The translations under genes were made by a program, and so were the position numbers. A DNA stretch of 46,423 nt, from the NCBI GenBank assembly GCA_030455605.1, contig JAKDPD010000009.1, forward strand, positions 1-46,423. Reading direction: 5' to 3'. Below the pieces are notes generated by a model. That model did no database searches, was not told where the DNA came from, and saw only the letters and a program-made list of their open reading frames with translations. This DNA comes from Lactobacillus sp. GTDB lineage: Bacteria > Bacillota > Bacilli > Lactobacillales > Lactobacillaceae. Of this stretch, positions 1 through 46,423 are shown in pieces (the stretch's first letter is position 1; every line of letters starts with the position of its first letter).

Positions 1-21
1 TGTAAGCGCTTAGTGTATAAT
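1..21 (+). promoter_or_regulatory. cre-like site overlapping a -10 box
   Basis: Bases 1-14 (TGTAAGCGCTTAGT) match the CcpA-binding cre palindrome TGTAAGCGCTTACA at 12 of 14 positions. A perfect -10 hexamer TATAAT lies at 16-21, so the site sits directly upstream of it and would cover the core promoter of the downstream dehydrogenase-transporter unit. The -35 box would lie left of the window. Carbon catabolite repression of this unit is an inference from the position of the site. Confidence 0.6.
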
Positions 22-65
22 ACCTTGTGTAAATAATATAAAGGTTTGCTTGAAAGGGAGTTTAT

Positions 66-995
66 ATGACAAACAAAGTTTTACTCGTTGGAGATGGATC
101 AGTTGGTTCAACGTTTGCTAACGACTTGTTACAAATTACGCAGATTGATGAATTAGTCATCTGTGATGTGGTGAAGGAGCACCCGGTTGGTGACAGCTTA
201 GATCTTGAAGACATTACACCGTTCACTGGTCACACTAATATTCATGCTGGTGAATATGCTGACGCTAAAGATGCCGATGTCGTGGTTATCACGGCTGGTA
301 TTCCACGTAAGCCCGGTGAATCAAGACTTGATCTCGTGAACAAGAATGTTAATATTTTGAAGAGTATCGTTAGTCCCGTAGTCGCATCCGGTTTTAAAGG
401 GATTTTCGTGGTTTCTGCTAATCCGGTTGATATTTTAACGACCTTAACCCAGAAATTATCTGGTTTTCCAAAAAGTCGGGTAATTGGGACCGGCACCTCG
501 CTTGATTCAGCTCGTTTGCAAGTCGCTTTGGCTAAAAAACTTGCCGTTTCAGTGAGTGCTGTTAATGCCTATGTCTTAGGTGAACATGGTGACACCAGCT
601 TTGAGAACTTTGACGAAGCGGTTGTTGCCGGCAAAGCATTGAAGACTTACCCTAGCATGACTGCGCCAGTACTAGCACAACTTGAAAAAAATGTGCGTGC
701 TAAGGGCGGTGAAATTATCGCTAAAAAGCGTGCGACTTTCTATGGTGTTGCGATGATGCTAGCCCAGATTGTTAGTGCGATCCTGACTAATCGTGAGATT
801 GTGTTACCACTCTCAGCACCAATTAATGGCGAATATGGTATTAAATCTGACCTGTACTTGGGGACACCAACAGTCATCAATGGCACTGGGATTGCTCATG
901 TCATTGAAGCTAAGTTGTCTGAGAACGAACATCAGAAGATGTTAACCTCAGCTGACAAGATGCAAGAAGTCCTGTCAGGGGTCAACATCAATTAA
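66..995 (+). CDS. L-lactate/malate dehydrogenase family protein, predicted malate-type specificity
   Basis: This is an NAD-dependent 2-hydroxyacid dehydrogenase of 309 aa, the usual family length. The N-terminal Rossmann motif is VGDGSVGS (res 8-15). The catalytic His is H174 in GEHGD, R150 is the substrate-carboxylate Arg and R87 is the mobile-loop Arg. At the specificity position (Gln102 in Bacillus LDH, within AGxPQKPG) this protein has R81 in AGIPRKPG, the arrangement typical of malate dehydrogenases. The rest looks like lactobacillal LDH, including ATFYG at res 223-227. It probably reduces oxaloacetate to malate, which suits its position just before a CitT-like transporter and citrate lyase genes. 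An ordinary LDH annotation is the alternative. The RBS GGGAG lies at 56-60. Confidence 0.85.
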   Translation: MTNKVLLVGDGSVGSTFANDLLQITQIDELVICDVVKEHPVGDSLDLEDITPFTGHTNIHAGEYADAKDADVVVITAGIPRKPGESRLDLVNKNVNILKSIVSPVVASGFKGIFVVSANPVDILTTLTQKLSGFPKSRVIGTGTSLDSARLQVALAKKLAVSVSAVNAYVLGEHGDTSFENFDEAVVAGKALKTYPSMTAPVLAQLEKNVRAKGGEIIAKKRATFYGVAMMLAQIVSAILTNREIVLPLSAPINGEYGIKSDLYLGTPTVINGTGIAHVIEAKLSENEHQKMLTSADKMQEVLSGVNIN

Positions 996-1029
996 CACTT
1001 CATTTTTTATGAAGTTTTAGGGAGAAAAC

Positions 1030-2508
1030 ATGAAACATTTACAAAAGGCAAACTTAAGCGGTTGGGTGGCACCAATCTTGGTTGGGATTATCCTATATTG
1101 CCTAACGCCAATTAGACCTGCAGGCTTGTCAGCAGCAAGTTGGCAGATGTTTGCCGTTTTTGTTGCGACCATTGTGGCCTGCATTAGCAAGCCGTTACCA
1201 ATTGGCGCAGTTACCTTAACTGGACTGGTCGTTACTGTCTTACTGGGACTTGCGCCAGTGAAGGATGTCGTTGACCTGAAGACTGGGGCCGTTACTAATC
1301 AAGGGGTTTTAAGTGCTTTTGGCAATGACGCTTCTTGGCTCATTGCCATGGCCTTTATCATGGCTTATGGAATTACTAAAACTGGACTTGGTAATCGGAT
1401 TGCTTACCACATGATTAAATTATTTGGTAAACGGTCACTTGGTATTGCCTATTCAATTACTGGCTTGGAATTAGTCTTAGGTGCCTTGGTTCCATCTAAT
1501 TCGGCCCGGACCGGTGGGGTCGTATATCCCGTTGTGAAATCCATCTCAACCACTTACGGCTCTCAACCAAATGACCCGTCACGTAAGAAAATTGGTGCTT
1601 TCCTTGATTTTATAGCTTTCCAAGCCAATACGTTATCGACAGCTTTGTTTATTACGGGGGCAGCTCCTAACTTAGTTGCCGTTGCAGGGGCGCAACAAAA
1701 GGGTTACACCATTACTTGGGTAAGTTGGTTCTTGGCCGCTTTAATTCCAGTATTAGTAGGAGCTATCATTATTCCTATTATTGTCTATAAAATGTTTCCA
1801 CCTGAAATTAAAGAAACACCTAATGCTAATTCTTGGGCACAAGGTGAATTAGATAAGATGGGCGCCATGAGCGTTTCTGAAAAAATCATGGCAGCGACAT
1901 TCTTACTTGCGATTGTCATGTGGATCTTATCAGGATTTCCATTCTTTGCCAAACTACCACAATTTAGTTCAACTTTTGTGGCCTTTATTGCCGTGACGAT
2001 TTTGCTCGTTACTCGTGTTTTGAGCATGAAGGATGTTCTGGGTGTTGGTGGCGCTTGGAATATTTTGATTTGGTTATCCGTCTTAGTCTTTATGGCGAAT
2101 AAGCTTACGACTTACGGCTTTATTGGTTGGTTCTCTAAAACGGTTAGTTCCGACTTACATGGGATTCCATGGGGCTTAGTCTTAGTTATTTTGCTAGTGA
2201 TTTACTTCTATGCGCATTACTTCTTTGCCAGTGGTACCGCTCATGTGACAGCTTTATACTTGCCATTCTTGGCAGTGGCAGTTGCCTCTGGTGCGCCATT
2301 AGCTTTATCAGCAATGTTACTGGCATTTGACTCGGCTATCATGAGCTCAACCACGCATTATGCCAATGGGCCAGCCTCCATTTTAGCGGCCAGTGGTTAT
2401 GTTGATCAAAAGGAATGGTGGAAGGGTAGTTTCATCTTAGGTTTGATTTATATGATTATCTTCTTCGGTCTCGGATCGATTTGGCTTAAAATTATTGGTT
2501 TATGGTAA
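1030..2508 (+). CDS. DASS-family anion:Na+ symporter or antiporter, CitT/TtdT-like
   Basis: This 492-aa polytopic membrane protein has about a dozen hydrophobic segments. It carries the two family signatures: PSNSARTGG in the first half (about res 155-163) and STTHYANGPA in the second (about res 440-449), where substrate and sodium bind. The family includes citrate/succinate (CitT) and tartrate/succinate (TtdT) antiporters and Na+-dicarboxylate symporters. It follows the dehydrogenase by 34 bases with RBS AGGGAGA, so the two are likely co-transcribed. Its place beside citrate lyase genes suggests citrate uptake, perhaps in exchange for succinate or malate, but the exact substrate cannot be read from the sequence. 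Confidence 0.9.
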   Translation: MKHLQKANLSGWVAPILVGIILYCLTPIRPAGLSAASWQMFAVFVATIVACISKPLPIGAVTLTGLVVTVLLGLAPVKDVVDLKTGAVTNQGVLSAFGNDASWLIAMAFIMAYGITKTGLGNRIAYHMIKLFGKRSLGIAYSITGLELVLGALVPSNSARTGGVVYPVVKSISTTYGSQPNDPSRKKIGAFLDFIAFQANTLSTALFITGAAPNLVAVAGAQQKGYTITWVSWFLAALIPVLVGAIIIPIIVYKMFPPEIKETPNANSWAQGELDKMGAMSVSEKIMAATFLLAIVMWILSGFPFFAKLPQFSSTFVAFIAVTILLVTRVLSMKDVLGVGGAWNILIWLSVLVFMANKLTTYGFIGWFSKTVSSDLHGIPWGLVLVILLVIYFYAHYFFASGTAHVTALYLPFLAVAVASGAPLALSAMLLAFDSAIMSSTTHYANGPASILAASGYVDQKEWWKGSFILGLIYMIIFFGLGSIWLKIIGLW

Positions 2509-2518
2509 TTGGTAACGA

Positions 2519-2548
2519 AAAGGTTGGGACATAGTTCCCAGCCTTTTT
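2519..2548 (+). terminator. Rho-independent terminator after the transporter gene
   Basis: Arms 2519-2529 and 2536-2546 pair over 11 bp (one T-G wobble) around a 6-base loop and run into a T tract. It separates the dehydrogenase-transporter unit from citC. Confidence 0.85.
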
Positions 2549-2563
2549 AGCTAGTTCACACTG

Positions 2564-2592
2564 ACGCTAAAAATTGCGACAGGCATTAGCGT
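2564..2592 (+). promoter_or_regulatory. Inverted repeat upstream of citC
   Basis: ACGCTAA at 2564-2570 is repeated as TTAGCGT at 2586-2592 around a 15-base spacer, with partial pairing continuing outward (CACAC against GTGT). No good promoter hexamers are visible in 2549-2635. It could be a leader hairpin or an operator for citC. Confidence 0.35.
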
Positions 2593-2635
2593 GGTGTAGT
2601 GCTACTAAGCAAGTAACAGCGAAAGGAAACAAACT

Positions 2636-3694
2636 ATGGATGATGAAATAATTGACCTCTACTTGGGACGACCTAGTGGCAAGCGGATGTGGACTGATTT
2701 TCTGACCTCACTTGGTATTCATAATTTTTCAGATAAAGAAATCAAACAAATTGATTTTACGGTGGGCCTCAAGCACGATGGTAAATTAGTGGCGACTGGA
2801 TCAGTGGCTGGTAATGTGCTTAAATATATTGCCGTTTGCAACAAGGGCGCCGTTCCTGGCGCCCGCTTTGCTCAGTTAATCAGTGAGCTAATCAGTCGCC
2901 AGTTTCAGCGTGGTGTGTATCATCTGTTTGTTTTTACTAAACTAAGATATGTTAGTTCCTTTGAACATGCCGGATTTAAGACACTGGCGCAATCAGATTA
3001 TGGTGCTTTTTTGGAAAATGGTACACCGGATGTCCATGACTATTTAAGTGCCATTCCACGTATCCCGCAGCAAGCTGAGAAGAAGGTGGCCGGCATTGTC
3101 ATGAATGCCAACCCCTTTACACTCGGACACCGTTATTTAGTTGAGCAAGCCGCTAAGGCGAATGATTTGGTTTATCTTTTTGTGGTAAACACTGATGCTT
3201 CGCTATTTACGACGGCCGAACGAATGACGCTCGTACAAGCTGGGGTAGCGGATTTAACGAATGTGATGGTTGTCAATGGTGGCTACTATATGGTTAGCTA
3301 TGTAACCTTTCCGGCCTATTTTCTTAAAACCCCAGATGATGAAATTGCCTATCAAACTGAATTAGATGCCCGGATTTTTCGCGATGTGATCGCACCAACC
3401 TTAAATATTAAGACAAGATACGTTGGTTCTGAGCCGCTTTCACATACTACTCACATCTACAATCAGGTATTAGTGCGTGAACTGCCACCATTAGTGGCTA
3501 TGCAGGTGATTACCCGCCGGCAGGTCGGGGAACAAGGCTATATCACAGCAACCGAGGTAAGACGCTGTATCCAGGAAAATGATTTGGCCACTATTGAGAC
3601 GCTAGTCCCAACAACCACGCTCGCATTTATCAAACAACACATTAGTGATTTGCAAGCGCGGATTGTTGCAGGACAACAAATTAGCGGCAATTAG
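2636..3694 (+). CDS. citC: [Citrate (pro-3S)-lyase] ligase CitC
   Basis: CitC uses ATP to acetylate the thiol of the prosthetic group on the citrate lyase acyl-carrier subunit CitD, switching the lyase on in the cytoplasm. The 352-aa length is normal. An N-terminal GNAT-like region (about res 1-130) precedes a nucleotidyltransferase domain with MNANPFTLGHRYLVEQA (about res 156-172), where the GH pair belongs to the ATP-binding HxGH-type motif. The RBS AAAGGAAA precedes the ATG. It starts a new unit after the terminator at 2519-2548 and lies 18 bases before an alpha/beta hydrolase gene. Confidence 0.96.
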   Translation: MDDEIIDLYLGRPSGKRMWTDFLTSLGIHNFSDKEIKQIDFTVGLKHDGKLVATGSVAGNVLKYIAVCNKGAVPGARFAQLISELISRQFQRGVYHLFVFTKLRYVSSFEHAGFKTLAQSDYGAFLENGTPDVHDYLSAIPRIPQQAEKKVAGIVMNANPFTLGHRYLVEQAAKANDLVYLFVVNTDASLFTTAERMTLVQAGVADLTNVMVVNGGYYMVSYVTFPAYFLKTPDDEIAYQTELDARIFRDVIAPTLNIKTRYVGSEPLSHTTHIYNQVLVRELPPLVAMQVITRRQVGEQGYITATEVRRCIQENDLATIETLVPTTTLAFIKQHISDLQARIVAGQQISGN

Positions 3695-3711
3695 AAGCAG
3701 GGTTAGGGAAG

Positions 3712-4503
3712 ATGAAATTTAGAACTAGTGATGGTGTTCAGCTCAGTTATACAGACACCGGGGATATGACTAAACATCCGATTCTTTGTCTACCAGGCAT
3801 CGGCGCTTCACACCATTTATGGGATATATTGGTAAAATTATTAACACCTGATTTTCGGGTATTGGTACTCGATCCTAGAAACCAAGGCCGTTCGCAACGA
3901 ACTTATAAAGGGCAACGAATGAGTATTCATGCGCGTGATGTGTCCGAATTTTGTCAGCAACTGGCACTAACTGGCGTCATTGGAATTGGTAATTCGATGG
4001 GGGCAGCTACGCTTTGGGCCTATCAAAATTTGTATGGTTCTGGTGCTTTTCGAGCAATGGTTGATTTAGATCAATCACCAAAAATGATTCGCGATGATAC
4101 TTGGTCATATGGCTTTACTGACTTAACTTGGGACACCTTTCCCGAGTTGTTAGAACTTGAAAGTGCTCGAGCTGTAGTCGCACCACTTTCAGCTGAGATG
4201 GTTGCGGCAGCTAAAGCCGAATATGCCTCTTATCCATACAGCGCCAGCGACAATTACCGGTTGCTAGTTGATCACGCCTTTCAAGATTGGCGTGATGTGA
4301 TTATGGATACAAAAATTCCTCTACTAGTAGTAGCAGGGGAACAATCACCATATTTCGATTATCATTTTGCTTCAGCCGTTGCGAGTTTAAATCCTAAAGT
4401 GTCGGCGCAAGTCATTTCAAATTGTGGCCATGTCATTCAAGCTGAGCAGCCACAAATATTGTGGCAAACGCTAGTGAAATTCTTACAACACTGCGGGTTT
4501 TAG
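3712..4503 (+). CDS. Alpha/beta hydrolase of unknown substrate
   Basis: This 263-aa alpha/beta-hydrolase fold protein has the nucleophile elbow GNSMGAA (Ser about res 95), an oxyanion-hole segment LPGIG near res 27-31, an acid candidate in GEQSPYFD and the catalytic His in NCGHVIQAEQP near the C-terminus. The triad looks complete, so it should be an active esterase, lactonase or thioesterase-like enzyme, but I cannot assign a substrate. It follows citC by 17 bases and is probably co-transcribed with it. Its last bases overlap the stop codon of the convergent regulator gene. It is not a usual member of cit operons. Confidence 0.85.
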   Translation: MKFRTSDGVQLSYTDTGDMTKHPILCLPGIGASHHLWDILVKLLTPDFRVLVLDPRNQGRSQRTYKGQRMSIHARDVSEFCQQLALTGVIGIGNSMGAATLWAYQNLYGSGAFRAMVDLDQSPKMIRDDTWSYGFTDLTWDTFPELLELESARAVVAPLSAEMVAAAKAEYASYPYSASDNYRLLVDHAFQDWRDVIMDTKIPLLVVAGEQSPYFDYHFASAVASLNPKVSAQVISNCGHVIQAEQPQILWQTLVKFLQHCGF

Positions 4504-5456
4504 CGATCTTGATAACGCCGAATTAGGCGCTTGGCGATACCTTCATTAATGACGAGGTGGGTAATTAAGCCGGCCCGTAAAGCCCCTAAGAGTGAATCGA
4601 CCTTGAATTTGTTTTTAACAATAGCAAAACGAATCGGGATATTGAACAGGTGCTCATGATTAATACCCACGACCTTAGCTTCCACACTAGGGAAGATTTT
4701 GCCATGAATATCATACGCGCGGCCGTAGGCCATCCCAGCAATTTTACTCTGATCAATACCGTCAAAGATAATATCTTTATATTCTGCCCAAACGGGGTTA
4801 GATTCCAGTGATTGCACCGTACCTAGTCCCGTAAAAATCAAATCAAGATCCTGATACTTATGCTGTAACCTTTCAAAGATTGGTTCCTGATTAAGCATTT
4901 TCTTTGTCCCAGGATTGAAGATATAAAGTGGCGCTGGTACGACAACCGCATTTTTAGTTGCTCTAAATTTATCTGATGCCCGTAAAATTAACGAAAAAGG
5001 GGCATCAGGGCTATTATGGCGCAATGAAAAGCCTGCTAGTTGAACAAACGCCAAATCATCCCGTCGTGCTTCTTGAAAGTTATTGATGGTGTCCAAGATA
5101 GTGGAACCCCAAGTCATACCTACTGTATGACAAGATTTAATATAATTTTGAATGGTTGTGGCCGCAAAAGCAACCAGTGCTTCATTATCATGGGTAGTGG
5201 TATCTAGGGAGCGTAAAACAAAAACCTCTTTTAAGTTGAACTTCTTTTTAAGGGTCGCTTCATACCGACTAAAGCGCTTGACACTCTCTTTAATACTAAT
5301 TTGCACGATACCACTTTTTTCAGCTTCCTCTAAAGCTTTGGCAACGAGGTAGCGCGAGATATCATATTTATGGGTAATCTCAGTGATGGGGAGTTTACTA
5401 ATATAATAGTCACGAGCAATTTCGGCAAGCTGCTCGGAGGGATCTTTTTCTGACAT
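4500..5456 (-). CDS. citI: SorC/DeoR-type transcriptional regulator, CitI-like
   Basis: This 318-aa regulator has an N-terminal helix-turn-helix (about res 18-55, with LPITEITHKYDISRYLVAKA) and a C-terminal SorC-type sugar/effector-binding domain (about res 60-315). Regulators of this family (CitI) activate citrate operons in Weissella and other lactic acid bacteria in response to citrate. Here the gene is divergent from citDEF across a 366-base AT-rich region with palindromes, which supports control of citDEF and possibly of itself. Its stop codon overlaps that of the convergent hydrolase gene by 4 bases, with no terminator between them. CitI identity rests on family plus context. Confidence 0.88.
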   Translation of the reverse strand: MSEKDPSEQLAEIARDYYISKLPITEITHKYDISRYLVAKALEEAEKSGIVQISIKESVKRFSRYEATLKKKFNLKEVFVLRSLDTTTHDNEALVAFAATTIQNYIKSCHTVGMTWGSTILDTINNFQEARRDDLAFVQLAGFSLRHNSPDAPFSLILRASDKFRATKNAVVVPAPLYIFNPGTKKMLNQEPIFERLQHKYQDLDLIFTGLGTVQSLESNPVWAEYKDIIFDGIDQSKIAGMAYGRAYDIHGKIFPSVEAKVVGINHEHLFNIPIRFAIVKNKFKVDSLLGALRAGLITHLVINEGIAKRLIRRYQDR

Positions 5457-5550
5457 AAGCGTCCTTTCTACAATGACACAATACCTTGCTAGGTACTACT
5501 ATCAAGGTTACTTAAATCTTGTCTAGCTAGCGTGCCATACATATTCTTCT

Positions 5551-5579
5551 ATTATACAAAAAGTCATTCATTGTGAAAA
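5551..5579 (-). promoter_or_regulatory. Promoter of the citI-like gene
   Basis: On the reverse strand a perfect -10 TATAAT (complement of 5551-5556) follows a -35-like TTTTCA (complement of 5574-5579) with a 17-base spacer. It lies about 95 bases upstream of the regulator start. Confidence 0.6.
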
Positions 5580-5620
5580 GATAACGAGTTAATTTTTGTG
5601 ATGAAGCGCCTTACAATTTA

Positions 5621-5651
5621 TCAAAATTTGAAAAATACTAATATTTATTCA
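5621..5651. promoter_or_regulatory. AT-rich palindromes upstream of the citD promoter, candidate regulator site
   Basis: TCAAAATTTGA at 5621-5631 is palindromic except for its central base. It runs into an imperfect inverted repeat, TGAAAAATA (5629-5637) against TATTTATTCA (5642-5651). These lie just upstream of and over the citD -35 box, a typical position for a SorC/DeoR-family activator site. Confidence 0.45.
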
Positions 5652-5676
5652 CATTTTTTAAAAAATGTACTACACT
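5648..5676 (+). promoter_or_regulatory. citDEF promoter with a perfect palindrome in the spacer
   Basis: A -35 TTCACA (5648-5653) and a -10 TACACT (5671-5676) are separated by 17 bases. A perfect 18-bp palindrome, ACATTTTTTAAAAAATGT (5651-5668), overlaps the -35 and fills most of the spacer. A bound protein there would compete with RNA polymerase. Transcription from here would leave a leader of about 140 bases before citD. The rest of 5457-5822 holds no gene. Confidence 0.6.
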
Positions 5677-5822
5677 AGTGATTAGAGAAAGTTACAAGCT
5701 GCACAAAAGCATATTTTCTCCTAGCTAAGTGGGTTAGCGCCTTGCTATGCATGACTTTGACACCAGTGCCATCATCCTAGCAGCAACAACTAACAGTATG
5801 TGTTCAGGAAGGAATGAATTTA

Positions 5823-6116
5823 ATGGAAATTAAAACAACCGGCGTTGCCGGTACCTTGGAATCATCCGATATCCAAGTGATGCTTTCAAAGGGTGACAAC
5901 GGGATCGAAATTAACTTGGATTCTGAAGTTAAGAAATTATATGGGGATCAGATTGAGGCAGTCATTAAGACCACGCTGACTCATTTTGGTCTAACTGATG
6001 CGAAAGTCAAGGCAGTTGATAAGGGCGCCCTTGATTGTGTGATTAAAGCGCGGACTTTAGCAGCTGCGCAACGTTCTACTAAGACAACTGACAAGCCAGC
6101 ATTGGAGGTGCTCTAA
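5823..6116 (+). CDS. citD: Citrate lyase acyl carrier protein (gamma subunit) CitD
   Basis: CitD carries the phosphoribosyl-dephospho-CoA prosthetic group of citrate lyase. I place the start at 5823 rather than at the upstream ATG 5814. RBS AGGAAGG (5806-5812) is 10 bases from 5823 but only 1 base from 5814, and this start puts the attachment serine at position 14 (GTLESSD), as in characterised CitD proteins. That gives 97 aa, the family size. The stop codon overlaps the citE ATG by one base, so translation is probably coupled. Confidence 0.95.
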   Translation: MEIKTTGVAGTLESSDIQVMLSKGDNGIEINLDSEVKKLYGDQIEAVIKTTLTHFGLTDAKVKAVDKGALDCVIKARTLAAAQRSTKTTDKPALEVL

Positions 6117-7030
6117 TGAGTTACGTACAAGACCGCTTACGCCGAACAATGATGTTTGTGCCAGGCAATAATCCCGCAATGATTAAAGACGCTGGGATTT
6201 ATGGCGCAGATTCAATCATGCTTGATCTTGAAGACTCAGTTTCATTACCTGAAAAAGACGCAGCCCGTTTGTTGGTCTATGAGGCCATTAAAACGGTTGA
6301 TTTCGGTGATTCCGAAGTCGTTGTCCGGGTCAATGGACAAGATACACCATATTATGATGAGGATGTCAAAGCGGTCGTTAAGGCTGGTGTTGATGTCATT
6401 CGCCTTCCTAAAACTGAATCTGCTGCGATGGTACACCAGTTGGTTAACGATGTGGAAGCAGCAGAAGCAGAATATGGGATTGAAAAAGGTAGCATTGGTG
6501 TAATGGCTGCCATTGAAAGTGCCAAGGGCGTGATGCATGCAATGGAAATTGCCGAAGCCACTTCATTAATGATGGGCTTAGCCGTTTCTGGTGAAGATTA
6601 TACTTCAGATATGCACACTAAGCGTTACCCTGATGGTCAAGAGCTTTTATTTGCACGTAACATGGTTTTGCAAGCTGCTCGGGCTGCTGGTGTTTATGCC
6701 TTTGATACGGTCTTTTCAAACATGAATGACACCGAAGGCTTTTACCGCGAAACTAATTATATCCATGAACTAGGCTTCGATGGCAAATCACTTGTTAACC
6801 CCCGCCAGATTGAGATGGTTAATAGTGTCTTTAACCCAAGTCAAGCTGACATTGAAGAAGCCTTTAACGTTCAAAATGCCATTGCTGAAGCTAGAGCTAA
6901 GGGCTCGGGCGTGATTTCAATGAATGGTAAGATGGTTGACAAACCAATCGTCGCCAAGGCAAGTCGTGTGTTAGCAACTGCAAAGGCTTCACACTTAATT
7001 GATGAGGAAGGTAACTATCTTGGAAAATAA
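6116..7030 (+). CDS. citE: Citrate lyase beta subunit (citryl-CoA lyase) CitE
   Basis: CitE cleaves the citryl thioester held on CitD to oxaloacetate and acetyl-CitD. The 304-aa protein is a HpcH/HpaI-family TIM barrel. It has the N-terminal [14 protein letters not shown], an acidic metal-site segment MLDLEDSV (about res 35-42), RLPKTES (about res 96-102) and AAIESAKGV. The start overlaps citD's stop (TAATG), and the 3' end overlaps citF by 11 bases when the TTG start of citF is used. Confidence 0.97.
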
Positions 7031-8558
7031 GGCAGCACGTCATATCCCAGAAACGGTATTAAAATCATTAGCTTTAAAACCATTTTCTGGCGTTGAAATT
7101 GGTCAGCCAGAAGTTAATTACATCGCACACCAAGTCAATGTCACGACTGGTGAAAATAAGGTCGTGGATTCTATTGCCGACGTGATTAAGAAGACCCTTA
7201 AAGATGGGATGACCATTTCATTTCACCACCACTTTAGAAACGGTGATTACGTCTTTAACAAAGTGATGGATCAGATTATTGCGTTAGGTTACCGTAATCT
7301 AACCTTGGCACCATCTTCCTTGACTGGTGTCATGAATGATAAAATTATCGCTGCGATTAAACAAGGGGTCATTACGAATATCACTTCTTCAGGGATGCGT
7401 GGTTCACTAGGTGACTTCATTTCTCACGGTGGCTTGAAACAACCAGTTATTTTCCGTTCACACGGTAACCGGGCACGTTCGATTGAAGAGGGCGAAATTA
7501 AAATTGATGTGGCCTTTTTAGGTGTTCCTGCAGCTGACCCTGCCGGTAATGCTAATGGTCAAACCGGTAAGGCCGTCTTTGGTTCACTTGGGTATGCCTT
7601 AATGGATGCACAATATGCCAATCACGTCGTCCTCTTAACCGATAATATTGTCGATTATCCATGTACACCAGCTTCAATTAAACAAACGCAAGTTGACTAT
7701 GTGGTCAAAGTGGATGAAGTTGGCGATCCTGACAAGATTGGAACCGGTGCAACGCGTTTTACGAAAGATCCAAAAGAACTTAAAATTGCCCAAATGGTTA
7801 ACCAAGTCATTGTCAATTCGCCTTACTTTAAAAACGGCTTGTCTTTCCAAACCGGTACGGGTGGTGCAGCCTTAGCTGTTTCTCGTTATTTACGGCAATC
7901 AATGCTTGACCAACACGTTAAAGCTTCCTTTGCTTTAGGCGGGATTACGAAACCAACTTGTGATTTAATGGACGAAGGAATAGTTGACAAGGTCATGGAT
8001 GTGCAAGACTTCGACAAGGGGTCGGCTGCTTCAATGGCTGCCAATCCTAACCATGTCGAAATCGATGCTTCTTGGTATGCTGATCCTCATAATAAGGGTG
8101 CAGTCGTTAATAACTTGGATGTGGCCATCTTGTCTGCTTTGCAGATTGATACTAAATTTAATGTCAATGTCATGACTGGCTCTGATGGTGTCATCCGTGG
8201 TGCCATTGGTGGTCACCAAGATGCTGCAAATGCTAAAATGACGATTATTACCGCACCATTAGTGCGTGGCCGTAATGCCACCATTGTTCCTGATGTGGCA
8301 ACGGTAGTAACGCCTGGTTCATCGATTGATGTGGTGGTTACCGAGCGCGGTATTGCCATTAACCCAGCACGGCGAGATTTAGTAGCTGCCCTCACCAAGG
8401 TGCCTGGCTTAAACGTTGTCAGCATCGAGGCGTTGCAACAAGCTGCTGAAGCACGGGTTGGTAAACCTAAGCCACTGGCTTATACTGACCAAACGGTTGC
8501 GGTGGTTGAATACCGTGATGGTAGCGTCATTGATGTCATTAAAGCCGTTAAAGACTAA
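7020..8558 (+). CDS. citF: Citrate lyase alpha subunit (citrate:CoA transferase) CitF, TTG start
   Basis: CitF transfers the acyl carrier from acetate to citrate, forming citryl-CitD for CitE. I start it at TTG 7020. RBS AGGAAGG (7005-7011) lies 8 bases upstream, and the resulting N-terminus ([13 protein letters not shown]) is the usual CitF start. The in-frame ATG pair at 6999 has no RBS. This gives 512 aa, a typical length. The body has [10 protein letters not shown], a Gly-rich [13 protein letters not shown] segment and [20 protein letters not shown]. It is the last gene before a terminator; citG follows as a separate unit or by read-through. Confidence 0.95.
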
Positions 8559-8587
8559 CCTTTAAAGCTACTCACGTTTAAAATCAA

Positions 8588-8623
8588 AAGCCTCCCAGTC
8601 AAAGATGATTGCTGGAGGTTTTT
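8588..8623 (+). terminator. Terminator after citDEF
   Basis: CCTCCCAG at 8591-8598 pairs with CTGGAGG at 8612-8618 (one bulged C) around a 13-base loop and is followed by TTTTT. It lies between citF and citG, so citG transcription would depend on read-through or on an unseen promoter. Confidence 0.7.
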
Positions 8624-8664
8624 GTGTCATTAGTCCCATGTACTGAATAAAAAGGATGATAGTT

Positions 8665-9483
8665 ATGAAAAAGCTGGTCATGAACGCTGAAAGGGCACTA
8701 TTATACGAAGTGGTAACGACTGGTAAACCTGGTTTGGTCAGTTTAACGGATACCGGATCGCATCCCGATATGGATATTTATACTTTTATTAACAGTAGTC
8801 TCGCGCTCGAGCCTTATTTTAGCCAAGCTGAACTATTGGGACGTCAATTTTCTGGGACTGTTTGGCCAGACTTATTTAACCAGCTGCGACAAGCGGGTAT
8901 CAGCGCTGAACGCGTCATGCTCCAAGCAACACACGGCGTTAATACCCATAAAGGAGCTATCTTTGCTTTAGGACTCTTTGTGTGTGCCAGTAGCTATACG
9001 CAGACGCATGGTGGGGACTGTTACCAAATTATTCAGGCAATGACACAAGGCCTACTCGCACATGATCTTAAAAACCCTCTCGCAGGCCATACCGCAGGTG
9101 AACAACAATTTGTTAAGTATCAACTTGGTGGTGCCCGGCAAGCTGCTGAGCAAGGCTATGGGGCGGTGAAGCGGGCCGTCAAATTCTTAGAAACTTGTCA
9201 AGGTAGCTGTCAGGAGCGTATTTTAGACACGTTTATGTTCTTGGCAGGACAGGTCCCAGATTCGACACTTGTCAAGCGGGCAGGTAATCCAGAAGTGCTT
9301 GTCTGGCTCGCGGCGCAAGTGACGCAATTCTTTGCTTTGGGAGGAAGTCGTAGCTGCAAAGGACAGGACTTTCTGATGAACCTCAACGCCACTTTTAAAG
9401 CGCATCACTATAGTTTAGGTGGTTGTGCCGATTTACTCGCTTGTACGCTCTTCATTGCGCTAAATGAAGGCAAGCTGGCGTAG
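8665..9483 (+). CDS. citG: Triphosphoribosyl-dephospho-CoA synthase CitG
   Basis: CitG condenses ATP with dephospho-CoA to make the precursor of the citrate lyase prosthetic group. The start at ATG 8665 is preferred over 8656, because AAAGGA at 8651-8656 sits 8 bases before 8665 and abuts 8656. This gives 272 aa, the size of a stand-alone CitG. Motifs include GKPGLVSLTDTGSHPDMD, THGVNTHKGAIF and the C-terminal GGSRSCKGQDFL and LGGCADLLA. There is no fused CitX domain, and no citX gene is visible in the window, so transfer of the precursor to CitD must use an enzyme encoded elsewhere. Confidence 0.95.
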   Translation: MKKLVMNAERALLYEVVTTGKPGLVSLTDTGSHPDMDIYTFINSSLALEPYFSQAELLGRQFSGTVWPDLFNQLRQAGISAERVMLQATHGVNTHKGAIFALGLFVCASSYTQTHGGDCYQIIQAMTQGLLAHDLKNPLAGHTAGEQQFVKYQLGGARQAAEQGYGAVKRAVKFLETCQGSCQERILDTFMFLAGQVPDSTLVKRAGNPEVLVWLAAQVTQFFALGGSRSCKGQDFLMNLNATFKAHHYSLGGCADLLACTLFIALNEGKLA

Positions 9484-9489
9484 CATAAC

Positions 9490-9523
9490 AAAAAAGACTT
9501 AAGCATTAACTTAAGTCTTTTTT
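9490..9523. terminator. Bidirectional terminator between citG and tpx
   Basis: A perfect 14-bp stem (9490-9503 with 9510-9523) has a 6-base loop, with A tract and T tract on either side. It serves citG on the plus strand and tpx on the minus strand. Confidence 0.92.
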
Positions 9524-9529
9524 TGATAG

Positions 9530-10021
9530 TTACCGGCTTTTTAAGAAGTCTAATGCCGCTTGGTAATTTGGTTCATTGGTCTGAACTTTAATTAACTCTT
9601 GATAAATGACCTGACCGTCAGCATCTAAAATCCAAATGCTCCGAGCATCAATCCCTAGCTCTGGGACATACAAACCCATGGCTAAACCGAATTGATGGGC
9701 AGCGTCAGAGAGTAGCTGCATGCGCTGCACCCCTTCAACTGCACACCAATTCTTTTGATCAGCAATCGTGTTGGTCGAAATGGTGAAAAAGTTAACTTCA
9801 GGGAACTTATCAGCCGCTGCGTTAAAGTGTTTGGTAGAAATGCTGCAAACGCTAGTGTTAATATCTGGGACAACACTAATTAACGTTAATTTACCAGTAA
9901 GATCAGCTCCACTAATACTCTTGGCAGCTGCATTAACTACCTCAAAGGGAGGTAATGTGGCGCCTTTAGTGAGAACTGGGCCGGACGTGTTGAGGAGTTT
10001 CCCCTTAAAATCAATTTGCAT
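9530..10021 (-). CDS. tpx: Thiol peroxidase Tpx
   Basis: Tpx is an atypical 2-Cys peroxiredoxin that reduces hydrogen and alkyl peroxides with electrons from thioredoxin. The 163-aa length is normal. The peroxidatic Cys is C59 in PDINTSVCSISTKHF, the resolving Cys is C93 in NWCAVEGV, and the conserved active-site Arg is R127 in DARSIWILD. RBS AAGGAAGG lies 9-16 bases before the ATG on the reverse strand. It is monocistronic, convergent with citG, and an expected peroxide defence in a catalase-negative lactobacillus. Confidence 0.96.
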   Translation of the reverse strand: MQIDFKGKLLNTSGPVLTKGATLPPFEVVNAAAKSISGADLTGKLTLISVVPDINTSVCSISTKHFNAAADKFPEVNFFTISTNTIADQKNWCAVEGVQRMQLLSDAAHQFGLAMGLYVPELGIDARSIWILDADGQVIYQELIKVQTNEPNYQAALDFLKSR

Positions 10022-10116
10022 TGCTATCGTTCCTTCCTTAATGAGATAATAAGATAGTAGTTATGGACGATGTCATATTTAACACCCAATTAACCATACC
10101 CTAGAAAGTCGAATGA

Positions 10117-11505
10117 ATGCCTAGTTTAACCTCAGAATTTAAAGATAAATATTTGAACTTACTTGGACAAATTGAGGCACAGCGATTTTTTGCTGCAATT
10201 GCAGCCCCGAGTAAAAAGGCATTCCGGCTCAATTCACTCAAAGCCCAAATTCCAGTATCCTATGACCTAAATACGCCTGTACCCGTGATTCCACAAGCCT
10301 ATTATGGTCAAATTTCAGGTCAAGATCCAGAATGGGTGAGTGGCCGCGTTTATTCACAAGATCCTGCCGCCATGTTTCCAGATTATGCAGCCCAAGTATA
10401 CCCAGGTGAGCGTGTCCTAGACTTGTGTGCTGCACCGGGCGGAAAAACCACAGCGCTTGCCGAGGCACTCCAAGGATCAGGATTGCTGGTAGCGAATGAA
10501 ATTAGTCCATCCCGGGTGAAAATACTCCGCGAGAACTTAGAGCGCTGGGGCGTTAGCAATAGCCTAATCACCAACATGGATCCAGCTAGTTTAGCAGCAC
10601 ATTTCCCTAGTTTTTTTGATTGTATTGTGGTTGATGCACCATGTAGTGGGGAAGGGATGTTTCGTAAGAATCCTGATGCGATTAATTATTGGTCACCTGA
10701 CTATGTGACCAGCTGTGCTGAGCGCCAGCGTGAAATTCTAAAGTCAGCTTTAACCATGCTTAAGCCAAGCGGCCGCTTAATTTATGCAACTTGTACTTTT
10801 TCGCCAGAAGAAGATGAAGGCATTGTGTCTTGGTTACTAGGTCATTATCCGCTTACTTTGCAGCCGGTAACAGGACTGAGAGACTTGAGCGTTCGTCACG
10901 GTCAACCCAGATGGGCTGGTGGCAATCCGGCGCTGGAAGCTTGTTTACGGTTTTGGCCACAAGATAACGTTGGTGAGGGACAATTCTTAGCGGTCCTCCA
11001 ATCAGTGGCACTAAAGTCAGGCACAGCAACTAAGCAGCGTATCCATAAAAAGCGAGCCCCACGGGATCAGGAAATACTCACGCGCCAAGAGCAAGCACTG
11101 GTAACATCGGTGGTGCAATCATTTAAATTACCAGCTGCTCTGAGTGATTACCAACAACAACTACGCGTGCGCAAGCAGCATGTATTTCTGCCAGTATTGC
11201 CGGCCGAACAAATTAAAGGTCTTAAAGTTATTAATAACGGCGTTGAATTTGGTTTGCTGAAAAAGAATCGCTTTGAACCGGGGCATCAACTGGCAATGGT
11301 ACTTGGACAAGAAGCCCAAACTAGTCAAGTCACCTTGACTAGTGCAGCTGATTATCAACATTACTTGCATGGTGAAACAGTAAAAGTTGAACCCACTTTA
11401 CGTGGCTTTGTACTTGTTAGTTATCAGGGTGCCATCTTTTCCTTTGGTAAGGTTAGCCCCACGGGCGTTATCAAGAATTTCTACCCTAAGGGGCTACGTC
11501 AATAA
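10117..11505 (+). CDS. rsmF: RsmF/YebU-type 16S rRNA (cytosine-C5) methyltransferase
   Basis: This 462-aa NOL1/NOP2/Sun-family RNA m5C methyltransferase has the SAM-binding LDLCAAPGGKTTALAE motif (about res 103-118), DAPCSGEGMFRKNP with the first conserved Cys (about res 174-187) and YATCTFSPEEDE with the catalytic Cys (about res 227-238). The C-terminal 170 residues form the extra RNA-binding portion seen in the RsmF branch. The start ATG at 10117 has only a weak RBS (AGAAAG). It is monocistronic, with a strong terminator behind it. The exact rRNA target is inferred from family. Confidence 0.88.
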   Translation: MPSLTSEFKDKYLNLLGQIEAQRFFAAIAAPSKKAFRLNSLKAQIPVSYDLNTPVPVIPQAYYGQISGQDPEWVSGRVYSQDPAAMFPDYAAQVYPGERVLDLCAAPGGKTTALAEALQGSGLLVANEISPSRVKILRENLERWGVSNSLITNMDPASLAAHFPSFFDCIVVDAPCSGEGMFRKNPDAINYWSPDYVTSCAERQREILKSALTMLKPSGRLIYATCTFSPEEDEGIVSWLLGHYPLTLQPVTGLRDLSVRHGQPRWAGGNPALEACLRFWPQDNVGEGQFLAVLQSVALKSGTATKQRIHKKRAPRDQEILTRQEQALVTSVVQSFKLPAALSDYQQQLRVRKQHVFLPVLPAEQIKGLKVINNGVEFGLLKKNRFEPGHQLAMVLGQEAQTSQVTLTSAADYQHYLHGETVKVEPTLRGFVLVSYQGAIFSFGKVSPTGVIKNFYPKGLRQ

Positions 11506-11516
11506 AACAAGGCAAT

Positions 11517-11547
11517 AAAAAAACGAGTCGGTCTGACTCGTTTTTTT
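11517..11547. terminator. Bidirectional terminator between rsmF and fni
   Basis: A perfect stem, A7-CGAGTC with GACTCG-T7, surrounds a 5-base loop at 11530-11534. It serves the convergent rsmF (plus) and mevalonate operon (minus). Confidence 0.93.
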
Positions 11548-11548
11548 G

Positions 11549-12571
11549 TTAGCCAAGTAATTGTTTTAAGGTATTAGACATTTCCAAATCATAATAGGCT
11601 TTAATCTTAGGTAAGTCTGCCAAGTTATGTTGTCCATAAAGTGCCACCAATCCTGCTAAGTCTTGTTGCCAATTTCGTATTAAGGTTTCAAAGCCAGTCG
11701 GACCACCACTGCGCAACTGTTGTAAGAAAGTATTCGCAACGCCAACATACTTACCACCTAGCACGAGCCCTTTTAAGACGTCAAGTGGATGACGGACCCC
11801 ACCAGAAACGATAAATGGCACGCATGCTTGATGTGCTAGCTTAGCCGCTACCACTGTTGGTAGCCCCACCTTTTCCAGATAGTGGTGATCTTGCAGGTTA
11901 TTACGCGCATTTTCAATTTGTCCAAAATTAGTGCCACCACTACCAGAGATGTCGAACCAATCAAAGCCTGCTTGCGCTAAACGTTTCATGGTTGCCGGAT
12001 CAAGCCCATTGCCGACCTCTTTGATAATAATCGGCTTGGTCACAACTTGACGAATGGCGAGTAGATTAGTTAACCAGTGAAAATCACGGTCGCCTTCAGG
12101 CATCGCCAGCTCTTGGACCACGTTTAAATGAATTTGTAACGCATCTGCTGCTAGTTCGGTCACAATCTGCTGGGCAACCTGCGGTGAGGTTAAGGGGTTG
12201 ATATTCGCAATTAACACACCATCTGGATTCTTTTCACGCGCAATTGTAAAGGTGTCTAGCTGAGTTGGCTCTTTGGCAAGAATACTAGCAGAGCCTAACG
12301 CCATAGCAATCTTAGTACGATGCGCGACTGCAGCGAGCTGTCCATTAATCTGGCGTGATGTTTTCGAGCCACCGGTCATAGCGTTAATGAAGAAGGGAGC
12401 AGCCAACGTTTTTCCAAACATGGTTGTTTGAATACTAGTCAGACTAACGCTCGCTTCTGGTAAAGCAGGGCGTAGTAACTGCATTTGATCAAAACTGTTA
12501 GCCTTATCCTGATTGAAGAATTGGTGCGCTAAAGCGAGATGTTCTTCTTTACGAGCAGATCGCGTTGACAT
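11549..12571 (-). CDS. fni: Type 2 isopentenyl-diphosphate delta-isomerase
   Basis: This FMN- and NADPH-dependent enzyme interconverts IPP and DMAPP, the last step feeding prenyl synthesis. The 340-aa protein has RKEEHLALA near the N-terminus (substrate binding), the FMN-site segments NAMTGGS (about res 63-69), IIKEVGNG (about res 177-184), DISGSGGTNF (about res 208-217) and SGGVRHPLD (about res 258-266). It is the last gene of the reverse-strand mvaK1-mvaD-mvaK2-fni operon, 3 bases after mvaK2, and is followed by the bidirectional terminator. Confidence 0.96.
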   Translation of the reverse strand: MSTRSARKEEHLALAHQFFNQDKANSFDQMQLLRPALPEASVSLTSIQTTMFGKTLAAPFFINAMTGGSKTSRQINGQLAAVAHRTKIAMALGSASILAKEPTQLDTFTIAREKNPDGVLIANINPLTSPQVAQQIVTELAADALQIHLNVVQELAMPEGDRDFHWLTNLLAIRQVVTKPIIIKEVGNGLDPATMKRLAQAGFDWFDISGSGGTNFGQIENARNNLQDHHYLEKVGLPTVVAAKLAHQACVPFIVSGGVRHPLDVLKGLVLGGKYVGVANTFLQQLRSGGPTGFETLIRNWQQDLAGLVALYGQHNLADLPKIKAYYDLEMSNTLKQLLG

Positions 12572-12574
12572 AAG

Positions 12575-13663
12575 TTACCCCTCCGACATGAGTGGAATGG
12601 AATGGACATGAAAGTTTAACGGTAAGATGCCATTAGCCTGCCACTCTTCCTTTAGTTCGTGAACCTTAGCTTGATTATCTGCAATCACAATACCACAATC
12701 ACCATTACCAGCGCCTGAAGTTTTAGCTGCCCCCGCATAACGCTCCGCAATTGTAATTAAGTTGGTTAATCGTGGTATTTCAATTGCAATATGATTCGTT
12801 CGAGCAAAGTGCTGTAACAGCAGGCGATTGGTACGGATTTGACGCTGAATGAGCCGAATATCTTGGTTTAAAAAGCCTCGAATCATCTGGCGAACACAAG
12901 CACGCGAATCCCGTAAAAAGGCTTCATATTGGGTTTCCATTTGCTCTTTATTCGCGTTCATCTCATCAACTAATTGTGATGTAGAAGCTGGATGTTGACT
13001 CCAGCCGATTAACAATTTAAGGCTTGCTGGTGGGGTTAAAAGTTGAATATTTAATCCGACCCAAGCTTCACTGACAACTTCAGATAATGATTTAATCGCA
13101 AGTTCGCGTTTAATCCAGCGCTTATCAAAAGTTTGGTAAGCAATCCAGCCGCCATAAACACTCGCAGCAATATCACCGGCAGAGCCATTGCCCTGAACAG
13201 AATAGTGAGAAATGGCTGATAATTTATAAATCAGTTCATTGGAGACCCGTACTCCGTAAAAGTGCAAAATAGCCTTTACCGTAGCAACCGTAACCGCAGC
13301 ACTAGAACCAAGACCAAACTTCTTACCATCTGCTGAGTCCAAATCAGAATTGACATTTAAATCATAGACACGCATTTTGACTTGTTGTTCCAGGCAATAG
13401 CGTTCCGTATAGGCAATCGCCGCTAGAATGTATTCAAATGGGTTATCACGATTGTCAATGACCATCTTTTCGCCTTGACGCGTCCAATGAACGGCACTTT
13501 GTGAATATTGTTTAGAGTAAATGAGACCTCGACCATTACGACTAGGGGAGATTGACACCCGTACAAATTGATCAACTGCCACTAAAATAGCAGGACAATC
13601 TTGCTCTAAAACGGCATATTCACCGGCGATATATAACTTTCCAGGTGCTTTTTCAGTTATCAA
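12575..13663 (-). CDS. mvaK2: Phosphomevalonate kinase
   Basis: This GHMP-family kinase phosphorylates mevalonate-5-phosphate to the diphosphate. The 362-aa length is normal. The N-terminus APGKLYIAGEYAVLE is the family start, the ATP loop is FGLGSSAAVTVA (about res 116-127), and the C-terminal Gly-rich motif is KTSGAGNGDCGI (about res 314-325). It sits between mvaD (14 bases upstream) and fni (3 bases downstream). Confidence 0.96.
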   Translation of the reverse strand: MITEKAPGKLYIAGEYAVLEQDCPAILVAVDQFVRVSISPSRNGRGLIYSKQYSQSAVHWTRQGEKMVIDNRDNPFEYILAAIAYTERYCLEQQVKMRVYDLNVNSDLDSADGKKFGLGSSAAVTVATVKAILHFYGVRVSNELIYKLSAISHYSVQGNGSAGDIAASVYGGWIAYQTFDKRWIKRELAIKSLSEVVSEAWVGLNIQLLTPPASLKLLIGWSQHPASTSQLVDEMNANKEQMETQYEAFLRDSRACVRQMIRGFLNQDIRLIQRQIRTNRLLLQHFARTNHIAIEIPRLTNLITIAERYAGAAKTSGAGNGDCGIVIADNQAKVHELKEEWQANGILPLNFHVHSIPLMSEG

Positions 13664-13677
13664 CTAGCATATTCCCC

Positions 13678-14652
13678 TTATCTACATGACACGTTCCGGT
13701 ACGATAACCCGGGACCAAAACTTGCATTTATTATCTTAACATTGTCAAAAACACTCGCAAGCCTTTCGGTTATAATTTTAACATTCTTTAATTGACACAA
13801 TAATTTGATGTTTGGTCCAGCATCTAATGTGTAGTAAACCTCAATGCCTTCGGCCCGCCATTGCCGGACAAGTTGCATCAGGGTAATGGTCGCAGGCTCG
13901 AAATAGGTGAATCCTGGCTGAGCGGTTAAGTTCATCGCGTGCATTTCACTCGCGTTTAATTCTGCTAGTTGCCCAAGCTGCGTAAAGTCCTTGGCAGCAA
14001 TAGCTTGTTTCATCTCAGTTAATTCAAGTTCATTCCGTGCTAGCCAACCAGCAAAGAGTGGGGAAGATTGGGCTAATGCCATCCCGGCAGTTGAGGAAAT
14101 TACTTTAGGAGCAGTATTTAGTTCAATTGCAAGCAGGTGTAAATCTAGTTTTGGTTTTTCATCCAATGGATACGCGTATGAACTGGCATCATCATGTCCT
14201 TTTTGCCAAACCGCAAATCCTCCAAAGATTGAACGCGTCGCCGATCCAGATCCCATCCGAGCTAAACGTGAGAGCCTACGCGGGGAGAGTGCTAGCTGAT
14301 AATAATAGTCAAAAGCACCCACTAGTGCTGCAAATGCGGAGCTGGAAGAAGCTAAGCCAGCCGCAGTCGGAACATTATTATATGAATGAACTTGGTAATG
14401 GGCACTTTTACCATAGCGCTCGTTAAGTAGTGCTAGCAAAGCAAAAACCCGTTCGCTGACACGATTAGCTTGCTTGACGCCATTTAAATAAAAAGCATTT
14501 TCAGTTGCAGCTTCTAAATAAGTATCGGTATAAAAGGCATCCAGCGTCATTGATAAGCTCGACATTAGCGGTAAACGCTGCTGTGCATCTGCCTTACCCC
14601 AATACTTAATTAAGGCAATATTGGTGTGGGCACGGGCAATTTTTTTAATCAT
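13678..14652 (-). CDS. mvaD: Diphosphomevalonate decarboxylase
   Basis: This enzyme makes IPP from mevalonate diphosphate with ATP and loss of CO2. I start it at 14652 (MIKKIARAHTNIALIKYWGK). RBS GAGGAA lies inside the end of mvaK1, 7 bases upstream, and this is the family N-terminus. The longer frame to 14682 adds 10 residues without a RBS. That gives 324 aa. Motifs include AGLASSSSAFAAL (ATP loop), GSATRSIFGGFA with the catalytic-site Arg, and the catalytic Asp in YYTLDAGPN. The start lies 1 base after the mvaK1 stop, so translation is probably coupled. Confidence 0.96.
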   Translation of the reverse strand: MIKKIARAHTNIALIKYWGKADAQQRLPLMSSLSMTLDAFYTDTYLEAATENAFYLNGVKQANRVSERVFALLALLNERYGKSAHYQVHSYNNVPTAAGLASSSSAFAALVGAFDYYYQLALSPRRLSRLARMGSGSATRSIFGGFAVWQKGHDDASSYAYPLDEKPKLDLHLLAIELNTAPKVISSTAGMALAQSSPLFAGWLARNELELTEMKQAIAAKDFTQLGQLAELNASEMHAMNLTAQPGFTYFEPATITLMQLVRQWRAEGIEVYYTLDAGPNIKLLCQLKNVKIITERLASVFDNVKIINASFGPGLSYRNVSCR

Positions 14653-14653
14653 C

Positions 14654-15565
14654 TTAAATTTCCTCGATCCAGTGATGCGCAATTAACGGGTGAACCGCCG
14701 TGGCAATTTCCTCGGCTTGCATGCGGTTCTGGCATAGGCAGAGCACAATTCCACCTAAACCACCACCAGATAGTTTGAACCCATATGGCTGATAGCGGGA
14801 AGCCACTTGCTGCAGCTGATCAATGAGTGGGGTGTTTAGGTGAAATGCGGCTAAAATGGCTTGAGCTTCATTAAAGTAATGCCCTACCTCAGTGGCATCG
14901 TGACCTTCCCAAGCAATTTTCGTTAAATCAGTCAGATGACCCAATCGAGCCAATTGCTCTGGCGCTTTGGGATGCGTTGTTAATTGCTTTTTGACGAGCG
15001 CAACGGCTTCTCGTGTATTACCGAGCTCGCCTGTATCAATGATGAGTAACGTAGCGCCTAATTTGGCTTTAAATTCGGCTGGTCCGGCTTCGCGATTAAA
15101 AAAAACCGGAAAATCGGCATGAACGGTCGCAGCGTCTAATCCCGAAGCTTTACCATGGTTAATCATTTCAGCATGATTGGTAATTGCCATGGTGTCAGCT
15201 TCAGTGAGCTTTAACTTCAAGTAGGCACTCAGTGCCTTAGTCGTTCCTAGAGCGACCGTAGCACTTGAGCCTAACCCGCGTTCGATGGGAATTTCACCGG
15301 TATAAGTTACTTTAATGGGTGCGGGCGCATTAACTCGTCCCAGTAAGGTCGTAATGACATATTTTAAACCGTTATATTCACTCGGGGCTTGAGCGAGCGG
15401 CCCGTGATAGCGGGCAGTGCCAAGCCAGTTTTTAGCCACTGAAGGAGTAATTGTTGTTGTAATATGCAACGCTTTAATGGGAATGGCGATAGCGTTATAG
15501 CCATAAACAACGGCATGTTCGCCGATAATAATTACTTTCCCATGTGCTCGATAAGATGTTTGCAT
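14654..15565 (-). CDS. mvaK1: Mevalonate kinase
   Basis: This kinase is the first enzyme of the operon and phosphorylates mevalonate. The 303-aa GHMP-family protein has the N-terminal AHGKVIIIGEHAVVYG, the ATP loop ERGLGSSATVALG (res 95-107), the catalytic Asp in SGLDAATVHADFP and the C-terminal KLSGGGLGGIVLCL. It is the promoter-proximal gene of the mevalonate operon and is divergent from addB. I see only a weak RBS and no clear reverse-strand -10 in the 66-base gap. Confidence 0.96.
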   Translation of the reverse strand: MQTSYRAHGKVIIIGEHAVVYGYNAIAIPIKALHITTTITPSVAKNWLGTARYHGPLAQAPSEYNGLKYVITTLLGRVNAPAPIKVTYTGEIPIERGLGSSATVALGTTKALSAYLKLKLTEADTMAITNHAEMINHGKASGLDAATVHADFPVFFNREAGPAEFKAKLGATLLIIDTGELGNTREAVALVKKQLTTHPKAPEQLARLGHLTDLTKIAWEGHDATEVGHYFNEAQAILAAFHLNTPLIDQLQQVASRYQPYGFKLSGGGLGGIVLCLCQNRMQAEEIATAVHPLIAHHWIEEI

Positions 15566-15583
15566 TTAATTTACCGTTCTACT

Positions 15584-15612
15584 TTTTCAGACGTTTCCTA
15601 GCGTGTTAAAAT
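15584..15612 (+). promoter_or_regulatory. Promoter of addB-addA
   Basis: TTTTCA (15584-15589) and TAAAAT (15607-15612) are separated by 17 bases and lie 20 bases before the addB ATG, which has a strong AGGAGG RBS (15619-15624). Confidence 0.6.
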
Positions 15613-15631
15613 CTAGCTAGGAGGCGTGCAA

Positions 15632-18600
15632 ATGATTCATATACTCACAGGACGACAAACTGATCCACTGGAAGCGCAGATCTTGGCAGCTGCAATCGAA
15701 AATTATCAAAATAACCCCGACCAAGCAACCTTTATCATTGTTCCTAACCACGTCAAGTTTATCACAGAAGTCCGAGCGATTAACAAACTTGCCATGAAAC
15801 AGGGACGTGAAGCCACCTCAGTTAAAAACTTACATATTCTCTCATTCTCAAGACTGGCTTGGTTCTTTTTAAAGGATAATGAAACCAGCCTGCCTCAAAC
15901 TCTGGATGACGCAGCGATTGCCATGCTACTAAGCAAAATTATCACTGCCAAGCATGACCAGCTCCAATTACTGCAACATGTGCAAATTAATCCAGGCTTA
16001 GTCAAACAGCTTTATGACACGATTTTACAAGTTTATGCTGGGAAACTTGATCTCGCAGAAGTCGCCCAAAGTGAGTTAGACGCTGAGACCAAAGCAAAGG
16101 TTCATGATTTAAAGCTTATTTACGATGCATTTTTAGCTGCGATTAAAGGGCGCTTTTCGACTAAAAATGAGATTCAGCTCAAGCTTAATAGTGTCTTAGC
16201 TCAAAATAAACAGCTTGCAACATGTGCGTTTTACTTTACTGGCTTTTCGCATTTTAGTTTGCAAGAAACCCTGACCATTAAATTATTAATGTTAAAGGCA
16301 AATCATGTGAGTCTGGCTTTTAAAACGCGTGTGGGGGAGATTGACCCAGTCGCTACTGCTGGCGACTATGATTATGTCATTCAGCAAACTATCAGTCGCT
16401 TGATGCATTTTGTGAAAGCGCGGCAGCTGCAGTGTAGTTATCAGACTATCCCACTTCAAACCGTACAATCTAATGCGGAAAAATTGAACAGTCTATGGAC
16501 CGGTGCTGTCAGAAGTCTGCCTTCACTTAACAATGTGCAACTGGTTAAAGCTGACTCACGCTACGCTGAAGCCTATTTTGTGGCGCAAACGATTTATCAG
16601 CAAGTCGCTTTGGGACATTACCGCTACCAGGATTTCTTGGTCATTGCACCTAATTTGCATGAGTACGAAACTTATTTAGGACCAATTTTGCGGCAAACGG
16701 GGATTCCTTATTTTAATGACTTGCAGCAGGAGATGAAGTACCATCCACTCGTCATACTGATTGAACACCTAGCTGCCCTTGTGACGCATCCCTTCAATAC
16801 AACCCATTTACTCGCAATTCTCAAAACCCAATTGCTGATTCCAAATTGGTATCATGATTCAGCCGCTTATTTGCATGACGTTGATGAATTAGAAAACTTT
16901 GTCTTGGCTCATGGTATCAATCATGAATTGTGGCGTCGGCCGTTGACTAGTTTCGTAAAAACACAAGTCATCCAACTTGACTATGAGAATGAGGCCCTAA
17001 GCAAATTAGAACAATTACGGCAATTTTTCGTGACCAGTTTGGATCAATTATTGCTAGCGCTGGAAAAAGCTAAGGTCAGTCAAAAAGCGCTGACCATCTT
17101 TTTTAACTTCCTCGTTAAAAATGGCGTGGCCAAGAAACTTGAAGTCTGGCGTGAACAGGCCAGTGAGCAGGGCGACTTGCAATTAGCTCAGCAGCCAGAA
17201 CAATTATGGGATTTACTCATTCAACTCCTACATGATTATTTATTGATTAATCCTGATGAATTCTCAGTGACTGACTTTTTTCAACTGTTGATTAATGGCT
17301 TTCGAGCTGCTTCTTTCTCTCAAATTCCTTCGACCTTAGATGCCGTCAATATTTCCGAAATCGGGATGGTACAGCAAACTGGTTATGCCCAAGTTTTCAT
17401 TATTGGTGCCACTAGCGGTAATCTACCAGCTATTGAGCAAACACCCGGTTTCTTGAGTAGTGAGAATATTGCGAACATGTCGCAGACTTTTGCAACGGAA
17501 CATTATTTAGAAGATCAGCAACAGTTACATAATCTGGATCAGGATTATCAATTCGGCGCTGTGCTCGCACTCGCGACTGAAAAAGTTTACCTCTCGTATC
17601 CAGTCTTAAATGCCGCCAATGAACAGCTAGAGCCTTCGCTTTACTATCACCACCTGCAAGCGGCGGGCGCTAATGTCTTCCAGCAGCATGATTTGCCAAC
17701 CCAGTTGCAAGATATCCTATCATTTTTGACTAATCGGCGAGCAAGTCTGGGTTATTTAGCCTTCCTTGATACCGCCATGCCCGGACCACAGGTTAGCGAA
17801 CTGTTGCAACTTGCAACCCAAGCACTAAAGCCTGAAGCTGCAGCTTTACAGGCTGCGGCGCACTTTGATAATAATCCGGTCGCAATTGGATCCGAACTGG
17901 CAAAAGCCTTGTATGGCACCCACCTTAATTCATCCGTTTCACAACTTGAGACCTATTACGAAAACGCTTATGAATACTTCTTAACTTATGGCCTTAAGTT
18001 ACGTCGCCGCGCTGAAAATCAATTTGATGTGATTCAAGTGGGCAATTATTTCCATGAAACGTTTGATAAGTTAGTCAAAGTCCTCGCCGCAAAAAAGCTG
18101 GATTTAGCGACACTATCTACGACGCAATTACTGACAACCTTAACCCAGATCCATCAAGATATGCGGCTAGAAGGGGCTTATGAGCAACTAGGTCATGAAT
18201 TATTCAATCAGTATCTGTTTAGCTGTCTTGATCGTACGACGATTAAAGTTGCCAAATATTGGCAACAAACGTTAAGTCAAACGCCGCTTCGCCCTGCACA
18301 TTCAGAACTTAGTTTTGGTCCAGGAGAGGCCGTCAAGGGCTTGAATTTCCAATTAACCCCAGACACTGCGATTGCGATTCGGGGAAAAATTGACCGTGTT
18401 GATCTTGCCACGATGCCAGGAGAATTGACGACCCTAGGTCAAGTGATTGATTACAAATCATCTGCCAAGAAATTCGATTTAGGTTTATTTTATAATGGTA
18501 TTTCCTTGCAAATGGTCGCTTATTTGGACGTTTTGGCCCATAACCAGGTATTCTTTGCTGGCGATCAGCCTTTGGCATTACTTGGTGCCTTTTATCAAAC

Positions 18601-19096
18601 GGTCACGCGCCAATTGTCTAGGCTCAATGGGAAAGACTTACTGACGCCGGATTTGTCTTTAAAACCAGCACAATTTGATGGTAATCCGCGGTTAACTTAC
18701 ACCGGCTTGATTAATAATGATCCTAAACGTCTCAAAGTTGCCGAATCGCGCCTGAGCACGGCGTCCAGTCCTTCAGAGCTATACAGTGGCATCAAGACCA
18801 AGCGTGATGGGAATTTCAGCCTACCTAAGAACCGAAATTTTAACGATGCCGAGCTGGCAGACTTATTACAATATGGTGAGTATCTGATTAGCCAAGCAGG
18901 GAAGACCATTTTAAGTGGCGAACTGGCACTTAATCCTTATCAATATGGGAAGACCATCTCAGCACTGACTTATTCAGACTTTAAAGATATTTTCTTTTTT
19001 GATGCAATGCTACCAAACAATCGCTATCACATGATTGAAAATCTCGCCAAACCAGAGCTAATGGCCAAAATTAGAGCTGCCTTAGAAGGGAAGTAA
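15632..19096 (+). CDS. rexB: ATP-dependent nuclease subunit B (RexB/AddB)
   Basis: AddB is the partner of AddA in the helicase-nuclease that resects double-strand breaks for RecA. The ATG at 15632 is 7 bases from AGGAGG; an in-frame GTG at 15626 is too close. The 1154-aa protein keeps the C-terminal RecB-family nuclease, with GNYFHETF, GKIDRVDL and VIDYKSSAKKF (about res 935) followed by LQMVAYLD. It lacks a Walker A motif at the N-terminus (ILTGRQTDPLEAQ) and the four Fe-S cysteines: YYENAYEYF stands where Bacillus has a Cys-containing motif, and the C-terminus has no CxxC. This is the Rex-type form. addA starts 2 bases after its stop. Confidence 0.94.
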   Translation: MIHILTGRQTDPLEAQILAAAIENYQNNPDQATFIIVPNHVKFITEVRAINKLAMKQGREATSVKNLHILSFSRLAWFFLKDNETSLPQTLDDAAIAMLLSKIITAKHDQLQLLQHVQINPGLVKQLYDTILQVYAGKLDLAEVAQSELDAETKAKVHDLKLIYDAFLAAIKGRFSTKNEIQLKLNSVLAQNKQLATCAFYFTGFSHFSLQETLTIKLLMLKANHVSLAFKTRVGEIDPVATAGDYDYVIQQTISRLMHFVKARQLQCSYQTIPLQTVQSNAEKLNSLWTGAVRSLPSLNNVQLVKADSRYAEAYFVAQTIYQQVALGHYRYQDFLVIAPNLHEYETYLGPILRQTGIPYFNDLQQEMKYHPLVILIEHLAALVTHPFNTTHLLAILKTQLLIPNWYHDSAAYLHDVDELENFVLAHGINHELWRRPLTSFVKTQVIQLDYENEALSKLEQLRQFFVTSLDQLLLALEKAKVSQKALTIFFNFLVKNGVAKKLEVWREQASEQGDLQLAQQPEQLWDLLIQLLHDYLLINPDEFSVTDFFQLLINGFRAASFSQIPSTLDAVNISEIGMVQQTGYAQVFIIGATSGNLPAIEQTPGFLSSENIANMSQTFATEHYLEDQQQLHNLDQDYQFGAVLALATEKVYLSYPVLNAANEQLEPSLYYHHLQAAGANVFQQHDLPTQLQDILSFLTNRRASLGYLAFLDTAMPGPQVSELLQLATQALKPEAAALQAAAHFDNNPVAIGSELAKALYGTHLNSSVSQLETYYENAYEYFLTYGLKLRRRAENQFDVIQVGNYFHETFDKLVKVLAAKKLDLATLSTTQLLTTLTQIHQDMRLEGAYEQLGHELFNQYLFSCLDRTTIKVAKYWQQTLSQTPLRPAHSELSFGPGEAVKGLNFQLTPDTAIAIRGKIDRVDLATMPGELTTLGQVIDYKSSAKKFDLGLFYNGISLQMVAYLDVLAHNQVFFAGDQPLALLGAFYQTVTRQLSRLNGKDLLTPDLSLKPAQFDGNPRLTYTGLINNDPKRLKVAESRLSTASSPSELYSGIKTKRDGNFSLPKNRNFNDAELADLLQYGEYLISQAGKTILSGELALNPYQYGKTISALTYSDFKDIFFFDAMLPNNRYHMIENLAKPELMAKIRAALEGK

Positions 19097-19098
19097 GC

Positions 19099-22000
19099 AT
19101 GAAATTTACGGCTGAACAACAAAAGATAGTCGACGACCGAGGTCATGATATTTTAGTCTCGGCCTCAGCTGGGAGTGGTAAAACGACCGTATTAGTCGCT
19201 CGCGTACTAGCCGAAATTGAGGCAGGGCTGCAAGTGGACAATTTACTAGTGGTGACTTTTACTAAAGCCGCTGCTGCTCAAATGAAGCAACGGATTAAGG
19301 CCAAGCTAACCGAATTGTTAACAACTGCACCAGCCGCGATGAAAGCTCATTTGCGCCGGCAGCTCGTGCTCGTCGATACCGCTAATATCTCAACAATTGA
19401 TGCGTTCTGTTTAAATGTCATCCGGCGGTTTTATTATGTGGTCGACCTGGATCCGAGTTTCAGTATTTTAACGGATCCCACGCAATTTGCGCTGCTAAAA
19501 GAAAAAGCCCTCACCCAAGTGGAAGATTATTACTTAAAAAATCAGGATCCGGACTTTCTAGCCTTCTATAACAATTTTGCTGGCGACCGGGATGCGAATT
19601 TCCCGCGGCAAATTTTGCTTGATTTATATGATTTTGCCATGGCTAAGCCAAATTATCAGCAGTGGCTGCAGACCCTAGACACGGCTTATGCCGTGCCCGA
19701 TACGATCGAAGCGTCTGCTCTGTGGCAACAGGAAGTTAGGCCCTATTTAACCACCACATTTGCAGATTTACAGCAGCAACTCGTTCAGTTATTGGCTGAT
19801 GACGCTTTTACGTCAACTGAACTTGCTAAAGTTAAGCTTGTCTTTGAACAGTTTAGCCAAGCACTAGGACGCTATCTGCAAGCTTTAAAGGATAATGCGA
19901 GCTATGATGAGCAACGCACCTTATTACAAGCTTGTCAGCTGGGCAGTTTTCGTAAGTCAAGCAAGTGGACTGCAACTTTACTAACTTTTTATGAGCAATG
20001 TCAAGCTGTTAAAAAGACGATCAAAGACTTGGTATTTGAAAATTACAGTGCCTTTTATGTTGCGACCAGCACTGAACAAACTGAGGTAATGCGGCAGGGC
20101 GAGAAACTCGTACGAACGATTAGTAAAGCTGAACTGCGCTTGATTAACACGTTTAACCAGCTCAAACGGGCTGAAAATTTAATTGACTATAGTGATATGG
20201 AACAGCTTGCCTACACCATCCTAAGTCAGGACACCTCGAATGCCAAACTTGCACGCCAGTTTTACCAAGAAAAGTTTAAAGAAATTCTGGTAGATGAGTA
20301 TCAAGATATTAATCCGTTACAAGAAGAACTCATCCAGTTACTCAAAAAGCCTGACCACAACCATTTATTCATGGTAGGGGATGTTAAGCAATCCATTTAT
20401 GGTTTTCGGCAAGCCGAACCTAGCCTATTTTTGAAAAAGTACCATGATTATGCTGAAACTGATGCCAACAAACGGCGCATTTTACTGTCCGATAATTTCC
20501 GCTCCAGTCGGCCGGTAACCCAGATTGTTAATCGGTTATTCAACCAGATTTTAACGCCGAATTTTGGTGGGATTGATTATCAACACGAAGCGCAATTAAA
20601 ATTTGGGGCTAGTTATTACACAGCAGAACTGCCAACTGCCAGTGAACTGCTGTATCACCCTGTTGAAGCTAATCCAGTTGCAGACCTAACCCAAACGGAT
20701 AACATTGATCAACATGAAATTGAGATGGTGCTTGCCCGGATTCAGCAAATGCAGCGCGAACACTTTCAAGTACTTGATCCCGAAACCCATCAACTAAGAG
20801 CGTTAGCTTATCAAGACATTGCTATTTTGACGCGCAGCCGGACCGATAATCTAGCCATTATGCAGGCCTTTGCCCAAAAACATATTCCGTTACTCATTAC
20901 CGATGCTGAAACTTACTTTCAAACCTTTGAATTAACGATTATCATGAACTATCTCAAGCTGATTGATAATCCTGATCAAGATATTCCGTTAGTGAGTGTC
21001 ATGCGTTCGCCAATCTTCAACTTTACGGAACCAGAACTTGCGACCATTCGCATCAAACACCGGAAAATGAGTTTTTATAATGCCGTCACTGCCTATGGGA
21101 TAATGAATGACGCAGTGAGTCAGAAGCTAAAGCACTTTTTAAATCAACTCGGCGACTTTCGGCAATATGCGAGTCAGCATCGGCTCTCAGAACTAATCTG
21201 GAGCATCTATACCCGCACCCACTTATTGGAAATGATGACGATTTTGCCTAATGGCAAGCAGCGACGGGTTAACCTAGAGTCACTCTATGAACGCGCCGCT
21301 TCCTATGAAAGTGCTGGTTTTAAAGGCTTATATCAATTTATTGAATTTATTAATCGCATCCGTGCCAGCAAAAAAGATTTAGCGCAGCCACTCCTAACCC
21401 AAGATGCAGGGGATGCGGTGAAGCTTATGACGATCCATGGCTCAAAAGGACTCGAATTTCCAATTGTCTTTTATGTTGGGTTAGACCATCGTTACCAAAT
21501 TCGTGATTTAACTACTAATTACGTTATCACGCCTACTAGCTTGGGAATTACCGTGCTGCGGCCACATTACCGCGTTGACTCCCTCGTCAAAGCCATGGGC
21601 AATGTGATGAAACGTCGGCAACTATTAGAAGAAGAAGTCCGCATTTTGTACGTAGCACTAACGCGGGCCCAACAAAAGTTAATCATGGTTGCCAATATTA
21701 CGAGCTTTGATAAAAAGGTTGCCCAGTGGCAGCAACAAGCCGAAACGGGTCTGTCAGAATTTGCTAAATTGCACATGAGTAGCCCGCTAGGTTTTGTCGG
21801 ACCAGCCCTACACTTTGATCGTCAATTGCCGCAGTCCATAACGGCATTAACACCAGCCTTAGAGGTCAGCCAATCGTTTATTTATGTCGAAAGTGCTGGT
21901 GAAACAGCTAAGGCGCACGTCTCAGCCCCTAAGCTGCCAGTGGCAGGGCAGGATTATCAATTATTGACCAAGACAGCTAAGCGGCTTTTTGACTTTACCT

Positions 22001-22704
22001 ATCCCTTTGCCGACGCCAGTCGAACGACTGCTTATCAATCTGTTTCAGAAATTAAGAAGGCCTTCAACGATCCACTAGAGGTGGAACTCGCCAATGCTCA
22101 CACCATTGCCTCAACCAACCGCTACTTGCAGCCAATTGACACAAAACCCAATTTTCTATTTCGGACGCACTTTACTGGGGCTGAACTTGGTACCGCCAGC
22201 CATTTGTTACTGCAATATTATGATTATCATGGCGATGGCAGTCCGGAACAGCTAGCTGCGGAAATAAAAACCTTGATTGCTAACGGCGCCTTAGATCCTG
22301 ACCTCGCTTCAGAATTAAAACTAGCTGGCATTGAATGGTTTGTTCATAGTGACTTCGCTAAACCATTTTGGGCACATCCCGACCGGTTAAAGCGAGAGAT
22401 CGACTTCTCGAGCTTAGTTCCAGCTAAGCAGCTTTTTACCAAGTTTAGTGATCCGCTGGCAAAAGTCCTCGTTCACGGCACGATTGATGGTTATTATCTA
22501 GGAAAAAATGGTATCATTTTGTTTGACTATAAGACTGACCATGTTGATCAGACGCATTTAGAACTTGCCATTAATACCATTAAACAAAAGTATCAAGGAC
22601 AATTGCGCTTATATGAGCAAGCGTTAAATGCTTTTTCCAACAGCTCAGTTGTTGCCAAATACCTAATCTTGTTGGATTGTCAGCAAATCGTTAAGCTTGA
22701 CTAA
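19099..22704 (+). CDS. rexA: ATP-dependent helicase/nuclease subunit A (RexA/AddA)
   Basis: This UvrD-like superfamily 1 helicase with a C-terminal RecB-type nuclease is the motor of the break-resection complex. The 1201-aa protein has Walker A SASAGSGKTT (res 21-30), Walker B ILVDEYQDINPLQ (about res 396), GDVKQSIYGFRQAEP, MTIHGSKGLEFP (motif V region), LYVALTRAQQKL (motif VI) and a C-terminal nuclease with GTASHLLLQYYD and ILFDYKTDH (about res 1140). RBS GAAGGGAAG lies within the end of rexB, and dinG follows 14 bases later. Confidence 0.96.
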   Translation: MKFTAEQQKIVDDRGHDILVSASAGSGKTTVLVARVLAEIEAGLQVDNLLVVTFTKAAAAQMKQRIKAKLTELLTTAPAAMKAHLRRQLVLVDTANISTIDAFCLNVIRRFYYVVDLDPSFSILTDPTQFALLKEKALTQVEDYYLKNQDPDFLAFYNNFAGDRDANFPRQILLDLYDFAMAKPNYQQWLQTLDTAYAVPDTIEASALWQQEVRPYLTTTFADLQQQLVQLLADDAFTSTELAKVKLVFEQFSQALGRYLQALKDNASYDEQRTLLQACQLGSFRKSSKWTATLLTFYEQCQAVKKTIKDLVFENYSAFYVATSTEQTEVMRQGEKLVRTISKAELRLINTFNQLKRAENLIDYSDMEQLAYTILSQDTSNAKLARQFYQEKFKEILVDEYQDINPLQEELIQLLKKPDHNHLFMVGDVKQSIYGFRQAEPSLFLKKYHDYAETDANKRRILLSDNFRSSRPVTQIVNRLFNQILTPNFGGIDYQHEAQLKFGASYYTAELPTASELLYHPVEANPVADLTQTDNIDQHEIEMVLARIQQMQREHFQVLDPETHQLRALAYQDIAILTRSRTDNLAIMQAFAQKHIPLLITDAETYFQTFELTIIMNYLKLIDNPDQDIPLVSVMRSPIFNFTEPELATIRIKHRKMSFYNAVTAYGIMNDAVSQKLKHFLNQLGDFRQYASQHRLSELIWSIYTRTHLLEMMTILPNGKQRRVNLESLYERAASYESAGFKGLYQFIEFINRIRASKKDLAQPLLTQDAGDAVKLMTIHGSKGLEFPIVFYVGLDHRYQIRDLTTNYVITPTSLGITVLRPHYRVDSLVKAMGNVMKRRQLLEEEVRILYVALTRAQQKLIMVANITSFDKKVAQWQQQAETGLSEFAKLHMSSPLGFVGPALHFDRQLPQSITALTPALEVSQSFIYVESAGETAKAHVSAPKLPVAGQDYQLLTKTAKRLFDFTYPFADASRTTAYQSVSEIKKAFNDPLEVELANAHTIASTNRYLQPIDTKPNFLFRTHFTGAELGTASHLLLQYYDYHGDGSPEQLAAEIKTLIANGALDPDLASELKLAGIEWFVHSDFAKPFWAHPDRLKREIDFSSLVPAKQLFTKFSDPLAKVLVHGTIDGYYLGKNGIILFDYKTDHVDQTHLELAINTIKQKYQGQLRLYEQALNAFSNSSVVAKYLILLDCQQIVKLD

Positions 22705-22718
22705 GGAAAGGGGGTAGG

Positions 22719-25499
22719 ATGTTCATGATCAAACAATTGCAAGATGAAACTTTTGCAGTGGTTGACCTTGAGACGACAGGTACTCAAAAGCAACGCAACA
22801 ACCATATTATTCAGTTTGGTTGTGCGATTATCAAAAACTTAAAGGTCGTTAAAACATACTCGCTCATGATTAATCCTCATCAGCCAATCCCAGTTACCGT
22901 TCAGAACTTAACTGGGATTCATGATGCTGATGTGGCCACTGCGCCAGATTTTTCACATTATGGCGCGCAAATTCTGGATATTCTAGCCGGGACGACTTTT
23001 GTGGCTCATAACGTTAACTTTGATTTACCTTTTTTAAATGAAGAACTCGTTGAGCACGGCTTTGATCCCTTTACTGGTCGGGCCATTGATACTGTAGAAC
23101 TCGCCAAAGTTGCATTTCCAACGCTACCATCTTACCGGCTGAGTGACTTAACACATCAATTACAAATTAAACATTTAGCCCCCCATCAGGCTGATTCTGA
23201 TGCTTACGGCACGGCTATTTTACTGATCAAAATCATTCGCCGTTTGGCCCAATTACCACAAGCAACCTTAAATACGCTGAGTTCCTTAGCACATGGGCTA
23301 GTTCGCAATACCTCGTGGATTTTCACTGTAATTGCAACTGCTTCGCGGCAAACGCGGCGACCATTACGGTCAGATTGTATGCAGGTGCGTAGTTTAATCT
23401 TACAGCGCCAACAACACACGCTGCCAAGACGCGGTAAACGCCAGGCCTTTCCTGAACAAGATCAGGAAAAGCGGCGACTTTTTAAGCCATCACTGAATTA
23501 TCGCCGAGAACAAGTGAATTTGATTAATCAGCTCCATGCCTTTATCAGAAACCCAGCGCAGCGAGCTTTGCTGTTCGAAGCCCCTAATGGGACAGGGAAG
23601 ACATTCTCTTATCTATTTAGTTACGCTTATCAGCTCGACTCTGGTCGTAAGTTAGTTATTGCGACTCCGACCAAGGTTTTGCAAGATCAGATTTTGCAGC
23701 ACGAGATTCCGCAACTACTCAAAGTAACCGGACTCGATTTAACGGCGGAAGTGGTTAAATCAAGCAATCACTATATTGATCTTGACGGTTTTATGCAGAC
23801 GGTTTACCAGGGATCAACGAATATTCCCAATATCGTCCTGCAAATGCAAATTTTAGTTTGGTTAACGATGACTAAAACTGGCGATCTAGATGAACTTGAA
23901 TTAACCAACTACGCGGCACCGTTGTTTACTAAGATTGCGCATCCTGGGGATGCACGAGTTGGTAGCACCTTTGCCAAAGTTGATTTCTGGAATCTAGCAC
24001 GAATGCGCCAAGAACAAGCAGATATTTTAGTCACGAATCATGCCTATTTGGCCAATCATTACGTGGACAGTATCTGGGGACCCAATCCGTACCTCGTCAT
24101 TGATGAGGCACACTGCTTTGCCGATAATGTCATGGCTTCACGCCACGATGCCTTGCAAGTGGAAGCCTTATGGGGCGTTATTAGTCACTTATGTAATACC
24201 TTGTTCTACGCCAATGACAGTGTACAAAGCGCCTTTGGTACCTCACCACAGTTAAAGCCACTGCTGACTCAGCTTGATGATGCTACCAATAAATTTATTA
24301 AGCGCATCAATCATTTGCAAACTGCACTGTACGAGCGAGCAGACTTGGCTTTGGCTAAGCAGGACTTACGCCAGGGCATTGAATTGATTTTTGAGGGAAC
24401 CGTGCTATTTCCTGCTGAAGCCAAGTTTTCCGGTGCTTTAGCGGCAATTGGTGAACAACTCGAACAGATTAGACAAACGACGAATGAATTATTGTTCTAT
24501 TTATATCAAGAGCCAGATAACAACTTGACTGATGATTTGCTAGCAACTATCGATGAGTTAGATTTTTATACCGAAAAGGGGTACCAGCTAGCTGACGTTG
24601 TTGGCAATCCTGCTAAACTCGTTAAAACTGGTTTTGTCTTACAAATCACTAATCCAGCAGATCCTTTAAGTACCAATATTCATTGGCTCATGCTTGATGT
24701 TTCTGAATTAATACATCAAATTTATGACCGTTTTGATCACATTGCGTTTAGTAGTGCGACTTTAACGCATCATCACAGCTTTAACTTTGCGATTAATCAA
24801 CTAAGCGTGTCACATTTAGCGCCAATAACTTATATCGGGAAAAGTACCTTTAATTATACTTTGCACTTACAAGTGCTAGCGGTGAACGACTTGCCGCAAC
24901 CTGATAGCGCCAATTATTTGCCGGCACTGGAACAGTTGCTCATCAATGACCTCCAAACCAAAAAACATGTCCTCGTATTAATGACGAACTTAGCTCAGAT
25001 TAAAGAAGTCTTCAGCGCCATTCTCAATGAACCATTGCTGGCTGACTTTGAAATTTTAGCGCAAGGTCTATCTGGTTCCAATCAAAAGATTGCGAAGCGG
25101 TTTGCGATTGCGAAACAGGCCATCATCTTAGGTGCTGATAGTTTTTGGGAGGGAATCGACTTCCACGATTGTGGCATTGATGTTGTCATTGCTAGCAAAT
25201 TACCATTCCAATCACCACAGCAGCCTGAAGTTCAATTGCGACAACAAAAACTAATTGAGCGTGGCCTAGATGTTTTTGAAAACGATGCATTACCACGTGC
25301 CGTCATTAAGTTTCGTCAGGGCATTGGGCGTCTCATTCGAGGCGAGGCGGACTATGGCCAATTTGTTATTCTGGATCCTAGAATTTGGGATAAAGCGTAT
25401 GGTAAGGCCTTCTTACAAGCCATTCCCGTTCACGTCCAAAAGATTAAGCAACAAGAATTAAAGAGTAAGCTGGATAATTATGAATCATTACGAAAATAG
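22719..25499 (+). CDS. dinG: DinG-family helicase with N-terminal 3'-5' exonuclease domain
   Basis: The N-terminal DnaQ-like exonuclease has D16 and E18 in VVDLETTG, D102 in HNVNFDLPF, and H156 and D161 in HQADSD. A linker (about res 175-260) leads to an XPD/DinG-type superfamily 2 helicase with Walker A APNGTGKT (288-295), a DEAH box near res 462 and C-terminal motifs including GIGRLIRG. The Fe-S cysteine cluster of E. coli DinG is not seen, as usual in Firmicutes. The 926-aa length fits. The start could be 22719 or ATG 22725; the AGGGGG RBS fits either. The 3' end overlaps tseB by 20 bases. Confidence 0.94.
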   Translation: MFMIKQLQDETFAVVDLETTGTQKQRNNHIIQFGCAIIKNLKVVKTYSLMINPHQPIPVTVQNLTGIHDADVATAPDFSHYGAQILDILAGTTFVAHNVNFDLPFLNEELVEHGFDPFTGRAIDTVELAKVAFPTLPSYRLSDLTHQLQIKHLAPHQADSDAYGTAILLIKIIRRLAQLPQATLNTLSSLAHGLVRNTSWIFTVIATASRQTRRPLRSDCMQVRSLILQRQQHTLPRRGKRQAFPEQDQEKRRLFKPSLNYRREQVNLINQLHAFIRNPAQRALLFEAPNGTGKTFSYLFSYAYQLDSGRKLVIATPTKVLQDQILQHEIPQLLKVTGLDLTAEVVKSSNHYIDLDGFMQTVYQGSTNIPNIVLQMQILVWLTMTKTGDLDELELTNYAAPLFTKIAHPGDARVGSTFAKVDFWNLARMRQEQADILVTNHAYLANHYVDSIWGPNPYLVIDEAHCFADNVMASRHDALQVEALWGVISHLCNTLFYANDSVQSAFGTSPQLKPLLTQLDDATNKFIKRINHLQTALYERADLALAKQDLRQGIELIFEGTVLFPAEAKFSGALAAIGEQLEQIRQTTNELLFYLYQEPDNNLTDDLLATIDELDFYTEKGYQLADVVGNPAKLVKTGFVLQITNPADPLSTNIHWLMLDVSELIHQIYDRFDHIAFSSATLTHHHSFNFAINQLSVSHLAPITYIGKSTFNYTLHLQVLAVNDLPQPDSANYLPALEQLLINDLQTKKHVLVLMTNLAQIKEVFSAILNEPLLADFEILAQGLSGSNQKIAKRFAIAKQAIILGADSFWEGIDFHDCGIDVVIASKLPFQSPQQPEVQLRQQKLIERGLDVFENDALPRAVIKFRQGIGRLIRGEADYGQFVILDPRIWDKAYGKAFLQAIPVHVQKIKQQELKSKLDNYESLRK

Positions 25500-25980
25500 A
25501 CAAGTCGGCTACTTACTAGCTTGGTTGTTAGGCATCTTAATCAGTATCTATTTGCTAGCAGTTTTGCTATTTTATGTGGCTGGTGGAGAGCGGCGGAACC
25601 ACCAAGCCGAGGTAGCTCGACTGGCAATTAACCGTACGGCTATTACCAAAGTAACTGATTATTATCAGTTAGATCGCGGCGTCAATGCTTATAGCATTAA
25701 AGGCTTGACGGCCAAACGACAACGCTACTACTTCATTTATCTACCAGCTAGTCAGCGCGCGTATGTCTACCCTCAAAGTCAGGGAACCAGTGAAACTACT
25801 ATTCGACGTCATTTTCAACACACACACGCCGCAGCCACGATTAGTCAGGTCAACTTAGGCTGGTATAAAGATCAAGCTGTTTGGGAAGTCGCTTATCAAA
25901 CACCGCAAGGTCGACTAGGGTATGCATTATATACTTTCAAGGGTGGAAACCGACTTTCAGACGTCGCAAATTTATCATAA
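25480..25980 (+). CDS. tseB: TseB/YpmB-like membrane-anchored protein (DUF5590)
   Basis: This 166-aa protein has one N-terminal transmembrane segment (about res 9-33) and an extracytoplasmic remainder. Bacillus TseB (YpmB) acts with PBP2A in cell elongation; that role is family knowledge, not visible here. The position between dinG and asnS is as in Bacillus, except that aspB is missing between this gene and asnS. The start overlaps dinG, so translation may be coupled; there is no strong RBS. Confidence 0.75.
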   Translation: MNHYENRQVGYLLAWLLGILISIYLLAVLLFYVAGGERRNHQAEVARLAINRTAITKVTDYYQLDRGVNAYSIKGLTAKRQRYYFIYLPASQRAYVYPQSQGTSETTIRRHFQHTHAAATISQVNLGWYKDQAVWEVAYQTPQGRLGYALYTFKGGNRLSDVANLS

Positions 25981-26030
25981 TTTTGGTATTATAAGAGCTA
26001 GTGTACAGATAAAAGTGGATGGAGAAATCA

Positions 26031-27329
26031 ATGACAGATTTTGTTTCAATTAAAGATTGCGCTACGCACGTTGATGAGGAAGTCAACATGCGCGTTTGGT
26101 TAACTGACAAACGTTCCAGCGGCAAAATTATTTTTCTACAATTACGTGATGGTACTGCCTTTTTCCAAGGCGTGTTACGTAAAAATGCGGTCAACGAAGA
26201 TATCTTTGAAGCAGCTAAGTCCTTACGGCAAGAAGCCAGTTTTTATGTAACTGGTAAGGTGACTAAGGACGAACGCTCAAAGTTTGGGTTTGAGTTACAG
26301 ATTAGTGATCTCACCATTGAAACCAATCGTGAGGGTTACCCAATTGGGAATAAGGAACATGGGATTGACTTCTTACTTGATCATCGTCATTTATGGTTAA
26401 GAAGCAAACGTCCTTTCGCCGTAATGCAGATTCGCAATACGATTTTTAAAGCAACCGTTGACTTTTTCGAACGTGAAGGCTTTATCAAATTTGATGCGCC
26501 AATTTTTATGCATTCTGCACCAGAAGGGACTACCGAATTATTCCATACTGAGTATTTTGACCATGATGCTTATCTTTCACAATCAGGTCAACTTTATGGC
26601 GAAGTCGGGGCTGAAGCCTTTGGGAAAGTCTTTACGTTTGGGCCAACCTTTAGAGCTGAGGCATCTAAAACGCGGCGGCATTTAACGGAATTCTGGATGA
26701 TGGAACCGGAAATGGCTTGGATGCATCAAGATGAATCACTAGCCTTGCAAGAACGTTTCTTAGCCTATGTGACGAGTCAGGTGCTAGCTAAGAACCAATA
26801 TGAACTTGAAATTTTAGGCCGTGATCCAGAAAAGTTACGGCCAGCTGCCGAAGGTCACTATGTTCGTTTAAGTTATGACGATGCAGTTAAACGCCTTTGC
26901 GAAGGTGGGCGTGACTTTAAGTGGGGCGATGACTTTGGTGCGCCAGATGAGGCGTTTTTATCCGAGCAATTCGATCGACCATTCTTTATCGTGAATTACC
27001 CAGTAGCCATCAAGCCATTCTACATGAAGAAAAATCCAGCTAACCCGCTGACTTATCTCTGTGCTGATGTCGAAGCACCAGAAGGGTATGGTGAAATCAT
27101 GGGCGGATCTGAGCGGGAAAGTAACTACGACACCTTAAAAACGCAGTTGTTAGACTCAGGTCTTAATCTGAAAGATTATGACTGGTATCTCGATTTACGT
27201 CGGTATGGTTCAGTTCCTCATTCAGGATTCGGTATGGGATTTGAACGTGTAATTGCTTGGATTTGTAAGCTTGACCATGTTCGCGAAGCTATTCCATTCC
27301 CACGAATGATTAACCGTGTACAACCTTAA
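26031..27329 (+). CDS. asnS: Asparaginyl-tRNA synthetase
   Basis: This class II synthetase charges tRNA-Asn. I choose ATG 26031 because GGAG (26021-26024) is 6 bases upstream, while an earlier in-frame ATG at 26019 overlaps that RBS. The result is 432 aa, a typical length. An N-terminal OB-fold (about res 15-105) precedes the catalytic domain with motif 2 [19 protein letters not shown] and motif 3 [12 protein letters not shown]. No T-box leader fits in the 50-base gap upstream. A terminator-like hairpin follows. Confidence 0.97.
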
Positions 27330-27344
27330 TAAATTGGATTAATG

Positions 27345-27381
27345 AGAAGTTGGACTGAAAGTTAGTTCAGCTTCTTTATTT
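27345..27381 (+). terminator. Terminator-like hairpin between asnS and dnaD
   Basis: Arms 27345-27356 and 27364-27375 pair over 12 bp with two G-T wobbles around a 7-base loop, followed by TTTATTT. It is probably a partial terminator, since dnaD starts 16 bases later with no clear promoter of its own. Confidence 0.6.
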
Positions 27382-27396
27382 AGAAGGGAAAGGGTC

Positions 27397-28041
27397 ATGA
27401 AATATCAGGATTATCGCACACTCGGTTTTACGACCTTACAAAATGGCCTAATTGCGTATTATCATGACTTAAAAGTGAGTGATGCGGAATTTGTGCTACT
27501 CGTTCAACTGGAGGCTTTTGCTCAGCGGGGTGAACATTTTCCAGCGAATGATCAGCTCGCCGCGAATACTAATTTTACGAGTAATGAAATCGCGGAACTG
27601 ATTCAGCGCTTAATCGATCGCCAACAATTGGTGATTAAGCAGGTAACCGATCAATCTGGACGTATTTCTGACCGTTACGATTTGTCGCCACTTTATGAGC
27701 AACTTGATCATTATTTATCAGAACATTTACGCTCAGAATCAGAGTCGGAGGACGTCACCACAAGTAAGTCGACGAGTTTAGATAATGACCCCTTAAACAA
27801 ATTACTGCGCCAATTCGAAATGGAATTTGGACGCTTCATGAGTCCGATTGAACGCGAAGAAATTCAGTCATGGTTAGTCGTAGACCGATATCAATCTGAT
27901 ATCATTGTATTGGCGCTTCGTGAAGCAGTTTTATCACAAGCTTACAGTCTTAAATATGTGGACCGCGTCTTACTCAATTGGCAACGGCATAATTTAAAAA
28001 CCGTGGCTGAAGTTGAACGTTTCTTAAGGAGGAATCAATAA
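27397..28041 (+). CDS. dnaD: DnaD-family replication initiation protein
   Basis: This protein helps load the replicative helicase at oriC and at restart sites together with DnaB/DnaI. The 214-aa protein has an N-terminal winged-helix oligomerisation domain (about res 10-115) and a C-terminal DnaD domain (about res 128-205), which ends near YVDRVLLNWQRHNLKT, the conserved ssDNA-binding segment. RBS GAAGGGAAAGG lies upstream of the ATG. Its stop overlaps the nth ATG (TAATG), the same dnaD-nth pairing as in Bacillus. Confidence 0.94.
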   Translation: MKYQDYRTLGFTTLQNGLIAYYHDLKVSDAEFVLLVQLEAFAQRGEHFPANDQLAANTNFTSNEIAELIQRLIDRQQLVIKQVTDQSGRISDRYDLSPLYEQLDHYLSEHLRSESESEDVTTSKSTSLDNDPLNKLLRQFEMEFGRFMSPIEREEIQSWLVVDRYQSDIIVLALREAVLSQAYSLKYVDRVLLNWQRHNLKTVAEVERFLRRNQ

Positions 28042-28679
28042 TGGCAACTGAAAAGCTATTAAGTGATGCGGCAGCACGTGATGTTCTGCGTCGAATCGTG
28101 CAACTATATCCCCAGTCGGAAGGATCGCTACTATGGGATAATCGGTTTCATCTAGTTTGTGCGGTCATGATGAGTGCTCAAACGACCGATTTAATGGTCA
28201 ATCGGATTATGCCTAAATTTACAGAAGACTTTCCCTTGCCAGAAACGTTAGCCAATGCGCCGATTAGCGCGATTGAAGCAGATATTAAACATTTGAACCT
28301 GTACCATTCAAAAGCCGCTCACCTTAAAACAGCTGCCCAGATGCTAGTTGAGAAGTACCATGGCGTAGTGCCAAACACCCTGGCAGAACTTGTCAAGTTA
28401 CCAGGTGTCGGCGAAAAAACCGCCAGTGTCGTTTTGGCAGATGGCTTTGGCATTCCAGCAATTGCGGTCGATACCCATGTGACTCGCATTGCCAAGCGAT
28501 TTCATATTGTACCGGCAAACGCCAAGCCGCATGAGATAAAACTGCGCCTAGAAGCTGTGTTGCCAAAAGAAGAATGGATTGCCACGCATCATGCTTTAAT
28601 CTATTTTGGACGCTATACCATGCCAGCCAGGTTAAAAAATGTCGATCCGTACTCATTATTGCCAGCCAAGGAATCCTGA
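28041..28679 (+). CDS. nth: Endonuclease III-type DNA glycosylase/AP lyase lacking the Fe-S cluster
   Basis: Nth removes oxidised pyrimidines and nicks abasic sites. The 212-aa protein keeps the helix-hairpin-helix LPGVGEKTASVVL with catalytic K126 and the catalytic Asp D144 in VDTHVTRIAKRF, so catalysis looks intact. The C-terminus reads GRYTMPARLKNVDPY, with M194 where E. coli has its first cluster Cys. None of the four [4Fe-4S] cysteines is present, although the length is preserved. It is translationally coupled to dnaD. The loss is a real difference in residues, not a frameshift, because the frame ends at the expected length. Confidence 0.94.
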   Translation: MATEKLLSDAAARDVLRRIVQLYPQSEGSLLWDNRFHLVCAVMMSAQTTDLMVNRIMPKFTEDFPLPETLANAPISAIEADIKHLNLYHSKAAHLKTAAQMLVEKYHGVVPNTLAELVKLPGVGEKTASVVLADGFGIPAIAVDTHVTRIAKRFHIVPANAKPHEIKLRLEAVLPKEEWIATHHALIYFGRYTMPARLKNVDPYSLLPAKES

Positions 28680-28703
28680 CGCTGATCAAGTATCAAAACC
28701 ATC

Positions 28704-28740
28704 AAAAAAGCAGCCTCATCTAAAAGTGAGACTGCTTTTT
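28704..28740. terminator. Bidirectional terminator between nth and ponA
   Basis: AAAAAAGCAG-CTCA at 28704-28718 pairs with TGAG-CTGCTTTTT at 28727-28740 (one C-A mismatch) around an 8-base loop. The A and T tracts allow use in both directions. Confidence 0.88.
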
Positions 28741-28770
28741 AAATACTAGCATAATAACGACTAATGCTAC

Positions 28771-31035
28771 TTAACGATTGTTTGCTTTGCTACTACTTGA
28801 GCTTGAGCTCGAACTGCTACTAGAGCTGCTAGACTTAGAAGAACTAGATTGGCTACTTGAGCTCGAACTTGAACTGCTGCTGAACTTAGCTGAGGAAGAG
28901 GACTGTGAACTCTTAGACGACTCCGAGCTGGAATCATCTGCTTGATCTTGATCGTCATAAGTTGAATTAATCGCTTGACCAGTCGGGGTATGACCATTCA
29001 CGAATAATTCCCAATTGTTCCCAGAATTGGTTAAGGTAACAGGATTTGACTTTTTAACGACTCGTAAACGAACTACCGAGGCAGGTTGCGCCCAATCAAT
29101 ATTGGGAGCGGATTGCATCAAATAAGACATCATCGCCTTATAAATCAATTGGGCAGATTGTTGGCCTTGACCGCTAATTGTGCCGTCCTTCAAGTTATCG
29201 TAACCGGTCCAAACACCCATTACATAACTCTTAGTATAACCAACAAACCAAGAATCTTTCGGCGTCGAAGCATATAGCGGATATTTACTTAACTCAGCAT
29301 CAGAATACTTAACAGTACCAGTTTTCCCAGCTTGGAATAGATTGGGAATTCTAGCAGCGGTACCAGATCCTTGTTTGATAACACCCTTAAGCATGTCAGT
29401 AATCATATAAGACGTTGACTTTTTCATGACACGAACGCCAGCTGAATCATAGTTTCTGACCAAACCATCAGTTGTTTCAATCTTAGAAACAAAGCGCGGC
29501 TTGTGGTACACACCTAAAGTTGCAAAGGCTGAATAAGCACCGGCCATTTGCATACTGGAGGCATAAGCACCAATCGCAGCAGATAAACCTTGGCTAATTG
29601 GTACATTAATATCAACTTGTTTTGCAAATTGACTCGCACGGCGTAAACCAACTTTAGCCAGCGTTTTAACTGCTGGCACATTACGTGACTGTTCCAGTGC
29701 ATAGCGCATTGTCATCCAACCACCATAAGTATTATCCCAATCATGTAATTGGATATTCGTGCCAGGGTAATAATACTTCGCATCATTGAGCATATGTGCA
29801 GTCGACCAGTTAAAGTCTTCAATTGCTGGCGCATAATCTAAGACAGGCTTAATTGAAGACCCCGTTGATCGACCAGTTTGGACGGCCCGATTTAAACCAA
29901 GTTGAACTGCAGGTAAATGCCGCCCGCCTAAGATAGCGACCACATGACCATTGGTTGGATCAACAACTGTCGCCCCAATCTGCATTTTGTTATCGGTAAA
30001 AGGAATTTCACCCGAATTAGCAAGGCGATAAAGGCGATTCTGAGCAGCCTGATCAATATTAACCGTAATCTTAAGGTTGTCGTTGTAAGGATCAAAGCCT
30101 TTACTACGAACTTCATTGATAACTTCCTTGATATAAGGATCATCAATTCGTCTTAAGCGTGATTCACTATTTGAATGCTTAGCCGTTAATCCTTTTTTGA
30201 TACTTTCATTGCTAGCTTGCTGATATTGGCGTTTAGTGATTTTATGATTGTTGAACATCGCGCTGAGCACAATATTACGCCGATAACGCGCTTTAGCAGG
30301 GTAAAGGTAAGGGTCATAGGAAACAGGCGCATTAGGCATCCCAGCAAGTAAGGCAGTTTGCGCTAAATCCAGTGACTTGAGCGGTTTACGATAGTAATAA
30401 TCTGCGGCTGTACCCATACCGTAATTGCCGTAATTCATGTAAACCTTATTAATGTAGTATTCAAGAATCTGTTGCTTGCTATAGTCACGTTCAACTTTCA
30501 TAGCGAGCCAAGCTTCCTGGGCTTTACGCCGCAGCGTTCGATAGGAGGTCGCCGTTGAAAACACGGTCAACTTAACTAACTGTTGCGTAATTGTTGACCC
30601 ACCAGCTGCAATTGAATTGCTTTTGGCATTACTGAGTAGTGATGCAGCAATTCTAAGGGGATCAACTCCCATATTATCTGAATAAAACCGCTTGTCTTCA
30701 ACTGAAACCACGGCATCTTTTAGTGTCTGGGGAATCTCTTTTTCAGGTGTATAAATTCGCTTCTCTGATCCCAAAGATAGTAAAAACTTACCATCAGAAG
30801 TATATAGACTTGACGTCCCACCACTTTTTAATTGTGCTTGACTAATCTCGGGTGCATCTTTGGCATAGTAGGCGAATAGTCCAATAGCACCTACGACAGC
30901 TACAATAACGAGCATCAAACACCATTTTAAAACACGCAAAACGATTCGTTTAATGCGCCGTGTTTCTGCTGGCTCTTGATTTTGTCGTTGTGAATGCCGC
31001 CTGGCACTACGCAAATTTTCATTTTGGTTTGCCAT
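28771..31035 (-). CDS. ponA: Class A penicillin-binding protein 1A (bifunctional transglycosylase/transpeptidase)
   Basis: This protein polymerises and cross-links peptidoglycan on the outer face of the membrane. The 754-aa protein has a cytoplasmic basic N-terminus, a transmembrane segment (about res 32-55), a GT51 glycosyltransferase domain with the catalytic Glu in VSVEDKRFY and GGSTITQQLVKL, and a transpeptidase domain with the active Ser in STGSSIKP, the SRN motif in EQSRNVP and KTGTVKYSD. A C-terminal tail is 40 Ser in 48 residues (702-749). The start overlaps the recU stop (TAATG), so recU-ponA is a coupled operon as in Bacillus. Confidence 0.97.
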   Translation of the reverse strand: MANQNENLRSARRHSQRQNQEPAETRRIKRIVLRVLKWCLMLVIVAVVGAIGLFAYYAKDAPEISQAQLKSGGTSSLYTSDGKFLLSLGSEKRIYTPEKEIPQTLKDAVVSVEDKRFYSDNMGVDPLRIAASLLSNAKSNSIAAGGSTITQQLVKLTVFSTATSYRTLRRKAQEAWLAMKVERDYSKQQILEYYINKVYMNYGNYGMGTAADYYYRKPLKSLDLAQTALLAGMPNAPVSYDPYLYPAKARYRRNIVLSAMFNNHKITKRQYQQASNESIKKGLTAKHSNSESRLRRIDDPYIKEVINEVRSKGFDPYNDNLKITVNIDQAAQNRLYRLANSGEIPFTDNKMQIGATVVDPTNGHVVAILGGRHLPAVQLGLNRAVQTGRSTGSSIKPVLDYAPAIEDFNWSTAHMLNDAKYYYPGTNIQLHDWDNTYGGWMTMRYALEQSRNVPAVKTLAKVGLRRASQFAKQVDINVPISQGLSAAIGAYASSMQMAGAYSAFATLGVYHKPRFVSKIETTDGLVRNYDSAGVRVMKKSTSYMITDMLKGVIKQGSGTAARIPNLFQAGKTGTVKYSDAELSKYPLYASTPKDSWFVGYTKSYVMGVWTGYDNLKDGTISGQGQQSAQLIYKAMMSYLMQSAPNIDWAQPASVVRLRVVKKSNPVTLTNSGNNWELFVNGHTPTGQAINSTYDDQDQADDSSSESSKSSQSSSSAKFSSSSSSSSSSQSSSSKSSSSSSSSSSSSSSSKANNR
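28789..28932 (-). repeat. Poly-serine tail of PBP1A, low-complexity coding repeat
   Basis: 48 codons encode 40 Ser (runs of up to 15) broken by Lys, Gln, Glu and one AKF. All six Ser codons are used in an irregular order, so the DNA is not a simple tandem repeat although the protein is. It lies after the transpeptidase domain, presumably in the wall space. Confidence 0.9.
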
Positions 31036-31643
31036 TAATTTTTCCGATCCTTAATAAATTTATCGACGGCGATTAAATAGGGAAGCGTTGGCTGGAAGCC
31101 TGGCTTTAATTCAACCGCAGCGGAGATAATTTCAGTGAGTGATAATGAACTTTTATTTGATCTTTTCCAAGCTGTAATCACAATTCCAGCCGGCAAGGCA
31201 AAATATCGCCCTAAACTGGTAAAACCAATCATCGCAAAACAGATACCACTCTGTGCTAAACACTGTTCAAGATGGATAATCTGATGCTCATGAAAGTTTT
31301 TTAGCGGAAAATTTGTTTTATTTTTCGTTTCCTTAGCTTCAAAATCCAAATAATAACCTTGATAAACGCCATTGTAGTCAGTAGTTGAAGCTTGTCTAAA
31401 ATAAGCTTCTCGAATGACAGCACGTGAACGTTTCGGGTAATCTACTTTGACAATTTGAATTGGGGTTGGCTTCTTATGCACCACTGCAATTCCTTTTTCT
31501 AGGTAATATTGGTTAGACTCATTAATTTGCTGTTCTAACGTCATACCACGATCCGAAAAATTAATTTCAGTGGGAATTTTGTGATGCTTTTTGGCCACTT
31601 GGCCTTGGAAAGCAGCTAAACTGCCGGTTGGATATTTGACCAT
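31035..31643 (-). CDS. recU: Holliday junction resolvase RecU
   Basis: RecU cleaves Holliday junctions in recombination and chromosome segregation. I start at 31643 (MVKYPTG). On the reverse strand AGGAGTGA lies about 5 bases upstream and a TATAAT -10 sits further up, so the longer frame to 31730 would begin upstream of the promoter. That gives 202 aa, the family length. Motifs include the N-terminal NRGM-like SDRGMTLEQQINESN, PTPIQIVKV, the metal-site DYNGVYQGYYLDFEAKET and LKNFHEHQIIHL. Its stop overlaps the ponA ATG. Confidence 0.95.
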   Translation of the reverse strand: MVKYPTGSLAAFQGQVAKKHHKIPTEINFSDRGMTLEQQINESNQYYLEKGIAVVHKKPTPIQIVKVDYPKRSRAVIREAYFRQASTTDYNGVYQGYYLDFEAKETKNKTNFPLKNFHEHQIIHLEQCLAQSGICFAMIGFTSLGRYFALPAGIVITAWKRSNKSSLSLTEIISAAVELKPGFQPTLPYLIAVDKFIKDRKN

Positions 31644-31662
31644 TAACTTCACTCCTGCTAGC

Positions 31663-31691
31663 ATTATACCAATAAGCGGGCTTTTTTTGAA
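31663..31691 (-). promoter_or_regulatory. Promoter of recU-ponA
   Basis: On the reverse strand, -35 TTCAAA (complement of 31686-31691), a 17-base spacer and a perfect -10 TATAAT (complement of 31663-31668) lie 20 bases before the recU ATG. This also fixes the recU start. Confidence 0.78.
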
Positions 31692-31711
31692 TAAGGAGGC
31701 TTCAGACGAGC

Positions 31712-32278
31712 ATGCTGAGACTATGGTCAACAGGATATCGCAGTTATGAATTGAACGTCTTTGGCGAACATGATCCTAAAATAACTATCATTAAATATGC
31801 CTTAAAGCAGGCATTTATTCAGTTGCTCGAAGAACAACAACTCGATTGGATTATTACCGGTCCTAACATGGGAGTCGAGCAGTGGGTAGCAGAAGTAGCC
31901 GGTACGCTGCGAGCTGATTATGGCGTTAGATTAGCGATTATGGTACCGTATGAGAATTACGCGGCTCGCTGGAACGAAACTAACCAAGCTGCGTTCCTTA
32001 ACCGGACCAAAAGCGCCGACTTTTTTGCGGCAACTTCGAATACGCCATATCAAAATCCGGCTCAGCTCAAAAACTACCAGCGCTTCATGTTGCAGCACAC
32101 TGACCAGGCACTGATGATTTACGATCCAGAGCATCCCGGTAAGCCAAAATTTGATTATCAAAGTATCCAGCTTTACCAAGAGCAAGCTAAAACAGACTAT
32201 CCATTGAAACTACTCGATTTTTACGACCTCGAAGATGCCGCTCAAGAATATCAAGAGCAGCATCCCATGCAACATTAA
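31712..32278 (+). CDS. ypsA: YpsA-like SLOG-family protein (DUF1273)
   Basis: This 188-aa Rossmann-like protein belongs to the YpsA branch of the SLOG superfamily. Its N-terminus LRLWSTGYRSYELNVF and the segment WIITGPNMGVEQWVAEVA (about res 49-66, the Gly-rich nucleotide-binding loop) are characteristic. The Bacillus homologue influences cell division. The gene is divergent from recU and upstream of gpsB, the conserved Firmicute context. RBS AAGGAGG (31693-31699) is 12 bases from the ATG, a little far. A plus-strand promoter TTGACC-17-TAGCAT (31636-31664) would overlap the recU promoter region. Confidence 0.92.
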   Translation: MLRLWSTGYRSYELNVFGEHDPKITIIKYALKQAFIQLLEEQQLDWIITGPNMGVEQWVAEVAGTLRADYGVRLAIMVPYENYAARWNETNQAAFLNRTKSADFFAATSNTPYQNPAQLKNYQRFMLQHTDQALMIYDPEHPGKPKFDYQSIQLYQEQAKTDYPLKLLDFYDLEDAAQEYQEQHPMQH

Positions 32279-32292
32279 TGTTAAGGTTTGGT

Positions 32293-32338
32293 AAAAGCTA
32301 AATTTGCTATTTTATCATACGTAGCTTTTTGCTAAAAT
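32293..32338 (+). promoter_or_regulatory. Weak hairpin and promoter before gpsB
   Basis: AAAAGCTA (32293-32300) pairs with TAGCTTTT (32322-32329), a possible terminator of ypsA. A -10 TAAAAT (32333-32338) with a poor -35 TTTATC (32311-32316) could start gpsB. Both signals are weak. Confidence 0.35.
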
Positions 32339-32367
32339 AAGACTGATATGTAAAGGAGTTGTCATTG

Positions 32368-32847
32368 ATGACGAAGTTAACCGAAATTAAATTATCTGCT
32401 CAAGATATTCTTCATAAACAATTTAAGACGAAATCTAAGGGGTTTGATCCTGATGAGGTTGATACTTATCTTGATCAAATCATTTCTGACTATGAGACCT
32501 TTGGACAAGTCGTTGAAGATTTATATGGTCAAATTGGCAAGTTGCAGCGGCAACTAATGGAGGCGCAGACCGCTGCTAAAGCTACTAGGGCTACGGTTGG
32601 TAAAGAACAACCAGTGGCGCCAGAAGTAGCGGCAACTAAGCCTACGCCTGCTAGTGAACCAGACTTCCAAGATGATATTCGGACTTACACGCCACACGGC
32701 AATCCTGCAGTTGAACCTGCTAACCAAATAAAGGATTCAACTAGTGGTGAGATTTCAACTAATATGGCAATTATTCAGCGAATCTCCACACTAGAACGCA
32801 AGGTTTATAATTTAGAACAATATGTTTATACCTTACAAAAAGACTAG
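32368..32847 (+). CDS. gpsB: Cell-division protein GpsB (DivIVA family)
   Basis: GpsB is a cytoplasmic adaptor that binds PBP1-type synthases and coordinates septal and side-wall growth. I use ATG 32368, 9 bases after AAAGGAG (32352-32358); the upstream in-frame TTG abuts the RBS. The 159-aa protein has an N-terminal DivIVA-like domain with a coiled coil (about res 1-72, including KGFDPDEVDTYLDQIISDYE), a flexible Pro/Ala-rich linker (about res 73-125) and a C-terminal helix with ISTLERKVYNLEQYVY. It sits between ypsA and rnpB, and its partner ponA lies 1.3 kb upstream. Confidence 0.95.
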   Translation: MTKLTEIKLSAQDILHKQFKTKSKGFDPDEVDTYLDQIISDYETFGQVVEDLYGQIGKLQRQLMEAQTAAKATRATVGKEQPVAPEVAATKPTPASEPDFQDDIRTYTPHGNPAVEPANQIKDSTSGEISTNMAIIQRISTLERKVYNLEQYVYTLQKD

Positions 32848-32861
32848 TTCTTTGATATAAT
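32833..32861 (+). promoter_or_regulatory. Promoter of rnpB
   Basis: TTACAA (32833-32838) and a perfect TATAAT (32856-32861) are separated by 17 bases, overlapping the end of gpsB. The predicted start falls about 8 bases before the rnpB 5' helix. Confidence 0.8.
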
Positions 32862-32868
32862 GACTATT

Positions 32869-33240
32869 GTGCATTCTTGAGTAGTCGCGGTTAGCGCTAA
32901 GCTAGCTGAGGAAAGTCCACGCACACACAAGCTGCGATGCTTGTAGTGATCGTATTCAGCCTAATAAGCTGGAGGATTAATTTTACGGCGGAAAAAGTGC
33001 TAAATCTTCGGACAAGCATGAATATCCTGAAAAGTGCCACAGTGACGTAGCAAAAATGGAAACATTTTTGGTGGAACGAGGTAAACCCTGCGAGTGTGCA
33101 ACCCAAATTTGGTAGGGGCGTCTCGACCTAAGGAATTGAACTAAAGGTCGGATTATTACTTAGTAATAAAGATAGATGGCTACCGAAGGGTATTTTGCCA
33201 AGATACCTGGAACAAAACGTGGCTTATAGAAAATGCACTG
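32869..33240 (+). ncRNA. rnpB: RNase P RNA, type B
   Basis: This RNA is the catalytic component of RNase P, which matures tRNA 5' ends. The 5' strand GTGCATT (32869-32875) pairs with AATGCAC near 33232-33238 as helix P1. The conserved core GAGGAAAGTCCACGC is at 32908-32922, and the 3' core ACAAAACGTGGCTTATAG is at 33212-33229. The length of about 370 nt and the position between gpsB and an ypsC-like gene match Firmicute type B RNAs. Ends are estimated to within a few bases from P1 pairing and the promoter. Confidence 0.95.
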
Positions 33241-33244
33241 GCAG

Positions 33245-33274
33245 AGTTGAGCTTCTTTTGGAGCTCAACTTTTT
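33245..33274 (+). terminator. Terminator of rnpB
   Basis: AGTTGAGCTTC (33245-33255) pairs with GGAGCTCAACT (33260-33270) over 11 bp (one wobble) around a TTTT loop, followed by a T run. Confidence 0.92.
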
Positions 33275-33301
33275 GATTGAATGAAATTAAGAAAGAAGAC
33301 T

Positions 33302-34426
33302 ATGGATAAATACACATTATTTGCAACAATGGGCGCTGGTTTTGAAAGCGTCGTTGCCAAGGAGCTACAAGCATTAGGTTACAAAACCAGCACTGAAGAT
33401 GGTCGAGTCTTCTTTGAGGGTGGCCAAGCTGATGTTGTAAGAACGAACTTGTGGCTCCGTTCAGCTGATCGAATCAAAATTTTATTAAAAGAATTTCGGG
33501 CAACGGATTTTGAAACTTTATATGATCAGGTAAACGCCCTCGATTGGGCAGAACTTTTACCAGTTGATGCCAAGTTTCCAATTAAAGGACGCGCAGTTAG
33601 ATCAAAGCTGCACTCAGAACCAAATGTCCAATCTATTGTTAAAAAGGCAATTGTTGACAAAATGACCGAGCAATACCACCGCAGCGGCTTTCTACCTGAA
33701 ACAGGAGCAGTTTATCCCTTAGATATACGTATCTATAAGGATGTCGCGCGCGTTGCCCTTGACACCACAGGTGAAAGTTTATTCAAACGTGGCTATCGTG
33801 TTGAGCATGGTGGTGCACCATTAAAAGAAAACTTTGCAGCTGGCTTGCTTAAATTGACCCCATTTGACGGGACTCATCCTTTGATTGATCCGATGACTGG
33901 TTCTGGGACTTTAGCGATTGAAGCCGCCTTAATTGGTAAGAATGTCGCCCCCGGAACTTGGCGTTCATTTACCTATGATCAATTCGACTGGTTTGATTCT
34001 AAATTGCATCCAGAGCAAGTGGCTCAGGCAAAGACCTTAGTTCATCCCTTGGAAGCGCCCATTTTGGCATGCGATATTGACCAATCTATCTTAGAAATTG
34101 CCAAGGTAAATGCCCATAATGCTGGGGTCTTGCAAGATATTAGTTTTAAACAAGTGGCCGTTAAAGACTTTGCAACGGAGCTTGAAAATGGTGTTATCAT
34201 TGCCAATCCGCCTTATGGTAAACGACTGAAGGATCGTGATCAGGTGGCAACGCTCTATCAAGAAATGGGGCAAACGCTAGGGCCTTTGACTAGTTTTAGC
34301 CAATATTACTTGGCATCTGCACCATTCTTTGAACAAGCATTTGGTAAACGCGCAACGAAAAAGCGGAAACTTTTTAATGGGAATTTGAGAGTCGACTTTT
34401 ATCAATATTGGGCTAATAGAAAATAA
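33302..34426 (+). CDS. ypsC: THUMP-domain class I RNA methyltransferase, RlmL/YpsC-like
   Basis: It is probably a 23S rRNA guanine-N2 methyltransferase acting in the cytoplasm. I start at ATG 33302 (MDKYTLFATMGAGFE), the family N-terminus. The longer frame adds 7 Lys-rich residues whose codons include the purine-rich RBS. The 374-aa protein has an N-terminal ferredoxin-like plus THUMP region (about res 1-155), then a UPF0020 methyltransferase domain with LIDPMTGSGTLAIEAAL (SAM loop) and IANPPYGKRL (catalytic NPPY). It follows rnpB, as in Bacillus. Confidence 0.92.
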   Translation: MDKYTLFATMGAGFESVVAKELQALGYKTSTEDGRVFFEGGQADVVRTNLWLRSADRIKILLKEFRATDFETLYDQVNALDWAELLPVDAKFPIKGRAVRSKLHSEPNVQSIVKKAIVDKMTEQYHRSGFLPETGAVYPLDIRIYKDVARVALDTTGESLFKRGYRVEHGGAPLKENFAAGLLKLTPFDGTHPLIDPMTGSGTLAIEAALIGKNVAPGTWRSFTYDQFDWFDSKLHPEQVAQAKTLVHPLEAPILACDIDQSILEIAKVNAHNAGVLQDISFKQVAVKDFATELENGVIIANPPYGKRLKDRDQVATLYQEMGQTLGPLTSFSQYYLASAPFFEQAFGKRATKKRKLFNGNLRVDFYQYWANRK

Positions 34427-34439
34427 TACTAGGCTAAAG

Positions 34440-35672
34440 ATGCTAACTACCGATTTAAATACGAATATTTGGGTTATTTCTGACACGCATCTAATTGCAG
34501 ATGCCTTGCATGATCATGGTCAGGCCTTTTCTCGTATGCAAAAAACGAGTCAGGGTAAAGACTTATACTATCAAGAGACCGTTTTAAAAGCGCTGGTTCG
34601 CTATGCCAACGAACAAAAGCCTACTGCTATCGTGGTCACTGGCGATTTAACCTTTAATGGGGAACGGCAATCCATTCATAAATTTGGTCAAATTTTTGCA
34701 CAATTAACCGTGACCAAATTATTGGTAGTGCCTGGTAACCATGATATTTTTGATGGTTGGGCGAGGGAGTTTCGCGGTGATAAACAGTTTTATGCTGGCG
34801 AAATTAGTCCTAATTTTTGGCGTAATACCTTTGATAGCATGTATACGGCTGCGACAGCGACTGATCCGAATAGTCTCGCATGTGCTATCCAATTAAATCC
34901 GCAGTATTATTTTTTAATGTTAGATTCCAATTACTATGCTAAAGAGGAGACCACACGGGCCCCTTATACGCGCGGTGGCATTTCGGATTCAGAACTCGGA
35001 TGGATTAGCAATCAGTTACAATATGCCAAAACCCAGCACTTACGTCCGGTACTTTTTATGCATCACAATCTTTATGCCCATAATCCAGCCGTCAACCGTG
35101 GATTCGTGCTCGATAATGCGCCTCAATTGCGGCAACTCTGTGAGCAGTACCAAGTTAAGCTATGCTTTTCAGGGCATATTCATGCCCAAAATATCAAACG
35201 ACCTCAACCATCTACGCCGACAACTGAGATTACTACGTCATGTTTTGCTTCTTGTGACCAAGGCTATGGTAATGTTAAATTTCATTCCAAGCATGTGACC
35301 TATGAACGGCAAATCTTTAATATGACGCCATATCTAACAGCCGCTGAAAAAAGTGATGAAACCTTAGTCAATTTTCATGATTATTTAGAAAAGTTACAGA
35401 TCGGAACCATCGCTGGTCATCTGATGCAACATGATTTAAAAGTTAAACCTCAGCATTTAAGCTTAATTCGTCAGATGGGAAGCTTGTTTGCCCAGATGAA
35501 TTATAATTATTATACGGGGCATAACCATATTGCGACTAACGAGTTAGTTAAAATCAAAACCTCCTTAGCTTACCAAACCTTGATTACCACACATCCAGAG
35601 TTTAGACTCTACCTAGAAACCCTTTACGATACCAGTGACCATAGCAATCTATGCGCTAAGATTGTCTATTAG
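34440..35672 (+). CDS. Calcineurin-like metallophosphoesterase
   Basis: This 410-aa protein has the full metallophosphoesterase metal set: D15 and H17 in ISDTHL, D69 in VTGDLT, N100 and H101 in PGNHD, FMHHN and SGHIHAQN. It has no signal peptide, so it is probably cytoplasmic. A C-terminal region of about 130 residues follows the catalytic domain and has no motif I recognise. The substrate is unknown; cyclic-nucleotide or lipid-phosphate esters are possible for the family. It lies 13 bases after the ypsC-like gene with a weak RBS. Confidence 0.88.
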   Translation: MLTTDLNTNIWVISDTHLIADALHDHGQAFSRMQKTSQGKDLYYQETVLKALVRYANEQKPTAIVVTGDLTFNGERQSIHKFGQIFAQLTVTKLLVVPGNHDIFDGWAREFRGDKQFYAGEISPNFWRNTFDSMYTAATATDPNSLACAIQLNPQYYFLMLDSNYYAKEETTRAPYTRGGISDSELGWISNQLQYAKTQHLRPVLFMHHNLYAHNPAVNRGFVLDNAPQLRQLCEQYQVKLCFSGHIHAQNIKRPQPSTPTTEITTSCFASCDQGYGNVKFHSKHVTYERQIFNMTPYLTAAEKSDETLVNFHDYLEKLQIGTIAGHLMQHDLKVKPQHLSLIRQMGSLFAQMNYNYYTGHNHIATNELVKIKTSLAYQTLITTHPEFRLYLETLYDTSDHSNLCAKIVY

Positions 35673-35684
35673 AAAGCGGTTGTG

Positions 35685-36035
35685 ATGAAACGGCATTTAA
35701 TCCTGTTAGGGCCACAAGGCTTAATCTACTATTCTTGGCTATTTACCATCTTGCTTATTGGCATTATTCTGGGCTACGAAGGCAACCAATTGATTAGTAT
35801 TCCAGCACTGGTCTGCTCGCTGATTTTTATTTTATTGTTAATCTGGACAATTCGGGCTTCCTATCTTATCCCCAAGAGCGGCAAGTTGCATTTACCATAT
35901 CGACGGTTGCCCATGCTGTCTGTACCCCTTATTCAGTATCGAACAGGGCGATATTTTATTTACTATCAGGCCCGAGTTAACCACTATCAGACGATTAAAT
36001 TAGCCATCTTAAAATCAAAGCCAGCTAATCGTTAG
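35685..36035 (+). CDS. Small membrane protein, EbsA-like
   Basis: This 116-aa protein from ATG 35685 (a GTG at 35682 is also in frame) has two predicted transmembrane segments (about res 10-30 and 36-57) and a basic, Tyr-rich C-terminal half with LPYRRLPML. It resembles the lactobacillal EbsA family by layout and by its position before lspA, but that call comes from memory of the family and is tentative. It lies 12 bases after the phosphoesterase and 34 bases before lspA, and is likely in the same transcript. Confidence 0.6.
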   Translation: MKRHLILLGPQGLIYYSWLFTILLIGIILGYEGNQLISIPALVCSLIFILLLIWTIRASYLIPKSGKLHLPYRRLPMLSVPLIQYRTGRYFIYYQARVNHYQTIKLAILKSKPANR

Positions 36036-36069
36036 ACGACTGATTACTTGTAGAAAGCGCGTACCGCTT

Positions 36070-36543
36070 ATGCCATTTTTATATTTGATAATCTCCCTAA
36101 TCGTTGTGCTAGCTGATCAAGGATTGAAAAGTTATATTGCTAGCAATTATCAGCTGGGAGAGATTCATAACATCATCCCGGGATTATTTTCATTTAACTA
36201 TCTCCAAAATCCTGGAGCTGCTTGGAACATTCTAATGGGCCAAATGTGGTTCTTTTATATTATTAGCCTCATTGCTATCGGTGTTTGTAGCTACTTTCTA
36301 TGGTCAAAGCGCTATCGAAAGCCATTATTACAAACTGGGTTAGCTTTCGTACTTGGTGGTATCATCGGCAATTTCATTGATCGATTACACCTCAAGTATG
36401 TCATCGATATGATTCAACTTGATTTTTTAAATTTCAATATTTTCAATTTAGCTGATTCTGCAATCACAATTGGCGTCATTTTAATTATGATTTATTTACT
36501 CTTTTTCGATGACAAAACACGCACTAAGGAGCGCAAAGAATGA
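36070..36543 (+). CDS. lspA: Lipoprotein signal peptidase (signal peptidase II)
   Basis: LspA cleaves lipoprotein signal peptides in the membrane after lipid modification. The 157-aa protein has four transmembrane segments. Conserved motifs are DQGLK (res 16-20), NPGAAW (res 47-52), GNFIDR (res 100-105) and the catalytic Asp pair D113 (YVIDMIQ) and D129 (FNLADSAI). Its stop overlaps the rluD ATG (ATGA), giving a coupled lspA-rluD pair as in most Firmicutes. Confidence 0.96.
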   Translation: MPFLYLIISLIVVLADQGLKSYIASNYQLGEIHNIIPGLFSFNYLQNPGAAWNILMGQMWFFYIISLIAIGVCSYFLWSKRYRKPLLQTGLAFVLGGIIGNFIDRLHLKYVIDMIQLDFLNFNIFNLADSAITIGVILIMIYLLFFDDKTRTKERKE

Positions 36544-37469
36544 CTGAACATTATGAACTAACGGCGACGACAACCCATAAACGACTTGACCGTTGGCTAG
36601 CTGAAGCGCTACCCAAGCTATCACGTATCCAGCTCAAAACGCTTATTAAGGATGGCCATGTGACTGTCAATTCGCATCCTGAAAAAGCTTCATATTCGGT
36701 ATTAGCTAAAGACTTTGTGACTGTTGACGTGCCAGCATTACAACCATTGTCACTCGTTCCAGAAGATATCCCACTCGATATTGTCTATGAAGATGATGAT
36801 GTGCTGGTCGTTAATAAACCGCAGGGCATGGTCGTCCATCCCGCAGCTGGTCATCCTGACCATACGCTCGTTAATGCACTATTATTCCATACTAAAAAAT
36901 TAGCAAATAGCCCAGAAAGTTTTCGACCAGGTATTGTCCATCGCATTGATAAGGACACTTCTGGTTTACTGATGGTTGCTAAAAATGCCGCTGCGCGTGA
37001 AGCATTGGAGCAACAGCTTGCACATAAAAGTAATGAACGCTTATATGTCGCAATTGTTCATGGTAATTTTAGTGAACAATCCGGCCGGGTAGTCGCACCA
37101 ATTGGTCGCGATCGGGTTAATCGTAAAAAGATGGCCGTTGTTCCTAACGGCAAGTCTGCTGTCACACACTTTAAAGTCTTAGAGCAATTTGCTGGTTATA
37201 GTCTGATCTCATGTCGTTTAGAAACTGGACGAACCCATCAAATTCGCGTTCACTTGGCTTTTATTGGGCATCCCGTTGCGGGAGATCCTTTATACGGTCC
37301 AAGAAAGACACTGCCTGGGCATGGGCAATTTTTGCATGCCCAGACTTTGGGCTTTAAGCATCCGAGGACGGGAAAGGTGCTTTCTTTCTCTGTGAACCCA
37401 CCGCAAATTTTCCAAACGACTTTAGCTAAGCTAGAAAAGGAAAAAGATGAAACGATTTCTGATTCTTGA
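36540..37469 (+). CDS. rluD: RluD-type 23S rRNA pseudouridine synthase
   Basis: This enzyme isomerises uridines of 23S rRNA (helix 69 in E. coli RluD). The 309-aa protein has an N-terminal S4 RNA-binding domain (about res 14-65) and an RluA-family catalytic domain with D137 in HRIDKDTSGLL and the RTHQIRVH motif near res 232. It overlaps lspA by 4 bases at its start and the CarA-like gene by 23 bases at its end. In Bacillus the pyr operon follows this gene. Confidence 0.95.
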   Translation: MTEHYELTATTTHKRLDRWLAEALPKLSRIQLKTLIKDGHVTVNSHPEKASYSVLAKDFVTVDVPALQPLSLVPEDIPLDIVYEDDDVLVVNKPQGMVVHPAAGHPDHTLVNALLFHTKKLANSPESFRPGIVHRIDKDTSGLLMVAKNAAAREALEQQLAHKSNERLYVAIVHGNFSEQSGRVVAPIGRDRVNRKKMAVVPNGKSAVTHFKVLEQFAGYSLISCRLETGRTHQIRVHLAFIGHPVAGDPLYGPRKTLPGHGQFLHAQTLGFKHPRTGKVLSFSVNPPQIFQTTLAKLEKEKDETISDS

Positions 37470-38502
37470 GGATGGCCGCTTTTTTGCTGGGACCGGTCTC
37501 GGTGCATCGATTATCTCGACCGGTGAGTTAGCGATTCATACTGGCAATTACGGCTACCAAGAGGCATTAACAGATCCAACAAATGCTGGGAAAATTCTGG
37601 CGTTTACCACACCGCTAATTGGTGCGACTGGAATTAATACAATTGATTACGAAAGTATTAATCCACTTATCAAAGGCGTCATTATGAACGATGTTGTTGC
37701 TAGCTCAGCCGATAATAATGAGCTACAAGACTTAAGTTCTTTTCTAATTGAGAAGAAAATTCCTGCCATTTATCAGGTCGATACTCGGGCACTCGTTCAT
37801 TTGGTGCAAGCTGAAGAAAAAATCAAAGTATCCATTATGGATACTAATGATGCCCACGCGTTTGACCAAATCAAAGCGCTGGTTTTACCAAAGAACAAAT
37901 CGGCCATGTATTCCACTAAGAATGCCTATGCGGCACCGAATGTCGGGAAGTCGATTGCGGTGATTGACTTAGGGTTGAAACACTCGATGTTACGTTCACT
38001 TTCACTACGCAAGGTGAACGTCACGGTTTTACCAGCTAACGCAACTAAAACTGATATTCAAAATTTACGGCCGGATGGGATTGTGATTTCTAATGGTCCC
38101 GGCAAAACTGATGAAATATTGCCAACATTAGCCCCAATTTTGACGGAATTTTATGGCGAATTACCAATTTTAGGTATTGGACTAGGATTTTTAGTAATTG
38201 CCGACTTCCTTAATTTTGCAATCACCCCCTTACCGCACGCATTCAACGGGACTAATTATCCCGTCATCGAACAAAACTCTGATCGAATTTGGCAAACTGC
38301 CATGAACATTAGTAGTTTAATTTATCCCGACAGTATCAAAATGAATTTGGACCAAGAGTTCTTCGATATTCATACTGACCTGGTTGCTGGATTTGTTAAC
38401 TTAGCAGATAAAGTCGTGGCCACAGCCTTTAACCCTGAGGGCTCACCCGGAAGCTGGGAAGCTTCGCGAATTTTTGACACTTTTTTGAAGATGATGGAGT
38501 AA
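37447..38502 (+). CDS. carA: CarA-like protein (carbamoyl-phosphate synthase small subunit) with lost glutaminase triad
   Basis: The 351-aa protein is full length. It has the CPSase small-subunit N-domain (LILEDGRFF, TGNYGYQEALTDP, VDTRAL) and a class I glutamine amidotransferase domain (IDLGLKHSMLR, VISNGPG, PEGSPG). The catalytic Cys of GICLGHQ is replaced by G245 in GIGLGFL, the next His is F248, and the triad His of YHPE is N329 in FNPE; only E331 remains. It therefore should not hydrolyse glutamine. No stop or frameshift is present. It overlaps rluD by 23 bases, has RBS AAAGGAAAA, and is followed 6 bases later by a degenerate carB. A structural or regulatory role is an inference. Confidence 0.88.
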   Translation: MKRFLILEDGRFFAGTGLGASIISTGELAIHTGNYGYQEALTDPTNAGKILAFTTPLIGATGINTIDYESINPLIKGVIMNDVVASSADNNELQDLSSFLIEKKIPAIYQVDTRALVHLVQAEEKIKVSIMDTNDAHAFDQIKALVLPKNKSAMYSTKNAYAAPNVGKSIAVIDLGLKHSMLRSLSLRKVNVTVLPANATKTDIQNLRPDGIVISNGPGKTDEILPTLAPILTEFYGELPILGIGLGFLVIADFLNFAITPLPHAFNGTNYPVIEQNSDRIWQTAMNISSLIYPDSIKMNLDQEFFDIHTDLVAGFVNLADKVVATAFNPEGSPGSWEASRIFDTFLKMME

Positions 38503-38508
38503 CGTCAT

Positions 38509-41500
38509 ATGCCACGTGAAAATGATTTAAATAAAGTTCTGATCATTAGTTCAGGTCCAACCTTAGTAGGGAATGTCGCTGAGATGGACCTGTTAGTTAC
38601 TGATGCCATTAAATCCTTTTTAGAAGAAGAAATTCACGTCATCTTAGTCAATCCGAATCCAGCTACCATTTCAACCGATAAACAACCTGGCGTAACGACT
38701 TACTTAGAACCGATGACCTTACCGTTTTTAAAACGTATCTTGCGGATGGAGGAGCCTGATGAAATTGTAACTGCTTATGGCTCAACCACGAGCGTCAAAA
38801 TCACTCGTAAACTGATTCAAGACGGTATTTTGAGCGAAATGCAAATTAAGCTGCTAACCATTAACCCGCAAATCTTGGCATTAGAAACACCGGTTAAGCA
38901 AGCAGCTTTTCTTAAGACATTACGCATTGGGGTTGCCAAACATTGGCAATTACAACCGCGAACCCGGGAGGCATTGCTCGCAGAAGTGCGGCAATTAAGT
39001 CCTAACCTCACTTTTCCAATTCTGATTACTAAAAGGCACCGCTATGTTCATAGCGACCATTACCACGCCAAAAATAGCCATGAATTATTAACTTATTTTA
39101 AGACTGAAGCGGAAATCGACGAATTTTCATCGCAAAATTATCAACTCGTCGAAGACTTATCAGGCTGGGAAGAAATCATTTGTAACGTTATTCGTGATCA
39201 TGATGGTAATTGCTTATTTGTTAATTTTGCTGGGTCGCTAGAACCCGTACAAATTAATTCGGGTGATTCAACCATGGTCATGCCAGCCATTACCCTCAGC
39301 AACGATGATTTACAGAATCTCAAAATTTTAGCACACAAATTAATCAACCATTTGAATCTGGTCGGGATTATGTGCCTGCATTTTGCGATTAAACATACCG
39401 GTACCCACCTAGAAGCTAAACTCTTATCGCTAAAACCACGTCTGACCAAATCTGCCATTTGGGCCGAAAAGGTGATGCTTTATAATGTTGGCTACGTTCT
39501 AAGCAAAGTCGCCCTAGGCTACCGGTTAAATGAAATTATTGATCCTGATTCTGGCCTCAATGCTGCCATTGAGCCAATTCAAGATAATTTTGCGATTCGA
39601 ATGCCTTACTGGTCTTTAGCAGAGTCTGGTAAGAATCACTATGCCCTGAATAGCCAAACCCAGGCGAGTGGGGAGGCGATTGGAATTGGTCGCAACTTTG
39701 CAACGGCCTTCTTGAAGGCCATTACCGGCACTACCAATTTAGAATTGGCTCACCAAGTCCTGCGTCAGAGTTTAGCTAAAACACATGCTGAAATTATAAC
39801 CGAGTTAACCAATTATGATGAACAGCACTGGATTAAGTTACTAGCGGCGATTGCGACCGGTTTAACTGAAAAAGAATTGTATCCCAGTTTACATCTCAAG
39901 CACGTTTACTTCCAAAAATTAGCAGCAATTGTTCATATTGGTCAAACACTGCATGATACACAATCGGAAGCAGTCACCTTATCCTCGCAACTGCTCACTC
40001 AGGCCAAAATTCATGGCTTTTCGAATGAGTTAATTGCGCTCTTAAGTCATCGGCCACTTGCTGAGATTGATCGTTTGGTTGACCAGGCTGGGCTAGTGCC
40101 CGCCTATGTGCAAATTGATGGCACGGCTGGGTTTTATCGGCCACCTGTCAATGCTTTTTATGGGGCTTATGATGTCCAAGACGAAGCCAGCGTGATTACT
40201 AATCCCAAGAAATTACTCATTGTGGGTATGCTGCCGCTACAGGTATCTGTCACTAGTGAATTCGACTATATGCTGGCACACGCTTTAAAGACTTTACATA
40301 AAAATAATTATTTCACTGTATTGCTATCTAATAATGATGAAGCGGTCTCCAGTCGCTACCGTGATGTCGACCGGTCTTACGTAGAGCCGATTTCAATTGA
40401 AAATATTGTTAAGATTGCACAACATGAAGGAATTAATGAAGTCCTGTTACAATTTTCAGGGAAAAAAGTTATTAGTATGGCACATGCACTTGCATTGCGG
40501 GGGCTAAAAGTCATTGGTGGCAGTGACGGTCTGAAAGAAAAGATTCATGAATTATTAACCCAACCACTACTAGGGTTAAGTCAGGTGCCGTCCATGACAA
40601 CAACGGATCATCAACAACTTAACCAATTCATTGATAAGTATGGCTTTCCATTATTAATTGGCGGGAGTAGCCAGCAAATTAAACAAAAATCAGCGGTTGT
40701 TTATGACAAACCAGCGATGGAACAGTACTTGGTTGAGACGCAACTTGACCGCTTAGTGGCATCACTCTTCATCGAAGGCTGTAAATATGAAGTCATTGGT
40801 ATTTCTGACGGTGATACGGTAACCATTCCAGGCGTGATTGAACATTTGGAACAGACTGGATCACATGCATCTGACTCCATTGCCGTCTTTAAACCACAAA
40901 GTCTGGCCGCTAAAGATGAACAGCTAATGATTCAAGCTTCGATGACCATGCTACATCAACTTAGTAGCATCGGAATTTTTAACCTTCACTTTTTACGTGC
41001 TAACAACGCGTTGTATTTATTACAAATCAAACCGTATGCAGGTCATAACGTTGCTTTTCTCTCGCAAGCGCTTGGGCAAGATATTACAGCTTGTGCCACT
41101 AACGTGTTAATTGGTAAAAAGCTCAAGACAATGGGGTTCCCAGAAGGAACTTGGGAAAGTAATCAGTTTATTCATATTAAAATGCCGGTCTTTTCTTACA
41201 TTGATTATCAAAGTGAAAATACGTTCGACTCCAAAATGAAATCTTCTGGATCGGTCATCGGACGCGATACGCAACTCGCTAAAGCCTTGTATAAAGGTTA
41301 TGAAGCGAGCGATTTGCCGATTCCAAGCTACGGGACAATCTTTATATCCGTACGTGATCAAGATAAAGTTGCCGCCACCGAGCTGGCTATTCGGTTTCAT
41401 CGCCTCGGTTTTAAAATACTGGCAACTGAAGGCACTGCTAACATGTTCGCGGAAGCTGGAATCACGACTGGTGTGGTCACTAAAATCCATGACAATTCCC

Positions 41501-41703
41501 ATAATTTATTGACCAAAATTCGCCAACATAAAGTTGGCATGGTTATTAATATCACTAATCTATCTGATGCGGCTAGCCAAGATGCCATTGCCATTCGCGA
41601 TCAAGCACTTTATACGCATATTCCAGTTTGTTCAACTTTAGAAACGGCCGAATTGGTCGCTAAGGTGCTTGAAAGTCTAGCCTTAACCACCTTACCGATT
41701 TAA
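38509..41703 (+). CDS. carB: CarB-like protein (carbamoyl-phosphate synthase large subunit) with both ATP-grasp sites degenerate
   Basis: The 1064-aa protein is normal CarB length and keeps the order ATP-grasp 1, oligomerisation, ATP-grasp 2, allosteric MGS domain. In half 1, the EMNPR metal motif reads SLKPR (307-311), the NVQF Gln is H291, and the RPSxxxGGxGGG loop is lost (ITKRHRYVHSDHY, 173-185). In half 2, EVNPR reads QIKPY (839-843), the Gln is H827, and RPSxxxGGRAMEIVY reads IGGSSQQIKQKSAVVY. The C-terminal domain (about res 935-1055, YGTIFISVRD, ILATEGTA, VVTKI) closely follows functional Firmicute PyrAB. Catalysis is unlikely. The frame is open throughout, and a clean terminator follows. 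Confidence 0.88.
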   Translation: MPRENDLNKVLIISSGPTLVGNVAEMDLLVTDAIKSFLEEEIHVILVNPNPATISTDKQPGVTTYLEPMTLPFLKRILRMEEPDEIVTAYGSTTSVKITRKLIQDGILSEMQIKLLTINPQILALETPVKQAAFLKTLRIGVAKHWQLQPRTREALLAEVRQLSPNLTFPILITKRHRYVHSDHYHAKNSHELLTYFKTEAEIDEFSSQNYQLVEDLSGWEEIICNVIRDHDGNCLFVNFAGSLEPVQINSGDSTMVMPAITLSNDDLQNLKILAHKLINHLNLVGIMCLHFAIKHTGTHLEAKLLSLKPRLTKSAIWAEKVMLYNVGYVLSKVALGYRLNEIIDPDSGLNAAIEPIQDNFAIRMPYWSLAESGKNHYALNSQTQASGEAIGIGRNFATAFLKAITGTTNLELAHQVLRQSLAKTHAEIITELTNYDEQHWIKLLAAIATGLTEKELYPSLHLKHVYFQKLAAIVHIGQTLHDTQSEAVTLSSQLLTQAKIHGFSNELIALLSHRPLAEIDRLVDQAGLVPAYVQIDGTAGFYRPPVNAFYGAYDVQDEASVITNPKKLLIVGMLPLQVSVTSEFDYMLAHALKTLHKNNYFTVLLSNNDEAVSSRYRDVDRSYVEPISIENIVKIAQHEGINEVLLQFSGKKVISMAHALALRGLKVIGGSDGLKEKIHELLTQPLLGLSQVPSMTTTDHQQLNQFIDKYGFPLLIGGSSQQIKQKSAVVYDKPAMEQYLVETQLDRLVASLFIEGCKYEVIGISDGDTVTIPGVIEHLEQTGSHASDSIAVFKPQSLAAKDEQLMIQASMTMLHQLSSIGIFNLHFLRANNALYLLQIKPYAGHNVAFLSQALGQDITACATNVLIGKKLKTMGFPEGTWESNQFIHIKMPVFSYIDYQSENTFDSKMKSSGSVIGRDTQLAKALYKGYEASDLPIPSYGTIFISVRDQDKVAATELAIRFHRLGFKILATEGTANMFAEAGITTGVVTKIHDNSHNLLTKIRQHKVGMVINITNLSDAASQDAIAIRDQALYTHIPVCSTLETAELVAKVLESLALTTLPI

Positions 41704-41727
41704 ACCAATAACAGCGGGCAATCAAAA

Positions 41728-41757
41728 AAAAGGCAGTGGAGATTTCCACTGCCTTTT
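41728..41757. terminator. Bidirectional terminator between carB-like and rqcH
   Basis: A perfect 13-bp stem (41728-41740 with 41745-41757) has a GATT loop with A and T tracts on each side. Confidence 0.95.
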
Positions 41758-41764
41758 CATATTA

Positions 41765-43456
41765 TTAAGCTTGTTTTTTTCCTAAAACCACTTCTGCGAC
41801 TGGTGTGACTTCAATCGAGTTTTGACCAGTATAAATGACAAAACCAGGTTTGGCACCATTAGGTTTTTTAACGCGTTTCGTCTGCACATAATCGACTTGG
41901 ACATGCGATGAAAGTCGGCCCTTCGAAAAATAGGCAGCAATTTCAGCAGTTTCGCGAATATCAGCATCAGTTGGATGAGCCGTTTTTAAAATGACATGTG
42001 AACCAGGAATATCTTTAACATGGAACCAATAGTCAGTCTTATCGGCTTTTTTAAAGGTTAGCCAATCATTTTGATAATTATTTTTTCCAACCCAAACTGC
42101 AGTTCCAGAAGAGACTACAAACCGATTTAAATCATGTTCACTAATTCGCTTTTTTCGTTTGTGCTTGTCTTGTTGCTTAATGTAACCCTGGTTAACTAAT
42201 TCATCCGTAATTTGATCAATATCCTGAGGATCAGCATTATCAATCGCCGTTTTAATCGAATCGAAATAATCCAAGTTGCCTTGTGTCAACGCAATCTGCG
42301 TGTGAACATGCTTAATTGAATCACGCAATTTTTTATACTTACTAAAATACTTTTGGGCATTACGAGCAGGGGAGAGTGCGGGATTAAGTTGAATCGTAAT
42401 GGGTTCATTATTTTGATAATAATTCGGAACTTTTACGACTGTCATGCCAGCTTTGACTGCTGCCAAGTTGGCATTTAACATCTCACCTTTAATCCGATAA
42501 GCTTCAGAATTTTCAGCTTGATCAAGTTGCTTGGTCAGTTTGACCAACTTTTTGCTTAATTTCTTTTGTTCATTCTTGACAACACGTGCCACTTTACCAG
42601 CTTTTTGCTTAACCCAATCCCGGCTGGCACGGTATTCATAGAATTGATCAAGACCACGGCTTAAATTTGGTTCCAAGCTCTCTTTACGCAAATCTAAGTG
42701 GTAGGGAAGATAAGGGAAAATTTTGCGTTTATTAGTGGGCGAAATCAGGGTAAATGCTCGCGGATTATTAAACTGCTCAAAAAAGGTCTGCACCGAGGCA
42801 TAAGAATAATCATCTGCTAAGTAACCCATTAGCTCTAAGCGATCATCTTTATCAAGACCACTAAATTGTTTAGCTAGCAGTTCACCATCAGGATATTTCG
42901 TTTTTAATTGCGAAAATTGCGACGCTGTCAATGAGAGACCATTAATCCCTGGTAGTAATGGTGGCAACTCATACTTTGCCTTGGGTAACAAGAGGCGTGC
43001 TCGGTTTTCATCTGGACTAATTCGTTTAAGTAAATCAATAATGTGACCATCTGCTTGATTATAGAGAATCACATTACTATGACGTCCCATAAGCTCCACC
43101 GATAAGACGAGCTGTACTTCGTCGCCTAATTCATTACGGTTACTAAAATGAAAATTAACGATTCGGTCTAAACCAACTTGTTCAATTTGTTGTAAAACTG
43201 ATCCTTCTAAATACTTACGTAAAACCATCACAAAGGTAGGGGCTTTATCGGGATTAGCAATTGTCTGCTGCGTTAAATAAAAGCGTGGATATTGCGAATT
43301 AGCCGAAACTAATAAAGCTTGATTATGACGCTCTTTACGAAAGACCAATACTAAATCTTGTTCAAACGGCTGATAAATCTTTGATAAGCGTCCACCTATT
43401 AGGGTAGGGGAGAGCTCTGTAAGTAAACTGTGAATGAATAAACCATCAAATGCCAT
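41765..43456 (-). CDS. rqcH: RqcH (NFACT/FbpA family), ribosome quality-control factor
   Basis: RqcH binds obstructed 50S subunits and recruits tRNA-Ala to add C-terminal Ala tails that mark nascent chains for degradation. I start at ATG 43456, just after GAGGTGG on the reverse strand. This numbering puts the tRNA-selecting Asp-Arg pair at D97-R98 (GLDRIVNF), exactly as in B. subtilis. The 563-aa protein has NFACT-N (1-200), a HhH/coiled-coil region with a Lys-rich helix (about 270-400) and the C-terminal NFACT-R domain (about 440-550, DYWFHVKDIPGSHVI). It is monocistronic; older names are fbpA and yloA. Confidence 0.95.
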   Translation of the reverse strand: MAFDGLFIHSLLTELSPTLIGGRLSKIYQPFEQDLVLVFRKERHNQALLVSANSQYPRFYLTQQTIANPDKAPTFVMVLRKYLEGSVLQQIEQVGLDRIVNFHFSNRNELGDEVQLVLSVELMGRHSNVILYNQADGHIIDLLKRISPDENRARLLLPKAKYELPPLLPGINGLSLTASQFSQLKTKYPDGELLAKQFSGLDKDDRLELMGYLADDYSYASVQTFFEQFNNPRAFTLISPTNKRKIFPYLPYHLDLRKESLEPNLSRGLDQFYEYRASRDWVKQKAGKVARVVKNEQKKLSKKLVKLTKQLDQAENSEAYRIKGEMLNANLAAVKAGMTVVKVPNYYQNNEPITIQLNPALSPARNAQKYFSKYKKLRDSIKHVHTQIALTQGNLDYFDSIKTAIDNADPQDIDQITDELVNQGYIKQQDKHKRKKRISEHDLNRFVVSSGTAVWVGKNNYQNDWLTFKKADKTDYWFHVKDIPGSHVILKTAHPTDADIRETAEIAAYFSKGRLSSHVQVDYVQTKRVKKPNGAKPGFVIYTGQNSIEVTPVAEVVLGKKQA

Positions 43457-43484
43457 AAATACCACCTCAAAAAGATACCTATTA

Positions 43485-43493
43485 ATTATAACA
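43485..43493 (-). promoter_or_regulatory. Extended -10 of the rqcH promoter
   Basis: On the reverse strand TGTTATAAT is an extended -10 (TGn-TATAAT) 29 bases before the rqcH ATG. The -35 region is weak, which is common with an extended -10. Confidence 0.6.
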
Positions 43494-43558
43494 ATTAATC
43501 ACGTGTAAGCCTAATGCAGCTGACAGAAAACGTATATATTAAAATAGTGTACTTTTCT

Positions 43559-43571
43559 TGTGAATTTCACA
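43559..43571. promoter_or_regulatory. TGTGAA-T-TTCACA inverted repeat between rqcH and the degV gene
   Basis: Six-base arms are perfectly inverted around one base, in the 215-base divergent intergenic region. It lies 60 bases upstream of the DegV-gene -10 and 66 bases upstream of the rqcH -10. It may be an operator; the spacing does not match the CRP half-site geometry. Confidence 0.35.
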
Positions 43572-43630
43572 GTCTTGTTTGTAAAAGCTAATCTTTGTCT
43601 CGAAGAGTACCAAGCAAAATTAAAATATGC

Positions 43631-43636
43631 TATAAT
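43631..43636 (+). promoter_or_regulatory. -10 box of the DegV-family gene
   Basis: A perfect TATAAT lies 35 bases before the ATG; the sequence 17 bases upstream (TACCAA) is a poor -35. RBS AGGAAGG lies before the ATG. Confidence 0.6.
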
Positions 43637-43671
43637 CAATCCATATACGCATAAACAGGAAGGATTTCGTC

Positions 43672-44553
43672 ATGAAAATTGCTTTAGTGACTGACAGCAC
43701 CAGTGTACTAACTGAAGAGGAAGTTACCGCTAATCAGATTCACATACTGCCCATTCCGATTATGATCGGTGGTAAAACGTATCTGGAGGGTATCGATATT
43801 GATGCCAGCAAATTATTCCAATTAGAAGCTAATAACACTGATTTTCCCAAGACCTCTCAGCCCAGCTTAGGGAGTTGCCTTGAGCTTTTTGAGCAACTAC
43901 ATGCCGATGGTTATGATGCCATTTTAGCAATCAGCTTAGCAAGTGGTATTTCCGGTTGCTATCAGACGTGGCAAAATATTGCACGGCAACACCCAAAATT
44001 CGGCTTAGTGCCGTTTGACTCACGTTTTACCGTTCGTTTGCAAGGTGAGCTAGTCCTAGCTGCCGCAAAAATGATTGCAAACGGTTGGACAATGGCTGAT
44101 ATGCTTGACAAGTTGCAGGAAATTCGTGGTAGCTTTGATGCTATTTTTGTAGTTGATGACCTGAATAATTTAAGTCGAGGTGGTCGTCTGAGTAATGCTG
44201 GCGCTTTTATCGGCTCAGTTTTACACATTAAGCCATTGTTGCGCTTTACCGGTGAAGGCAAAATTGTTGCCGTTGAAAAAATTAGAAGTATGAAGCGAGC
44301 AGTCGCACGTTTAGAAGAAATCGCTTCAGAGCGAACTGAAAAATTACCATATCGTAACCAGTTACGTCTTTTTGTTATTAATTCTAATGACTTAAAACAG
44401 GCTCAGGAAATACTCGAATTTGTTAAAATTACCTTTCCAGGATTGCCAGTTACCATTAGTGAATTTAGTCCGGTAGTCGCTACGCATTTAGGTGAAAAGT
44501 CATTAGCAATAGCATGGATGCTTGATTGCCAAACACTGAATTTAACCAAATAA
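43672..44553 (+). CDS. DegV-family fatty-acid-binding protein
   Basis: Members of this family (FakB) present a bound fatty acid to the kinase FakA for phosphorylation and entry into phospholipid synthesis. The 293-aa protein has the N-terminal IALVTDSTSVLTEEE motif, SQPSLGSCLELFEQL (about res 63-77, the conserved T/S-Q-P-S lipid-site segment), AISLASGISGCYQTW (about res 86-100) and DDLNNLSRGGRLSNAGAFIG with the family's LxxGGR motif. It is monocistronic, with its own -10 and terminator. Which fatty acid it binds cannot be read from the sequence. Confidence 0.93.
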   Translation: MKIALVTDSTSVLTEEEVTANQIHILPIPIMIGGKTYLEGIDIDASKLFQLEANNTDFPKTSQPSLGSCLELFEQLHADGYDAILAISLASGISGCYQTWQNIARQHPKFGLVPFDSRFTVRLQGELVLAAAKMIANGWTMADMLDKLQEIRGSFDAIFVVDDLNNLSRGGRLSNAGAFIGSVLHIKPLLRFTGEGKIVAVEKIRSMKRAVARLEEIASERTEKLPYRNQLRLFVINSNDLKQAQEILEFVKITFPGLPVTISEFSPVVATHLGEKSLAIAWMLDCQTLNLTK

Positions 44554-44563
44554 ACGTCGAAAC

Positions 44564-44593
44564 AAAAAAGATCCCAGTGTGGGGTCTTTTTTT
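44564..44593. terminator. Bidirectional terminator between the degV gene and add
   Basis: AAAAAAGATCCC (44564-44575) pairs with GGGGTCTTTTTT (44581-44592, one wobble) around a 5-base loop, with T tracts in both orientations. Confidence 0.9.
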
Positions 44594-44607
44594 ATACGAT
44601 TACACGA

Positions 44608-45645
44608 TTAATCACTAACAGTTAATGGCAGATTAATCGTTTCTGACATGATTAGCTGCCTTAAGCGTGCTTTCTCATTAACAGACGTAAAAGCTGCTGT
44701 TACCGCATTAAGACGCAATTTTAAAGCTTCTGCTGTCGTTAACCCAACTTGCTCATGCAAGCGTTGATATTCAAGTGGCAAATTAGTCGCTGAGACAGTC
44801 ATATTATCGGAATTTAAAGTAGCACGCACACCTGACCGTAATAAACTTCTAATTGGATAATCAGCTAGCGACGTAAAAATATTGGTATTTAAGTTAGAAG
44901 TGGCACAACATTCAAGCGTAATCTGACGCGTAGCTAATTCTTGGACATAACTCGCCGATTCAACACAATGGATACCATGACCAATTCGAGTAGCACCCAG
45001 TGCAACGGCTTGCTTAATGGATGCAATACCATAGCCTTCACCGGCATGAATGGTATAGGGGATACCAGCGGCACGCGCACGCGTAAAAATTTCGGCATAA
45101 TTCCGGTTAGGATGGTCCAATTCAGGACCGGCTAAATCAATGCCCACGACACCTGAACCATAAAACTGCTGAGCCACTGCCACTGTAGCTAGATTTTCGG
45201 CGAGGTTATTGGTAAAGCGCATGGCACATAGAATTAAGCCAGCATGTAATTCCGGCACAAGATCATGCTGATCTTTTTGCCAGTCAATAAACTGATTTAA
45301 CCCAGCCACAGCCGCTGCCACAACTTCAGTCTGGCTCATACCACGTTGGGTATGTAACTGGGGGGCGAATCGAATTTCCGCATAAATGAGACCTTGCAGT
45401 TTTAATTCTCGCAATAAATCATAAACACAAGTTTTTAAATCTAGTGCGGTTTGCATGAGTGTTAATGGAAAAGCAAATTTTTCTAAATACTCATCTAAAT
45501 TCTGACAATGCGATGAAACCGATAAGCGTGCTGCTAATGCAGTGAGGGATAGGGGCTTCAATTGGTGGCGTGTCATGAGCTTTTTAACCGTGGCTACTGG
45601 CAAGGAGCCATCAAGATGGAGATGGAGATCGATAAGATGCTGCAT
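44608..45645 (-). CDS. add: Adenosine deaminase
   Basis: This enzyme deaminates adenosine and deoxyadenosine to inosine and deoxyinosine for purine salvage. The 345-aa metal-dependent amidohydrolase has the Zn ligands H8 and H10 in DLHLHLDGS, the HAGE motif with the catalytic Glu (about res 199-202), RIGHGIHC with the conserved His (about res 222-229) and the final ligand Asp in NSDNMTVS. The NSDN form, rather than NTDD, occurs in many bacterial ADAs. RBS GAAAGG lies upstream of the ATG on the reverse strand. An adenine deaminase role is a lesser alternative. Confidence 0.92.
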   Translation of the reverse strand: MQHLIDLHLHLDGSLPVATVKKLMTRHQLKPLSLTALAARLSVSSHCQNLDEYLEKFAFPLTLMQTALDLKTCVYDLLRELKLQGLIYAEIRFAPQLHTQRGMSQTEVVAAAVAGLNQFIDWQKDQHDLVPELHAGLILCAMRFTNNLAENLATVAVAQQFYGSGVVGIDLAGPELDHPNRNYAEIFTRARAAGIPYTIHAGEGYGIASIKQAVALGATRIGHGIHCVESASYVQELATRQITLECCATSNLNTNIFTSLADYPIRSLLRSGVRATLNSDNMTVSATNLPLEYQRLHEQVGLTTAEALKLRLNAVTAAFTSVNEKARLRQLIMSETINLPLTVSD

Positions 45646-45660
45646 AGAAAATGACCTTTC

Positions 45661-45672
45661 TTAACTAGTTAA
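45661..45672. promoter_or_regulatory. Palindrome TTAACTAGTTAA upstream of add
   Basis: A perfect 12-bp palindrome lies 16 bases before the add ATG. A possible reverse-strand promoter (TTTATC-16-TAAGAT, about 45687-45714) lies just upstream of it, so it would fall at the start of the transcript, like an operator. Confidence 0.4.
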
Positions 45673-45817
45673 ATTGCTCTTATCTTATCACAATCCAGCA
45701 TGGGATAAAGCAGTTATTCACTTTAATGACATCAGTTCTACTAACCTAGCCACTTCTTTCCTACTGCCGTAGGGAAGGGGGAGGTCCCTTTCGGTCTAAA
45801 AAATAATATCCTAGAAG

Positions 45818-45838
45818 AGTTTAGGAAGATCCTAAACT
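45818..45838. other. Hairpin with 9-bp stem
   Basis: AGTTTAGGA (45818-45826) pairs perfectly with TCCTAAACT (45830-45838) around a 3-base loop. It is followed by only three further T residues, so it is a weak terminator candidate at best. Confidence 0.5.
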
Positions 45839-46181
45839 TTAAGACTGATTGATTATAATTCAAGAATGAGTATGAGTATTGATTTTAGCCACCAGCAGTA
45901 GCATGATGATGATTATTGAGAACAGCAATTCAGTCACAAACCAAGTCAATCAAAGTCAAAGCCCAAATGAGCAATAACAAGCTGAATTAAGATAAACTTT
46001 CGCAATAAAGCAGCAACTAAATTGTTGACCAACCACAGCACACAGCACGGTTTGAGCTATCGTCGGCAATGAATAAGCAGCTCAACCATTTCAAGATGAT
46101 GCATAAAATAAATTGAGCTTAAGCAAGCTTAAAATTGAGTTCTTAAATAGCTAGCCGCAGCAAAAGAGGTTTCTATAAACA

Positions 46182-46209
46182 TGTCATTAAAATTATAGTT
46201 TTAATGACA
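46182..46209. promoter_or_regulatory. Perfect 11-bp inverted repeat, operator-like
   Basis: TGTCATTAAAA (46182-46192) and TTTTAATGACA (46199-46209) are perfectly inverted around 6 bases. AT-rich arms of this length with a fixed short spacer are typical of a dimeric regulator site. A TAAAAT -10-like hexamer lies 9 bases downstream, but there is no convincing -35. Any gene it serves lies beyond the window. Confidence 0.45.
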
Positions 46210-46423
46210 CCAATATGCTAAAATAGTGATAGTTAGGCTTTTTAGTCTAATTTAAGCGCTACATCATCCCATCGTTAGAATCAATTGCTACCCACATGAC
46301 TGCATGACTGATGAGTAAGTCAGCTTCAAGTTTGAAACATCATCATGCTGGAATCTATCAACTGCATCAGCCTGGGATTAGCCCAAGTATTTTACAATGA
46401 CTATATTATGTTAAATATTTACC

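Follow-up and report, generated by a model that had tools for sequence, protein, structure and literature searches.

A conserved carbamoyl-phosphate synthetase-like protein pair of Lactobacillus with replaced catalytic residues and a preserved allosteric pocket

The CarA'B' locus and its ancestry

The window, that is, the entire stretch of 46,423 nucleotides from Lactobacillus sp. (contig JAKDPD010000009.1) analysed here, encodes two adjacent homologues of the subunits of carbamoyl-phosphate synthetase (CPS), which we name CarA' and CarB', together with the following features.

36070..36543, plus strand: lspA (signal peptidase II), an ancestral neighbour
36540..37469, plus strand: rluD (pseudouridine synthase), an ancestral neighbour whose end overlaps the start of carA' by 23 bases
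37447..38502, plus strand: CarA', CPS small-subunit homologue of 351 aa (Pfam CPSase_sm_chain and GATase)
38509..41703, plus strand: CarB', CPS large-subunit homologue of 1064 aa; intact open reading frame with ATG start
38890..39732, plus strand: ATP-grasp domain of half 1 (CarB' residues 128-408); active-site residues gone, with varied replacements at most positions
39427..39441, plus strand: SLKPR (residues 307-311), half-1 counterpart of E-x-N-P-R
40534..41313, plus strand: ATP-grasp domain of half 2 (residues 676-935); new, invariant residues at most catalytic positions
41023..41037, plus strand: QIKPY (residues 839-843), half-2 counterpart of E-x-N-P-R
41314..41673, plus strand: MGS (allosteric) domain (residues 936-1055), the slowest to evolve, with its phosphate pocket intact
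41765..43465, minus strand: rqcH/NFACT gene, convergent to carB'

Pfam assigns CPSase_L_D1/D2/D3 and MGS domains to CarB', and its AlphaFold2 model (pLDDT 89.1, pTM 0.91) aligns with 1a9x_A over 988 residues (VIA-align; Z 43.6, rmsd 2.7), indicating a full-length CPS fold. Domains and model agree on the layout of the CPS superfamily (two pre-ATP-grasp/ATP-grasp halves, an oligomerisation domain and MGS), and structure searches with Foldseek and VIA returned matches to CPS only. CarB' scores barely above the cut-off of NCBIfam PRK05294 (604 bits; cut-off 599) and below the curated one of CPSaseII_lrg TIGR01369 (590.4 bits; cut-off 1027), while CarA' lies above that of PRK12838 (392 bits; cut-off 221). 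Since both proteins thus exceed an NCBIfam CPS equivalog cut-off, automatic annotation likely names them CPS, and metabolic models that rely on this annotation would err for species having only CarA'B'. A literature search of titles and abstract openings found no earlier description of the pair or of a CPS pseudoenzyme.

Synteny shows that the CarA'B' locus is an in-place remnant of an ancestral pyr operon. The operon is seen in L149, L150, L155 and L159, with the order lspA-rluD-pyrR-pyrP-pyrB-pyrC-carA-carB-pyrD-pyrF-pyrE-rqcH, and rqcH is also its downstream border in other Lactobacillaceae. Counting genome repeats, rluD lies upstream of carA' on the same strand in all 91 loci with both genes in view, and in 87 of these the two are spaced by -23 to 18 bases; rqcH is convergent in 86 of 92 loci and may be out of view in the remaining six. 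This tight spacing to rluD in Lactobacillus would suit a protein that merely acts as a scaffold or moonlights, has nothing to do with nucleotides and is tied, e.g., to RluD, LspA or RqcH. However, the neighbours are an inheritance from the ancestral pyr locus, one locus (L098) carries another gene between rluD and carA', and the residues that are preserved (see below) are those of the nucleotide pocket; we consider such a role very improbable.

Outside Lactobacillus, in Holzapfeliella and the genus g45, a leader matching RF00515 (the PyrR-binding RNA) precedes pyrP-carA'-carB' in L031 and pyrR-pyrP-carA'-carB' in L032 (repeat, L093), the permease being uracil-permease-like (PyrP-like) and the leader scores (56.7 and 55.7) lying narrowly above the gathering score of 54. 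Among genomes whose context is readable, G086 and G099 alone show a link of pyrR and pyrP to CarA'B'; the contig of G123 is too short for reading upstream genes. At the gathering score, no RF00515 match precedes carA' in the Lactobacillus loci L001, L034, L040, L051, L088 and L098, but this is weak evidence of absence because the model also missed L043, one of the two canonical Lactobacillus pyr operons searched.

In the phylogenetic tree the CarB' clade has support 100 and a stem of 1.65; it is sister to canonical CarB of Lactobacillaceae with a support of only 67, long-branch attraction being likely. Canonical CarB of Lactobacillus joins L164 and L166 (support 100), and that of Holzapfeliella joins L157 and L151 (support 93 and 89). 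The active pyr operons may have been reacquired by horizontal transfer, a scenario which the tree fits but does not prove.

Catalytic residues of CarA' and of the two CarB' halves

Domain borders and residue roles follow the literature on E. coli CPS, and the letter at each E. coli number was checked; the position N1022 misfitted this numbering and was dropped. The CarB' set comprises 57 distinct sequences of >1000 aa, including that of the window, after exclusion of repeats and of partial or split copies (G001, G031, G020/L023/L090, L094, L097 and L101). The canonical CarB set is without L113, a Mycoplasma record having no frame >1000 aa under table 11, presumably on account of its genetic code.

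The small subunit, overlooked in the preliminary description of this DNA, has likewise lost catalytic residues and is conserved along with CarB'. In 58 of 58 CarA' sequences the glutaminase Cys is replaced by Gly (residue 245; E. coli C269) and the His by Asn (residue 329; E. coli H353), whereas E355 is kept (58/58), these three forming the glutaminase triad; in addition, Q273 is changed to Leu (58/58) and H272 to Phe (57/58).

For CarB', the preliminary description had reported the reading frame 38509-41703, the sequences SLKPR and QIKPY and histidines 291 and 827 in place of the paired Gln, all of which proved correct; SLKPR lies at residues 307-311 and QIKPY at 839-843. Residues 291 and 827 align with E. 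coli Q285 and Q829, residues 307/309/311 with E299/N301/R303, and residues 839/841/843 with E841/N843/R845. Of these three E-x-N-P-R residues, half 1 thus retains the Arg and half 2 none. The RPSxxxGG loops, described as unrecognisable, are indeed gone, there being no RPS motif in CarB'. Among the ATP/metal residues of half 1 (R129, R169, Q285, E299, N301 and R303), the first four are kept in none of the 57 sequences, N301 is kept in one and R303 in 56; E215 is kept in 56, R306 in 39 and N283 in 19, and recurrent changes are Q285 to His (55) and H243 to Asn (53). In half 2, R715, E761, Q829, E841, N843, R845 and R848, its ATP/metal residues, are kept in none. Here the replacements R715G, D753S, E761K, E841Q, N843K and R848H are fixed (57/57), as is R571Q; R845Y (56/57) and Q829H (55/57) are nearly so, and R675 and N827 are variable. 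Overall, sites invariant in canonical CarB have changed to a different invariant residue at 22 of 112 positions in the half-2 ATP-grasp domain versus 9 of 134 in that of half 1 (Fisher p 0.003). The proposed parallel loss in both halves therefore stands insofar as catalytic residues are gone from both, but the halves are not equally dead.

The contrast between varied half-1 sites and mostly fixed new residues in half 2 suggests that half 2 is a re-specified site more than an empty scaffold. Half-1 site positions are also not free of constraint: mean relative rates (LG+G4, IQ-TREE fast mode) are 0.55 for the sites of half 1, 0.38 for those of half 2 and 0.13 for the MGS pocket. Half 2 might thus have become the catalytic or substrate site of a new enzyme under nucleotide control via MGS, comprising K759, H786, S788, D789, S790, H827, Q839, K841, Y843 and H846 (CarB' numbering). 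Both the seven replacements fixed in all 57 sequences and the excess over half 1 of canonical-invariant sites changed to a new invariant residue speak for this reading, which we nonetheless regard as unlikely: half 2 has lost its metal-ligand residues (E841Q, N843K, Q829H), so that ordinary Mg-ATP chemistry is improbable, the positions R675 and N827 are unfixed, and there is no known substrate or pathway gap, nor do the neighbouring genes point to one.

Constraint on the MGS domain, retention and coexistence with canonical genes

The view that MGS remains close to normal Firmicute PyrAB did not hold by overall identity, since the window domain is 31% identical to canonical CarB of Lactobacillus (mean of 6), no better than the other domains (20-39%). 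This low identity arises from the rapid evolution of MGS in the normal protein (canonical Lactobacillus and E. coli MGS share 28%). It is the ligand pocket that is preserved: S948, K954, T974, T977, K993 and N1015 (E. coli numbering) are kept in all 57 CarB' sequences. Moreover, where canonical CarB and that of E. coli share an invariant residue, CarB' keeps it at 12 of 19 sites in MGS versus 81 of 412 elsewhere (Fisher p 7e-5). In the comparison of rates named beforehand as a refuting test, MGS evolves more slowly than the two dead domains (relative rate 0.52 versus 1.07 and 1.01; on 22 matched genomes, 0.59 versus 1.09 and 0.93), an outcome that favours the preliminary reading of MGS as the more constrained part. 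In canonical CarB its rate is 1.57 (1.59 on matched genomes), and the slowest domain of CarB' is thus the second fastest in the normal protein. The constraint on MGS could instead reflect a new protein interface.

CarB' occurs in 74 of 75 Lactobacillus genomes and in all 60 good ones, the copy of L. hamsteri (G020) having a split frame that reflects either genuine loss or faulty assembly. Beyond Lactobacillus, Holzapfeliella and g45, it is absent among the matches listed for 190 other Lactobacillaceae genomes; as the cross-genus matches listed reach E ~1e-136, partial pieces of CarB' in other genera could escape notice. CarA'B' is a genuine, genus-wide family; the 57 distinct orthologues rule out chance, frameshift or assembly artefact as an explanation. 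For close CarB' pairs dN/dS is 0.02-0.08 (12 values obtained from 13 non-overlapping pairs; dS exceeds 1, near saturation, for five of them, and the other seven span the same range), ruling out a pseudogene. The pair has lost catalytic residues while under strong purifying selection, as befits a pseudoenzyme. A functionless duplicate in decay would account for the lost active sites, the split frame of G020 and the faster overall evolution of CarB' (tree length 5.4, versus 2.1 for canonical CarB on matched genomes), but neither for the low dN/dS nor for retention in every good genome nor for an MGS relative rate below that of canonical CarB, and we give it next to no credence. A search of titles and abstract openings for transposon essentiality data found none.

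Intact canonical CarB accompanies CarB' in 45 of the 60 good Lactobacillus genomes. CarA'B' might accordingly regulate the canonical CarAB beside it in the cell, or help to assemble it, by forming mixed oligomers. In Holzapfeliella, an active-looking CarB has lost the MGS pocket (K954P, T974I, T977N, K993E) that its CarB' retains, and Pseudomonas putida offers a precedent, its aspartate transcarbamoylase requiring an inactive dihydroorotase for assembly (PMC6022934). However, the remaining 15 good genomes and the single-contig genome G086 keep CarB' without intact canonical CarB, so that a sole role as a CarAB subunit was rejected and a partnership of this kind appears very improbable. CarB' persists, in fact, where PyrB, normal CarB or PyrR is missing from the genome, and CarA'B' is thus not simply a CPS subunit.

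Obligate partnership with PyrR or PyrP was rejected as well. At E 1e-10, PyrR has no match in 6 of 49 good genomes, and PyrP none in G004 and G008 nor, within the good set, in G034; G004 and G008 keep CarB' though matches to both are absent, their more distant matches to PyrR (23-24% identity) being taken as other phosphoribosyltransferases.

A possible regulatory role and comparison with known systems

The replacement of catalytic residues together with strong preservation of the nucleotide-binding end has the look of an enzyme turned regulator. We thus favour, with somewhat better than even confidence, the reading of CarA'B' as a nucleotide-responsive regulatory pseudo-CPS derived from the pyrimidine-regulated pair of the ancestral pyr operon. 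On this reading the CPS pair stayed between rluD and rqcH when the locus lost pyrB, pyrC, pyrD, pyrF and pyrE. Relative constraint has shifted to the nucleotide pocket of MGS and to the half-2 cleft, which has been re-specified. The MGS pocket might then bind a nucleotide such as UMP, PRPP or IMP, or one of their class, with the signal running from MGS to half 2 along the allosteric route of CPS; half 2 would now bind a different ligand or partner protein, and pyrimidine or PRPP status would be coupled to uptake or to some other process. Canonical CarAB alone is not the target, since the pair persists in genomes where that enzyme is missing. It is tempting to speculate further, albeit with considerable doubt, that a two-subunit enzyme became a nucleotide-gated switch throughout Lactobacillus, with a half-2 cleft that, controlled by MGS, accommodates a new ligand or carries out a new reaction. 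If true, this switch would span Lactobacillus including species without the pyrimidine pathway.

According to PMC6022934, the mechanism by which UMP inhibits CPS II remains obscure. CarA'B' offers a natural experiment, with the same fold often residing beside the active enzyme in one cell and selection having shifted away from catalysis and onto the allosteric domain, and could hence reveal CPS allostery freed from chemistry. The P. putida dihydroorotase (PMC6022934) is likewise an enzyme of pyrimidine synthesis that is dead yet retained to serve structurally; it sits, however, in an active complex, whereas CarA'B' survives where active CPS is gone.

Bacterial CPS (CarAB or PyrAA-PyrAB; E. coli 1bxr and 1a9x) shares with CarA'B' (i) the domain order and the predicted fold over ~990 residues, (ii) adjacent subunit genes and the ancestral pyr locus, and (iii) the MGS pocket residues. 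In contrast, CarA'B' is only ~25-27% identical, has the glutaminase Cys/His and most metal, ATP and substrate residues of both halves replaced, and is kept without the rest of the pathway. The Firmicute PyrR/PyrP module is resembled in Holzapfeliella and g45, where an RF00515 leader precedes the genes of a PyrP-like permease and CarA'B'; in Lactobacillus, however, CarA'B' is separated from pyrR and pyrP. Finally, human CPS1 (5dou, 5dot) has the same fold, a degenerate glutaminase lacking the Cys and an allosteric C-terminal domain. CPS1 is, however, an active ammonia-dependent enzyme retaining both ATP-grasp active sites, the catalytic residues of which are replaced in CarB'.

Loss of catalytic residues in a retained CPS fold

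The window encodes the two homologues of carbamoyl-phosphate synthetase (CPS) subunits in tandem:

37447-38502, + strand: carA′, CPS small subunit homologue, directly upstream of carB′
38509-41703, + strand: carB′, CPS large subunit homologue; intact frame of 1064 residues with CPS large subunit domain matches end to end

The 3′ end of rluD, itself preceded by lspA, overlaps carA′ by 23 bases, and rqcH (NFACT) lies convergently downstream of carB′. An AlphaFold2 model of CarB′ (65 sequences; pLDDT 89.1, pTM 0.91) can be superposed on the E. coli CPS structure 1a9x_A (Z 43.6, rmsd 2.7, 988 residues), so that the predicted fold is that of CPS and the question is one of chemistry.

We compared 57 distinct CarB′ sequences, including that of the window, with 33 canonical rows, including E. 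coli, whose numbering is used here. In the first ATP-grasp half (half 1), R129, R169, D207, H243, Q285 and E299 are kept in none of the CarB′ and N301 in a single one. The substituted residues differ between sequences (Q, H or P among others at R129; T, I or S among others at R169; S, T or G among others at E299; K in 45 at N301), the exceptions being Q285, which is H in 55/57, and H243, which is N in 53/57. E215 and R303 are retained in 56, R306 in 39 and N283 in 19. Half 2 carries a single new residue in all 57 sequences at seven positions (R571Q, R715G, D753S, E761K, E841Q, N843K, R848H) and near-fixed changes at two more (R845 to Y in 56, Q829 to H in 55); R675 (K in 28, R in 12, others) and N827 (N in 34, T in 22) depart from this pattern, and H781, H788 and K891 are retained throughout. 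All residues listed for either half are present in the 33 canonical rows, except D207 (E in 32). In the CarA′ glutaminase, C269G, H353N and Q273L occur in 58/58 sequences and H272F in 57/58, with E355 always retained.

A glutaminase Cys to Gly change also occurs in nine of 31 canonical CarA rows (loci L102, L110, L115, L116, L118, L120, L121, L123 and L126). The neighbouring CarB have intact catalytic residues, and these pairs may be ammonia-dependent CPS. Two clostridial MAG contigs (L103:6001-10035 and L119:6001-10053) encode a CarB-DapF fusion of about 1345-1351 residues, whose C-terminal part is a diaminopimelate epimerase domain (PF01678; Pfam applied to these two only), and frames of similar length occur in many of the loci L104-L126.

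Constraint on the allosteric domain and on half 2

CarB′ is under constraint, with dN/dS of 0.02 to 0.08 in every close pair with a value (12 of 13).

Site rates relative to the protein mean (1026 sites), 55 CarB′ of the genus vs 25 canonical Lactobacillus CarB
MGS (C-terminal allosteric domain): 0.52 vs 1.57
Half-1 ATP-grasp: 1.07 vs 0.74
Half-2 ATP-grasp: 1.01 vs 0.98
Half-1 pre-ATP-grasp: 0.61 vs 0.58
Half-2 pre-ATP-grasp: 0.94 vs 0.69
Oligomerisation domain: 1.64 vs 1.68

The preliminary description had set a preserved allosteric domain against dead ATP-grasp domains, and the rates bear this out, MGS evolving more slowly than either (half 1, p 1e-10; half 2, p 4e-4). In the 22 genomes with both genes the MGS values are 0.59 (CarB′) and 1.59 (canonical), the half-1 pre-ATP-grasp part of CarB′ (0.62) being close to the former. 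What does not hold is that MGS is close to normal by overall identity: it is 31% identical to canonical MGS, similar to other domains, and the domain is never well conserved in CPS. The preservation lies in the pocket, where S948, K954, T974, T977, K993 and N1015 are intact in 57/57 CarB′ and T1017 in 52/57; canonical rows are less uniform (K993 in 20/33, N1015 in 14/33). In Holzapfeliella floricola the active-looking canonical CarB (L047, 6305-9487), with intact catalytic residues, has its MGS phosphate pocket destroyed (K954P, T974I, T977N, K993E), and the pocket of CarB′ is retained; K-T-T-K-N is present in 43 of 45 other canonical Lactobacillaceae CarBs compared.

At positions which, from CPS, we take to be functional sites, mean relative rates in CarB′ are 0.55 (half 1, 11 positions), 0.38 (half 2, 12) and 0.13 (MGS pocket, 6); half 1 is thus looser, yet not free. 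Among sites identical in all 25 canonical sequences and E. coli, CarB′ retains 12/19 in MGS and 81/412 elsewhere, and a switch to another invariant residue is found at 22/112 sites in the half-2 ATP-grasp domain vs 9/134 in that of half 1 (Fisher p 0.003). Half 2 with its pre-ATP-grasp part holds 28 switched sites, of which eight are presumed catalytic positions and several others their sequence neighbours. The CarA′ N-terminal domain (mean identity 0.77 vs 0.78 in seven canonical sequences) is better kept than the glutaminase domain (0.64 vs 0.82).

Distribution and origin from a pyr locus

CarB′ occurs in 74 of 75 Lactobacillus sensu stricto genomes (identity at least 48%), two copies being partial and one split; the sole genome without it is 59% complete. 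It is in all 60 good genomes (completeness 90% or more, contamination 5% or less). The split copy, in Lactobacillus hamsteri (genome G020, contig C72; L023, L090), consists of two overlapping frames broken near residue 961, reflecting either real decay or sequencing error. In a family draw of 201 Lactobacillaceae genomes from 40 genera, CarB′ (at least 43% identity) was found in 8/8 Lactobacillus, 2/2 genomes of genus g45 and the one Holzapfeliella floricola genome; among matches listed (to E about 1e-136) none of the other 190 exceeded 32%, and three had no match.

An intact canonical CarB is lacking from 15 of the 60 good genomes: twelve have CarB′ only (G002, G003, G004, G008, G012, G025, G255, G257, G263, G271, G273, G284), G020 has CarB′ pieces only, and G009 and G013 carry a broken canonical carB. 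PyrB exceeded the cut-off in 40/61 genomes, and PyrR gave no match in 6/49 good ones. At the thresholds used, G004 and G008 have no PyrB, canonical CarB, PyrR or PyrP match and a full-length CarB′; in the window genome, of 85.9% completeness, both PyrR and PyrP are present, no PyrB hit reaches the cut-off and canonical CarB is missing. A second PyrR-like gene (65-69% identity to PyrR of genome G034) directly follows carB of the canonical pyr operon in G005, G010, G011, G015, G036 and G096.

Among 20 loci from other Lactobacillaceae genera, four, each from a different genus (L149, L150, L155, L159), show the order lspA-rluD-pyrR-pyrP-pyrB-pyrC-carA-carB-pyrD-pyrF-pyrE followed by convergent rqcH; L166 has the same order with rqcH out of view, and in the other 15 the visible stretch shows no lspA-rluD immediately ahead of the pyr genes. 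The borders of the carA′B′ locus are those of such ancestral-type pyr loci. Holzapfeliella retains pyrR and pyrP between rluD and carA′, and G086, a g45 genome without PyrB and canonical CarB, retains pyrP and encodes PyrR elsewhere. The locus PyrR passes NCBIfam NF003549 (190 vs cut-off 138); the permeases exceed the NCS2 superfamily cut-off and match uracil permease best, below its cut-off (420 and 439 vs 477). A PyrR-binding RNA (Rfam RF00515; 55.7 and 56.7 bits, gathering 54) precedes both loci; if PyrR acts here as it does elsewhere, the two genera would co-produce the dead pair and the permease at low UMP. In Lactobacillus corticis a 619-residue frame (L098:2912-4771), a phosphoglycerol transferase relative (NCBIfam PRK03776, 182 bits, below cut-off), lies between rluD and carA′, so that carA′B′ may be transcribed separately from lspA-rluD there.

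A possible surviving allosteric circuit

In CPS, effectors bound at MGS exert their influence chiefly on the half that makes carbamoyl phosphate. Just those parts which make up this effector circuit, the pocket in MGS and the cleft of half 2, are kept or re-made in CarB′. Catalytic residue loss, constraint, origin and the operon context in two genera are documented. The simplest reading would be that the former allosteric circuit is still in place, with a changed output: a nucleotide would enter, and an altered state of half 2, read by a candidate ligand or partner, would leave. The inactivity of CarA′B′, its ligand, the direction of the signal and its target are what we infer. Among the open-licence PMC titles and abstract beginnings listed, we found no report of the CarA′-CarB′ pair or of a CPS pseudoenzyme. 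The pyrimidine pathway does offer a precedent in an inactive dihydroorotase (PMC6022934). This kind of pseudoenzyme is thus already known, and the CarA′B′ case is a new one within the literature searched.
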